From Daphnia pulex (Eukaryota > Arthropoda > Branchiopoda > Diplostraca > Daphniidae), in contig NC_060026.1 in assembly GCF_021134715.1 (NCBI RefSeq), forward strand, positions 4,712,001 to 4,776,000: a DNA stretch of 64,000 bases, in the 5' to 3' direction. The notes under the pieces are model-generated. The model saw only the letters and a program-made list of their open reading frames with translations. It was not told the origin of the DNA and ran no database searches. Positions 1 through 64,000 of the stretch are shown in pieces. The translations under genes were made by a program, and so were the position numbers. The number at the start of each line of letters is the position of its first letter. Positions within the stretch are counted from its first letter, which is position 1.

Positions 1-90
1 TGTACCACATGCATTAAAGAGAAGGTGAAATTGAAAAACAAGAAAATTGTGAAGAAATCAAAAACTTCGTCCAAATTAGATGACATGGAA
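1..90. repeat. 90-bp direct repeat, copy A
   Basis: These 90 bases recur without a mismatch at 13564-13653 in the same orientation. The copy is cut by the window edge, so the true repeat may be longer on the left. After the shared part the two copies diverge at once. Read on the + strand it encodes a Cys-x2-Cys pair followed by a very lysine-rich stretch, so it may be a fragment of a dispersed coding sequence. Confidence 0.9.
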
Positions 91-314
91 TCCAAATAGA
101 CGCTCATGCAAGATTATTTCGATTATGAAAAATGAACTGCCATATGTGAGATGAAATATAATGAGATGAAATGAATGAATTATGAATGAATGAAATATAC
201 AACAACAACAAACAAATACTTTTCAAAATTTTTATTTAGATAAGGAACCTCGATTGCAATCCACCTTCAAGAAAATACACACGGAATGTTTGAACATTGA
301 TATCATCTTGCATC

Positions 315-665
315 TCAGTCGTGTGATGGCCCCATCATTGGGGACTGGCTCCCGGGCAGATCTTGCTCTTCCTCAATTTTTCTGGCTAATTGAGATAGCA
401 CCACCTGCACTTCTTTCTGTAAATAATCAACACGATAAATTAAAATGTTTTTTGGGCAATGAAGGGGGATTGGGTAAGGTGATAACTTACCACAGTCAGT
501 GACACCTGCTTGCCTCCTGAAAGCTTGTCTTCTTGAATTTAAATTTTGATCTCTCCTCGTGCTCACACCAACACCTGGCTCTCTTTTGCCCACCAGCTTC
601 GTCAGAAGAGTTTCCCATTTCGAGATCATCCTGCGGTTTCTTTGCAGGTTACTTGAACCCTGCAT
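315..665 (-). CDS. Unrecognised basic ORF, probably transposon debris
   Basis: An open frame of 116 codons, Arg/Lys-rich in its N-terminal half and ending in an acidic Gln-rich segment. A donor-like GTAAGT (complement around 485-490) and a TTTACAG acceptor-like site (417-420) occur inside it, but removing that stretch would shift the frame, so I left it uninterrupted. I do not recognise the family. It lies in a repeat-rich stretch without a clear neighbour partner; it could be an exon of a decayed element or chance. Confidence 0.25.
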   Translation of the reverse strand: MQGSSNLQRNRRMISKWETLLTKLVGKREPGVGVSTRRDQNLNSRRQAFRRQAGVTDCGKLSPYPIPLHCPKNILIYRVDYLQKEVQVVLSQLARKIEEEQDLPGSQSPMMGPSHD

Positions 666-1072
666 GAGAAAAAAGATTTGGAAAAAAAATTTTTAAATTT
701 TTTAAAATTTAGGGCACAAATAAGGATACTTACTCTTTGGTTTTGGCCAATCCCATTTTTCACGCAGGACATACTGCAACGGGGGCCAAATTACAGATTT
801 TGCCACAGCAACAGCAGCCAAACCCAGAATGCCTTCCCCAGAATGCCTCCAGTTCTGAATCCATTGCTGTTAAAATTGCTGTTAAAAAACGAGTGCGACT
901 GATGGGAAGGAGTAACGTCAACGTGGTCGGTGAGAGAAAGAGAAAGAAGCGGGAAGACGAATGAACAGTCCAAGATTTTACTTTTAGCCTGCGACGTTTT
1001 CAGATATGGCAAAGTGATCTATTTGATAAAGAACATTTCTTATTTTATATTTCGGTCAAATGGAAGGGTCAT

Positions 1073-1160
1073 GGACGTTCAGGCCCCGGCGTTCAGGCCC
1101 CTGCTTTCAGGCCCACTTTTAAAGTGGGCCTGAACGTCTAGCTGTTGGGCCTGAACGTCC
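1073..1160. repeat. Hairpin with repeated 'gggcctgaacgtc' motif
   Basis: The motif GGACGTTCAGGCCC and variants occur about three times on the left, and the reverse complement GGGCCTGAACGTC about twice on the right. They are joined through a perfect palindrome whose core is CCCACTTTTAAAGTGGG. The block can fold into a long stem. It is GC-rich inside AT-rich surroundings, as expected for a mobile-element end or a small foldback repeat. Confidence 0.8.
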
Positions 1161-1181
1161 AAAATTTTAAATATTTATTTT

Positions 1182-1879
1182 TCAGGACAGTGGCGCTAGT
1201 AAGCCTGTTTCCGGCATGTTTACTTGCAATTCGGTAGGGCGTACACGCAGCTCTACTGTATCTTCACGAACAGGAATAGGGAGATCACACCGTAAACTCC
1301 ACTCACCAGCAACAAGCTGGCTGTCTGATGGAGTGATGACAGGGGATGGAGTGATGACAGGGGTAATGACGATGTTGACGACATTGACAGCCATATCCGG
1401 CCAATCATCGAATTGAATCATGGAAGTTGGAAATCCAGCACAGTCGATTGGGGTTAAGGTGGACACGGCGACCGTAGTTGTGTGTTGTGAACGCAATCCT
1501 GCAATTGCACTTGGCCTTGCAGGAGGTTCACTGGTGGTTGGCTGCTGTGGTGTCGGCTCCTTTCGTGATCTCATAACCCGTTTGGTAGGTGGCTTGCCAG
1601 GGTTAGCTTTGGCTGCTCTTTTGGGGGGAATTGCAGGCACTTCCACGGTTGTAAGATGACTTGAAGTGGCACACTTCAAGTAACACTTAACACTAATCAC
1701 TTCGTTGTTTTTTTTTTCATAAGGACGTAGTCCTGGGCTGACAGAGTGCCTGGAAAAAGACAGGCCCGATGAACATATTCTTGACATTCCATACATGTCA
1801 CAATTTGGGGATTTCTTGTCGACGAGAAATCCTTCTTGCACTTGAAGCAAGATGTAGTTGTAGGGAGAAATGCTGCCAT
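1182..1879 (-). pseudogene. PHD-finger ORF interrupted by a frameshift in a T10 run
   Basis: Starting at the ATG at 1879 the frame encodes Cys-x2-Cys, Cys-x2-Cys and His-x2-Cys (CFKC, CMEC, HRAC) and then stops. The next frame, open down to 1182, supplies the final Cys-x2-Cys (CYLKC), so together they form a complete C4HC3 PHD pattern. The switch falls on ten Ts at 1708-1717 (A10 on the coding strand), so one indel or a sequencing error there would explain it. Downstream the protein is Pro/Lys/Arg-rich (GKPPTKRVMRSRKE) and then Thr/Pro-rich. Small PHD proteins of this kind occur in some retrotransposon ORF1s and in chromatin factors; I cannot choose. Confidence 0.55.
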
Positions 1880-2196
1880 TGTAAGATTGATGAAACTCGT
1901 AAGATAGAACAAACTCGTATTTCAAAGTTGGATTGACTGACGTTCGCGGTAGACTAATAAAATGGAGTTGCCAGATTTCGAGTCGATTTCGAGTCAGCCA
2001 AGGTGATTTGAAATCAACGCATTGCGGCAATCAAAACTGTTCTCACAAAAGCTCAACATTTCCTTCAGTTATCTCTTCTCAACATCCCTGGTTTCTTGTA
2101 TCTTTTTCCCTAAATAAAAAATAATTATTCGTTACTATGATTGGTTCAATATAATAATCATAATAAACAACCATCAATTAAATGTTGTAAATAACA

Positions 2197-2748
2197 ATGA
2201 TCAGAAAATTGATAAAGAAGGACACAAGACGCAATGGAACCGTCGTAGAGAGTCGTAGAGTGGTTGTCGTAGAGAGTTGTCCCAATCTTCAAACTCTATG
2301 CCTTTTGAGTGATAGTTATAAGTTGGTCAGTACTACTGACGAAGGACGAAATTGTTTCAAAAAAGATCAGTCCATACAAAAGAAACTTGAGATTCTGTGT
2401 TTAACCTCAGAGAACTATTGGATTTCTCCTCAAAATCTATTGACTCTATTGTCCTCCCCCTCACTTATTTATATCTACATTAAAAGATGTGACACCCTCA
2501 CAGACAAAATCCCACATCGAGTGGCAAATCTTCATTCTTTCTGCAATCTGGAGACCTTAGTATTTTATCGCTGTAGTTATATCACCAAAAGAGGGGTTGA
2601 TGTTTTTATGAAAGAAACTAATCCCCTCAGAAAAGTTAATATTGGGGACTGTGAGAAGATTACACAAGAAAATTTTAACGACTGGGAAAAGACTGCCATT
2701 TGGATAAAAAAGAATTGGCAAATTAACTTTTATGTAAGCGATTATTAA
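2197..2748 (+). CDS. Leucine-rich-repeat (F-box/LRR-like) protein fragment
   Basis: A 183-codon frame with repeated LRR units of the cysteine-containing type: LETLVFYRCSYITKRGVDVF around residues 116-135 is the clearest, preceded by a more divergent copy (SLIYIYIKRCDTLTDKI). It has no F-box and is much shorter than usual FBXL proteins, so it is a truncated copy or a single exon. Its left neighbour is the PHD relic and its right flank holds nothing recognisable. Expression and function cannot be judged. The start ATG was chosen because it opens the frame. Confidence 0.45.
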   Translation: MIRKLIKKDTRRNGTVVESRRVVVVESCPNLQTLCLLSDSYKLVSTTDEGRNCFKKDQSIQKKLEILCLTSENYWISPQNLLTLLSSPSLIYIYIKRCDTLTDKIPHRVANLHSFCNLETLVFYRCSYITKRGVDVFMKETNPLRKVNIGDCEKITQENFNDWEKTAIWIKKNWQINFYVSDY

Positions 2749-5700
2749 AATGTAAAAATGGGTTTTTGGTTACGTTCGAAGTTGCGTACAAAACGCCATA
2801 AATGAACTAATAAAGTTGAAAATCTTTATCTGGTTTAGAATTTTGCTAGAGTATCTAATATGACACCCAACTTTTGTACGCAGGGAAATATGCAACGAAG
2901 TTAAGTCATCTAAGATTATTTTGAGGATTCGAATCCCAAATGTAAAAAAATTTTCATCGTGAGCGCTTGTGACGAAGAAATTAATCAGCGTTATATGTAC
3001 TTACAAACCATTGGCCAAAGAGCGAGAAAAGTGAATCTGTTTATTCATATAAATCTATTTCCTCTTAAAGACTCCTACAGGCTTAATTACGTACTTAAAG
3101 TAATTAAATTCTTCGTGGGAGGACGAGGGGATGTTTAGAATGTTTTAGGTTTTAAGGCACTCGTCGCACGGGAAAGGAAGACAACAGTGGACTTAATTTC
3201 GATGGCAGCAGAAGCAACACGATTTAACACTTAACAGTCGCCCTTTCCGTATTTGACCAACCGCTGCAAGCTTTTGACCGCCTTTGACCGTACTCCAAAT
3301 CCTTCCGTCATACATTTATCTACAACAATATTTTACATTTATTTAGTATTTGATCTATTATAAAATTAAACAACATAAACAACATTTAACTTGTTTTTCT
3401 CAAGCTAATCATGTAGGCTAAGATGTAACGCCATGGATTCGGTAAAATGGTAACGTGAAATAGAAGCAAAGGAAAAAAATACTAATATACGGGCGGGTAC
3501 CCATTGATTACTACAGAACAGGAAATGTTAAACGATTTTGCAATTTGACTTTTCTTTGTGATATTGATATCAATGTAATTAGATGAGTTGTAAAACAATA
3601 CCTGTTTTCCCTATTCACTAACTTTACCCACTTTTTGTGTAGCTAGTAAGTTTACTCATATTAGCTGCTCACAAAATTCCTTGTTCTGAGTCCAAATCGT
3701 TTTGTATTACAAGCTTAAAATAAAATAGAATATTTTTTTCTTTTTAATAAGGTTAGGTCGGTCACCGCCTCAATAAACGATTTCAGTTTGCCTTCACTTT
3801 CAAATGTTCAAAAATGTTACAACATGTAGTCACTGCAGATCAAGCTGAGAGTAACTGGAAGTCAGAGCTGGGTTTAGAGTACTTCTTTTACAATCATGAT
3901 GACAGAATTAATTTATACGTGCTCAGCACTACTCAAATGATGAACACTTATAAGAAAAGACGTAATAAATATATTTTGCTCTCTACACTCGCTATACGTT
4001 CTGGAATCTGGATAAGCATAAATTATTAATCAATCTTTACAATTTTGCAACCTTTTTCCTTATTAGGTAAATTAAAATGTCCTGCGGCCTAATCGAAATA
4101 TTCATTTTTTTTCCTTATTTCAGTCGATTTCAGTCGATTTCAGTTCTACCTATGTCGGTTAGTCCTAAGTCGCCATTGCCAGCCCCTGAATTTATTATTC
4201 AAGACGATATCTTTTCCAGAAAATTGTTTTCCAATTAAAAACAGACAAGGATTTTTAGAGGTGGAATATTATTTGAAATATCAGCCAGAAAATTGCGCAG
4301 AAATATTGGCAAGTTTCTTGACGGATTCATTGAGGATCCAATCTTACTGTAGGCTACTTGTTTTGCTTTTTGTAGATTGATAATTGCTTAGGGATTATTT
4401 CCGAGGAAGCAGCCATAGATCCGAAGATGATGATTTTTAGTATATTAAGCTCTTTATTTGAAAAAAAAAGACAAAGAAACGATCCTTCTGTTACCCATTC
4501 TTAAGGATTCTATCATATTTGAGGTCAACTACTTGCAGACCATTCGACGAGGAGTAAAACTGGATTCAAACTTGAAAGGTTAAAAAGCACTGCCTCTTTA
4601 TTAAAATTGCACTCCAGGAAGCTGTTAATGGCAGGAGTTTTGGCACCGACAACTTTCTGTTAAATATAAAATATGGATCGTGCAACAAGGTCTACACAAA
4701 AACAACACATGCTTACTACACACTTCTGTCTCCAAAAACAATATCCGAATTCTCAATGTGAATAGCTTTGCAACAAGTATTTCTGATTTCTAGTCGAAAG
4801 TAATTACGAATAAAAACCCAAAATCTCAAACAAAATGTATCCAGAAATTTTTTAATGACCTTTGATATTGTAATGTTTAAGATATTATATCCAAAACCCT
4901 TCGTGAAAATATTAGAATTTCTGTAAAAAAAATCAATTTTAACAAGCGATCTCCCACTCAACCGGACCGAAATACCCTCTTTTTGGTGGAGGTATTTTTC
5001 GGATCGTAATCCGGAAAAGGACTCTAAAAATCCGGACTATGTTTATTCTGTTCAGAATCACGAGGCGATTCCAACGGAATAAAGTCCGGATTTTTATCTT
5101 TTCCCGTTCACGAGATAATCGGGATTGAAAATCGTGAAATATCACGAAAATCCAAAGTCTCCCCCTCCGACTACATCGCTTTTAGCCGTATATTCGGCTT
5201 CTAAAAAAAAAATTGATAAAAAATGTAGCCCTTTCATCCCTATTTCAGAATCCCAAAGGATTTTTAATAATTCTTTAAGATTCACCCATTTCGACACATT
5301 TTTCAGGTCCTATCTATATACATCGATATACAAGGCCTTGATACATAGGAAACAAGGTAAAAAGCGAAGGAGTGGACAGAAAACGGGGCGGAAAGCTGGC
5401 TTGAAAAGCCAGCTTGAAAAGCTATTGATCCTCGTCTATCCTCCACTATCCATTCTTCATTAGGTCTTCGTCTCCTCTTTATTCATTTCCTTCCTTCTTT
5501 CATTTTGCTGTCTCTTCCTTATTCCTCGTCTTCTCACTTTTTTCTCCATCCTCCTTGGAATCTTCCTTTTCTTCTTCCTTGCCCTTCTTTCTTGGTATCT
5601 TCTTATTTCTCGTACTCGTCCTACTTCCACAACTCAGTTTTCCGTAGGACTTTGCCATTTTTTAACCGATGGTCCAACCTCCTAAAGACCGTCTTGTCCT

Positions 5701-6260
5701 TCCTCTAAGAAAAGCATGTTTACTGGCAGTAAACTTGTGTTTAGCTATATAGCTAAACAATTTTGTTATAGAATCCCGTCTATTGTATGTATACATAAAA
5801 TTATTGTCGGTAGATAAACTCATTTGTTTACTAAAATCATTTGTTTTCTCTTTCTGGAGTGATTTCATTCCTTTCATTTTGGTTCATATAGTTTCACAAT
5901 CTAAGGTCTGATTACGACCCTCAAAATGGTTTATAAGACCTATAGTTCTAACGTTATGTAATAAGAAAACATTACTGAAAATCACGGTTATCATTACTTA
6001 TCTCTCAATAAAAACAAAATCACTTTATATTTAAATAACGTTTATGAGTGAACTTATTCATTTTAATGTCATTAGCTTCATGGCCATGAAGAAATCCGGT
6101 TTTGCACCTTTCTGGTAGTACCATTTTATTATTCACCCATTATCTGTTTTCGTCCATAATAGGAAACACAAACTAAAATGATGAAGTGCAGAAAGAAATT
6201 TAAATGTGCAACTTAAATTGTATTATTCATTTTCACTGAAGATTTCATTATCACCCAAAT
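2749..6260. other. AT-rich stretch without a recognisable gene
   Basis: I see no convincing gene here. There is a weak inverted pair GTTGCGTACAAAA (about 2781) and TTTTGTACGCAG (about 2872), 80 bp apart. Open frames at 3814-4029 and 5125-5463 show no family resemblance. The piece ATAGCTAAACAATT followed by AGAATCCCGTCT near 5750-5782 recurs near 7263-7293, marking a dispersed repeat. Confidence 0.6.
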
Positions 6261-6266
6261 ATACAA

Positions 6267-6385
6267 TGGAGAACAGTACATGGCCATCTTTAGATGAAAC
6301 CAAGGTCACGATTTTAAAGAATTTTTCAAAGAAGAGAAAATCGAGTTTCAGGGAATCAGGATACATAGTAATACATAGTGAGGTA
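6267..6385 (+). CDS. Possible single exon of an unassigned gene
   Basis: From the ATG at 6267 about 39 codons (MENSTWPSLDETKVTILKNF...) run to a GTAAGC donor. Composition is protein-like, but no partner exon is certain. It could belong with the + strand exons at 8015-8536. Low support. Confidence 0.2.
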
Positions 6386-7059
6386 AGCAAATGCCTCCGT
6401 CATTGAGGTAGTTGAACTTCGTTTGTCCGATATGTGGAGGTAGTTGAATTGCAGTGTCGTCGACTTTGAGAAAATATTGCCCGTTAATATCTGTAATCCT
6501 GGAAAGAAGCATCTTTTCTGCCTCAGCTGTTGCAACTGCTGGAAAGACTACCCTCTGAAATAAAATAAAATACTTTATAATTCAACAAAATATCGACTTA
6601 TAAATATGAAAAATATTATGGAAAACTAACATCGACTGAATGAAACAACACTGGTCACGATTCAGATGTCGGGGTTCTAGACTTTCTGTCCTTTCCTGTC
6701 TTATTGAGTAGAAAGTTGTGTAACAACAAATGGAACTCAAGGAACGTGACTTTCAAGGTGTAAAAATAAATTTCAAAACTATGAATGAAAATAGAAACTC
6801 TTATATATCGAAATTTTCCTCTGCCTTGACAAGTTTTTCTAACGTAATTTTTACCTCGTGCGTTTTTGTAACTTCTTTACGACATTACGTAACATTTTTT
6901 AACATTTTTCCACGATTGCACGGGCGATTGTCGATTGTCTCGGGCGAAGAATTGCTTAAAAACTTAAACTCATCTTCAATCTAAACGAAAAATGATCAAT
7001 TATAGATGTGTTGTCAAGAGTGCTAACACTTCTTGGCTAAAAACTTGCAGGTTCATTCA

Positions 7060-7705
7060 TTACAGTCGTGAATATTTGTTCAATATTTTAGTTGCTGTGA
7101 CCTTGTCTTTAGCTATAAACTTCCTGTGGCTTTTTCGAGTCATAGCAAACTTTTCCAACATCTCTTCTCGGTAGTTGTTCCGTTTATCTGGGGAATCGAG
7201 CACCTGCTCAGGCAGGAATTTTTCAGCATCAAGAATGTCTTCAAGTGAAACTAGTGTTCTATAGCTAAACAATTGCGTTTTAGAATCCCGTCTGAAACAT
7301 AGTGTTTAGGTATTTTATCTAGACACAAGGAACACCCACAGTCAGCATAGGTAATACTGTAGCGCATTAAAGGAAACCGAAGAAATTTGTGCTCATAAAC
7401 TCAGGTTAGTTACTGCGTCTATTACATCTCTGAGATATTTTTTTTACTTAACTACCTATTTTCATTTTGCTATAGCACCTTTCTTGAGCCGTCGATAATC
7501 TTTTCTTCGAGATTGACTGCAATTTCTACAGCAGCAACATCCTTCAAAAACATGATTTCTGACGCCAAAGAGGACAAGAACTCAAGGTCTCGCATACCAT
7601 AAGCAGCCTTGACTGCACTCACGCGTACCACTATTCGAAACTCTTCAATAAATTTTGTTATTGCAGCGAACCATCCAGATGCACTACCATGCTTTCCAAA
7701 ACATT
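7060..7705 (-). pseudogene. Two coding-like fragments, family unknown
   Basis: On the minus strand 7060-7272 encodes a charged stretch (EDILDAEKFLPEQVLDSPDK...), and 7470 to about 7700 encodes a helical, Ala/Glu/Val-rich stretch (FRIVVRVSAVKAAYGMRDLE...) ending in TAG. Both look like protein rather than random translation. I could not join them with splice signals or name the family. They sit among other repeat fragments and are best read as relics of a multi-exon element. Confidence 0.25.
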
Positions 7706-8014
7706 TGGTAATTCAAAAATAATTTTTTTTTTCTAGTTAAGGCTGTTTGTAGTGTCATAGATAGTGGTGTAGTCCCCACTACCAAAATATAACCCAAAAT
7801 TCATTTCACAGATTGAGTTCTTAGAAGAATGGATTGCCATGGGAATCTGCCTGGAAAAACTGTTTTTTATTTTTGTCGGAGTGTCGTTGAATAGGAACTT
7901 AACCTACGTGATCCCAAATTTCCACAGTGATATTGGAAAGAACTCTTAAATTTCCTTTCAAACCGCAATAATCCCTGGGACTCGCATTTCATCGGAAGTC
8001 ACATTTCCGCTATT

Positions 8015-8838
8015 ATGAAAACTGTTTTTAGAGGTAAATATTTAAGATTAACTTGATATAATTTAATCTAAATTAATAACATTTCAAATAGCATCCCAGC
8101 CAAGGTGGAATCCGTATGGTAGAGGACGTAATCGTACGCTTTGTAGTTTAATCGAACCTACTTCATTGGAAGATGACTCGGACCCAAGTTGGACCCTGGT
8201 AGTACATGAAACTTCAACAGGTAGGTAATTTCGCACGGGGAGCGCGTTTTTTTCCGTTTTTTTTCTCAATATCAAAATGATTAAAACAGTTTTTTTCACC
8301 GACTATTTTAAATGTAATTCTATTCTAAATTCATTTGTTTTAATTTCCAAAATAGGGTTTCCGATATTGAACTTCACAGTCTACTTAACGTTTTCCTGTT
8401 ATTTGACATTACTGAAGAAGAGAATTACGAAGGGAGTATTCTGCAAAATTCCTTGAGTATGAACTCGGATTCCTTCCTTTCTGTAATTGAAGTAGTCGAT
8501 GAAGCAAGACAAGTTGTTATTACTAATGTAATTGAGGTATAAAACATTGTTGTTGCTCTGGATGATGATATCGATGAGGTTCGTCACCAGTCATCATTTC
8601 TTGCGTTGAAGAGTAAGTTATATTTTTTAAATTTCATAAACTCATGCATGGTAGTATCTAGATCATTTATATTTGTTAATATAAATGTTATCTATTTAAT
8701 AAGAGGGAAGGAGCTATTAGTGATGGATATTGATACTTCGTCAATAATTCAGATTTTCCAATCACAAGAGCCTATTACGTACAGGAACTGGGTTTCTTAA
8801 CAAAACTTAGGAATGATATAAAAAAAGGTAAATTTAAT
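8015..8838 (+). CDS. Unassigned multi-exon gene or element, partial
   Basis: Three exons chain in frame: 8015-8033, 8092-8224 and 8356-8536 (111 codons, starting MKTVFRASQPRW). Donors are GTAAAT, GTAATT and GTATAA, each acceptor ends in TAG, and all three junction phases agree. Further coding-like stretches follow: DDDIDEVRHQSSFLALK at about 8561-8611, and ITRAYYVQELGFLTKLRNDI at about 8758-8828 before a GTAAAT donor. I could not connect them in phase; reading straight on meets a TAA at 8539. The protein is acidic and unlike any family I recognise. Confidence 0.35.
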
Positions 8839-10637
8839 ACAATCCTCATTGTTTAGTTACAGCAACATTAATGTCGTGTTAAGGTAAAACTCTATAACCA
8901 GCCGAAATCGTCATATACTGTAGCAACAGTAACATGCCCCATTGGACAGCAACTGTGTATAAACCTCGTATAAACCTATAATCAAAATGAAAATAATTTT
9001 TAACATACACGGAAATGCTGCATGAAAAAATCGATGCTATATTGGAACGTTCAATTAGTCCACTGAAAGAAACCGAACCATTTTTATCTTATTAAAAATT
9101 TGATGGATTATGACATTTGAGGGATAATGATGTACATCAAGTCAGCAAAATATCCATGTAACAACTGCGTCTCAAAACCGGAAGTTGTCTGCAAAACCTC
9201 TGAATTCCAACATTGGACCCACAAAAATGGCTCCTATCAATAAAATGAAATAAAGCAAAACATATAATTAATTAACTAGTTAAGCAATAAATGTTAACAT
9301 AATGCAAAAAAAAACAGAAAACAAAGATTATGTTTACTGATCATTTTTTAACCAAATCATGTAAGACGAGTAACCTGAGCCCCGTTCAAATCCGGGGAAC
9401 TTTTGTCTAGCGTAAAGTCGGACTGTTTTGCTATTCGCTTTCCTGTAGCACGATCTGCCCGTAATAGATTTTATCGTGGAAAATCTGCTCAGTACCTTAC
9501 TTGAAGATTTCGTCATCACGGCGATGCTATAGACATCTGGTGGTGATGCTGGTTGTTGCGTCATCAAAGATTGCGTCATCACGGCGACGACATCTGGTGT
9601 TGGGCATGTTTGGGCATGTTCCATTTTGGGGGAGGAATGCGTTTAACTCGTCTGAAAAGGAAGTGCAAACAAAAGATATTTCCAACATTTTTTAAATAGC
9701 ACAATTTTCTGTTTTTTTAATTAGGTTAATGAGTAATATTGTTTGAAGGTTTGGCGCTAAGTATTTTCCCATGAACAAAGTAATGCAGTGGACCCTTGAT
9801 ACGTCTGTCTTTAAAAAAAGAAATCCTGTGCTTACACAACAACAATATCTATTATAAAATTGTGGGACACCAAAATTATAGTTATATACCCATGGACTTT
9901 TTGACGATGTGTTTTCTGTTGAGGGGTACAAATGTTCGATGGACTTGGCCATCTTTAAAAACTCCTGTGCTGTAGGAATTTTTTTTTTCTATCCTCACCT
10001 AAACTTACAAGAATCTGCAATTGTACGGCAAGATAATTCTAGACTAAAAATTTTTTTGAACATTGTTATGTTCATGAAAATTGCCGCAAAAGCAATTTTT
10101 TTAAATTTCTATTGGGCAGAGATTCGGAGGCTGAGTATTACCCAGTTTATTGCACCTAACTTTGACTTTTTACATATGTACATGAGGAGAGTAGGGGGAA
10201 AATTTACAATAGAACATTTTCATCTTTGTGTGGAAACTGGGCCTGACGGCAGCTCTGGTGTGGGCAGACCAGTGGCAAAACAAGGGTGTAAAACAATGCA
10301 CCTGTCCGGCTTGGTTAGGCTTTGAATACCACCGGCCAAGCTATGTGTTCAAGAAATGCATTAATTACGCTACAAAACATGTGCTGTCAAATTCAACTAC
10401 TGCGTAAAAGTCAAATGGTATTAATGATGAAGAAACAAGACAAATAGGAACGAGGAATTGTTTTCCTATTTTGAACACAGCAGCCTGCATGTTTTTCAAA
10501 CAAAATATGAAACCCAGTTATAAGAAAACATCTCTCATGTGCAAACTTCTCATTTCAAACAAACAGTTATAAAAAAGTGCAACAGGATCGATGGCATTGA
10601 GAGTCTGGTTTGTTACAAGCACAATCTGCCCCTCTAG

Positions 10638-10955
10638 GATCACGAACTGGAATTCAACCGTTTCCTGAAAAGGGATTGGCAAATAGTTGAGCGAGCGTTT
10701 GGGTTGCTGAAAATGAATTTGCGCAGATTAAAATTGTTAGATGTTTTCCGACTTGAAAGTGCTCGCACAATTCTGATGGTCACCGCATGCTTTCACAACT
10801 TTGGATTGCAAGTAGATGGTTGGATCGAGTTTGCTCCACAAGTACGTGACAATAATGACGACGAAGAAAATGAGAATTTCTTCGCCGATGAAAAAGAAGA
10901 ACTTCATTTGGGCCTAGAAAAGATAAGGAGGATAGCAGAAGAATTTGAAGTTTAA
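10638..10955 (+). pseudogene. PIF/Harbinger-type transposase, C-terminal relic
   Basis: The frame carries the signatures of the Harbinger/HARBI1 DDE transposase end: VERAFGLLKMNLRRLKLLDV, followed about 20 residues later by ACFHNF, the family's 'ACVLHN'-like position. It ends in a short acidic tail. An in-frame TAG lies directly upstream at 10635-10637 and I find no convincing N-terminal or catalytic part, so the gene is broken. It points toward the Myb/SANT-like ORF on the other strand, the usual partner in these elements. Confidence 0.75.
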
Positions 10956-11232
10956 AATTAATATTTGAACAAATTCAAAATCAAAAATTCTTCTATGGAA
11001 ATCTAATGTTCTTTTTCAGGACTGTATTTCATAAAAAAACGTTACTTCTTCAGAACAGCTACACAATCAAAACAAAGTGTAAAGAAAAATAGTTCAATGG
11101 TAAATGAAAGTGACAAGATTCTGACCAGAAATTATAAACATAAACTGAATTTCAAATTTTCTCTTTGACGGCTAACCAGCAGATTCAAACTTAAAAATAT
11201 ACTTGATCGACCTAATCTGGAATTATGTGGTT

Positions 11233-12010
11233 TTAAAAAAAATATTTCTGACTGAATTTGCGAAAAATTTCTATGGAAGCTTGTTCCATTGCCTTTGCTG
11301 CAGCAATAATAGCGTCGTTTTTATCCTTTGACGATTGATTTTTACTTTTTATTGATTCAATTAACTCATTGTCCCTCTCCCTGCAATCTTCCTCGAGATC
11401 AATCAAACGGTCAAGGGATTCGCTATTAGTAATATTTTGACAAGATCTTTTTGCGGCGGGACATGGCTCATTTGTGTTGGCTTTTTTCACTTTTCCTCCT
11501 GCCCCAACTTCAAATACGTATGGAAGAGCAGTTGTATCTGATTGGTCTAAAATTTCATCCATCACAGCAAAGAATGGCAATTGGGATCGCCGTCCAGACG
11601 AAGTCTGAGTCCCTTCTTTAACTTTCTTAAGCTTGTCACTGATTTCATTGTACCGTTCCTTCATCGATTTCCACTTAACCGAGCAGCGTTCACCAGTGAC
11701 AGTAACACCATTATACTTTCCATGAGCTCTGCTACCTGAGTTGAAGGGAAAACAGTTAGAAATCGTCAAAAAACCGGCAAAAAATAAAACAACCAAATTA
11801 CCTCTCCCAAATTTTCTTTTCCGTCTCGTTTTTCTTGTCAAAACAATCAAGGTCAACGGTCAACGGTCAAAACGACGGAAGTAACTGATTAAGAGATGAA
11901 TTTCAGCTGGTTTCCATTTTGGCCCACTTTTTGATATTTCGGATTGTGATGTGATGGTTTTCTCAGATTGTGTGGTGATTGACACAACGGGTGTTGCATT
12001 TACATTTAAA
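11233..12010 (-). pseudogene. Myb/SANT-like DNA-binding protein of a Harbinger element
   Basis: The core VTGERCSVKWKSMKERYNEI matches the third helix region of trihelix/Myb-SANT-like proteins. It is preceded, across an intron at about 11740-11810 (GTAATT...CTCAG), by KKNETEKKIWER. Further upstream KWKPAEIHLLISYFRRFD looks like the first helix, but the frame breaks at a short tandem duplication of GACCGTT (about 11852-11872). The C-terminal half is a charged helix (LEEDCRERDNELIESI...). Harbinger elements encode such a protein to help the transposase bind and enter the nucleus. Gene ends of this protein and the transposase are 278 bp apart, facing each other. Confidence 0.65.
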
Positions 12011-12328
12011 TTTAAATTGTGAGTCTTCAATTTTCCAAAAAGATAACAATTAGAAACCTAAACTTGTAGAAGCTGTCCCATCACAATGTTCTCGGAATGG
12101 AGCCGTATTAGCATCTAAACAAATAATAGATATATATTAGTGCATATGTAAGATGCGGGGACCTTTGATCAAAATAGCTGGACGTTTTTGGGAGGTTTGA
12201 CATAGAACCCGTATAATTCGTCAAAAGGAAATGGTGGGTGAGCCTATGGGAGAATCACTTTGATTTTGCACAGGTGAAGGAGGTCGAGAAATCCATAAAA
12301 ACGTTCTTTATACGTTTAACCAGTTAGT

Positions 12329-12575
12329 CATCCGATTTCCGTCTGAGTGTTCTTCTCTAAATCTCTACCTAATACCAACGTAGCGTGTATTAGATTTGCT
12401 ATTCCAATTTCATCGTTCCCTTCTTTTGTGGATTCTGACACTTCAGCAATTTTTATTGTTTCAGAGTCTTTTCCTTCCGACTCAGATTCGTCTCGCCTAA
12501 GCATTCTCTGTTTCTTTTTTAGTCTGGTATTATAAGCTGGACCTTTTCTCGGGTCAGTTTCTTTGATTTTTCCGT
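12329..12575 (-). pseudogene. Unassigned Glu/Ser-rich coding fragment
   Basis: On the minus strand an open stretch encodes a basic start (GPAYNTRLKKKQRMLRRDES) followed by an acidic Ser-rich segment, ending in TGA near 12329. A TAA closes the frame on its upstream side near 12577. It may be the last exon of a gene or element whose other parts are missing. No family recognised. Confidence 0.3.
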
Positions 12576-13479
12576 TTTACAGGAAAATCAAGTAATAAAA
12601 GTACAACGTACGGTACTTTTTACTTTTAAACGAATAATTTAATACAGTTTTGCAATAGTAACTTCCTTTATTGGATTCAAGATGTTTTTTTTAGTTTATA
12701 GTATCAATATCCATATAATTCATTCTTTCTTCTTTACTTTGGAGGGAGGTTGAATCCGGGAACTTATTGCAAATTCACAGTACCATTACACCAAACCTTA
12801 TCAATAATTTTTGCAATGCCCAGCATGTTTCATTGCTAATTATTCGTAAAACACCCCATCGATGATATTTCGATGAAGCTTTTAATTTGCCAAATATATG
12901 GTTTCAACAAGATACCTCGGGTAGTACAGTCATAGGTGAAAGTGTCTTTAGCAAGCAAATGGATCTGTATGTTTTATTTTTAAATTGACGGTAGGGATTC
13001 TACTACGCCTACTGTACCCCCAGTATTTGACGCCTTTTTCTCTTTGTCCTTCGTAGGTAAAGGAAGACTAGAATGGAAAGAAAAAGTGAAAAATGCATCG
13101 GAGAACGGTAAGCACCGTAGTATATAACGTTTTAAATCTTTTTGCATATCCCTTTATTTGCATTTTGTCTATTGTTAAACGTCTTGATGACGAAAAAAGC
13201 TTAAGTCCTTGAACAGTTCAAACCAGTGCTCAGTTGGAATTTTTCTTCACGACGCATGCTTTCTGTCAACATTTGTGCCTGTGAATTACTCTCTAAAATC
13301 AATTGATAATTTAAGTGAAAATCTAAGGAAAACGATTTGAACATAACAACAATTTCGTCGATGTCTAGACATCATTTATTGGCGTTCTCATCACATTTTT
13401 CAAAATTAAAACAATCATCAAAGTGCTCAAATCCATTAAATATTCATAGAGTGTTAAATCTCGAAATCTTCTCAAGGCT

Positions 13480-13700
13480 TGAAAAAGATAAATTTCTCTT
13501 GAATTATGTGAGGCTATAAAATGTAATTGGTCTGATGTACATGTTTATCCTGGACAAAATCTATGTACCACATGCATTAAAGAGAAGGTGAAATTGAAAA
13601 ACAAGAAAATTGTGAAGAAATCAAAAACTTCGTCCAAATTAGATGACATGGAAGAAGCATTTGCGTGCGGGGAACATATTTAGTGATGACAACGAGGTTT
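13480..13700 (+). pseudogene. Zinc-finger-like fragment containing direct repeat copy B
   Basis: Reading + from about 13510 the frame gives ELCEAIKCNWSDVHVYPGQN, then LCTTC and a lysine-rich stretch: a Cys-x4-Cys...Cys-x2-Cys pattern, compatible with a small zinc finger. The segment 13564-13653 is identical to 1-90. A TAA stops the frame near 13490 on the left and another stop ends it soon after the repeat, so it is a fragment. Confidence 0.35.
13564..13653. repeat. 90-bp direct repeat, copy B
   Basis: Identical over 90 bases to the first 90 bases of the window, same orientation. Perfect identity in an otherwise decayed region implies a recent duplication or an active dispersed element. Confidence 0.9.
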
Positions 13701-13885
13701 TTTCACTAATGAGACCCATGTCTCTATCAAATCAATTTTCATCTACGCTATATGTAACACCCGCCATCCTTGATCCCAAAAGATCAAAAGAGAGGCAAGC
13801 AGGTGTGATTCTTAAGAAGGCAGAGAAAGTTAGAGGTGCTTTTCTCAAACTTCACGAACCTCTAATCAGAGAAGAGCTGTTATAA

Positions 13886-16400
13886 TTAGTTCAAAATCCA
13901 TCATTGGCAATTTCAATTTTACATTGTCGTCTGATTTATTATTAAAGAGGGGAGGGTATCAAAACTTTATCCCTAAATTAGTAACCTTCAATTAAATATT
14001 TTAGAAAAAAAATTAATCAAAACTTTTGATTAATTAAGATAGCGCATGAAAAATTCAATAAAAGTGTGTATTTTAAATCTTAGATCATCAAACAATGGGT
14101 CTAAAAATTAAGCAAAACAAAAAACGCGTGGGAAAAGTGGAATACGGCAGAATGAAAAAAAAACATTTTCATTTTGCCGTATTTTAAAAAATTATGGTCA
14201 AAAATGGACGAAATTTTGAAAATAAGTATTTCAGTGCAATAGAAAACCCTCTGTCCAAATTTTGCTCAATTCTAAAATATTTGCGCGCCAAGGATTCCGT
14301 GATTTCGGCTGGATTGACCCAGTATTGAAAAAACTTGAGGAAAAATTATAATGATTGGAATTTTCTTTCAATTATACAGATCACCGTTTCGTTTGGGGAA
14401 TTCAGCTTAAAATGTACGGTGTCTCCTTTCTCCAGATGAAGAAACTCAGCCGTATGGCGTCAAATATACTCTGATAAATATCTCAACACTCTAGTTTCAG
14501 TAATATTACAAGAAATAATACAACAATCACGCCAACTAATATTGGATTAACATCACAGGTGGATGGGTGGATGCAACAACGAAAGAAGAAAGCAGACAAC
14601 ATGCGATGCATTACATTATTTGTCACTTTATGGAATTCAAATAGGACGCCCGTTTTGATAATAGCCACGGGCACCATCTATGAAGCCAATATTTTCCATA
14701 TAATGAATTTTGATAAAATTGCAACAAAAATAATTTTATAAAATTACGAAATTCTTTCATTCAATTTAGATTATTGTAAAGAGTTTATTATTCTTGGGGT
14801 AAAGGGGAAAGTGTTAGTGGGTCCGAGTTCAGTTTTTTAAATATAATTTATGCTGGAACGGGTAATATCCAGTTTATTATACTTATACCGTTGTGGATGC
14901 ATGATGGACTTGTGCTCATCTGCTTCAAATGTTGATTAAGAAATAACTTCACAAAGTGTATAGCACAATCACTTCTTCATGGCATAATAAATGTCTTATA
15001 GATCTTTTTCTTAAAGACGTATGAGACGCGTGAACGCGTGTCGTTTGTTTGGTAAATCGTGTATTTATTTCATCCGAGTATTTTGACACACTTTCGTAGG
15101 TGGAGGGACTTAAGATTTTAAGCAATACACGATTGATATAATGAGTTGTTCGTTTGTTTGTTTTTTTAGTTTGAGAACAACAAATTAAAAACGGACGTCC
15201 GACATTTGGACACATACGATAGATTATTTCTCTATGTCTCTCTAACGGAGAGGCATAGCCTTTACTATCAATCCACTTACTTTTAGGTGCTTTTTAATTC
15301 AAAGCAAATAGCAATATGTGATATGAGTTTTATAGTAAAAGCCATATTAATCAAGATCTGTCGATAGTTGCTCGATCAACACCAAAAGGATTTGCTGTGG
15401 AAAGACACAAGAAACCGTGACGAAGAGTTTACCGCTATCGAATTTTGAGGAGGCACACATTAAAATGCTCAAGTCGTTCATGTAGAGTGCCTGAATGATC
15501 GAATCAAATGCTGAATATTCATGAAATTACCACATGAAAAAGAATACAGTTACCTTTGAAAAGCCTCGAATAATCTTCATTGGTCAATCATGTTCTTCAA
15601 TTTTATTTATTAAGTTCAGTTGGCGCGCGATTGAATATTGGCCGCTTGCCGGAAGTTAATAGGTAATGAGATTATGACGAAATAAAAAAAAGGAATTGGA
15701 AACCGTCTTGGTATTGAACGAAACCAATTGCAGGACTTGGTCGAAAACGTTGCTATTAACTTGGAATGTCTTTCGTTTATGACAATATTTCCTTAGTTTT
15801 TTCCACCAATCACACAGGAAATTTGCTTTCAGAATCTAGATCGCGTACATGCGGGTTGATTCCAAAATACCCTTTGGTCCAAAATACATGTTGCCAATCA
15901 CTTTTCCAAGTCTGACAGAAATTGTAGACAAGGCAGAACCAGCACAGATTGATTCTTCTAGCTGATAAAAATTAGAAATGTCCATTCAACGAACGTTGGA
16001 TTTCTGCAACAAGGCCTACCACACCACCAAAATGTACGTACAAGTATCCGAAAAGTACATCATGAAGAGAATCGATCACATGCAGTTAATGCGCACTCTT
16101 CCCCTCAGTGAGCATGAAGAAGGCAATAAAAAGTTGACAGAACCATATGAAGAATTAGTCAACACAAAATCTAGCTTTGGCGAATGCCAAAAATTAGCTG
16201 ATGTTTAGTGTCTACTTGAACTTGAATCGAAATGGAGGATGCAACGCCCACATTATGTTAGGCTTTTCCTGGACAAAAAAGTACGCACCCTAACATTGCC
16301 TAAAAATCCTAAGGGAGCATTGCGACGAAACAGCTCTTTGCCCTGAATGCCAAGCAAATAAGGCCAAGAACTAAAATTACACTTATTGCTCATTATTGCA
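13886..16400. other. Gene-poor AT-rich stretch with a small hairpin
   Basis: No gene recognised. At about 14140-14183 AATACGGCAGAATGAAAA is followed by TTTTCATTTTGCCGTATT, an inverted repeat with one mismatch and a short spacer. An open frame at 15978-16208 (76 codons, charged) has no recognisable family. Confidence 0.5.
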
Positions 16401-16568
16401 CAAAATTACGCTCATTGCGTCTAAGTTTTCCGCCTTTTCCTGAAGATCTGTTTTCGCATCTTCTACTTCCCTCTGAACCTTTTCTACCATTTTCTTTTTA
16501 ACGTTTGCTTGAATTCTCCAATTCCTCAATCTTTCTCCTAATTCTGGTTCGCAATCTTCTCAATGTCG

Positions 16569-16960
16569 TTATATTTCACATGTTGATTCTGTTATAGCAT
16601 CAATTACTTGGCTTATCAGCTTATCCATAGTCCTAGCAGAGCTATAGAATATTTGTAGGGCCACTGCCATGTTAACTCCTCTCGGAAATGTTTTCCAGAG
16701 CTGAAGCCCAGATTGTGAATCGATAGTGAAAATCGGAGCAAAGATATCGATATTGAGGCTTGCCATATGTCCGCTTTTCCCTCCTCCCTACTACTTTGCC
16801 TCCCCCTACTCCCTCCTTTGCCTTAGGGTCTGTTGGGGTGGCCACTCCTTATCGATGGTGTAGGCTGACGTTATGACCCCAACAGAAAGGCAAAGAGGGG
16901 AGAAATGTTGTTATCGCCAGCCAAAATAAAGCATGTTTTATTTTATTTTATTTTTTTTTT
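16569..16960 (-). mobile_element. Possible retroelement fragment (leader plus start of a gag-like ORF)
   Basis: On the minus strand a TGGCGATAACAACATTTC segment near 16920, of the kind that follows an LTR, is followed by a pyrimidine/purine-asymmetric leader. An ORF then begins at 16766 (MASLNIDIFAPIF...) and stops at 16569. Past it, a coiled-coil-like basic segment (KMVEKVQREVEDAKTDLQEK, about 16440-16500) lies in another frame. The identification is weak: no reverse transcriptase or paired LTR is visible. Confidence 0.25.
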
Positions 16961-17316
16961 GTTCTTCGCCATCACTAGAGTGTGCTAGTCTCCATCCGAC
17001 TTTGGGGAAAAGGAGGTAGAGACTACGTCAAGACGAAAGCACGGGCGAGATAGGGAAGCTCCAGGCTTGAACTAGTCCATCAAGTTTGTTATGCCCCTAG
17101 TGGGACAGTAATGTTTTCATTGTGTAAAAAATTGTGTAAAAAATCAGTTTTTTAACTTGAAACAACTTTAAACTTTTATTTCATCAATCTTGATTTGAAA
17201 AACGTAACCACGTTACGCATTGTTGAAAAATGTATCGTTTCAAAAGATCATTTTTGATCAAAAGATTCTTTTGATACCTTGTTTGATCAGGGGTATGGAG
17301 AGATGGTTGCCAATTA

Positions 17317-17495
17317 CCATGTTAAATTTCCCATAAGGGGTCGTCCGCATTTTACTAAAAGGTCTCTTTTAATGTCCATATGTCGCAACGTCCTAGATGG
17401 CGTTGATTCAAAGAGACCTCCGTATCATATCCAAACAAAATCGCTAGTAAAAAAGTAGCTTCCCGTCGAATTCCCTTATGGGAAATTTAACATGG
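17317..17495. mobile_element. MITE-like element with 23-bp inverted ends
   Basis: CCATGTTAAATTTCCCATAAG near 17318 is mirrored by CTTATGGGAAATTTAACATGG ending near 17495, about 130 bp apart. The interior also pairs: GGTCTCTTT with AAAGAGACC. The size (about 180 bp), ends and lack of coding capacity suit a miniature inverted-repeat transposable element. No target-site duplication is clear. Confidence 0.6.
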
Positions 17496-18586
17496 TCAAA
17501 CTTAACAAGGTTAAGTTTAAAGGTAACTGAAAAAAATCATGGGTGTGCGGAAACTATTTCCGCGTGTTTTTGCAAAAAAATTCTTTCTTTTGGGTAAGGG
17601 GATGGGAGATATAGAAAAAAACCGGAACTGTCCAATATGGGTCCGGTCTACCCTACATAATAGAGCTGATAGAACCGACAAGCCCGACATGCTTGTCAAA
17701 AACAAAACAGTTGATCAAAAGTGTAATTTCGACCGATAGATGGCGAAATCCACAAAATATGGCGCACATTTTAAAAAACTTTAAACAACTCATCAAGTTG
17801 AGAGAATTTTGCCGTTCTGTAATTGGCGTCAAATCTCGCTTGAAAGGCGAAAAGGAGTTGGTTCATATTAATTGTGTCCATGCAACGTTAAAATCTTTCC
17901 GTTGCAGATCTTTTTTACTCCTTTAATTAGTTGTGTCACGCTCGTGAGAGAAGTTGGTAGTGCTTAATGCGTACTGGTGCAACATTTCAAAGGATTAAAA
18001 GCTTCGTAATAACAAAGCTTTTTTGGCAGTTTTGTTCGGATAAGTTTTTATTTACCAATTTTTAGGCATTTCACTAGTTTTCAGGTACTTTTATTTTTCT
18101 AACTGCAATTGTATTGGATTTGTACCCATACAAATTTTTGTATTGGTAAAGTACATCATATTTTTTTTTAAACTTATCTAATCTTGGCCATATAATTTTT
18201 GTTTTTTAATTTGTTTATTTTTGTGTATACTTATAAGCTGGACGTTGTTGTTAATTTTCCATTCTTTTTGGATACGGGAGGGAAGTTGTTGCTTTTTTCA
18301 GGTTAATGGCTTTTGTCGTTTTTGAATTGCGGGTCCCCGTCGTCTCGTGAATTTGAACCTTGGGACTAGTTGTTGGTTTTTCTTTTTAGACAGCTTTTGA
18401 ATTTTTCCCCAACCGAGTATATATCACTTTTACCTTTTAGGGAAGAAGGACAGTAGGCTACTATCTGTAGAGAATCTGGTCTCCAGTTTTTCTTTTCAGA
18501 GTCCAGAAACAACAGAAGTTGGCGGTTATCTCGCTGCTCAGGAAGCACCTTACAGAACGCATATCCATCTATAATTATCTATCTAT

Positions 18587-18922
18587 CATCCAACTGGAAC
18601 CGCCGAAATGAGACCAATCGGAAACCCAACTGCCGTAGTCGATCCTGAACTCCGAGTCTACGGTGTGAGTAATCTGCAAGTCGTCGATTGTTCCATGATG
18701 CCCAACGTACCTTCCGGCAATACTAACGACGCTCCAGCAGTAAAAATAAGATCATTCACTCGACTTTTAACTTTGTATTCCAGGTTTAATTTTAATGAAT
18801 TTGAATTCCATCGCAGATTATGGTGAGAGAAAGGTGCTGATTTGATAAAATCCTACTTTTTGCTGAATGTTGCATACCAGAACGACATGATAATAGACTT
18901 GGATTTTATAAACATGGAATAG
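18587..18922 (+). pseudogene. GMC oxidoreductase, C-terminal pseudogene
   Basis: The first part encodes [33 protein letters not shown] and SGNTNDAPA. This is the hallmark C-terminal domain of glucose-methanol-choline oxidoreductases (glucose dehydrogenase type) with the active-site His. An intron 18740-18816 (GTAAAA...CGCAG) leads to an exon encoding IMV, then EKGADLIKS in a shifted frame, ending at TAG 18920-18922. The junction ATGGTGAGAGAAAGG has lost two bases relative to the usual 'IMVAEKGADLI'. A TAA at 18572-18574 closes the left side and the FAD-binding part is absent. Confidence 0.8.
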
Positions 18923-19254
18923 TAAAAAACATTTTGAAATTTGAAACATCGGTGGCAAAGTTTGTGTGTTTTGTATTCGTTTGCTCAAAACGTGATGAGC
19001 CTCTTATCCAGTGTACAGCGTGTTAATCATTAAGACGCACATTGTATATAAAACCTTAAAGGAGCAATTATTTTTTGGATATTAATACTTTTTTTCAATT
19101 ATCGAAAAAGAAGTGGACATTTTAAATCAACTCTTTGCTTTGGAAATGCTCTAGTTTTTTATTTCGCCGTTTTTCACATTCTTTTTAGAAAAAAATCTGC
19201 AACTCGTCTTATTAGATCATTTATAGCGAAACGACTCGCCCAGTGCATACCTTA

Positions 19255-19328
19255 TTAAAACAAAATCTGAATTTGTTTTTTTTCTAAGTTCTTGCGCCAA
19301 AGAAATCAAATTCAGATTTTGTTTTAAA
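19255..19328. repeat. Perfect 21-bp stem hairpin
   Basis: TTAAAACAAAATCTGAATTTG is followed after about 32 bases by its exact reverse complement CAAATTCAGATTTTGTTTTAA. It is a strong stem-loop in non-coding DNA, possibly the remnant of a tiny foldback element. Confidence 0.85.
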
Positions 19329-19750
19329 AAATGTGAAAAAACTCGCATTTTTTTACAGAATCTAGGCATTCCATCTAATTCCCTTTAAAAATATAGAAAA
19401 AACAAGGAAAAATTATGAAAAATTTATTGGGAATTAAACAGATTTGAACTTTATGCTACTATTGTGGGAATCCACCGCTATACCCACTTAACTGTCAATC
19501 GCTTTCTTTCAATCTATTCTGACCATCGGGCAATGCAAGTCAGACACACAGGTATCCAAAGGGTGGAAAGAATCTGCAGAAATGTGGAACAAAAACCGAT
19601 ACTTACGACCCTCTGGCTAGGTACTATGGCAACAGGAAAGGGGCAGGGAACCCAAAATTGGTCCCACACAGAAGCGTATACGATGATGGGCCGTGACTAA
19701 AGTAGGCCATGCTTTTGGGAGGCTGTCACGTGACAAAAACCAAAGCCTGG

Positions 19751-21920
19751 TCTCGGGGGGTGTACGGAGAATGTTTTATTATGGGTTCGAAATAAACCAT
19801 TCTCCGTACCACCCCAGTTTTTGAAGTTCTCCGTACCACCCTATTGTTGAAATTCTCCGTACCACCCTATGTTAAGACCCAGTGCACAACGAGGCTTGAC
19901 AAGCCTCCGCTCATGGATTGCAATGAAATAAACGACTGAAATCCTCACAAATATCGGTTTATGGGGTTTAATAACAATATTTAATTTCCCTTTTAATTCT
20001 ATTAAACCTTTTTATCATTCTATCTAATTATTGTGCGATGTATTTACTATCGATTCCTAAGAATCGATAGTAAAATAAGTTGTTTGTTTGTTTACGTTTT
20101 TTTAAACATGACGTCTTTAGACGAAAGAGCAGTGCAGAAGCTCTGCAGGCATTAGTTACGCCTGAAACTTTCGAAGGAATTGCACGATGAAGCTCAACGG
20201 GAGAAGCAACGCGTAATCGATCAACGAGTTTGAATAAGCCAGGAGAAATCTAGTGCTAGGCTTGTCTGTCAACCTGAGCTGGCCTCAGGAGCTAGAGCTA
20301 TCAAGGAAGGCTCAATTAAGAAGTATCTTAACATGGTCAATGTAAGAAGTGTTGCTTTTGTTCAACTGTATTTCTGTTTTAAACAAGCTGTATTTAACTT
20401 GGTGTTTTCTTACATGTTTATAGACCTTGGAACGGAAGACCCAAAATCCCAAAAAGTCATATGGTGTAAATCCTGGCAATCTCAGACTAAGCGATTAAAT
20501 AGTTTTCATGGAAAGCATGTGCAGGTGTCATTGAATAATCATTGCCATTCCATTGTCTTATTTGATTTGTGTGAAAACCAAACAGTTTTCGTGCAGTGTC
20601 AAATGGTGTAAGTTTCATTATGAAGGTGCTGAAATCTCAGGTAGCTAAGTTCACTGGTAATCCAGAGACATAATGTTAAGTTTAAAAAGTTTATTTCAAC
20701 CACAATTATATTTTTATAGATACCCAAAGAATGCGTGTATTGCTGAATAGATAAATTTGATCGTCTCAATGAGAAGGGTGTTATCGTGACACAACCACAT
20801 TTAAATAGTGGTGTATTCCCGTGACACACACTTGGTTCAGGTTAAAGCTACTTTGCTCACCGTATTACATATTTTATTTATATCTTGTCTCTCTTTTCAT
20901 TTACAGTTCCTTTGATGAAACAAGATGGGCATGTTTGTTCGCTTCTCCGCCCGCTGAATCTTCGTTCGCAAAAGGTTAAGATTTCATGGATGAGTTTACG
21001 GAAAAGAAAAAGAACTATTGGACGAATTGTTGTCGGGCGTAGAGGCGTTTGAAGAAGGAGACTTCGGATATGCCACTGAAGCAACTGAAGATGGCGATTC
21101 GGACGCCTTAGCCATCAACAAATTACTATTATTTTCTTTTGCAAGTCTGTAGGCTAATGCATGAACCAATTTATTCCATACAAATATTAAACTGAACTCT
21201 CCAGTGTTTTACTTCAAGTTGCTCGAAGGAAGGTTTTGAAGTGCCGATAAATATAATGACCGACTCGTCGGATGTCTACTGGTACTGGGGCAGTCTATTT
21301 TCGTTACCTTATGGTTTTGAGTCTAATTCTGGGTTAATAAATGGTGACAAACCGATAAAAGCATCTATCTATATGAGAACTACATCTCGCCTGAATTTCA
21401 ATAAATTCCCGTCAGGGAAATCTGCCGAAAATGAGGCTCAAAGATGATTTTCTTGGAATTTTAGCCGCCAAGAAGCTGGATTTTATTTAAATTTAGGGAT
21501 AAATAGCTAATCAAAAATAGTTTTTATAAGTGAAAAAGATAGAGTATAAGAAGGACAACAACATACTGAAAATTGAGCAACTTTCTTTGGCTTATAAGAT
21601 ACGAATAGGGGTAAAAACGCCAGCCGTAGAGCGTGCGGAAGTAAAAATTCTTTGGCCGTTGATTACACATACGTGTGTACATATTATGCTGATTCTGAAT
21701 GCATATTTCGATTCAGCGTAAAAAGTTGAGATAGAGGTGTAATTTTCATCCATATTGGTGGTCAGCCGCATAGTAGCGTGCGTGAAAATAAAAATTCGTT
21801 CACAGTTAATTACCCATTCGTGTGTTCATTTTAGGCTTATTACGACCTGATATTTCGATTCAAGGTAAAAAGTTGAGTCTAGGGTGTAATTTTCATTCTT
21901 TTTGGGAGTAGCCTGCGGGA
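19751..21920 (+). repeat. Left arm of the palindrome
   Basis: About 2.17 kb. It contains three copies of TTCTCCGTACCACCC at 19800, 19827 and 19853, a 32-bp near-palindrome at 20043-20074, broken coding-like pieces (about 20110-20330 and 20980-21110), and two diverged tandem units of about 145 bp (from about 21634 and 21778), each ending GGTGTAATTTTCAT. A 63-codon frame at 21530-21721 has a nearly identical twin in the other arm, evidence of arm identity rather than of a gene. Confidence 0.85.
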
Positions 21921-22027
21921 GTTATTAGTTTACGACTTGTTTTTTTTTAAGGGAAAAAGCGCAGCAACTCGCATACGTTAACAGGGCGGACTTTTTTCGG
22001 AAAAAAGTTTGATCGCAAAAAATTCAA

Positions 22028-24312
22028 TCCCGCAGGCTACCGCCAAAATGAATGAAAATTACACCCTAGACTCAACTTTTTACCCTGAATCGAAATATCA
22101 GGTCGTAATAAGCCTAAAATGAACACACGTATGGGTATTTAACTGTGAACGAATTTTAATTTCACGCACGCTACTATGCGGCTGACCACCAATATGGATG
22201 AAAATTACACCTCTATCTCAACTTTTTACGCTGAATCGAAATATGCATTCAGAATCAGCATAATATGTACACACGTATGTGTAATCAACGGCCAAAGAAT
22301 TTTTACTTCCGCGCGCTCTACGGCTGGCGTTTTTACCCCTATTCGTATCTTATAAGCCAAAGAAAGTTGCCCAATTTTCAGTATGTTGTTGTCCTTTATA
22401 TTGTCTATCTTTATCACTAATTAAAACTATTTTTGATTAGCTAGTAACCCCTCAACTAAATTAAAAACCAGCTTCTTGTGCTAAAATCCCAAGAAAATAA
22501 ACTTTGAGCCTCATTTTCGGTAGATTTCCCTGACGGGAATTTATTAAATTTCATGCGAGATGTAGTTCTCATATTGATAGATGCTTCTATCGGTTCGCTA
22601 TATTTTATTTACGCAGAATTACGCTAAAAACCATAAGGGAACGAAAATAGACTGCCCTAGTCGACATCCGACGAGTCGGCCATTATCGCACTCCAAAACC
22701 TTCCTTCGAGCAAATTGAAGTAAAAACACTGGAGAGTTCAGTTTAATATTTGTATGCAATAGATTATTGGTTCATGCATAATACAGACTTCCAAAACAAA
22801 ATTTAGTAATTTGTTGATGGAGTAGACGTGAGCTCGTCTAAGGCATCCGAATCGCAACCTTCACTTGCTTAAGTGGCATATCCGAAGTCTCCTTCTTCAA
22901 ACTCCTCTAAACTCCTCTACGCCCGTCACCAATTCGTCCAATAGTTCTTCTTCTTTTCCGTAAACTCATCCGTGAAATCTTCCCATTGTGCGAACGGAGA
23001 TTCAGCGGGTGGAGAAGCAAACAAACATGGGCATCTCGTTCTGGTTTTTGAACAATTGCTTACTTATATCGTAGAATTAACATCTGTGCATCAATGAACA
23101 CATCGTTCGATCAAAGGAACTGTAAATGAAAAGAGAGACAAGATATAAATAAAATATGTAATACGGTGAGCAAAGTAGCTTCTACCTTGAACCAAGTGTG
23201 TGTTACGGAAATATACTACTATCTAAATGTGGTTGTGTCACGATAACACCCTTCTCATTGATTTGTGACGATCAAATTTATTTTGTCAATATGCGCCTTT
23301 TTTGGGTATCTATACAAATATAATTTTGGTTGAAATAAACATTTTAAACTTAACGTCTCTGGATTACCAGTGAACTACCTGAGATTTCAGCATCTTCATT
23401 ATATAACTTACACCATTTGACACTGCACGAAAACTGTTTGGTTTTCACACAAATCAAATAAGATAATGGAATGGCAATGATTATTCAATAACAACAGCAC
23501 ATGATGCTTGTCATGAAGACTATTTAATCGCTTAGTCTAATTGCTAGGATTTCCACTGTCTGACTTCTTGGGATTTTGGGTCTTCCGTTCCAAGTACTTG
23601 GTCTATAAACATGTAAGAAAAGACCAAGTTAAATACAGATTGTTTTTACAAAGAAATATAGTTGAACAAAAGTTACACTTCTTACATGGACCATATTAAG
23701 ATGGATACTTCTTTTGAGCATCTCTTGAGAACTCTCGCTCCTGAGGCCAGCTCAGGTGGACCAGCAAGCCTGCTAGCACCAGATTTCCCCTGGCTTATTC
23801 TTACTCGTCGATCGATTATTCGTTGTTTCTCCCTTTGGTATTCTTCAAGCTGCGTATAGCAATTCCTTCGAAAATTTCAGGCGTAACTAATGCCTGCAGA
23901 GCTTCAGCACTGCTCTTTCGTCTAAAGACGTCATCGTTTAAAAAAACGTAAACAAACAAGTCCTGTTGTCTGCACCCAAACAACTTATTTTACTATCGAT
24001 TCTTAGGAATCGATAGTAAATACATCGCACAATAATTATATAGAATGATAAAAAGGTTTAATAGAATTAAAAGGGAAATTAAATATTGTTATTAAACCCC
24101 ATAAACCGATATTTGTGAGGATTTCAGTCGTTTATTTCATTGCAATCCATGAGCGGAGGCTTGTCAAGCCTCGTTGTGCACTGGTCTTAACATAGGGTGG
24201 TACGGAGAATTTCAACAATAGGGTGGTACGGAGAACTTAAAAAACTGGGGTGGTACGGAGAATGGTTTATTTCGAACCCATAATAAAAAATTTCTCCGTA
24301 CACCCCCCGAGA
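22028..24312 (-). repeat. Right arm of the palindrome
   Basis: Reverse-complement copy of the left arm, about 115 bp longer through small insertions (for example near 23040-23110 and 23960-23980). It carries the same landmarks in mirror order: tandem 145-bp units, the 32-bp near-palindrome at 23989-24020, and three GGGTGGTACGGAGAA repeats at about 24193-24263. Confidence 0.85.
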
Positions 24313-24563
24313 CTATGTTGAGAAACATAGTAAATACGTGCTCAAAACTAAAATGTTAACCCATAATAATACCATGATGACCAAATAACCTTTCCAATGA
24401 TTCAACAATCAACAATCGTAATACTTAAAGACATAAACTCAACGTTTTCTTAATTTAAGAGACGAAGAGACGACGATTGCTTTCACAAGGGTGGTTGGCG
24501 TATATTCAATTTTACATGGCAACTGCGCATATGAACATGGCAACGTTGTTAACCGTGTTTTTG

Positions 24564-24592
24564 GCGCGAAATATTTTTAGCGCGAAAAACTG
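24564..24592. promoter_or_regulatory. Two E2F-like sites
   Basis: TTTTGGCGCGAAAT and TTTTAGCGCGAAAA lie 10 bp apart, about 200 bp upstream of the small membrane-protein ORF. Both match the E2F/DP consensus (TTTSGCGC). Paired sites near a 5' end suggest cell-cycle-linked transcription; this is inferred from motif alone. Confidence 0.5.
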
Positions 24593-24712
24593 CAGAAATT
24601 GATTCTAATCAACTGTTTCGTGTTTCCACAATCTGCTCTATCAGAATCACTCGTAAGTTCAATTTTAAATATTTCAAGTTAATGTTTATCTAAATTTTGA
24701 ACATTTTAGACT

Positions 24713-24775
24713 ATGGCACCGATTCCCTTAACCACAACGATTGACGAAATTGAGGAAGCTATTTTCATGGTGTAA
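24713..24775 (+). CDS. 20-codon upstream ORF overlapping the next start
   Basis: ATG at 24713 opens MAPIPLTTTIDEIEEAIFMV and stops at TAA 24773-24775. The final A of this stop is the first base of the ATG of the following ORF (TAATG). It lies just after a TTTTAG acceptor-like sequence. Either a translated uORF with stop-start overlap, or the N-terminus of the same protein joined by an intron I cannot place. Confidence 0.4.
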   Translation: MAPIPLTTTIDEIEEAIFMV

Positions 24776-25017
24776 TGAAGCCCATTACCAGTGCGTTGTT
24801 GAAAGAGGATCTTGACGTTCACTGGACAGCATATGGGACTTTTTTCTTCTGCCTCGTTTGGATGGGGTCCAAATTTGGGCCCCCAATTATCTATTTCTGC
24901 ATGAGAAAGGCAAATGAGTGGCACAAGAAGAAGAAACCAGAGCATGGACAAAGTGTTTTGGAAGCGGCAGATCAGGTGGACAGCCAAAGCCAGTTAGCTG
25001 ATCAGATTGCAACATAA
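24775..25017 (+). CDS. Small single-pass membrane protein, unrecognised
   Basis: The 80-residue frame has a hydrophobic aromatic segment (TFFFCLVWMGSKFGPPIIYF, about residues 22-41), a basic stretch (KANEWHKKKKP) just after it, and an acidic/Gln-rich helical tail. This suggests one membrane span with a cytosolic coiled coil. A following coding-like stretch ending in TAA at 25143 (ILQSLDQKLDALIASKGKKE, after a TTTTATAG acceptor at about 25077) would extend the helix, but only a weak donor (GTTAGC near 24992) joins it in phase. No family recognised; convergent with the ebi relic. Confidence 0.45.
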   Translation: MKPITSALLKEDLDVHWTAYGTFFFCLVWMGSKFGPPIIYFCMRKANEWHKKKKPEHGQSVLEAADQVDSQSQLADQIAT

Positions 25018-25225
25018 GTTTTTCATTACAGTATTTCAACAATATGTGTTTTTAACATTTTCCTTTTTTTTTATAGCAAAATCCTGCAATCTTTGGACCA
25101 GAAATTGGATGCTCTAATTGCATCCAAAGGGAAAAAGGAGTAATATCAAGATTGAACATTCGTTTTGTATTACATTCAGTGGTTTACTATAAATAAAAAA
25201 AATTTCCACTCTTGTTTCTTTTCTT

Positions 25226-25920
25226 CTCTTTATTGGTTTTAAGCAGCTTCATTGCTGACGTACAGATAACAATAGACAACATTTCGGCAAAATGGACAGT
25301 TGTTTATTACAAGCAAGTAGTTTACGCCTTTGTTGCTCGGAACTTCAGTTCCACCCTTCTGAATGCAATGCCTAAGAACAAGTTGAGTTGGTGAAGACGA
25401 GTTGTCATTCATGTTCCAAATTCTGGCAGTACTATCGCCAGAGCCAGAAGCCAATAAATCAGTTGTTGGGTTCCAAGCGCAGATGAAAATTTCAGATTCA
25501 TGGCCACGAAGTACAGTTGATTTGCTGGCAGGTATCTCTACTCCTGTTTCCTCTTCCCGGCATTCATAGGGGTTGGCTAATAAGAAATAGTTGAAGGGAA
25601 AATAAGTAAGCAGTTCAGGGGATCAAAGAAAAGTATTGACTATCTTACGATAGGAATGCATGGGTTCATCTCCATTGGAATTTGGTGGTTCTGTCTTTAC
25701 CACTTGTGCTTTCTGATTGTTCTGTATTTGCTGTTGACGACTTGCAACATCAGGCATCACAGCATCAATGAGTGATAAGCTTTCCATGGGTTGTTCCGAA
25801 CCATCCTGAAAAACAAATACATAAAAGAGTAAAAATTTGGTGGTAGATAAATTTCATCATATTTAAATTGTCACACACATCTCCAACACTGATCTCAGCT
25901 GCTGTGAAATGGAAACCCTT
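25226..25920 (-). pseudogene. ebi: TBL1/ebi (F-box-like/WD40 corepressor) three-exon relic
   Basis: Exons 25879-25920 (KGFHFTAAEISVGD), 25649-25805 (SLSLIDAVMPDVASRQQQIQ) and 25326-25576 join in phase. They give the linker after the LisH/F-box-like region and the first WD40 repeat ([32 protein letters not shown]) of TBL1/TBL1XR1, a subunit of the SMRT/N-CoR corepressor complex. Six or so further WD repeats and the N-terminal LisH exons are absent. The frame instead runs to a stop just before an AATAAA (complement near 25222), so a short transcript could end there. A repeat-bounded insert begins 9 bp upstream of the first retained exon. Probably a truncated duplicate; an intact ebi must lie elsewhere. 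Confidence 0.7.
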
Positions 25921-25928
25921 CTGGGGCA

Positions 25929-27596
25929 CGTCAAGTGAAGAATCCGGATTCGGATTCGTTGGATTCGTCACTTGACGGTTTGGATTCAGAAAAGGGATTC
26001 AGGGTGCGTTCTGAAAAAAAAAAAAACTTTTACGCTGACAGGAGGTGGATACGGGACATCTTGCGGCGAGATTAATTACTTGCAAGATCAATGCTAATGA
26101 TTTCTTTCTAAAGTTGACAGTGACGACGAATTATATGCGGAATTATGTGAGATGTATTTTGCATGATTTTAACAGATTTTACTATCAGTAATTTTTTATT
26201 GACATTGAGTTAATCTATTTGACCCTTTGAAGACCAATCTTTAATAATTTAACTAAAATTTACATTTATTGCATTGGTAATTCTGTCTGTTCTATGTTGT
26301 ATGTTCAGAAATGATTCATTGGAACTGTTATTATTCAAAAGTTTATCAGAGAAAATATAATTTTATTTATCGTAAATCATTCCGGGTAGCCTAGTTATAT
26401 ATATTTAATCAACACATGAGTTCCGGTCGGGCCACGTAAAAAAGAAGAATATGATTTATGAACGACATCCCGCTTACACACGAAAAAGACGATCTTTCGT
26501 GTTATTAAATTGTAAAGTGTTTATTGAGAATAAGATAAACTGGTCGTCAAATTTGGTAACTCGGAGAAAGCTGGCCTTCTTTACCGAAAGGTGTTACAAA
26601 AGGGCATCGAACCCTTGGGGCCAAAGATCCATCTTTCTTTATTACCTACCTGGAAGATGAAGAAATCCTTGCAAAAAAACTTTCTCACAAAACAAAAAAA
26701 AAGTTACCACATTGCGCGGGGAATGAAATTTAAACCATTTCTTAAACCACTTTACAACTCACCTCAATCTATTCCTTGCTAAGTTGTAAATCTTCACTGT
26801 TTGTTATAACACCATAATCTGACTCATCTGCTGAAACGTATGGAGTATTTACTCCAGAGGGGCCTAGTGCATCTTGGAATATGTAGTTAACTTCTGTCCC
26901 TGTCAATGAAGTGTTCAATAACAACACATTGACTTAGACACTTAGTCGACTCAACCTGGCTGGGCTCGCAGGACTTGTGGTTTGGTGAAAGCTGTGGCAA
27001 TCTAAATGATCAACGACAACTTCTATTAACTTTGAAATTAGAAAGGAAGTGAAATTACATATGCTCTAGTACTTCATTACTTGTGTGGTTGTGGAATCGC
27101 TGAAAGTTTCCTCAACCATGAGTGCCCATCGCCAGGCCATTGAGTGGAATGTTCCTTCACAATGGAAAAAAAGATTTAAAAATGCATTTCTAAATAGGTG
27201 ACATAGGAATACCTTTCATTTGCTACAAATTTATCAATTCAAGCAAGGAAGACGCCTTCAGCGAAGGTCCAGCCAGCACTTGCAATATTAGCACAATAAA
27301 TTCCTGCATGAATCGGCAAAGCAATCAATGAAATCCATACTAAGTGAAACAAACAGTGAAATTTATACTACTGTACCCACCACGAAAGCGTCTAAATCTA
27401 AAGAAACACTATGACTCCAATTGACGTATAGCTCGATCAATTCGCCAACAAACAAGGAATACTTCGCTGTAGCGGCGGCTGCAGTGAGATTGCACGGATT
27501 TTTCAAATCCCTCTACCGGCAATCCGTAGGAACTAAATTTCCCGTGTTAGCTGTGTTAGGCTGTTAGCTTATGGGAGACGGATTCTTCACTTGACG
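25929..27596. mobile_element. Insert bounded by 17-bp inverted repeats
   Basis: CGTCAAGTGAAGAATCC at 25929-25945 has its exact reverse complement at 27580-27596; a further near copy (GGATTCGTCACTTGACG) lies at 25961-25977. The 1.67 kb between looks like an element that landed beside the TBL1 relic. Inside, several coding-like minus-strand stretches occur (about 26800-26930, 27090-27175, 27240-27310, 27380-27540), for example GTEVNYIFQDALGPSGVNTP ending in TAG near 26779. I could not chain them or name them. Confidence 0.45.
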
Positions 27597-27878
27597 TACA
27601 CGGGTGTACCCCTGGATGATGGTGACCATCCGGCAATGCTGAAGTAAACAACTGCAGACGACATCCAAATCAGATTGAACAATGAAGAATGAACATAAAG
27701 TTTTCAATATCAGAATATTTTGGAAGGTACGACCGTACGAGTCCGCTGTAAAAGAAGTAATGCTCTTACAAATTATTTTACTTGCAAGTTATTTATTATT
27801 TCTTCCTACAATTTCTGGTGAAAAATTTACATCAGTTACGTGTAGCAATAAAAAATAAGTCCAGCTTTGCAATCAATT

Positions 27879-29387
27879 ATGGATGTCTCAACTTGCAAGA
27901 CTGTTGAATTGCCAATCACAATTGATAAAAAAGATCTCATCAACAATTTGTGGGAGCTCATATTTATTTTGAAGCCCCAATGGGACCAATCTAATGTTAA
28001 ACACAAAGTAATGGCTATAGATCTGTATAGACAAAATATTATATAAATCATAAATTTTTAGATTTTCAGTGATGGAATAACAAATTCTTTAGTGGGAGTT
28101 TTTCAAATTAGTGACAAACATAATATGATACTTGTACGTGTGTTTGGAGAAAATACTGAAAAAATCATTGATCGGAATGCAGAGCTAAAAAATATGAAGG
28201 TATTCAATAAAAAAAACAGAGGTAATTTTTTAACTTATTAAATATTTGTTCCAAAAGATTCTTCATACATTGGGGTTTGGTCCAGCATTGTATGCATCTT
28301 TCTCCAATGGATTAGCTTATCAATACTTACCTGGTGAAATACTGACAGTCAAAACTTGTTTGAATGAAAAAATTTATCCAAAGGTTGCAGAAAAAATGGC
28401 TCAGTTCCATCTACAGTATGATAATGTGAAGGAACGATTGCCCACTGAGGAGAGAAATTCATTTGGTCAATCTATCCTGTGGACCAAATTAATGAATTTT
28501 ATTAAACTCTGTCCTGAAAAGTATGAAGTTCATCTCTCAGTAGAATCTAGAATGCTGCTACTTTTAGATTTGTTACAGGTATTGTTCAGGTGACACTTCA
28601 AAAGATAAACTGTTGGAAGAACTGAAGTGGTTAGAAGGAACACTTGTACACTTAAATAATCATTTGGTGTTTTGCCACAATGATTTGCTACTAGCCAACA
28701 TACTCTATGACAAAGATCAAAATGTCATTGCATTTATCGATTTTGAATATGCAGGTCCAAACTATCAGGCATATGATATTGCCAATCACTTCTGTGAGTT
28801 TTCAGGTATGTTTTGTTAGGTATGTAATTTGGAATAGTAATAGACAAATTTAAAAAAAATAAGAATTATAACTAGTAAAACTTCATTCATCAACTACGTG
28901 AAATTGGATATACGTGCAAGATTCTCGCGAGAGAAGAATACATAAAAATAATGTAGCTACACGAATTGCATATGTGTACGAAATGTAAATCTCGTATACC
29001 TTTTTTTAAGGTGTCGAAGATTTCAACACGTCTCGCTACCCAGATGAAGAATTTAGGAAAAACTGGGTGACTTGCTATTTGAAGACCTTTTGTGGAGGTC
29101 AAGATGTTGGGAATGAAACTGTGCAGCTGTTACTTCATCATATCGAACTGTTTACTCTTGCAAGCCATTTTTTCTGGGGAGTTTGGTCACTCATTCAAGC
29201 TGCTAATTCCTCTATTGATTTTGACTTTGAAAAGTATGGTTGAGTGGCTGCATTTTGTTAATAATGTGTGTGAAAAAACGATCAAGTTATCCATTTAATT
29301 ATCCATTTAAATTGTTACAGGTATTCTTCTTTGCGTCTCAATGAATATTTTAAGAAGAAAATTTTCCTTCGTGAAAACCAAGAATGA
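27879..29387 (+). CDS. ETNK: Ethanolamine kinase
   Basis: Six exons chain in frame: 27879-28007, 28062-28199, 28258-28520, 28579-28805, 29011-29233 and 29321-29387, giving 348 aa. It phosphorylates ethanolamine, the first step of the CDP-ethanolamine route to phosphatidylethanolamine, in the cytosol. N-terminal half: SDGITNSLVGVFQISD and the ATP-lobe VRVFGENTEKIIDRNAE; QYLPGE follows. The phosphotransferase motif is HNDLLLANILYD and the metal-binding motif is IDFEYAG, both intact; the C-terminal FFWGVWSLIQA segment fits the family. The intron at 28521-28578 is only 58 bp and must be removed or a TGA appears. AATAAA lies at 29566. Ethanolamine is favoured over choline by overall resemblance, not by a decisive residue. 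Confidence 0.92.
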
Positions 29388-29885
29388 GTCAATGAGAACC
29401 GGTAAAAAAAAATAGCTCAGTCAAAAATACCCTATTTTCTTTGCGATTTAATTTTTGAATTATTTTTAGGTAGTGCAGTGTGTGATGGAAAACTCATTCT
29501 TTTACGGGAACCCTGATTAAACTTATTCACACTACTTCAGGATCCATTCCACACACATTTCTCTTAATAAACACTCGGAAGGACGATTTATCAACATCGT
29601 GGTTGTTTTTGTCAACAATGAATTTTCTTTTTTTTTATTTTTAAGTGCACTTTTTCCAATAGTTGATATACCTATTTTCTCATTAAATATTACCAATTTG
29701 TTATTTCATCCAGTTTCTTACACATAAGTGACAACTAAAACTGCCGATTGTCGAATTTTCTCTTTGAACTTATTGATCTGATTCTTGCCATAATACTTTT
29801 ATAGGAAATTCAAAAAATTATAAGCCAAAATGTTATTGCGATTTGACCCTATCCCAAAAAAATAAACGTAGTTTTCGTGGGGCAA

Positions 29886-30047
29886 TATAGGGCTCTTCGG
29901 GATCTGTTTTATTTAGCCGATTTATCTGGCAACGCAGCATGGCTCTAGACTTATTTCGAACAATAATGTAAAGTCAAAAATTTTTGCTTCTGAATCCAAA
30001 CAGCAAGGCTCTACTGTTTTGACTAAAGTGTTTCTTGTGTGTTGAAA
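29886..30047 (+). repeat. Left terminal inverted repeat, 162 bp
   Basis: Pairs with 31602-31763 (reverse complement). Differences are few, for example TTTAGCCG against TTTACCCG and GTAAAGTC against GTAATGTC. The THAP start codon lies 24 bp inside its inner edge. Confidence 0.92.
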
Positions 30048-30070
30048 TTTTCTTTCGATTGTTAACTGAA

Positions 30071-30976
30071 ATGAGAATTTGTAATGTTGCTAAGTGTGGA
30101 CGTAAGATCAGTGATGGTGTCAAATTGTATTCTTTGCCAGAAAACAGTGTTCGTCGTCAGCTTTGGCTTGACAAGATTAAGATTAAACGTAGAAAAGCTA
30201 ATCGTCATACCAAAATCAATAAAATCTGGATATGCTCAAAGCATTTCTATTGAGGTATAATTCTATCAAGCTAGTTATTGCTATTTATTGCTAATACATA
30301 CTCTGTTGTGCTATATTAGGGAAACCTGCAAAAGATATCTACCCGAGGCATCCAGATTTTGTGCCATCATTGTTGTTAGGGGATGAGCCACTAGAATTAA
30401 TAGACTCACCTCTACTTTCTGAAATTCAGGATCATTCTTTGCCGATTGGTAATATTCAAACTACAAATTTACAAGTGTTTGTCAATGTAAAGCATTTCAT
30501 TTTCAACTATTAGATGAGCTTGATCAACACAGCATTCCAAGTAATTGCGAAGAGAGTTTACACACAACCATAGAATGTGAACTTCCCAGCAATGAGAACC
30601 CATCGGAGACTACATTACATGTAGATTCATTATGCCATGAAAATACTTCACAGAGTGGTAAAGTAATTACATTTTTGTTTATTTCTTATTGCTTGCCTAA
30701 TGCTTTTTTCCAATTTTAATAGCATTACTACAAGGAAACGAGATTGACTGTAGGCCTATACCAATTCCTGCTGTGGAGTGCTTAACAACATCACAAGTTA
30801 GCAATTCAACAACTAACCTGGACGATAATCTCGAAGGAGACTTATAGCGTCTACGATTAATCGAGCAAGTGTCTCAGTTAACGAAGCAAGTTGTATTGCT
30901 TCAGTTTAAGTTAGATTGTAGAAGCATTATCAAACTGAATAATGAATATTACAAAAAACTGAATATTACAAATTGA
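30071..30976 (+). pseudogene. THAP-domain protein with two nonsense codons
   Basis: Exons 30071-30254, 30320-30448, 30514-30657 and 30723-30976 chain in frame. Residues 1-60 form a THAP zinc finger: Cys-x4-Cys (CNVAKC), the conserved SLPENSVRRQLWLDKIKI region, and W-x-Cys-x2-His (WICSKHF). The next exon continues as expected (GKPAKDIYPRHPDFVPSLLL). A TGA at 30251-30253, four bases before the first donor, and a TAG at 30845-30847 interrupt the frame. The C-terminus is a predicted coiled coil (LIEQVSQLTKQVVLLQFKLD). THAP fingers bind DNA and are carried by P-, Kolobok- and related transposons. This copy cannot give a full protein without readthrough. Confidence 0.8.
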
Positions 30977-31069
30977 AAAGGACGATGACGTTTGCCAGTT
31001 TTATACTGTATTCCCTCATGAATTTCAACTGAATATACACTGACGATTAAAAGACATCCAATGTTGTTA

Positions 31070-31576
31070 TTAAGTATTAACCCCTACAGCACAGGTACAA
31101 TGAGCGTATATTACACAGCCATCAACACCTATTACAGCCCATGGTGAGTGAGGAGTTTCGCTGATAGCTTGAGATGGAGTTACCTAATTGTGAATTAGAA
31201 CAGAAAATATAATTCATGTCAATAATAAACAACTTTGAGGGGTTACCTTAGCTTTAACTAAAACCACTCCAGATGACAAACACATTGCCATAAATTGTTT
31301 CAGCCAGCCATCGTTCACTGCTTGTTTTGACTCAGCTTTGAGACCTTTGAAGGCTCTCTTTGTTTTCTCCACATCTATAATACTTCTGGAGAAAACTAAG
31401 TAGGCGAATATATCCCCATGATCTATTTTGGGAATAATTGTGCAACACTGAAGTCCTTGTTTCCACAAATCTTTAGATAAACTGTAAGGGCAATCACACT
31501 GAAGAATATCCAATTTATCAAGGTATTTTTCTTTGGCTTCTACTGAAAGCCCACTAACATAATTCGATAAAGACAT
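31070..31576 (-). pseudogene. SWIM-zinc-finger (YqaJ-exonuclease-type) protein, N-terminal fragment
   Basis: Two exons, 31247-31576 and 31070-31183, join in phase 0 (GTAACC donor, AATTAG acceptor) to give 147 aa. The tail WAVIGVDGCVIYAHCTCAVG is the first half of a SWIM zinc finger (Cys-x-Cys); the Cys-x-His half and the downstream YqaJ-like nuclease seen in related repetitive proteins are missing because TAA follows at once. It begins 25 bp inside the right TIR and faces the THAP gene. The family assignment rests on the SWIM half-motif and the N-terminal pattern; moderately sure. Confidence 0.6.
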
Positions 31577-31601
31577 AATATTTCAAAACATGAAACACAT
31601 T

Positions 31602-31763
31602 TTTCAACACACAAGAAACACTTTAGTCAAAACAGTAGAGCCTTGCTGTTTGGATTCAGAAGCAAAAATTTTTGACATTACATTATTGTTCGAAATAAGT
31701 CTAGAGCCATGCTGCGTTGCCAGATAAATCGGGTAAATAAAACAGATCCCGAAGAGCCCTATA
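31602..31763 (-). repeat. Right terminal inverted repeat, 162 bp
   Basis: Reverse complement of 29886-30047. The ATG of the SWIM fragment lies just inside it at 31576. Confidence 0.92.
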
Positions 31764-32473
31764 CCTTTAAACTAAAAGAAATTGGTTTCTCGCTGCAACT
31801 TTAATTCCATTAGATATTGGTGGGCGCATTTTTTCAACAAACTTTGTTTCTACCTAATTATAAAGGTCATTTTCAATTTGAAATTAGTTATTGTACGATG
31901 TCTAAAACATGGAAATGAAAGGTGTTACATAGCTAACTCAATTTTTTGGAGCGCCACGCTAATGAACTTTTCCCGTACGGTTTTTCGTGCGTTCTCTTAC
32001 TACTTTTGGTAGTACTGTAAAAAAGATAGGATATTTTTTATTTCTTTTGCCTTTATGCTTAATGCTTCAGTCCCATTTTTAATATTCTCAATTTTCTAAT
32101 ATACATTCGCAAAACAAGCTTTAAAATTTTTGCTCTGATAGCATAGTTAATTTTATTTGAATACCGTTAATAAGGGGTGGGCCGGTGGGCTTATTCTTAT
32201 TGGCTATGCACTAAATTCTGCACCCAATAGCGGCAAAGAGCAAGGAATTTTAAGCTACGGCAACGGCTTATTCTATTACTCGATACATAAGTAAGTGACC
32301 GATAAATTGTAAATCGATTAAACAATCGTACCGTTCCATTTATTATTGACCAACTTTGGCTTCTTCTAGTTTATATTCTAGCACAATTTCAGGATACCTT
32401 TATTTCATTCAGTTACAGTTTATAACTGCTGAATCAAGAATAATATTAAGAGAAGACTTTTATTAAGTTCACA

Positions 32474-33964
32474 ATGCGTTTCAAGTTTGGTAATTTTGGT
32501 CGTTTGAGAAGTGCTGGAAGTCTTTATGAAGAGAAACGTTGGCGTTGTTGTCTTTGTTGTCATGTGAGAACTGGTACCATTTTTTTAGGCGTGTGGCATC
32601 TAGTAAGTAGATTTTTCCAAGAAATTGTATTTTATTTATTGTTATGCCATAAAAAAAATGTAAATAATTTTTTCTTAGGCTTTGCATATGCTGTCACTGG
32701 CTGCTATTGCTGTCCTAGTGTTGCACCCACAAACTATTAACCAAAAATCTGGTCCCCGTAATGGAAATGGAATATCATTTGCTGAAAATGACATTGACCA
32801 GGACCTACTTGCCATCCTCCCAACACCGCTGAGTGCTGAAATTCATGAAGAACCTCAAGCACTTCCATTATCAGAAACAATAACAGGATCTGTTCAGAAT
32901 GCCAAGCCAAATACTGATTCATCTTCCAAACTTTTGTATGGATCTTTTGTTTATAAAGACTGGTTTGGTGAGCATCCACCTCCAGATCGTCATGTCACCT
33001 ACCGTAATTTTTAATCATTCTTCCAAAAAATTTATTGTAGAAGTAATCAAAATTTTTTTATACAGAGGATCTGAACATTAGTATTGGTGTCAACTTCTGC
33101 ACTTTAGGAATCACACTTCTTATGATTTATGGAGCTGTACGAGGAAAATCAATGTAAATAATTTTATTTTATTAGGCACAAAACCAAAGCTCTTATATAA
33201 ATATTTTGAAATACCCATTTTTAGTTACATCATGCCATTTTTTTGCCTCCAGGCATTTGAATTTTTTGTGACTAGGTAAGATGTGTGGATCAATAAGTAC
33301 CATAAAACTTTTATTTATAAAAATGTTATTGGCTACTAGTTTGTCAGTAATTGGGTACTTGTCATATGTACCAGACATCAGGCAAGTTTTGATTAAAAGT
33401 CCAAATATCCCATTGAGAAATGAATTACTTGCAATGGATCCACAGGTAATACAGAATTTTTCAAAGTTGCATTTATTTGCAGCATTGCATGATGTAATTT
33501 AACTAACTTTGTTATTGTATCATTAGTGTCTCTCTCTCTTGATTTTGGCGGGAATTTTGTTGATGCTTATGGCCAAAGCCTATTTCATCAGCATTGTTTG
33601 GAGTTGCTACAAGTTCCTTACTATGAGGGCTGAAGGTAATAGAGATCTAAGATTATATAAAGAACATCAAGATGCACATCAAAAGATTAAATTCTCATTT
33701 TCAGCCGTCCTTGAACGTGACAACTGTATATCTGGTATTGTCGATGGACAAAATCTGCTTGAAATACCTTCCTCGATGTGCTCACCTGGTTCAGATTTGC
33801 CAGACTATGCCACTGCTATGACCGATCCTCGTTTCGCAAAAAAACCCATTTATCCAGTTCCTCCTCCACCTTATGCCGCCGTAGTTGATGTTGCATCCGA
33901 GTCCGAGGCGTCTGAATCTGAGGCTGTTAACGTTGCTCTTTCTCCGGAGTCCCCCAAACCCTAA
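32474..33964 (+). CDS. LAPTM4: Lysosome-associated transmembrane protein (LAPTM4-like)
   Basis: Seven exons chain in frame: 32474-32602, 32679-32967, 33066-33153, 33225-33275, 33340-33445, 33527-33635 and 33705-33964, giving 343 aa. It is a multi-span late-endosome/lysosome membrane protein of the mammalian LAPTM4A/B type. Visible marks: the CCLCCHVRTGTIFLGVWHL start of the first span, then spans at LHMLSLAAIAVLVLH, SIGVNFCTLGITLLMIYGAV, IMPFFCLQAFEFF and ILAGILLMLMAKAYFISIVW, and a cytosolic tail with the PPPPYA motif that recruits Nedd4-type ubiquitin ligases for lysosomal sorting. The luminal loop after span 1 is about 90 residues, longer than in mammals, and the tail is Ser/Glu-rich. AATAAA at 34288. 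CCAAT-like sequences lie near 32200-32240. Confidence 0.92.
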
Positions 33965-34618
33965 GGTGATTCTTAGTCAATGGCAATTACGAACTTCTAA
34001 AAACGTTGTTAAAGTTCGGATCGAGAAATCAACAAGCATAGTGCTACCAAGAGTTCACTTCTTATAATATTACTTTTTTTTTAACACGCTTCGGTTAATG
34101 AGAATTAGGCTGCAACCGTAGTTTTTGTTTAGAAACGCTGAATTTCTTTCGTCTCTTCTGATGTATTCTACCCCTTTGATAAAGTCCCGGTATTTAAAAA
34201 AACGGGTGGCACCTACATCACATATTACCAGAAGATGCTAGAAATGTGTATAAATAACCTCTTTCGATTGACGTACTATACCTTTCCAATAAACTTAATA
34301 TGGCTGTAATATCCTCTTTAAAAATTGCACCGTTAAATATTTCTTAAAATGATTATTATTTTTTACATAATTCCTTAATTATTTCATGGGCACTTTATTT
34401 ATTTTAATGCTGCATACGTGAATTCTGGAATAGTGTTTTCAGCTTCGTCGATGTATTGTTAATTTATTTATTACCGTTAGTTTTTCTTTGAATTAGGGTG
34501 TAGTACCAAAAATTCTTTTTTCAATTCTTGTTATCCAAATACCGTTAAATATTAGGCAAGTGCTGATGTGTAGTTGGTGTCTGTAAAAACAGTTAGATCT
34601 ACTTGATAACGGAAAGGA

Positions 34619-35046
34619 ATGGCGAAATACCAATTACACCAAGTTGTTGACTTGGTTGACTCGAATCTCCAATTTGTCAATTTTTCAATTGCGAAAATTA
34701 TTCCATTTGTTCGAATTCCCTGTTTCGATTTTAATAGGTCAATCTCTATATGCTAACTTGGCTATCCAAGATCAAAGAAATGAAATTGGTTGTTTGAAGC
34801 GTAGAATCCCAAGAATATTTTAGTTGCAACTTTTTTGCATTTCTGTTATGGGTTGTTGTTTTTATTAAATGTATTCACGATACTCATCAATTTCATAGAC
34901 AAGATCTCTTGACAAATACAGTACATGAGTTAGATCCTCATTCACAGCAAAAACGAAATCAAGTTAACCGACTGTACACAAAAATGGGTTTTATAAATGG
35001 TAAACGTTCAAATTACCTGGATCATATTGATATTGCGTATGCTTAA
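34619..35046 (+). CDS. Possible short unassigned gene or exon pair
   Basis: An ATG at 34619 opens MAKYQLHQVVDLVDSNLQFV, and a coding-like stretch at 34899-35046 after a CATAG acceptor gives QDLLTNTVHELDPHSQQKRN...LYTKMGFINGK and ends in TAA; GTAAAC at 35000 could be a donor. The two parts are not firmly joined and I do not recognise the family. It lies between the 3' ends of LAPTM4 and the protease gene. Confidence 0.3.
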
Positions 35047-35129
35047 TACTATTTAAGGCCAAGGTGTGTTAGGATACTCCATGCACTTGTATCGAAATAA
35101 GCTGCTCAGTTTCAGTGTTTTGTTAGATT

Positions 35130-35345
35130 TTACTCTTTTACAATTAAGGCCCCACAGCAATTTAAAAAAAATCTACACTTACACAGGATAAGGGAAGCAG
35201 CTGATATCATTTCGAAATGGTTATCACTCGCACGAATTTGCCGTCTATCCGAACTGCTGCTGCTGCTCTGACGTTGGTAGCGTCGAAACACGCGGGTCAT
35301 TTGACAAAAATGATAATTAAATTTGACGCGCAAGGACTTGGCCAT
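35130..35345 (-). CDS. Possible first exon of an unassigned minus-strand gene
   Basis: ATG in a good context (AACCATGGCC) at 35345 begins MAKSLRVKFNYHFCQMTRVF followed by an Arg/Ser-rich stretch with a Ser6 run, up to a GTAAGTG donor near 35180. It begins about 410 bp downstream of the protease stop codon. It could be the start of a nested or neighbouring gene; no partner exon found. Confidence 0.25.
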   Translation of the reverse strand: MAKSLRVKFNYHFCQMTRVFRRYQRQSSSSSSDRRQIRASDNHFEMISAASLILCKCRFFLNCCGALIVKE

Positions 35346-35756
35346 GGTTTGCTAACTTATTCGCTTTTACAACATTTTAAATAAGACACGAGGATGATTT
35401 CTTTTTTTTTCTTGAAAGGACGTAGTTTAGGAGGAGAAATGCTTATGATAGCACGTCACTGGCAAACTGAACACGAATATTAAATGCACGCTAGCGTATA
35501 TCATTTAAAAATACTTAACACAAAAGATATTCATTACTGATTTAGGACAGTCATAAGATTGAATCATCGGGAATCAACTTTTTCCTGTTTGTATGATTGC
35601 CAGTAAAAGGTCACAATTTGTATCGAAATTCCGTCATTTCCAATACGGCCATCTTGAAACGTAGTTTGGTCGTACGCCATTTGCTTAAACTTTGCATTTG
35701 TTGCGTGAAACGCGAGCAACAGTTTAGATAATTAGAATGTAAGGTAAATCAATGAT

Positions 35757-38700
35757 TTACAACGTCACTGGCGTGCAATTCCTTTCGTCGCTGCCGTCGC
35801 TGCATTCAACGATTCCGTTGCAAACATGACTCTTTGGCCTATGTGGAAATGAACAAATTATAACGTCGTCGACAATATTTTTAGGCAAATTAAACTTACA
35901 GGCACTGCCCTAGGAGGCATCGGTGGCCGTTGGTACAGAGCGAAGGTCTCCTTGTACTTCGATAGGTCCCGTTGACGACTTGATCTATCCATGTGACATA
36001 TCGAGCCACTTTTGTGTAGACCCCAGGGCGGTTGGCTCTTGCACAACCGTATCCGTTGCTGGTGACACCTTGTAGCGTCCATCGACCATCAGGTTCCTAT
36101 TTGAATAGATTCGATCAACAAAACAAGTCAATTCATTTCCATAGCTCAACAGGTTTCAGAATGATAAAAGTTAACGGATAGAAATTGAACTAGATACCTC
36201 GCACATGAGGGGTCCGCCAGAGTCGCCCAGACAGGCGTCACGGCCTCCTCGATCGAATCCGGCGCAGAACATGTTGTTGGTGAGACGATAGAGAGGAAGG
36301 AAAAGTGTCCTCTTTCGACACTCTTCTGTCGAGACTAGAGGTAATTGCACTTGCTGCAGGGTGTCGGCTGTTATTGGCGAATCACAAATCAAGAAAGGAA
36401 ATGGTTTAACAAACAATACCAATGAACAATAACAATGCAACGGTTATGTTGTAATCCATTGTTCAAATAGCAGTAGGCGGATGCTTACGGAAAACGCGTC
36501 CTGTTTCGTAGAGTTGTCCCCATCCGACGACGGTGCAAAGTCTTCCGTCGCGGATGTCGGCCGTGGGTGGGGGCAGACACACCGGCCGGATGTAGTCGGT
36601 GAAGCGAACGGGTTCCTCCATGCGCAGGATGGAAATGTCATTGACAAAACCCGTGTCAATGTATCCGGGGTGGATGAAGATGTGCGAAATGACCCGCACC
36701 TGTTCGTGTGGCGACAGCAAATTCGATCCCCGACGAAGAGCTCCGAGTCTGGCCACCCAATGGTCATCTTGGGCACTGTAAAAGGCATCATTAATTTCTT
36801 ATTACATCTCGGAGAATAAAGTCAAATAAATGTTTTCCTTGAGTGTAAAAGAGTCACCGTGAGAATTATAATTGTGAATAAAAATACTCAAAACATAATA
36901 AGGAAGCGGAATCGACTTACTGGTAGAAGCAATGACCGGCCGAAACGAGCCACTGCGACGAAATGAGGGTGGCGCCACATTGGAAATCTCCTTCCTTATA
37001 GAGGGCGGCTTGCCAGGGCCAGGCACCAGGGGTCGAATTCGCTCCACCCACGATCCTTCTCGAATATTCACAATTGCAAAAATGGCGTTGAAGCAATTTC
37101 GTCGACCCGACAAAAATCTCAATTAAAAAAGTTAAGGGCTCCGCTCACTAGTACATACCTTGCTCTCGTCGAGACCAACTGGGGCCGGACACCACACTCG
37201 AGATCGCGGCAATGGACGTGAACGACTTGACGCTTGGCGCATTTACTTGTCGTGTAATCGAGCATGGAAGCTCTGGGTCTCGCCACCAATGCTCCGCTGT
37301 CTTGGTCCAAATTGTCGAGTGCCAACTGGTCGTCGAGGTTCTCGTACTCGTTATCCTCATTTCCCGATTCCACCAGCTCAAAATATGAAGAATCTTGACT
37401 CGATCTCGAAGAGTCCAGCTTCTTCTCGGCTCTCTCCAATCCGCTACTCAAATCAGCAAATTAAATTTGTTTTAATGTAGTTGGGTGTTTCCCTTATTAA
37501 CGCGACAAAACCAAAAAAAGGAGCTGTGCGACGGGTAATGAATTCAAACTTTAGTGCGCAACAAGTTTCAGCTAGAAATTAACGTACTTTTTATGTATAA
37601 AGAACATGATTCAACTTTCAGAATTAAATGTTTAACAGACTGGTTTACATTTGGGCATTTCTGGCAAAGAATCAAAATTTCTACACGTTCCAAATATTTT
37701 TTAGAAAAAACAACCAAGATGTAAAAAATATATGCTGGCCACTCACGTGAATGTCAGTTCTCTGCAAACCGCTTTTCCGAGGTCGTTCACTTGGAAAGAT
37801 TGGCGGAGTTTTTCAACGGCGGTCTCAAAATTCTGCATGCAAAGTTTACCCCATCGGCCTTCTCGACGGACCATCAGATAACCTGTTTTATTGACGCGTG
37901 TGGAATATATAAATTGAGCAATCTTCCATTAACAGTGCTTTAAAGTGAAGGAACACATATCTGACACAATCAAACTATTTCAATATGAATAGCTGAAAGA
38001 GAAAAAGTACTATACCTGAATTTGAATAGCTCATTTCTTCGGTGGAGTCCAAGTGGTGGGCTAAAGCGATGCAGTGCCGTTCGTCGTCTCCATTTGGGCA
38101 ATCTGCATTGAAGAAACATTTCATTTTTAAAAGCCGAAATTCCATCCATGTTCCATCTCACGCACTTTTGATTTGGAAAGAGAAAATGAAAAGTTAAGGC
38201 CAAATGTTTTATACCTCGAAAGCCATTGCAAATCAAATTTCGATCGATGCACACTTTGCTGTTCGGGCAAATGTATTGGCCCGGACGGCACCACTCTGCA
38301 AAGGAAATTCAGACGCATAAGTTAATTTTAGTCGACGTCTGGACGACGATTAAATATTCAAGATCTTACCACACTGGTTCTCATCGGAATAATCCCAGCA
38401 ATCGACAATGCCATCGCAAATTTTGCGTGACAGGAATTGTGCACGCAGAAAGTCGGAGCAAGTGCAATTCAGCTCGTCCGATCCGTCACGACAGTCGCTC
38501 ATTTGATTGCATCGCGCCAGCGCCGACACGCATTCGCCGTTCGTACACCGAAACTGATCGTCGTCGCAATCTGTAGTGGAATTTTGTTCGATGATTATTT
38601 TATTGGTTAAATTATGGCGGCCAATTTCTCAATAAATCAAAGAAAATATTTTAGTGCCTTGTAAAGATATCCCAACTGTGTTTTAAAAATAAAAAAACTA

Positions 38701-41700
38701 ATTGAAGCATCAAGAAAGTAGTACTGTTAGAGACCTTGATCGTAAAAATAAAGCAATAAAGTAGAACAATTACGTTTTATAAGGTACAAAAAATATTCTA
38801 CGCGCTGTCAGCCTCGTAATAATTCTACAAAGACTAAATTAAATGGAAACCCAAGAATCATAAATAACTTGTAGTTAACCATGAGCACGAGTGCTGGATA
38901 TGGCCGTTGAACAAGTATGTCGACAACTGATCTTGAAAATACCCGCCATAATTTAGAATCGATCTCTTATTCTTAGCAAGAACCACAAATGAATTAACAA
39001 AAAACCTATTTACCTGCAACTGCAGTCGTGAATTCCGTAGGCCAGTTGGTGACAACCTGTTGGATGTTTGGCCCCCCGCTTGTGGCAATCTCTGTCGACG
39101 TCGTGACGCCGGCGTCCTCATTCAAAGACGTGACTGAAGTAATAGCGGCCGGGGTGCTGACATTGGTACTAGTACTAGTACTAGTGCTAGTATTTGTGCT
39201 GGTTGAATTTCGTGTATTATGATAAAGGGCGTTCAAAATAGCCGGTCGAAAAGGCATGTGAGCCCAAGGTTTGAGCCGATCGTCATCCACTTTCTTATTG
39301 CTGGCCTTATTTTTCATGTCATTATTTTCCAGTTGCTCCTGCTCGGCCAATGTTAGGGACGGAGCGGCCCCGTCCACTTCCACCAGGGACGGCGATTCGC
39401 CAATGGTCAAATCCGCCAAGAGCTGCGACAGGACGTCATGGACACTTTGGCCTTGATTCAGTTTGAAGGTGTAGATGGGCGAGTTGGTGTGGCTGCTGCT
39501 GCTGCTGCTGCGGTGTTTACTTATTATAGTCTCCTGGCCGGCGGCACCTTGAGGCGGTTTCAAGGTGCTGAACAAACCTTCGATCGGTAGGCGCGTGCCG
39601 GCCGAATTGTCCCGCTGTTGAGCCTTACTCACTTGGGGTCGGGCCACGGGTCGTCTCACCCGAGGGAAGAAATCCGTCAGCGACTCGACTTGCGTCTGCC
39701 GATCCGCCAATTGCAATTCTCTCGGGTTCCGCGTGCTGCTGCCCGCCACTGCCGACGATGACGACGTCATCAAATCCAATTGAAAATTGTCCGGCAGAGA
39801 TTTCTGCGAGCGGGGACTCTCGACCAATTTGAGCGGCTCTTTGGCCAGCGACAGCGAAGTCTGAACGTGAAATGATTGAGGCAAGACGACAGCCGAATCG
39901 GTGATGGCCGTCCGATTCATAGTGGACACGATGAAACCGGCCACGGACAAGGGCCCCATAGGTGGTGCTGCTGGTGCTGGTGGTGGCGAGTCGGTTGAAT
40001 TCTCTTCCCACGGTTTCGGCCGTAATATCGGCTGGACTCCCGTGTATGACACAGCTGTCGGTTTCACCGTGAAAAAGCGCGTGGGCGAGATGGGTCCCGC
40101 GGGCAACTCGGCATTCGTGGAATTATTAGCAGCTGCTGCTGCCTGCTGTTGCTGTTGCTGTTCCTGCTGCCTGGTCTGAGCTAATTTGACGTTGTTGAGT
40201 TGCGAGTTGAACCACTGGAGGAAGTTGAATTTAGTCGGAGTCACTGGAGAAGTGCTGGCTTCATCCGGCGAAGCTTCAGCCTCGCCGCTAGCCACGTCCT
40301 TCTCATTTTCGTTCAATGCGGCACTGGCGGAGATGACGCGGCGGTCGTGTTTGACGTTTGATTGTAAATCGGCCGTCTGCTTTTGACCTTCTTCTTCGAC
40401 TTCATATCCGGCCGGAGGTTCTTCTGCGTGATTTTCGAGGCCGATTTGGTAGATGTCGGGGTCGTCCTCGGGTGCGGGTTGATGATTTAGCAGCAGCGCG
40501 TCGTCTTCAGACTCGGCCGGGTGCGGAATCATCGAGGCCGGCCTCTGCTCCAGCTGGGCTCTGCCCGGCGGTTTCAGGTTCACAATGAAAGGTTTCCATT
40601 CGCTGTCGTCGTAACTCAGTCGGGGATCTTGCGTCGGAATCACAAGCGAAGAATCGGCCGTCATCCGCCGGGTGGTCTCAGTCGATGAGATTCTGGGCGG
40701 AGTATTAGTGGTGGTGGTGGTGGTTGACGTCATCTCCGGAAGGGACGGCTCAGTGGTCGGCTCCAGACTTTTGTGGTTGCTCTTCTCACTGATGATGTCA
40801 ACATCCGCGTCGGTGGTGAATAAACTCTCGTCTTCGGTGGTGTTGACGACATTTTCGTCGACGTCATCATCGGCAAATTCAATCGGATGAACAGCTTTGT
40901 TATGAATCGAATTTCCCGCGTCGTCGTCGTCTGCTTCTTCACTTTCGACGCTGTCGGCGATTTGCAAACGCGATCGCTGACTCTGGCTCAACATGGCCGG
41001 TGACGGAATATGCCCTTATCGTTCAATAGAAATCATTCATTTTGATTGAGAATTTGTCAGCTATAGGTATCAATGAAAAGGGAATTTACTGTGAACTTTG
41101 ATGGTGTCGATGTCGACTACGACGGACTTGAATGCGACTGGTTCGACAGCCATCACCTCCTGGACCATTACGTCTCGGACGGATGATTCCGTTTCGCCAA
41201 TTTGCCTGTTCCAGACACCAATAATCAAACTTATTAAAAAATCGACACTTGCTGTGCAGAACAAATTAATTGTCGCCCAATATTATTTAAAAGCAATTGC
41301 AATTGAACCCTGTCTCAAAAGAGTCAGGCAGAAAGGAAAAGGGAAAACTGGCCGGCTCAATGGAGCGCCTTTTCTTTAGATAATACAAGTCAAACAACAT
41401 CAGAACAATGTCGACAAACTCACACTGGTATTTTGCGGCGATCAAAGAACAATCGGAAGTGAACGACCAGACTGCCATTAGTGAAGCGCTCCACCGAACA
41501 GCGTCGAAATGATTCAGACAACGGACTAGCCTTGTACACACTGTCAATCTATATAACGAGAATAGGCCATAAAATATAAAAAAAAACGCAATTTAGTTAG
41601 TAGTAATTTTATTTCAAGGCACTCTTGGCCTATTATTCACGATTTTCTTACCAGACGTCGATAGCGATCGGATTTCGTACGGAATTGGGGACTAGTCGGA

Positions 41701-44512
41701 TCAGCGAGGTTGAGGCGGAAGTTATCCCCGCGGCTGATTCTCAAGGAACAATCAAATTCGATCTCATCTGTTTAATTACGGACAACAATTAAATTTCAAA
41801 TAAACGGCGCACCGTATAGAACCACACGATTCAATGTCAACACACGTAAAACCTTGGCTCGATCGTAAAAATTAGCGACCACACGCGCATGAGCGTATCA
41901 AAGTAAATTGATTAAATTTTCTTTGTTTTATTTTCCCTTAAAAAAAGACATATTTCAAAGTGAAGGCCTTTTGTGGCTGCTAACTAGAAATATATAACTA
42001 GTAACGATGACTCTGTATACTTACATTTATCTCCGTCCGAGTGATTAGTCATAACTGCAGGTACAAAACACAACGGGGAAGTCCACAGTCGACCGGAACG
42101 AAAACAATTTCCAAAATATCAAAAGTTCCAAGTTATTAAATTTGTTGTTCTTGGTTAAAACGAGAATAATCATCTGACACAGATTAAAGAGAAACGGGAC
42201 AAGGCAATCGGGTAACATAGAATTTGTTACCTCCAAGATAAGCGGCCACGGCAGCGATGCCCAAAACGGCCAACACGACCAGAGTGGCCGTGGTGATGAG
42301 CAAAGTGCTGCACACTTGTTTCTTGTCTTTCGGATCTTTTCCGCCACTACCGGGCCGGTAGAGTTGGGACGAATCGCTTCCCCACATGGAATAAGCCGGA
42401 ATGCTGCCGGATACCGGCTGATCTCTGACGGATGTCGAATAAGGGGATCCGCTGACGTAAACGCCACCCGGCATGCCGGCACCGTAAGACAGTGAACCCA
42501 CAGGACTCTGTTTGGGCGAAACGACAATAAATGACGTGAATAACAAGTATAGGATTGCTCAAAGCGACGACGATGTGCGTGATCGAGTTCATTAGCCAAC
42601 GGCTACTAAACAAAAAAATAAAATAAAATAAAACATTTGCATTCAACGGACGTGCCTGTCGGTTCGGAAGTTTGCCACTCCTTGACACTGATTAGTGTGT
42701 ATATGTTAAGGTTATTTCCACACGTTTTTTCATCGTCAAGTCGACAAAAATTAAGTCAAGATCAAATGCAGCCTCGTTCATTCAATAACGGAGCTAGAAC
42801 GGAGTTAGAAGAGCTTGCCGCTTGCGGCAAGTTGCCCTTTTTATAAATTATCCATGGTGTAATTAAATCGAGATCATTTACTAAAGAGAAGATTGTGATG
42901 CCGACGTTTTAAGAAAGAATTATTTCTCCACCACAAATATGTAAAAGCGGCTAAGAAATTAAAAATAACAATTTACGGAATAAAATCTTTACTTCTCGAT
43001 TACATTTGACGCATTAAACAAATAAATTCATTAAGGAAACGCGCGGTGACATTTTCAAATGCTCTTCCCTTCATTCAAAAATGAACAGACGGATGTGTAC
43101 GAATGTAAAATTAGATTTTTTTTCCTCTTCCAAGAAAATAAAGTTACATCATTTTTCTTTATATATACGCTAGCCATCCCTATCCGTCATGTGGCTCAAA
43201 GGCAAAGGTCAATGGACAGGGCGTTTTATTCTCTCGCAAGAATCGCCTCAGGGACAGATCGTTGACCAACAGGTGGGAAAACGAAGAGAGGAAAATCCGG
43301 CTGAGCTGCACTCATGCAATGATTTTCTGATTTCATTCAAATCGGCCAGCAACCAAAAGCCAAATAATTTAGACGGAATCGCTGCTGGGAATTTATATAC
43401 CGGTATAAAATCAACGATTGGGGAAAATGACAAGGACATTAAATCTATAGTCTTATACACAGGTAAAAGGGAATTCGTTGGAGTGGGGGGAAAGACCAAT
43501 AGTATAAATGTTATCAAAGAATCTAAAACTATTGATGAACCACTTATACCAATCCCCTCCTGCTGCTCCAGCACACACACCCCCAGCTTATTTCCACGGT
43601 CAAGGTCGGTCACAAGCCCAGCACTCGAATGATTGAATAGTTTAGGCAGATGCGAAAACTGCCCATGAACTTGACTGGGATAATATAAGGAAAGAAATTC
43701 AAAACTCGTCAGAATGCACCACACGTGCTACCTTCTTCCGCACTCGTTAGATTGGGACTGATGATTATCATTCCTCTCTCAGGTAAAAAAAAATAAATAA
43801 AAAATTTCAAATCGTTTTGGTTAATTAGAAAATCGCCGGCTGACGAGATGAAATCGTTAAAAAGGAGAAGCTTTTTTTTCCGTTTTGGTAGCAACAAACT
43901 ACAAAGCGGAACAAACTATACAAAATGTCCACGGTATACGTCAACCGCAAGAGAAGCAGACGTTGACCACACAAGTTAGATCAAGGTTGAGTAATTTTTA
44001 ATATTTCTTTTTTGCGGGAAATGAAAAGAAAAGTAAAATTAAACCCCGGGAATCCAAATGACGAATCAAACAGCTGATACTCTCAGCAACAACTTGGTAC
44101 TTGTGTGTGTGTGAATGTATTCTTTGTTTTTATACTTTCAAGGTCTCCCATAACATGCTCATGGATCCCTGATCACGTTTTCTTACACAACACACACACA
44201 TGGTCAGGGACTGAAATGTTACGATTTCTTTTTTCAAATATCGAACCTTTGGGCCTTATTAACTACTTTGACGGATCAGATTGTCACGATTTGTGATCTC
44301 ATTAATAATGGGCGATGATGAAACAGAAATCAGATATAAAACAGACGGTGATGGATACTTACGGGCGGAGGATGGGCAAAATTCCGGGTGATTTGACGAC
44401 CTTTGGGTTGCGCCGCTGACGGTCGATGACGACGTGATTTTCGATCTTCTCGACTCGTGTCGCTGCTCTCTTCCATTTCCATCACAGACATGGACGGCGA
44501 ACTACTGGACAT
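35757..44512 (-). CDS. Type II transmembrane serine protease with SEA, LDLa, SRCR and trypsin domains
   Basis: Seventeen exons chain in phase from 44363-44512 (start) through 42231-42507, 42025-42054, 41652-41767, 41424-41548, 41090-41205, 39014-41014, 38370-38570, 38215-38295, 38016-38102, 37747-37882, 37159-37446, 36921-37058, 36489-36775, 36198-36367 and 35900-36096 to 35757-35838: about 1493 aa. Order: cytosolic Ser/Arg-rich tail; membrane span about 119-140; SEA-like domain about 155-272; a cysteine-free Ser/Thr/Pro linker of about 665 residues with Gln and Ser-Thr runs; three LDLa modules; SRCR domain ([15 protein letters not shown]); cleavage site RR-IVGG; trypsin domain with SAGHC, NDISIL and [10 protein letters not shown] (Asp six before Ser, hence trypsin-like specificity); and a fourth LDLa after the protease. 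Resembles corin/enteropeptidase/TMPRSS proteins; no frizzled or CUB domain. Exact orthology undecided. Confidence 0.9.
39170..39215. repeat. Ser-Thr codon repeat in the protease linker
   Basis: TACTAGTACTAGTACTAGTGCTAGT-type hexanucleotide repetition encodes alternating Ser-Thr ([14 protein letters not shown]) on the minus strand. Together with (CTG)n at about 39491-39512 (Ser run) and 40130-40170 (Gln/Ala run) it marks low-complexity expansion in the linker, probable O-glycosylated mucin-like sequence. Confidence 0.75.
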
Positions 44513-44599
44513 AATTTTCGACCTTCTCCGAATTAAGAATCAATCGTTTTCCAAACGTTCTCTCTGGTTGGTTCGATTTTTCAAATGCCAAAAAGTGAG

Positions 44600-44958
44600 A
44601 GTGAAAAACGGGGCTGGCAGCAATTCAGTTTTTTTTTCCGACACCGATTACCACGTGACCGAAAAACCCCCCCAAATACAAATAATTAAAATAAATAAAA
44701 AATCAACAATCACTCGACGAGTAACCAAACAAAACGAAACAAAAAATAAAGTCCGAGCCGAGTGCGCGCGGACCGGGTTGTTGCTGCTGCTCGTGAACGA
44801 GAGCACAGACTCAACACTGAGAGGTTCACGACGAGAAGTGAGAGAGAGAGATACAACAACAACAACCGCTCCGGTGGCAGCCCCAAGACTGAATGCTTCT
44901 TGACCTTCACTCCACCTTGGTATATTTTACATTTTTACCTGTCGGCTACTATACTACT

Positions 44959-44992
<34 letters not shown>

Positions 44993-47900
44993 AAGGTATA
45001 TCGCGACGCTAACTTGCTGGTACAGCGCTCTACTGCGGTCGCTGCTGCTGCGCAACTGTCGGACAAAAATAAACATCCCGAGAAAAAGACAATATAATAA
45101 TGGCCAGGTGAAATAAAAATAAAAAAAATATACACCCCAAGAAGCAGCAGCAGATGTGTCGCACGGAAAATGCACGCTGCTGGTGGTGGTGGCGGAAGCT
45201 ATAGTGATGAGCAGAGCACGGAACGATTGAAGCGCTTCGCGTATTTAGTTTTTCTTTTTTAGTTAGTTAACGCTAAAGAGGATTGTCCTTCACGCCGCAC
45301 TGGCAATCATCAACTTCCCTTTCGTTTTCTTTTCTCCTTTTTCCCAAGGAATAATAATAGTTGTAGTAAGAAAAAACTAAAATTATTTCTCGAAGAAAGG
45401 GAAAATCTTTACACAAAATAAAATGAAAAACAAATTCCCCGAGGCTCGTTTGAATAACTCCCGTCTGCCTTATTATTCCACTATAGACTCGTTTACTTCT
45501 TTATTTTTGTTATCGCCATCATCTATCTGGATTAGACCACGGCCAACTGGCATGGTCCTTCTTATAGTAGAGGCATCCACCTTTCATCCCAATGTCATCG
45601 ACTCTTTTTCTCACAGCCATCAGTTTCTTTTCTCTTTTGACCATTTGTTCATCTTTTGTGTTGGTCTATTCTTTATTCCCTATTAAGAAGAAAGGAAAAG
45701 TAGTCACGAAAATGTACGGATAACCACGGGGCTTGGATTTCCCTTGTAGACCATTGGGTGACGTGCATTAGGTGATTGGGTCATCTGCTGTTGTTCAAAA
45801 TTGATTTCCCACTGATGCTTATACATTCAGACAATCAAATTAAACGCCACACTCTTGCGTGTAAATAAATGTATTTTGGGAGACATTGCCACCGAGTTCA
45901 AGGTACTATACTTGACTCGTAATTTATCGGAATGATTATGTGTTTTCTTTTTTGTTTCGGTCGACGTCATCATTTCCGACAGCGTCATCCGGTGGGTTCG
46001 GGCACCGTGTCCTCTGTCAGCATTATATTTACAACATATTAGATATTATTAAGGTAAGATGACTATCAGTGCGAAGGTGGAATCCATTATTGTTACGTTT
46101 CACGAAAGAAAAACACGCAAAAAAAGGATAGTTAAAAAGAAAAAAGGAGAAAAATAAAATTAATTTCTGAGATAAAACGTTAACGAACAAGGAGCGAGCG
46201 AGAACTTCCTGAAAGTGACTATAGTTTGTCGGCATGGGTTTTTGAGTTTTCTCCGCCATGTGGTTCACGAGTCTCAGTTTTTCCGAAGGACCGAGGAGCG
46301 AACAGCGGCCCCCATCCAAAGGGTCGTTGCCTCCCGTCCTTGAAAATAGGCAACACGCTTGGACGCGGTACAATAACTCTTACTTTTCAACACAATACCA
46401 AAAGGGAAGAAGAAGAGAAAAAGAATAGTATTCTTCACGCATCATCTCCTTGACAGGTCCCCCCCCCCCCTCTCGTCTATTTCATTCAGCCTTTGGGGTC
46501 CGCGTTCAATTGACGGAACGATCTCTGCTTCTGGGCTCTTGGATATCATATTATTTGGATATTTGCATTCGTCTCAAGGCAGTTTTTGGCGCTGAACCTC
46601 TTTTGAATTGTAAATCTATTGTTGTGCCAATATATACACACAAATCGATGGCTTCGTCGTGGTTGCTGATGGCCAAATATTTATCGATGGATTGGATATC
46701 CGAAGCCCGAGGTGCGGGCGGGGGAAACAAAAGTGCAGAAACGTTTTGTGGGTGGCTTGGGAAAAAATAATAAAACAATACACAAAAGAATAGGGTAGAG
46801 ATATTCTCCACTTTGAAGGACGATCCCACAGTAGTGCAGTATAACTATAAATGCTCTTGAAATTTTTTTTTCTGAACTTGACGTTTGTGGCTAGCTACTC
46901 GTTCACATTGTTATATTGACGATACTTAAAATACACTTTCGTTTTTTCCCCTCCCCATTTTTTCTGGACTCGAGGGCGACTCATCTGCTGATCACTTCCG
47001 TCGTTTGGTTATTCTCGTTCAATGGTGAGACCAACAAGAACACACGTTTTCCGCAAATTATTTAAACACCTGTTTCAAAATGGCTATTATTGCCCAGACC
47101 GGAAAAACCTAAACTTTTATTTAGTCTCCCACTTATTACGTGGAAAGGAAATGGTGAAACTACGCCGAGCGTGTATTTAATTGGGCAACTGAGTACGTGT
47201 ATACCGCGGGAATTAGGATTCGCAGAAGAACACGCAATTCTTGGCAAGCCTCCGACTTGCCTGTAAATGGCTTATTATTCAACCAAATTTATTCCAGACA
47301 TTGTCGTGTGTTTTTCTGCATTATTATTTTCCTTTTGTGATGTTACTATCATTGTGCAGTCCGTGTGCGCCCTTGAACCGCTTTGGAATTACGTAGTACA
47401 GCAATAAACAACAATATTTAAAGTGATATATACTTGAGACCAATGGGGTATCGTTTAAGTATACCAATAAATAGAAACTGATTCGCTCGTTCCTGTCGTC
47501 AATAATCGCCGCGCAATAAAAATCGAATTTCGTGCACCATTAAATTTTCTGGATAGGGCGATAAAATAGGCAAGCAACCAATGAAATGTAGGGCGAAATA
47601 ATTTGGTCAAGGTTTCAATGGGCTTCCATCATTTGAAATCCTTCGCGTGTTGTTGGTTAGTGTAGCGAAAAGGTTTCATCCAATCATCCATCCACAAAGA
47701 CCAACATTGTACCGATACTGAAGGTTAAGGACAATCTACGAGGTTTTTCAACAAATATATTTCTCACGCTCAGTGCTTATGTTTTTGTTAGTTTTACGCG
47801 TTGCATAAATCAAAATTTGACTATCATCCGAAGGCCTCTTCTTCTGTTGTCTCTTATGGTACTGGGTTGCAGCAATATGACGGATCCGGTGAGGTTCGTG

Positions 47901-48265
47901 TTTGCATCCTTGCGCATGTTATTTATCTTTTTCTATTCTAAGTGGTTAACAATGTTTAGTCGACCTTGACATTTTCGATTGAACAGTTCATGTGTGTTCA
48001 GACTCAGAGCCAACAAATTTCAGTTAAAAATAAAAAATGAAAAGAATCAGAATGAATATAAAGAGTTATTTTGGCACAAAGCAAAAAGGATGTTCTCTAC
48101 ATTGTTAAGTTGTAAAAATTGTCAATGTATTGAAAATATCGACACGAAACTCACATAAAACATGCAAGTTAAATTTGTCACAAAAAGGTCAATTCGAGTT
48201 TATAAAATTTGTAGTTGACGCAGTTGACGTCGATTGTCAGTTAGTCAAATTCTAAAAATACTAAA
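44600..48265. other. Intergenic stretch between protease 5' end and TREX 3' end
   Basis: No gene recognised. It holds the presumed promoter and 5' leader of the protease gene near 44515-45300, simple repeats, a C11 tract near 46458, and open frames (46029-46770, both strands) without family resemblance or splice partners. Confidence 0.6.
44961..44993. repeat. CTG/GCT trinucleotide microsatellite
   Basis: About eleven consecutive CTG triplets, about 450 bp upstream of the protease start codon, with further shorter CTG runs at 45040 and CAGCAGCAG at 45142. Not in a recognised ORF. Confidence 0.9.
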
Positions 48266-49169
48266 TTACCAGCACTTTTTGATACTAACGAGCGGAATGG
48301 ACTCAGAGTCGATTGCATTTAAAAATTCTACAGGAGTTGCTATGGCTGCCAAAAGAAGCGCAATAACATCAGCCTCAGCTTCGTGTGACATTGGAGGCTT
48401 TTCGCCATAAACTCTTTCGTACACGTCCTCTAATCGAAATGGTAATCGTTTCCTGCATTTCGGTTCGCCATTTCTGTTTCCATATTGTTCATTAACTTTC
48501 CTCTTTTCGGGCGTTTTCTCATTTATAAGTTGAAAGGGGTTAACATTGTTTGACACAGGAAGGGGATCAGCGAAATTCGTCATAACTGTTGGGCACGCGA
48601 AGTCCATGATGGCGATTGTTGAAGGGTTATTTTGTAATTTTCGAAAGATTATTAATGAATCGGCACAAAAGATTCCTCCGGGTAATTCCTATGATTTTTA
48701 CAGATACATAAAAAAAATTTAGGATTTTTTTTTTTAAATAAAGACAAAATGATTGCTTAAAATTTACCTTTCCCAATTTTGCTATTTCAGACCTGAGAAT
48801 AGGAAAATCAAAATTATATCCATTATGAGCAATCAGACAGATTGGTTTCTTTAGCCTGTTCAGGAAACTGTAGATAAGATTGAAAACATCTTCGTCAAAT
48901 CTGCTTTGATGTTCCAAGTTGTAGTTGTCAAGTTTTGTTTTGTTGGTGGCCTCTGGATCAACAAGTCTGGAGGGGTAAATACAAAGGTTCAAACGATTTG
49001 TGACACGTGGCATCGCTTTGGGTTGGCCATTAAGAAATTGGTGTCTCTCAACAGCACAAAAAGATAGTTCTGTTATTTTTGGACAATGATATGCAGGAAG
49101 CCCTGTGGTTTCAAGATCGAAAAACACAAGACTGTTGTATGTTTGTGGGGTATCCAAATCACAAGACAT
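48266..49169 (-). CDS. TREX: TREX-type 3'-5' DNA exonuclease
   Basis: Two exons, 48768-49169 and 48266-48688, join in phase 0 (GTAAAT donor, CATAG acceptor) for 274 aa. All three DEDDh exonuclease motifs are present: Exo I FFDLETTGLP (residues about 16-25) followed by KITELSFCAV, Exo II LIAHNGYNFDFPIL, and Exo III SHEAEADV with the catalytic His and Asp. ELPGGIFCADSLIIFRKL after the junction is typical of TREX1/TREX2, which degrade DNA 3' ends in the cytosol and nucleus. It lacks the long C-terminal membrane tail of mammalian TREX1, so it is TREX2-like in length plus a Lys/Arg-rich insert (RKVNEQYGNRNGEPKCRKR) that could localise it. Start chosen at the first ATG of the frame. Confidence 0.9.
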
Positions 49170-49199
49170 ATTAAGTTAAAAAGTGGGATCAAATGTATA

Positions 49200-50240
49200 C
49201 TGAAATTTGAAACGACTGCACAATATTCCGGCTTCAGCTCAGAAGGCAGACATGATTTGACATGAACATAGAACAAGTTATATATGCTCGCTTATCACTA
49301 CTTGTCAAGAATGCTGCCCAATGCCGCTGTAGACATTATATTCCGCCTCTGAATAAAACAAGGGAATTACAAAATACTTCTAAAGATAGCACTCATAATC
49401 ACTGATTCATGCTTCCACAAATTGTTATCGCAAAACAAATCCTTGATAAAGTCCTTTGTTTTGTTTGTTTCTACGGCTACACACCGCGACTATACTGAGG
49501 CTAAGCGAAAGCGGCTGCTTTTATAAAATGATAAGTACACCAGTAGCCACATTTGTTTTCGCTTATCGATACACCATCTGGACACGCAATCCGCTACATG
49601 GATGATTTCGCCACTGTCGTTTTTTACTTTTTAGGCCGCTTCCAGCCTTCCACTGACTTAAAATGGGCATTATTATATAGAAAAACTTATTTTTGTTATT
49701 TAGTAAAAAAAAAAAGTTACAAAATTTTTTTAAAATGGCTGCTTGTGGACTGTGACGCACCCGTCATGCACACTAGCCACTAGAGACTCCGGCGTATGCG
49801 CAACATTCATGCCCTGTCATTCGAGCCCGTTTAATTCAGGGATGGGCCGGAACCCGGAATGTCGAAAACGTGGTCCTGAATGGACGACTTTAGTTTACAG
49901 ATAAAAATACCGTATGATAATGGTTTAAACGAAATACTGTAAGTTTTTTTGCTTTATACAAGATGTGTCATTTGCAGGAAAATATTATTTTAATACATGA
50001 GTTGTCAAAATAAAAATTGATTTTTCACCTGATTTTTATTTTCCTAATGAGAAAAATAGATTATCAAGAGGCAAAGGCAGCTCCAGCCTCCACCTAATAA
50101 CTAGCCTTAATTAGATAATATTGGACACATGAGAAAAAAGGCACTTGACAAGTTTTTTAAATTTGTATTATTACGAACATTTCTGGAATTTAAATATACA
50201 TATTTAGTTATTATGATTTTTTTTTTTTTCAAAATGACAC
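49200..50240. other. Intergenic stretch, no gene seen
   Basis: Contains the presumed TREX promoter. A TTATCGATAC sequence at about 49563 resembles the DRE (TATCGATA) of replication-linked promoters, an inference only. Short open frames at 49553-49783 have no family resemblance. AATAAA on the complement near 50035-50040 may be the BLOC1S6 poly(A) signal. Confidence 0.5.
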
Positions 50241-50250
50241 GTTTGTTTGA

Positions 50251-50894
50251 TTAATTTCTCTTAGCGGGCCTGGCTATTAACTGTTTTTCTCGTTCCAACT
50301 CGCGATCTTTAGCTTGCTCCCGCAACAGTGCTTCATGTTGTTTTGACTGTTGAAGCTTTAATGCTCTTTTCTATTCATGCAGCCACAATTTAAACAATTT
50401 AAAATTTGAATCTTGTAGCAGCATACTTGATCATATTACTTTTATCTTTTGGGATCTTTCACTTAGATCAGCCATTTCTTTCTGTAGACTAAGGAGTTTG
50501 TTTTGATAAATTTTAGTCTGGGTAACCTTTGTTAAAAAAAATTAATTATTGATGTGTAAATTAAGTTACAATGTAAAATGTAATAAAATCATATAAACAA
50601 ACCATTTCATAAACTTGTGTATGCTTAATAGCTTCACTGAGACGATCTGTTTGTCTGAACACCTGTCCCATTAACATGTCTTGTTTGGCTCTGTTAAAAG
50701 AAAAATAATTAAAAAAAAATCCTTGATACCAAACAACCACCAAAATTATTTCAAGTTACACAATTATTCATTTACGTTAGATCTTGGAGACTGTCTTCTG
50801 CAGCTACAAACTTGGGTTCATGGTTTTCCAAGAGTGCCCTAGCAAGATTATTGATGGGGGCGTTGTTTGACGACACATCATCTTTACCAACCAT
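50251..50894 (-). CDS. BLOC1S6: BLOC-1 complex subunit 6 (pallidin)
   Basis: Four exons, 50776-50894, 50603-50690, 50440-50526 and 50251-50370, chain in frame for 137 aa. Pallidin is a coiled-coil subunit of BLOC-1, which sorts cargo from endosomes to lysosome-related organelles. The C-terminal half is diagnostic: KIYQNKLLSLQKEMADLSER, KKRALKLQQSKQHEALL and EREKQLIARPAKR closely follow the vertebrate protein. The N-terminus is shorter than the vertebrate one (about 172 aa). The whole protein is predicted helical. Its start is 666 bp from that of prune on the opposite strand, so the two probably share a promoter region. The exon-2 donor (GTTTGT) is weak but phase fits. Confidence 0.92.
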
Positions 50895-51560
50895 TGCGTG
50901 ATCAAATAAAAGAATAAATTAACAGAGTTATCAACTTTCCTCCTGTTTCACTAATGTTTTGTCCAAGAAATAATTGTTATGAAAAGCTTAGCACACTTCA
51001 TGACATCAAGATGAAATTGCATGTGTTGTTTTCACCGTGTTTTCACTTTCAGTACGAAAAATTTCTGCTGTTTGGTACAAAGTTGTCAAATCACATTCAC
51101 TATTAAATTTACATTTAAACAGATACCATTTGAAATCCACAGATTATTTGATGCCAGAAAATTGAATATCTACGTATAAAAAATTTTTAAATCACGAATC
51201 ATTACGATTAAAAGTCAGGAGCGTTTATAAAATTTCGTGATTCTGGGCCATAGCAACACAAAATTGGTAACTACTAGCGCCAAAATCCAAAGGCTATTGA
51301 CTCTGGTGGTGGTTATCAAAAGGTTTCTTGTTTACTAATAATAAGAATACACGAGGCAACTCCGGCCTTATCGTGTAACAACATCCGAACTATTAATCCC
51401 GAAACTTTTCCGAACCCGAACCGAAGGAAGGTGGTGTAAGGTTGACTATGATTTACGACTCCTAAATGTGCCTTTAGATTTCGTAGTCACGCCGAGTTCG
51501 GTCACACACAATCTACTTTTCACCGATTCAGTGGTTGGATAAAAATCCCAAAATAAAAAC
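50895..51560. promoter_or_regulatory. Divergent promoter region, BLOC1S6 / prune
   Basis: 666 bp between two start codons pointing away from each other. No TATA box stands out. No further gene fits in it. Confidence 0.5.
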
Positions 51561-53572
51561 ATGGAAAATTTTCTTAGAAAATCAAAAGCCAAATTGGTAT
51601 GTTCTCCTTTCTTGAAAACTTTCTAGACACTTTATTTTTACTCTCTGTACTGTTTTTCATTAATTGACTAATTCCATACTCATCTTTTGATTGGCAGTCT
51701 GAAATTGAATCACTTGATAGTGTTTGCATCATTCTTGGGAATGAATCCTGTGATTTAGACTCAGCAGTCTGTGCCTTAATTTTTGCATACTTTTTGGAAC
51801 AACAGAAAAAGTTTGCTTCTGTTCACCTTCCTGTTCTCAACGTAGCTAAAGAAGAATTCATCCTGAAGACTGAAGTTGTTTATTTCCTAAAAAGGTGTAT
51901 TGAATTAATGATAAATTTAAAATAAAATAAAATACCATTACTTTTTAATAGGTTTAACATTTCGTCTGAGCTGCTCATATTTCGGTAGGTTTTGTGTCTC
52001 TTCAAGGTCAATGAAAGATAATGCATTGGGTAATAATATTACTCCATTGTTTATTTTAGAGATGAAATCTGCTTCAAGTCATTGCAACAAAATAGAAAGT
52101 TGAAACTTGTTTTGGTAGGGTTTGTTTGTTGCTTGGCTGTGTGTCCTTTTGTTTGTATTAAATTGAATAATAATTGTTTTCTTGACAGGTGGATCACAAT
52201 ATTTTGCCAAATTCAGATTTCTTCCTAGATTCATCAATTGTTCAAATAGTTGATCACCACAAACAAGAACATCCCTTTTCAGAGAATATTGACATGCTGA
52301 TTGAAACTGTTGGTTCTTGCAGTACTCTGATAAGTTCACTTATTTTTGAAAGTGCACCAGAAATTTTAGATACCATTTCTGCTTCACTTCTACTTGGTAA
52401 GTGGTAAAATTAAGTATATAAACTGAATCAAGTAAACTTTAAAATATTTTGTACTATAGGGGCTATTGTAGTAGATGTGGCAAATTTTTCTCCAACTGCT
52501 AAAAGGGCCACTGCTAAAGATGAAGAAATCTTTAATAAATTATTGAAACTGGTACCAAACATATCCAAAGACATCCTATATAGGGAGCTTCAGTGCGCAA
52601 AGGAAGACGTTTCCAATCTCACATTTGAACAATTGTGCCAAAAAGACCGAAAAATCATCGAAATTGGTGGCATTATCCTTCCCGTTTGTGGATTTCCATT
52701 CCTTTGCTCTACATTGCTCGCAAAACATTCAGATCTTGCTAGCAAGCTGCAGGGTTTTTGTTCAGTTTTGAACTGTCATGGAACAGTGTTGATGGGCATT
52801 TCGATAGATGAAGAAACCGACATCGTTAAGCGCGATCTTGTTGTGTATTCACACCTTGCATGGTTGAAAAATAGGGTATTATTTTCATTTTAAGAATTCT
52901 TTAACTAACCTATGATAAACAATGTTTTTATTATTAGTTATGCCGGGAACTAGAAAAGGCCGATGATCCCCATTTAGATCTTCATGTCGTTAAATCTAAT
53001 GCCGAATATGTTTACTACAATCAAGGAAACACTACAGCAACTCGTAAAGCTATTCTTCCCATGTTGAAAAATATTTTGTCGAAACCGGAGTCGACAAATA
53101 GTACATTTTCTCAACGTGGGGAAAGAAGCCTAAGTATCTCTAATGTGGTAAGATAAGAAGTGTTTAAATCATCATCACTCTCATCAATCATCACTACTCA
53201 TAATTCACCATATCGGTTATATTTCAGGATGGAAGTCCCGAGGACAGCTCATCTAATTCAGGAATTGACACCCCAACTAACAGTTGTAATGGCGATGATG
53301 AAGAAGTTCAACATTCATCAGCGGCTGTGAAGTTGTCAGAGTTTCATGCTGGGGACGTGTTTGCAAGCAAGGAGTCAAAGAAGTATTTGTCATTTCGCCA
53401 ACAGGGCGGTGAACTTCAAAGGGGAGAAAGAGATCCTCTTACTCCCGAAAATAGTTTTGCCGAAAGTCACTTCGATCAATCGTACCGAAAGTTTGTGCTC
53501 AATCATATGGATTCTGATGCTATCATGGAAAAACTTCGCAAAGAGAATTTCTTTCGAGAAGCGGACGAATGA
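51561..53572 (+). CDS. pn: Prune, DHH-family exopolyphosphatase
   Basis: Eight exons, 51561-51596, 51698-51894, 51952-51984, 52060-52114, 52189-52396, 52460-52875, 52938-53147 and 53228-53572, chain in frame for 499 aa. Prune hydrolyses short-chain polyphosphate and cyclic nucleotides with two metal ions. Motifs in order: NESCDLDSAVCA (motif I), LVDHNILPNS (II), IVDHHKQEHP (III, the DHH), ETVGSCSTL (IV), then the DHHA2 domain from about residue 215 (LLGAIVVDVANFSPTAKRAT onward). The C-terminal 115 residues are Ser/Asp/Glu-rich with a conserved-looking end (YRKFVLNHMDSDAIMEKLRK). Stop TGA at 53570. The next gene on the same strand is a BCH-domain gene; vertebrate PRUNE2 carries both domains in one protein. 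Confidence 0.94.
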
Positions 53573-55706
53573 ATTTATTTTTTGAATACGAAAATCTATC
53601 AGTAAAATTAACCAACTTTTGGATCATTATTAATTACAGCTACCTAGCTAGTCAGTTGGGGCAAATTTTATCTCTTCCAAATTTGGTCGATTACGCATTT
53701 ATACATGCACCGGATGAAATAAATATGTAAAATTATTAAATTCACTGCCATAGTTTCATTTTGGCATTCTGCTTTAATAGTTTTGTAACACCATAAACCG
53801 ATTACATTTTCCGCTTTAGCCGCTTTAATAAAAATAAATAACGTAGTCAAAGTAATGTCATTTTAGAAGTAATAATCAAAAAAGAAAGCCTACGCATTTT
53901 GAGAATGGCAAAGAATGGCGTGGTTTCAGGAATCTTTCGATCTGAGTTCTTAAAAAGGTCAAGGGGATCAGTTGCGGACTTGCGTCAGATTACATTATTT
54001 ACGACATTCATCATTAAATTGCATGAAAATGTCATCCACATTTGCAGTTGGGGAAAATAATGCTTTTTTCATCAATTGAATATGTATACCAAAGCTTTCT
54101 AAAATAGCGCATTATCTTTTTTTATTCTAAATAAAAGAGCTGGCTTTTCTTTTTTCAGTGCTATTCTTATTAAAACAGCATGACAAACAAATGTACATTT
54201 CTGCTGGTGAAGTATCCAGGCAGCTGCGCGAGATGTGTGCGCGATGAGATGCGCCTGAATATTGATCGATAGTTGGGGGTCCAAGAGCTACGCTGGGAGG
54301 CCGATTATAAGACGAGTGACGTCTAAGAAATCCATGAATGTCCTCATAGCAATTGACAAAAATCCAAGCCACACTTGAGAGACAACACTAAAAAAAAAGA
54401 GAAAAAAGTAAAACTCCAATGCGACAGATGAGTCAATCACAATCTAGCTGAAAGGTGTGCTATTTGGCTATCCACCGATCTTGGCCCTTAGGACAATAGC
54501 AGTGGGACCCGGAGGGGAAAAGTGCACCGGTCTTTCTCCCCCAAAGGGCCCGCGCATCTATCTGTATGTATTACGTGCCATTGGAATCCTGTTTTGTTAG
54601 TCTTACGGTGTTAGTCAGTTGGAGTGGAGGGTCGGGTCTGTGTTACTCGTCGCTGTTTTGACTCGTTTTCAATTTTGTGCTGGACACCACAGGAAATATA
54701 CATCAAACTTGTATCGTGCATTCGACTCTGAAAGGAATTCACACGAAATTGTAAGTGAGCTGTTTGTTATTTTAGCCCATTTGACGATTGAAAGTGTTGC
54801 CCCTACGTGGTCGTATAGCGAAACATGGCTGATTGATGCAAACGTAGAATCGGTCGTCGCAAATCCTTTGGCCTTTGGTGACATCCGAGAACAAGTAGAA
54901 AAGTAACAGACACGAAATTCTTGGTGTCGGGTCACCTTTGATTATTCGAAACTTTCTCGTGTTGATCAAACTGGCCAATGAATCAGGTTGACTGAAATTG
55001 GAAAGTGGGTCTGAGATGTCGGGAATAATGTTATTTTTATTCGACGGCCTCTCTCTTTTCCCGTGTCTGCACTTGCCGAAGATGACGACGGTACAAAAAA
55101 GGAAAACATGAGATGTGTGTATATTCTCGTTGCGAACACACTTTAGGTGGAAAGTTTGGCTTGCCTTGAACCGAATGTAGGAGACTAGCAGAACGCTCGA
55201 CCTTTTTTTGCCATACAAGGAATCAGTTAGAAAGAACAAAAAATACCTTTCAGAATTTATCAAGCTCCAACCTATTTTCATCAAAAAGAACAATGGCCGT
55301 TATAGCCTGAGAAAAGTGTAAACTTTTTCTTAGTTAAAAAAAAAAAAAAAATTACGAAACAGTGGGGCGTACTTTCAGGCGGCAAGCATAGAACACGTGA
55401 CAATTCATTTGTCACGAGACCTTGAACTAACCCTTAAATAATTTCATCACAACTAAACAGGAAGCGCCACGTAGCTCGGTTATTCTTTAGATTCGCTCAG
55501 AATGCGTGTCGCCGGTGATACACATATTTCTGATTTCCTCTTTTTTTATTTTCTATATAAATGTCTAGGTGCTAGCTGCTGGATCGATCACGTTAAAACC
55601 TCGCAGTCTTATCCACTCCACTCGACAGACGGTTTTCATTCTTTGTCGTGCAAGGAAGGGCCCGTTGACAACTCGTACATCGGGGCACCGACCAACGCTG
55701 GAAAAA
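53573..55706. other. Spacer between prune and the BCH gene, with its probable 5' leader
   Basis: No separate gene recognised. A GTAAGTGAGC donor at 54751 after a GC-richer block (about 54550-54750) and an acceptor (AAATGTCTAG) at about 55568 before the start-codon exon suggest a non-coding first exon and an 817-bp first intron of the BCH gene. Open frames at 54619-54906 and 54772-55293 (-) look incidental. Confidence 0.45.
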
Positions 55707-58700
55707 ATGGAAGTTCAGTCCATCACACCATATCCCTATCAGGTAACTGAATAAACAAAGCATAATTATGGTTTTAAAAATTTTCTTGTTTTGGCCTGTG
55801 GTGGTGGTGGTGGCCATTCAAAATTTCAAATGTCTGTCCCACCGAGACCGCGTTGCAGCCATGCTTGGGTCAGTTGGACTATTGCGGTCGCTTCATTTTC
55901 ACACATGAATGAACGAAAAAGAATCTACGGCGGGGAGGGAACTCGGCTCGGAACAGAAATGTTTCCGGTGGTTAAACACATTCTTTTATAAAAAGTCCCT
56001 CGGCTCTTGCAATTGTTTAACTACATCTATGGCCAGGGAAATTGCGTGACCTTCCGTATTATTCCCTCACCGATAAACTTTGATTAAAATAACGATATTG
56101 AAATCGATGACTAACCCAAAGTGGGTCGATAACTTCAACTGTTTACTTAGTGAGAATTAGGTAACCGCGGCTGTATAGCGGTGAAGCATTTTGTCGGTGG
56201 CTAACCAGCAGAATTCAACACTAGCGCGTGAGTCAGTGAACCTCAAAAAGATTTAAAAGAAATAAGAAAATCAAACTGAAGAAGTAGTAAAAAAAAAAAA
56301 TAAATCATCCTCATTCTCTGTGGCTTTAATTGCATTCTGTCGAGTTTAATGTCAAATACCATTCGCACTCCACAGCGATTGCCGACCAAGTCTTTATTAC
56401 GCGTGTACTCTTCGCCCTCTCATCTTCTTCCGCTTTTTAACACTTTTTCTCACTCTCCTTTCGCCCTTTTATTATTCTTGTCTTTTCTCTCGTATTCGTT
56501 CACCACATTCAGAGCCGTTCATAGACCTCCCTATTGTGTGTGGTTATATAAAGAATGAGTTGAGATGGGTTGCGCAGTTCCTCCCCCCCCCCCCCCCCCG
56601 CTCAGTACTGTTGGGAATATGATTAAGATAGATAAGGCAGCGTGATAAACGGTCTGTGCTGGAAATATTTTTGTCTCTGGCGGCCCATAATCGTGTTGAC
56701 TTTGATAAGCAGGCAGAGAAGAAGCCGAACCTGCTAGTCGAGTCGGCCAAATTGGAAGTGTCTCGACCAGAATCAAGTCCGAAAAATTACGAGAAACAAC
56801 AAGAAGAGCACGAAGAAGACAAGGAAACCCACCATCATTTCGGGCTGGACTTGGAACTACCTCATCCGGATCATTACTTGCCAGAAACTGGTTAGTACCA
56901 TGTCAAAACTTGTAACGGCAGAAACTTTATCTTTATCAATCACACACATTTTCCTTGCTATTCTGATTTATGACACATCGTTGGGTTACCGTTAGATTTA
57001 TTTGGAGTTAGATGCCCTGTATTATTTTTTTTTACTATTTTTACTACTGCACAATTTCTTTTTTTTATTCTTCAGTGGATTTTCCCAGCAGTCCCAGCGC
57101 CATGATGAAATATCGGGTCGCCGACGATGACGAGTTGAGCCAAGAAACCGAAGATCACCGACCTCAGCACAATGGTACATTTTTATTAGTTACAAAGGTT
57201 TTATTTTTTCAGGATTTGAGTAAATGATTGAGCTTTATTTAAAAAGGCAAACCCTTAGAAAAAATATATACCTTTTTACCTTTTTTATTTGGAAAATAGA
57301 CGCAGTCACGGATTCAGAGGACGAAGAGTCTTTACGGGCTGTCATTGACCCTAACAATAGTGTGCGCTTAAAAAAAGGTTTGAAAGACTTACCTTGAATA
57401 TTCTTTTGATTTTTTTACGTTTCGTGGTTTTGTGTCTTGTTTAGTGTTGTTAGCTGTTGGTTGGTTTTCTTCTGTAAATGGCAAATTACTTTTCGGAAAT
57501 ACCATTGCCAAGAGTGTTTTCGAGCTGTAAAATTCAAGCACATATGTTGTGTTTAAGCCAATTTCCCAACACACTGCTCCTTTTGCTTTTTAGTTATGTT
57601 CTCGTCACTTGCAGTTGATTTTCATTTGATTTTTAGATTGATCTTTTGTTTCGTTTGGTTGCTCTTGCATGACATTTTATGTAGAAGAAGAATCCTCCGA
57701 CTCGGCCAATGTTAGCGACACTGAGGAATATTTCGAAGACTTCCACCTTCCCATGACACACCAGAATAGCATGTCTACTCGGCGGAGTTTCATGCGGAAA
57801 ATCAAGGCAGTTGACATGCGCGTTCCCGATGCCGATAGAATTGAAGGGATCGTGAAATCTGGCCAGCTGAATCGACACGGCAGCATACGGCGGAAAATTG
57901 TTCCGCAACCGCAGGATTTCATCAACGATAGTCTTTATTCCGACCAATCCGAATCGAGCCCCGTCAAGTTCACTTCGACACCCAATCACACTTTCGCCGA
58001 ATTAGACTTAGCCAACGACACGATATTCATTCCTGAGCAGCCAGAGCACGACGAGTACATTTTAATGCCCTATTCCAACAAAGAGTTTGACAAAGAAACA
58101 AACCTCACGCCATCAGCTGAGAATCCGAATGTCATGTCGACGGAAATTGCGCCGCTAGACGATGGAACCCTCTTGAAAATCAAGGATTGCCTGGATGCTG
58201 AAAAAGTCAAAGACATTTACACGTTAGGATCGACGTTGCAAGATCTTCTGTCTGCTGCCGAAGTCGAAGAGATTATCAGTAATAGCCATCGTTACAGTAA
58301 TGTCATTAGTCAAGAAATCCTGATTGCCTTGAGCGAAAGCAGAACGCCCGATGGCTTCGATCCGGCTGCCAATAAGAACAAAACGGAATCGGGGCCTGAA
58401 ATTTCTCCAGCAGTCAGTAGTGCACCTCCTGATTTGATCGACTCCCAAGACAGTAAAATATTTTATTTTATTTTTTTTTTTTTTTAGTTTTCTGTTGCAA
58501 AAAGTATCTTTTCGCGCATGTGAACTGAGCAGTCGGAAATCACCTGCCAATGCGGAGAGTTCTATTTTTTTTAATTCTGTCATTATCGACTTGCAGGAAA
58601 TCCTGACAGAGGTGAAACAACAAGGATCAAAAAACGATTATCTGCCATCGATGACACGGCCCGTGCGTGCGACGATGATTCAGACGATGACATTAATCTG

Positions 58701-59960
58701 AATGTCATCTCATCGATTGGAGAAGAAGAAAATGTTTTCACCGATAACGTCGGCCGCCCAGACACAACATCCAAGTCTGAATCACTTCTCTCTTCACCAA
58801 TCGATGGCTGGGATCTTAGCCCGGACGGCATCCGTACGTCCGGAGGATTAGAATCTCCCTTAAACGAACGTAATGTTATACCAGGAATTGAATTTGCTAC
58901 TCTACGGAAATTGCTCAGCCTAAAAGTTTCCATAATGTTGACGACACGCAGGAATGGACAATTCTAGGACTAAGCCCGACTTGATTCCCGAGACGTCGGT
59001 GCCAGAAGAACGAGATGAAGAACGCAACTGGCGATCTGTAGTAATAATGGGCTTGGAACGCAAGATCGACTTGAAGGTTATCGAACCTTATAAAAAAGTA
59101 ACACTGCTATCCTGTTTTTGTTTGTTTGTTTTTTTTCAACCACAGTATTGGGCTCTATAAATCAATTATTGGTTGCAGGTACTTTCACACGGTGGTTACC
59201 AAGGCAACGATTGCCAGACGGCCGTTATTGTGTTTAGCGCTTGTTTTCTGCCAGATCGAAGTCGCGTCGATTACGATTACGTCATGGAGCACCTCTTCTT
59301 GTAAGATTTTATGAGACAACTTGTGCCTCGAGTGGCCGTCATTTATTTCTAATTATCATTTTTTTAAACAAAGGTACGTGCTGACGACGCTCGATCAGCT
59401 TGTAGCAGAGGACTACGTCTTGATCTACTTTCACGGCGCCACCCCCAAAACTTGCATTCCACGATTCTCTTGGGTGAAAAACTGCTATCAAATGATTGAT
59501 CGAAGGCTGAGAAAGAACCTTAAGCGACTCTATCTAGTCCATCCAACTCTTTGGCTCAAGGCAGCTGTGCTAATGTGTCGACCGTTTATCAGGTTTGCGT
59601 TGTTCTTTCACGCCAACTTTTGGCTGCGTGCTGGGCCCTGACTAATTCAATTTCTTTTCCTTCCTTTTATGCAGCACCAAGTTTAGCCGCAAGATCGTGT
59701 ACATACCTAACTTACCGTCACTCTCCGCTGAATTGCCCATGGATCACGTCTGCATTCCCGACAGAGTCAAGCAGTAAGTATCTTTATTTTGAACGTCTCA
59801 AAATTGACTAACAATCCCCTATACCACTCATTGCGATAGCTAATACATATCTCGAAAGAGAATATGAGACTTAAAAATCAAATGACAATTAATATCTTAA
59901 CCTGCTGGCTCATCCTTTTTAAGGTACGACATGCTGAAAGAGAGTTTAGGCAATGGATAA
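55707..59960 (+). CDS. BCH-domain (CRAL-TRIO-like) protein, BNIP2 / PRUNE2-C-terminus family
   Basis: Eleven exons, 55707-55742, 56713-56890, 57076-57174, 57300-57377, 57685-58452, 58597-58869, 58952-59097, 59179-59300, 59374-59592, 59675-59773 and 59924-59960, chain in frame for about 684 aa. The first 430 or so residues are acidic, Ser-rich and unordered-looking; KKRLSAIDDTA then NWRSVVIMGLERKIDLKVIE opens the BCH domain, with VLSHGGYQG, VFSACFLPDRSRVDYDYVME, LVAEDYVLIYFHGATPK, NCYQMIDRRLRKNLKRLYLV and FSRKIVYIPNLPSLSAELPM. BCH domains bind small GTPases, RhoGAPs and lipids, in BNIP2, caytaxin and PRUNE2. A short intron, 58870-58951, is needed to keep frame. An alternative last exon may lie at 60191. 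The upstream neighbour is prune. Confidence 0.9.
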
Positions 59961-60190
59961 AATGACTTTCCAGGTATTAGTCCCAGTACGTTTAGCACGT
60001 GGAATCTGCATGAAAATGTGGCTTTCCTGCACGCATTCCGTTTGGCTATATTTTTTGATTCTGATGTTATTACTCTTACTCGCTTTGTACACACCAAAAC
60101 CCTGTTATATATAGTTTGTCTTTGTATTATTACCAAGCCAACTGAAAATCTGGTTTGATTCTAAACTTGTTGGTTGTCGTGTTTTTACAG

Positions 60191-60301
60191 GCTGGAGTTT
60201 TCTTTAATGATCCAAGACATCAAGCGGAGAAAGGGATTGCGGTAGAATCCAGAGACAATCGCTTCAGTCCGGGTTATTTTTACGTCTCACCTGGTCATTA
60301 A
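60191..60301 (+). CDS. Possible alternative last exon of the BCH gene
   Basis: A good acceptor (TTTTTACAG) at 60190 precedes a stretch that, joined to the donor at 59773, reads QLEFSLMIQDIKRRKGLR to a TAG at 60243-60245. In another phase it stays open to TAA at 60299-60301 (GVFFNDPRHQAEKG...), recalling the acidic 'YNDPE' tail of vertebrate relatives. Which, if any, is used cannot be told from the sequence. Confidence 0.35.
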   Translation, partial: AGVFFNDPRHQAEKGIAVESRDNRFSPGYFYVSPGH

Positions 60302-61211
60302 CAAAATGCCAATGCAAATTGGCTTCAACGAAAAAGAATTAATGGGTTTAAATATAGCTATAGTGTGTGGCAATAATGGAGTAAGATGTTGTACAATTGT
60401 GTCGGCAGTGTCGCTAGATTTTCTAAAGAGTAAGATGAAAGTAGAGACATCTTTTTTTAAAAATCTAAAAAAAAATACATATATTATTATTTATCATCAG
60501 TTTGGTATGAGGCGCAGCGCCTGTGTGATGGTCACCCTTTACTTTCTTTGTAATATGTGCGTGTTGCGATAGAAATTGCGAGTTATCTTAATTTGGTGCC
60601 CTGAAGGAGAGTTATCAGAAGCCGATTCAATTAAGGTCCATGTAATTGGATCACAACCGAATATTGTTTTGTATCTGCTCTTTGGTGGTGCCTCAATAAA
60701 CCAAATATAATTTGACTTTCATGCGCAGCAAAAGTCTTCAGAATATGTGTGTCGCTTATGCTTGTGCGTTGTGCCCTACTTGATTTTCCAAGAATTGTTT
60801 CTCATCCTTAATACAGATAGCGTTGCACTACAAAAAAACAACAACTTGAATTGACCGAGTCCGTAGTGTTTGGCCTAGTTTTAGGACTTTAAATTAAAAA
60901 AGAACGCAATGACTGGATATCAAAAGTGTGCAGATAAGACAAATTTATAGGCGCTTGCCTAATAACAGACGTGAAATGAACGTGAATTTATTTCTCTCAA
61001 TCAATCAACAAATAAAATGGAAATACAGCTTCAATATTAAACTGACAAGTTGAACCTTTAAACCTTCTCTCCCTTACAAGTGTCCTATGACAATTACTAC
61101 CAAAATTTTTGGACAAAATGTAGCTGTAATATTTTATAGTCTTCTAGTTTAATAGACTTCACTACTTGATAAATGCGTGCTCACACAAAACACAGGATGA
61201 TAATGTATTAC
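60302..61211. other. Convergent spacer between BCH gene and NAGK
   Basis: 3' flanks of two genes transcribed toward each other. AATAAA-like signals occur (60698, complement and plus). No further gene seen. Confidence 0.55.
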
Positions 61212-62779
61212 TTATATAGTTTTTGAGAAGAAAACTTTGGAATTAAGGCTATAGTCACGCGGAAACTCAATTTTGGCAAATTTAGCGCCCATGTAGGCAG
61301 CTCCAACAGCCAAAGATGTTTGTAGCTGGAGCAAAGTAAAACGCTCAAGCGAATGCGAACTCTTTCTGGGGCCTGGCTGCGTATTCACGCCCTCCAAAAA
61401 GCCTTCCTCCATCAAACTAAAACTCTTCCAAACGGCTCCAACGCAAATAATAGGTAATCCATTGGGCTCGTCAAGAAGGTCCTGTAAAAAGTCAATGATC
61501 AATTTAATATGACTAATTTTGTTATGTGTGATGGGCAGTTTTATCACTTTGCTGATCGATGGAAGTAACGCGCCGACATACTCTCCGAGAGACCGTCCAG
61601 CTTCACGGAAAATGTGACAACATAAAGGATCGCCAGCGTGAGCGCCATTGGCGAGTTTAGCACATAGCCCAGCGAAAACGGCTTTGCTGAATTTCGTGTA
61701 GCAGTGCTCCAGTAATCCAAATCTGAAGGCAATAGAAAATCACGTTGAAATTGAGAAAAATAAGACTTAAAAAAGCAAAAGTATCAAATTTTGAATTCAC
61801 TTAAAGAAAAATAAGTTATCAACTGTAAAAGTAACAGAGTGCGAATAGTCTATTCTTAACAGTAAAAAAAAAAAAATAACTAGTCATTTATTTTAAAATT
61901 ACCTATCGGCGATGTTGAAATGTTCCAAGATTGCCTTTTTCATGACGGCAGTGTCATGAGGAGGAGGACGCCTGTTATCTTCTTCGTCTATGTAAATCTT
62001 TATTGCCTGATCCGCTACCCAGAAAGCTGCCAAGAAACTAATATTATGGCCAGCAGCAGACTATTTTGTTTCAAGACTGTCACTACTCACCACTTCCTTC
62101 ATCTCCCAAGAGATAACCCCATCCTCCACATCTTGCTGTCGATCCATCCGGATTCAAGAGAAAAGAATTTGAGCCAGTTCCAGAAATAATCACTAAACCC
62201 CCATTTTCACTTGCAGTGGCAATGGATCCCACTGTGTCACTACAAACATAATAACTGGCACTTAAAGAAGGAAATTTTTTCATAAATCCTTGTTTCAGTT
62301 CTTCATTTGTTGCTTCATCTTCACATCCACTCAGAGAAAGTCCCTGACATGCCAATGTCAAAATAAGTTTCAACTCCATTTAACAATTTAAAAAAACAAA
62401 AAAGAAGCATACCAAGGCCTTCAAGGGCAAGTCTAGAGGTAATCCAACTTTCTCTTTCCCTTCTTGTATCATAGCATGGATCCTTTTTTGGCATTCATCC
62501 ATTCCAATAAGCTAAATATACATATATATATTTTTATAAAATTGTTCTTTAATTATGCCACAGTTGCAGATAAAGAAAATATTCACCCAATGGTTTGTGC
62601 AAGGTCCCTGCAGTTCAATAAGTTTTTTCCCTTTGCTGTCAAACAGCACAGCAACTGAATGGCCACCTCCCCTAGAATCGAATTAAAACATGAGGGCATG
62701 AATAATTTTAAGACTGATGAATATGAAATTACCCTTCGATTCCTCCAATAATAACCAGCGAATCTTGAGAGTCAGACAT
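61212..62779 (-). CDS. NAGK: N-acetyl-D-glucosamine kinase
   Basis: Seven exons, 62733-62779, 62587-62671, 62413-62511, 62091-62343, about 61903-62026, 61548-61722 and 61212-61481, chain in frame for 350 aa, near the 344 aa of the human enzyme. It phosphorylates GlcNAc salvaged from lysosomal breakdown of glycans (and chitin, in arthropods) to GlcNAc-6-phosphate. BadF/ASKHA-family marks: N-terminal phosphate-binding IIGGIEGGGGHSVAVL, the GLSLSGCEDE strand, ISGTGSNSFLLNPDG, CGGWGYLLGDEGS, and C-terminal LPIICVGAVWKSFSLMEEGF. The intron at 61482-61547 is 66 bp and open in frame; without its removal 22 extra residues would be inserted, which the family lacks. Donor GTGATA is unusual. Start chosen at the only ATG giving the glycine-rich N-terminus. 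Confidence 0.94.
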
Positions 62780-64000
62780 TTCGTCTAGGCAGTAATGAAA
62801 CGTTTCTCCTTTAGCTTTCAAACAAAACGCGCGAAAAAACAAAACAATAAAGCGTCAGAAATGCCTCTACTCACTAGGATGCTATTGTTGTTCCAAATCC
62901 AACTGTGTTGATGTGGCTGTAACAATTCTTCGTTCCTCGTTGGCTGATCACTAAGTGACTTAAGTGTGGCCCCTGAACGCTTTTTACAACCCAAAAACTG
63001 CTATCCACTGATAATTTTATCAACTTCTTGACAAATGCTTGTTGCTGAAGCTGGACCACAACATTTTATGAACACTTTATTGACAGAGAAATTGAATTTT
63101 TGAAGATAACCAGATAGGAAAAGAAATGATGAAACAAATATTTCGGGCCTGCCAGGTAAACGTAGGGATTTATGAATATAGTTCGCCAGACGGCCGGATA
63201 CCGACTGGTGATGGCAAGCTTTAGCGCCACGCAATTATATAGATACCGAGCACAGGTGTTCCGAATTTAGAACAGCACGCCACTCTCTCCCTGTGGCCAG
63301 GTATCACAACCTGAAATTCGAATTTACACTCGGATTTCTGAAATTTTTACCTTGAGCGCAATGAAAAAACTTAATTGACATAACGTAATACGTATGCATT
63401 ATATGATTTAAATATATTGAACAATTTTGTTAGGAAAGAGGCGTAGCCCATATATCGTTATCTATTTATCACGCAGGCACTGTAATTATGTCTCGTCTCG
63501 TTTCTATGCTGCTTTATGCAGTGATCCTAAAGATATTTTGAAAATTCGACCTTGATCCCTATCTCAAGTTGGTATTCTAACTTTGCCGATTCTCAGCATT
63601 CAGTAACACAATACGGATTGAGTAGCTCGAGAAACAAAGAACATAAACGATCAAAAATGGGCATTCAAGGCTATCCACACATTGGTTCGCAGAACTCACA
63701 ATTTTATTTCATTTCTTTTCTGTACAAATTTGTTAGATTTCTATACTTTCAGATCCAAATGAAATTTCGGTGAACAGTCGCACTTTTAAAGGAACATTTT
63801 TGAGTGGAGTAGAATTTAAATAGAGGAGCTGATGGAATCTGGATTCGGTGTAGGAAAATCCAACGCGGCTAAAGAACAGGTTGATGCCAGACGATCTTTC
63901 CACCAAGACATCCCGAGACAAAAAGTGGATGAGTAGGACTAAACGCCGTGGATAAAACCACATCTGAATGTCCTTTGTTGGCTGTTAATTCATGCAACGC
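62780..64000. other. Upstream flank of NAGK with unassigned minus-strand frames
   Basis: No gene could be named. Minus-strand frames at 62874-63059 and 63001-63234 overlap and have no recognisable domain. A 76-codon frame at 63733-63963 (-) looks more protein-like (SSGINLFFSRVGFSYTESRF) and could be the last exon of a gene continuing past the window edge, ending in TAA near 63733; evidence is composition only. Confidence 0.3.

Follow-up and report, generated by a model that had tools for sequence, protein, structure and literature searches.

The KDZ (Kyakuja-Dileera-Zisupton) DNA transposons include Zisupton, for which 8-bp target-site duplications are described, and Kyakuja, whose termini are CA..TG (both from excerpts of PMC12730594). 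KDZ is not among the ten superfamilies tabulated in the excerpted text of a study surveying the DNA transposons found in Daphnia pulex (PMC2884549), and Zisupton is named once, for a wasp, in the excerpted text of an arthropod survey (PMC6327564). A literature search covering open-licence papers found no KDZ foldback. Foldback forms are described for other superfamilies. Galileo (P superfamily, Drosophila) occurs in foldback-like forms, and the terminal repeats of one copy are 98 to 100% alike; its longer repeats, which arise by the recruitment of internal sequence, have been explained by repair from the repeat of another copy (excerpts of PMC3573991). The Drosophila Foldback element FB4 (excerpts of PMC4022104) and, reportedly, Tetris and Tm1 (Mutator/Foldback) are non-autonomous and have long inverted terminal repeats and a central loop.

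Here we describe an element of this shape in a 64,000-nucleotide stretch of Daphnia pulex contig NC_060026.1 (positions 4,712,001 to 4,776,000, referred to as the window; positions below are those of the window unless a locus is named). It is probably an ancient foldback element, non-autonomous, that arose from a KDZ (Zisupton-like) DNA transposon. The likeness to Zisupton and its KDZ relatives lies in the 8-bp duplications of related copies (5 of 8 bases alike at the window copy), in CA..TG termini, and in a core and tip style shared with L070, an element of the same genome that encodes both PF18758 and PF18804. The window copy differs from these elements in having no KDZ domain and in being a palindrome of one half. 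Unlike Galileo, which has a transposase of another superfamily, the family of the window element has as its mirror axis a conserved asymmetric core common to the full element. Unlike FB4, Tetris, and Tm1, the window element has arms with recognizable remnants of a KDZ transposase exon.

Results

A blastn self-comparison of the window returned an inverted repeat at 19750-24313 with an arm length of about 2.2 kb. Compared with each other by blastn, the arms aligned in an outer block (88.0% identity over 1222 columns) and an inner block (85.6% over 2178 columns), each well outside chance expectation (E = 0.0). When the halves were aligned globally, 1973 of 2138 aligned bases were identical (92.3%), with 165 substitutions and 302 gap columns. 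The 107-bp center at 21926-22032 does not pair (ungapped self-complement identity of 32/107), and the tips begin TCTCGGGGGGTGTACGG. The foldback architecture of the original prediction is thus confirmed in its arm length, unpaired center, and tips, and these data support a non-autonomous foldback (long-TIR) element. The identities and gaps given above do not agree with the description of the palindrome as near perfect.

Alignment of the flanks of tip copies revealed that the 8 bp outside TCTCGG recur across other copies, reading CAGCCTGG at one end and CAACATAG at the opposite end. On the basis of these recurring bases, the element most likely extends some 8 bp beyond the repeat on each side, to 19743 and 24320, which gives a foldback of 4578 bp from tip to tip and an end pair for the family written CAGCCTGG...CTATGTTG. 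The left arm (19743..21925, plus strand) has the L-type tip, which reads CAGCCTGG in other copies and is mutated to AAGCCTGG here; the right arm (22033..24320, minus strand) has the R-type tip CAACATAG. The window tips, CARCMTRGTCTCGG, resemble CAACTTGATCTCGG; the tip is similar to that of L070. The flanking 8-mers, AAAAACCA and AGAAACAT, agree at 5 of 8 positions, which we read as a target-site duplication that has decayed. A subterminal inverted repeat is found at the left tip (19755..19815, plus strand), where 19757-19815 is 80% identical to its own reverse complement. It is followed by TTCTCCGTACCACCC repeats to about 19870, and both features are mirrored at approximately 24187-24312. The core (21621..22330) contains direct and inverted repeat units of about 145 bp that surround the unpaired loop (21926..22032); with its 10-bp edges, this loop matches the L070 loop at 107 of 127 bases.

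Other features were recorded in the window. A second inverted repeat (29886-30047 and 31602-31763) has 162-bp arms that are 98.8% identical, lie 1554 bp apart, and have the tips TATAGGGCTCTTCGGGATC; they may mark the termini of a different DNA transposon. Positions 1-90 and 13564-13653 form an exact 90-bp direct repeat about 13.5 kb apart. Two ORFs, one with an RNase_T/exonuclease domain (48630-49175, minus strand, E 9.8e-07) and one with a DHHA2 domain (52414-52890, plus strand, E 4.3e-08), are likely host genes. A scan of the window with Rfam at gathering scores gave 0 matches.

One window arm used as a query had at least 109 matches in its own genome, many of which fall in the core, in elements whose arms bear no resemblance to those of the window. 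The window tip had 14 matches. One relative with both tips, L032, has CTAGAATC on each flank (8/8), while the flanking duplication of a short relative, L061, is 3/8; both of these copies, like the window element, combine an L-type tip with an R-type one. The genome also contains single-arm copies, L031 and L036; the tip of L031 is L-type, and the L032 arm that was compared has the R-type tip. A single unpaired arm existing as an ordinary gene had been named in the original prediction as an observation that would count against it. Single-arm copies do exist, but the arm consists of broken transposase remnants and is not a recognizable host gene.

In a tree built from whole arms, the left window arm grouped with L031 and L036 (support 92/97) and the right window arm with L032b and L033b (support 97/98). 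A whole-arm tree holding both window arms together was rejected (p-AU 0.00098), and the same constraint on columns 400-1200, a range chosen after inspection, gave a p-AU of 2e-5. Along the alignment, the outer 360 to 400 or so columns and the core of the two arms are 95 to 99% alike. In the mid-arm, seven of nine 200-column bins are at 86 to 91% and two are at 93 to 95%, with many indels. This pattern is what would be expected of an old palindrome whose two arms belong to separate, long-lived lineages and not of a recent formation. Because its duplication is degraded (5/8) and the sister-arm tree is rejected, we conclude that the window copy is older than its related palindromes.

Arms that are not each other's closest relatives, the existence of single-arm copies, and a poor duplication are also compatible with two single-arm elements of one family having inserted head to head, which would make the palindrome an insertion accident. 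We consider such an accident unlikely because the arms meet at the core loop, which is also the center of related foldbacks. Moreover, the L-type and R-type tip pairing recurs in L061 and in L032, the latter with a perfect 8-bp duplication, and the outer ends and core of both arms are 95 to 99% alike.

The D. pulex genome contains 20 KDZ and 49 CxC3 matches with E values of 0.001 or better. L070 is a KDZ element of 7900 bp with identical ends of 123 bp and a perfect 8-bp target-site duplication, AATGTGAT. It encodes CxC3 (PF18804, E 3.2e-27) and KDZ (PF18758, E 1.1e-17) on one strand, and it is ordered as tip, genes of the other half, core, convergent transposase gene, and tip. In this gene's reading direction, its acidic C-terminal ORF is followed by the core. 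The ORFs of the non-transposase half matched no Pfam family above the cut-off, and directly repeated units of about 340 bp lie in tandem at 1151-2107 of L070 in this half. Another element carrying both domains (C8:1.185M, covered by L042 and L071) likewise has the core immediately past the end of its transposase ORFs. The window core matches that of L070 at 83.8% in the matching orientation versus 79.7% when flipped. This one core is found mid-element in other foldbacks and beside the 3′ transposase end in L070 and L042/L071. Additional inverted-repeat elements with pieces of the core or arm in different surroundings were seen at L034 (1742-2708) and L049 (1704-2640).

The window arms carry coding remnants with stops. 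Remnants of an upstream coding segment, possibly of KDZ type, lie at 20083..20263 (plus strand) in the left arm and at 23775..23978 (minus strand) in the right arm; in L044, a relative of this segment has an open frame of 77 aa. A remnant of the C-terminal KDZ transposase exon, homologous to the L070 transposase exon, lies at 20768..20854 in the left arm (plus strand, NEKGVIVTQPHLNSGVFPxH), and the remnant of the same exon in the right arm lies at 23200..23259 (minus strand). The L070 version of this exon scored 69 and 54 in the window arms, where shuffle maxima were 48 and 45 (0/200 shuffles in each case), and matched the window by tblastn with an E value of 4.5e-4; a query taken from the relative L037 matched both L070-type loci with an E value of 0.02. 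Relative to the core, the exon has the side, order, and orientation found in L070.

The exon after the C-terminal one is clear in the relatives L037 and L033 when compared with the C8 element (0/200 shuffles each). In the window, a probable remnant of it (IDAQML..., 23063..23095, minus strand) was read by eye in the right arm only, where the shuffle test was not significant. A left-arm remnant that precedes the core (20994..21152, plus strand) resembles the gene's acidic C-terminal stretch, with a likeness to L070 in composition and place only. In the two window arms, the scores of the following exon were reached by many shuffles (99 and 107 of 200 for exon 2 of L070, 86 and 59 for exon 2 of the C8 element), as were those of exon 1 of the C8 element (22 and 71). 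The coding link from the window to KDZ consists of one exon of about 20 to 29 aa plus order and position.

The original prediction also held that the element has no intact transposase. This stands as far as it was tested, as no Pfam family scored above the cut-off in ten ORFs of the window arms and core and the coding remnants are broken by stops. The best Pfam score, for ArfA (E 0.092), was taken as chance. KDZ and CxC3 domains were absent from the window arms both in the Pfam search of ORFs and among the KDZ/CxC3 profile matches of the genome. In each arm, what remains of a KDZ transposase gene is riddled with stops. The window copy probably stems from a KDZ family related to that of L070, with the transposase remnants of that family in its arms.

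CA...TG ends and 8-bp duplications fit the P superfamily as well, to which the foldback-forming Galileo belongs. They also fit hAT (excerpts of PMC12730594). The element might thus be a foldback of another superfamily with 8-bp duplications, such as hAT or P, that gained its core by exchange with a KDZ element. This is very unlikely given that the core and the KDZ exon occur in the order and orientation of L070 and that the window tip is L070-like.

With a KDZ derivation, a KDZ transposase becomes the best candidate for the mobilizer of the window element, which had been called unknown. Yet no KDZ or CxC3 match was found within 79 kb of any of the 14 scored tip matches; the nearest lies 79 kb from one tip match and at least 155 kb from the remaining ones.

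The tip of L069 used as a query had 60 matches in the genome, among which are 11 opposed full-length tip pairs with a spacing of 3.0 to 5.2 kb. Six of the 11 pairs (L048, L065, L066, L067, L068, and L069) and one 7.9-kb element (L070) were read, and the five other tip pairs are inferred from coordinates alone. Two further pairs, at C1:391k and C1:487k, are 7.9 kb apart with a likeness that is shorter on one side, and they seem to be duplicates of a single region. Equal scores at constant spacing were seen for the match pairs at C1:391k/C1:487k (about 96 kb) and C2:10.96M/C2:11.15M (194 kb), which suggests segmental duplications or assembly duplicates.

Each of the six palindromes read mirrors one half of L070 about the core. 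L048, L066, L067, and L069 correspond to L070 7938-6855 joined to 4377-core and mirrored, and a 30-base deletion junction is exact in all eight of their arms; this junction was not found in L068, L065, or L070. L068 is the same kind of palindrome with different internal junctions, and L065 has the other half of L070 mirrored behind the transposase-side tip. The center of the core coincides with the center of the element within 2 bp in four of the six and is off by 78 bp in L069 and 32 bp in L065. Perfect 8-bp target-site duplications flank all seven elements of the L070 family (the six palindromes and L070), indicating that the six moved as palindromes. Separate non-palindromic parents for each of L048, L066, L067, and L069 were thought less likely because of the shared deletion junction and because no non-palindromic carrier was present among the loci read. 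The flipped core of L067 was considered as a sign of crossing over between arms, and this idea was dropped because a palindrome inserting in either orientation looks identical.

Tip-side arms are 99.8 to 100% identical within one copy (525 to 1040 bp compared, six palindromes) and 4 to 10% apart between copies, with the exception of L066 and L067 at 0.6%. Three of the six show a drop in identity to 80 to 85% at the edge of the core. The arms of L066 first differ at position 1322, at the core start (core matches from 1305). The first two mismatches of L067 are at 172 and 1340 (core matches from 1263), and those of L068 are at 964 and 1021 (core matches from 1022). A clean step at the core edge is absent in the other three: L048 has seven mismatch columns at 1126-1188, ahead of the core (from 1294), with the next mismatch at 1505, and long gaps separate the two arms from 735 onward in L069 and from 560 onward in L065. 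The two sides of the core are 80 to 85% alike in most 150-column bins of L066, L067, and L068 and 85 to 90% alike in L069. Across these four palindromes, the same core side is 94 to 97% alike, versus 79 to 81% when flipped. Since same-side likeness exceeds flipped likeness, the asymmetry of the core in these copies is ancestral, and the arms were made or kept identical in each copy. The original prediction had attributed high arm identity in the window copy to recent formation, homogenization, or selection. This does not hold for that copy, with arms about 92% identical and a rejected sister-arm tree, and homogenization or re-formation of the arms is indicated in the six related palindromes.

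The divergence profile of the window arms also bears on whether the locus is a functional hairpin, a source of siRNA with arms under selection. Although the long arms could pair if transcribed and about 360 outer columns and the core are 95 to 99% alike, the mid-arm is at 86 to 91% in seven of nine bins with many indels, as decay would give, and transposase binding or conversion also explains the likeness of tip and core, making such a function highly improbable. Long palindromes are hard to assemble, but an assembly artifact (an inverted chimeric read or collapsed haplotypes) is scarcely credible here, because the arms differ at 165 aligned bases and 302 gap columns, group with different other copies, so that their separate lineages rule out one arm read twice, and have related palindromes with perfect target-site duplications.

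Discussion

A foldback derived from a KDZ transposon best explains the window element. Our confidence in this explanation was lowered by the three of six palindromes without a clean identity step, and it remains high. For the mirroring, we infer a mechanism that would begin at the core, where inverted repeats would let DNA synthesis fold back during gap repair or replication. The folded-back synthesis would copy one half outward again and yield a palindrome ending in a functional tip on either side, which a KDZ transposase could then move in trans. Conversion from arm to arm would keep the arms identical and would tend to stop at the diverged core repeats, which would explain the identity step at the core edge. 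In the window copy, the arms would have diverged before the sister copies separated and conversion in the mid-arm would have lapsed, leaving what is now a decaying fossil.

A broader proposal is tentative, and we regard it as rather doubtful. The KDZ core may be a built-in fold-back switch that has repeatedly made palindromic parasites from either half of the element, with arms rewritten from one another, from the tip to approximately the core edge, whenever a copy transposes or at some later point. Arms would then be identical within a copy, with most copies 4 to 10% apart.

How foldback transposons originate and how the likeness of their arms is kept up is an old question. In the D. pulex genome, a full KDZ element occurs together with palindromes that derive from one or the other of its halves and share a mirror axis, and three of the six palindromes read have a sharp identity step; this combination makes template-switch and arm-conversion models directly testable. 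The window copy itself is an ordinary fossil, and the interest lies in the related family, in which KDZ relatives give the window element a probable mobilizer.
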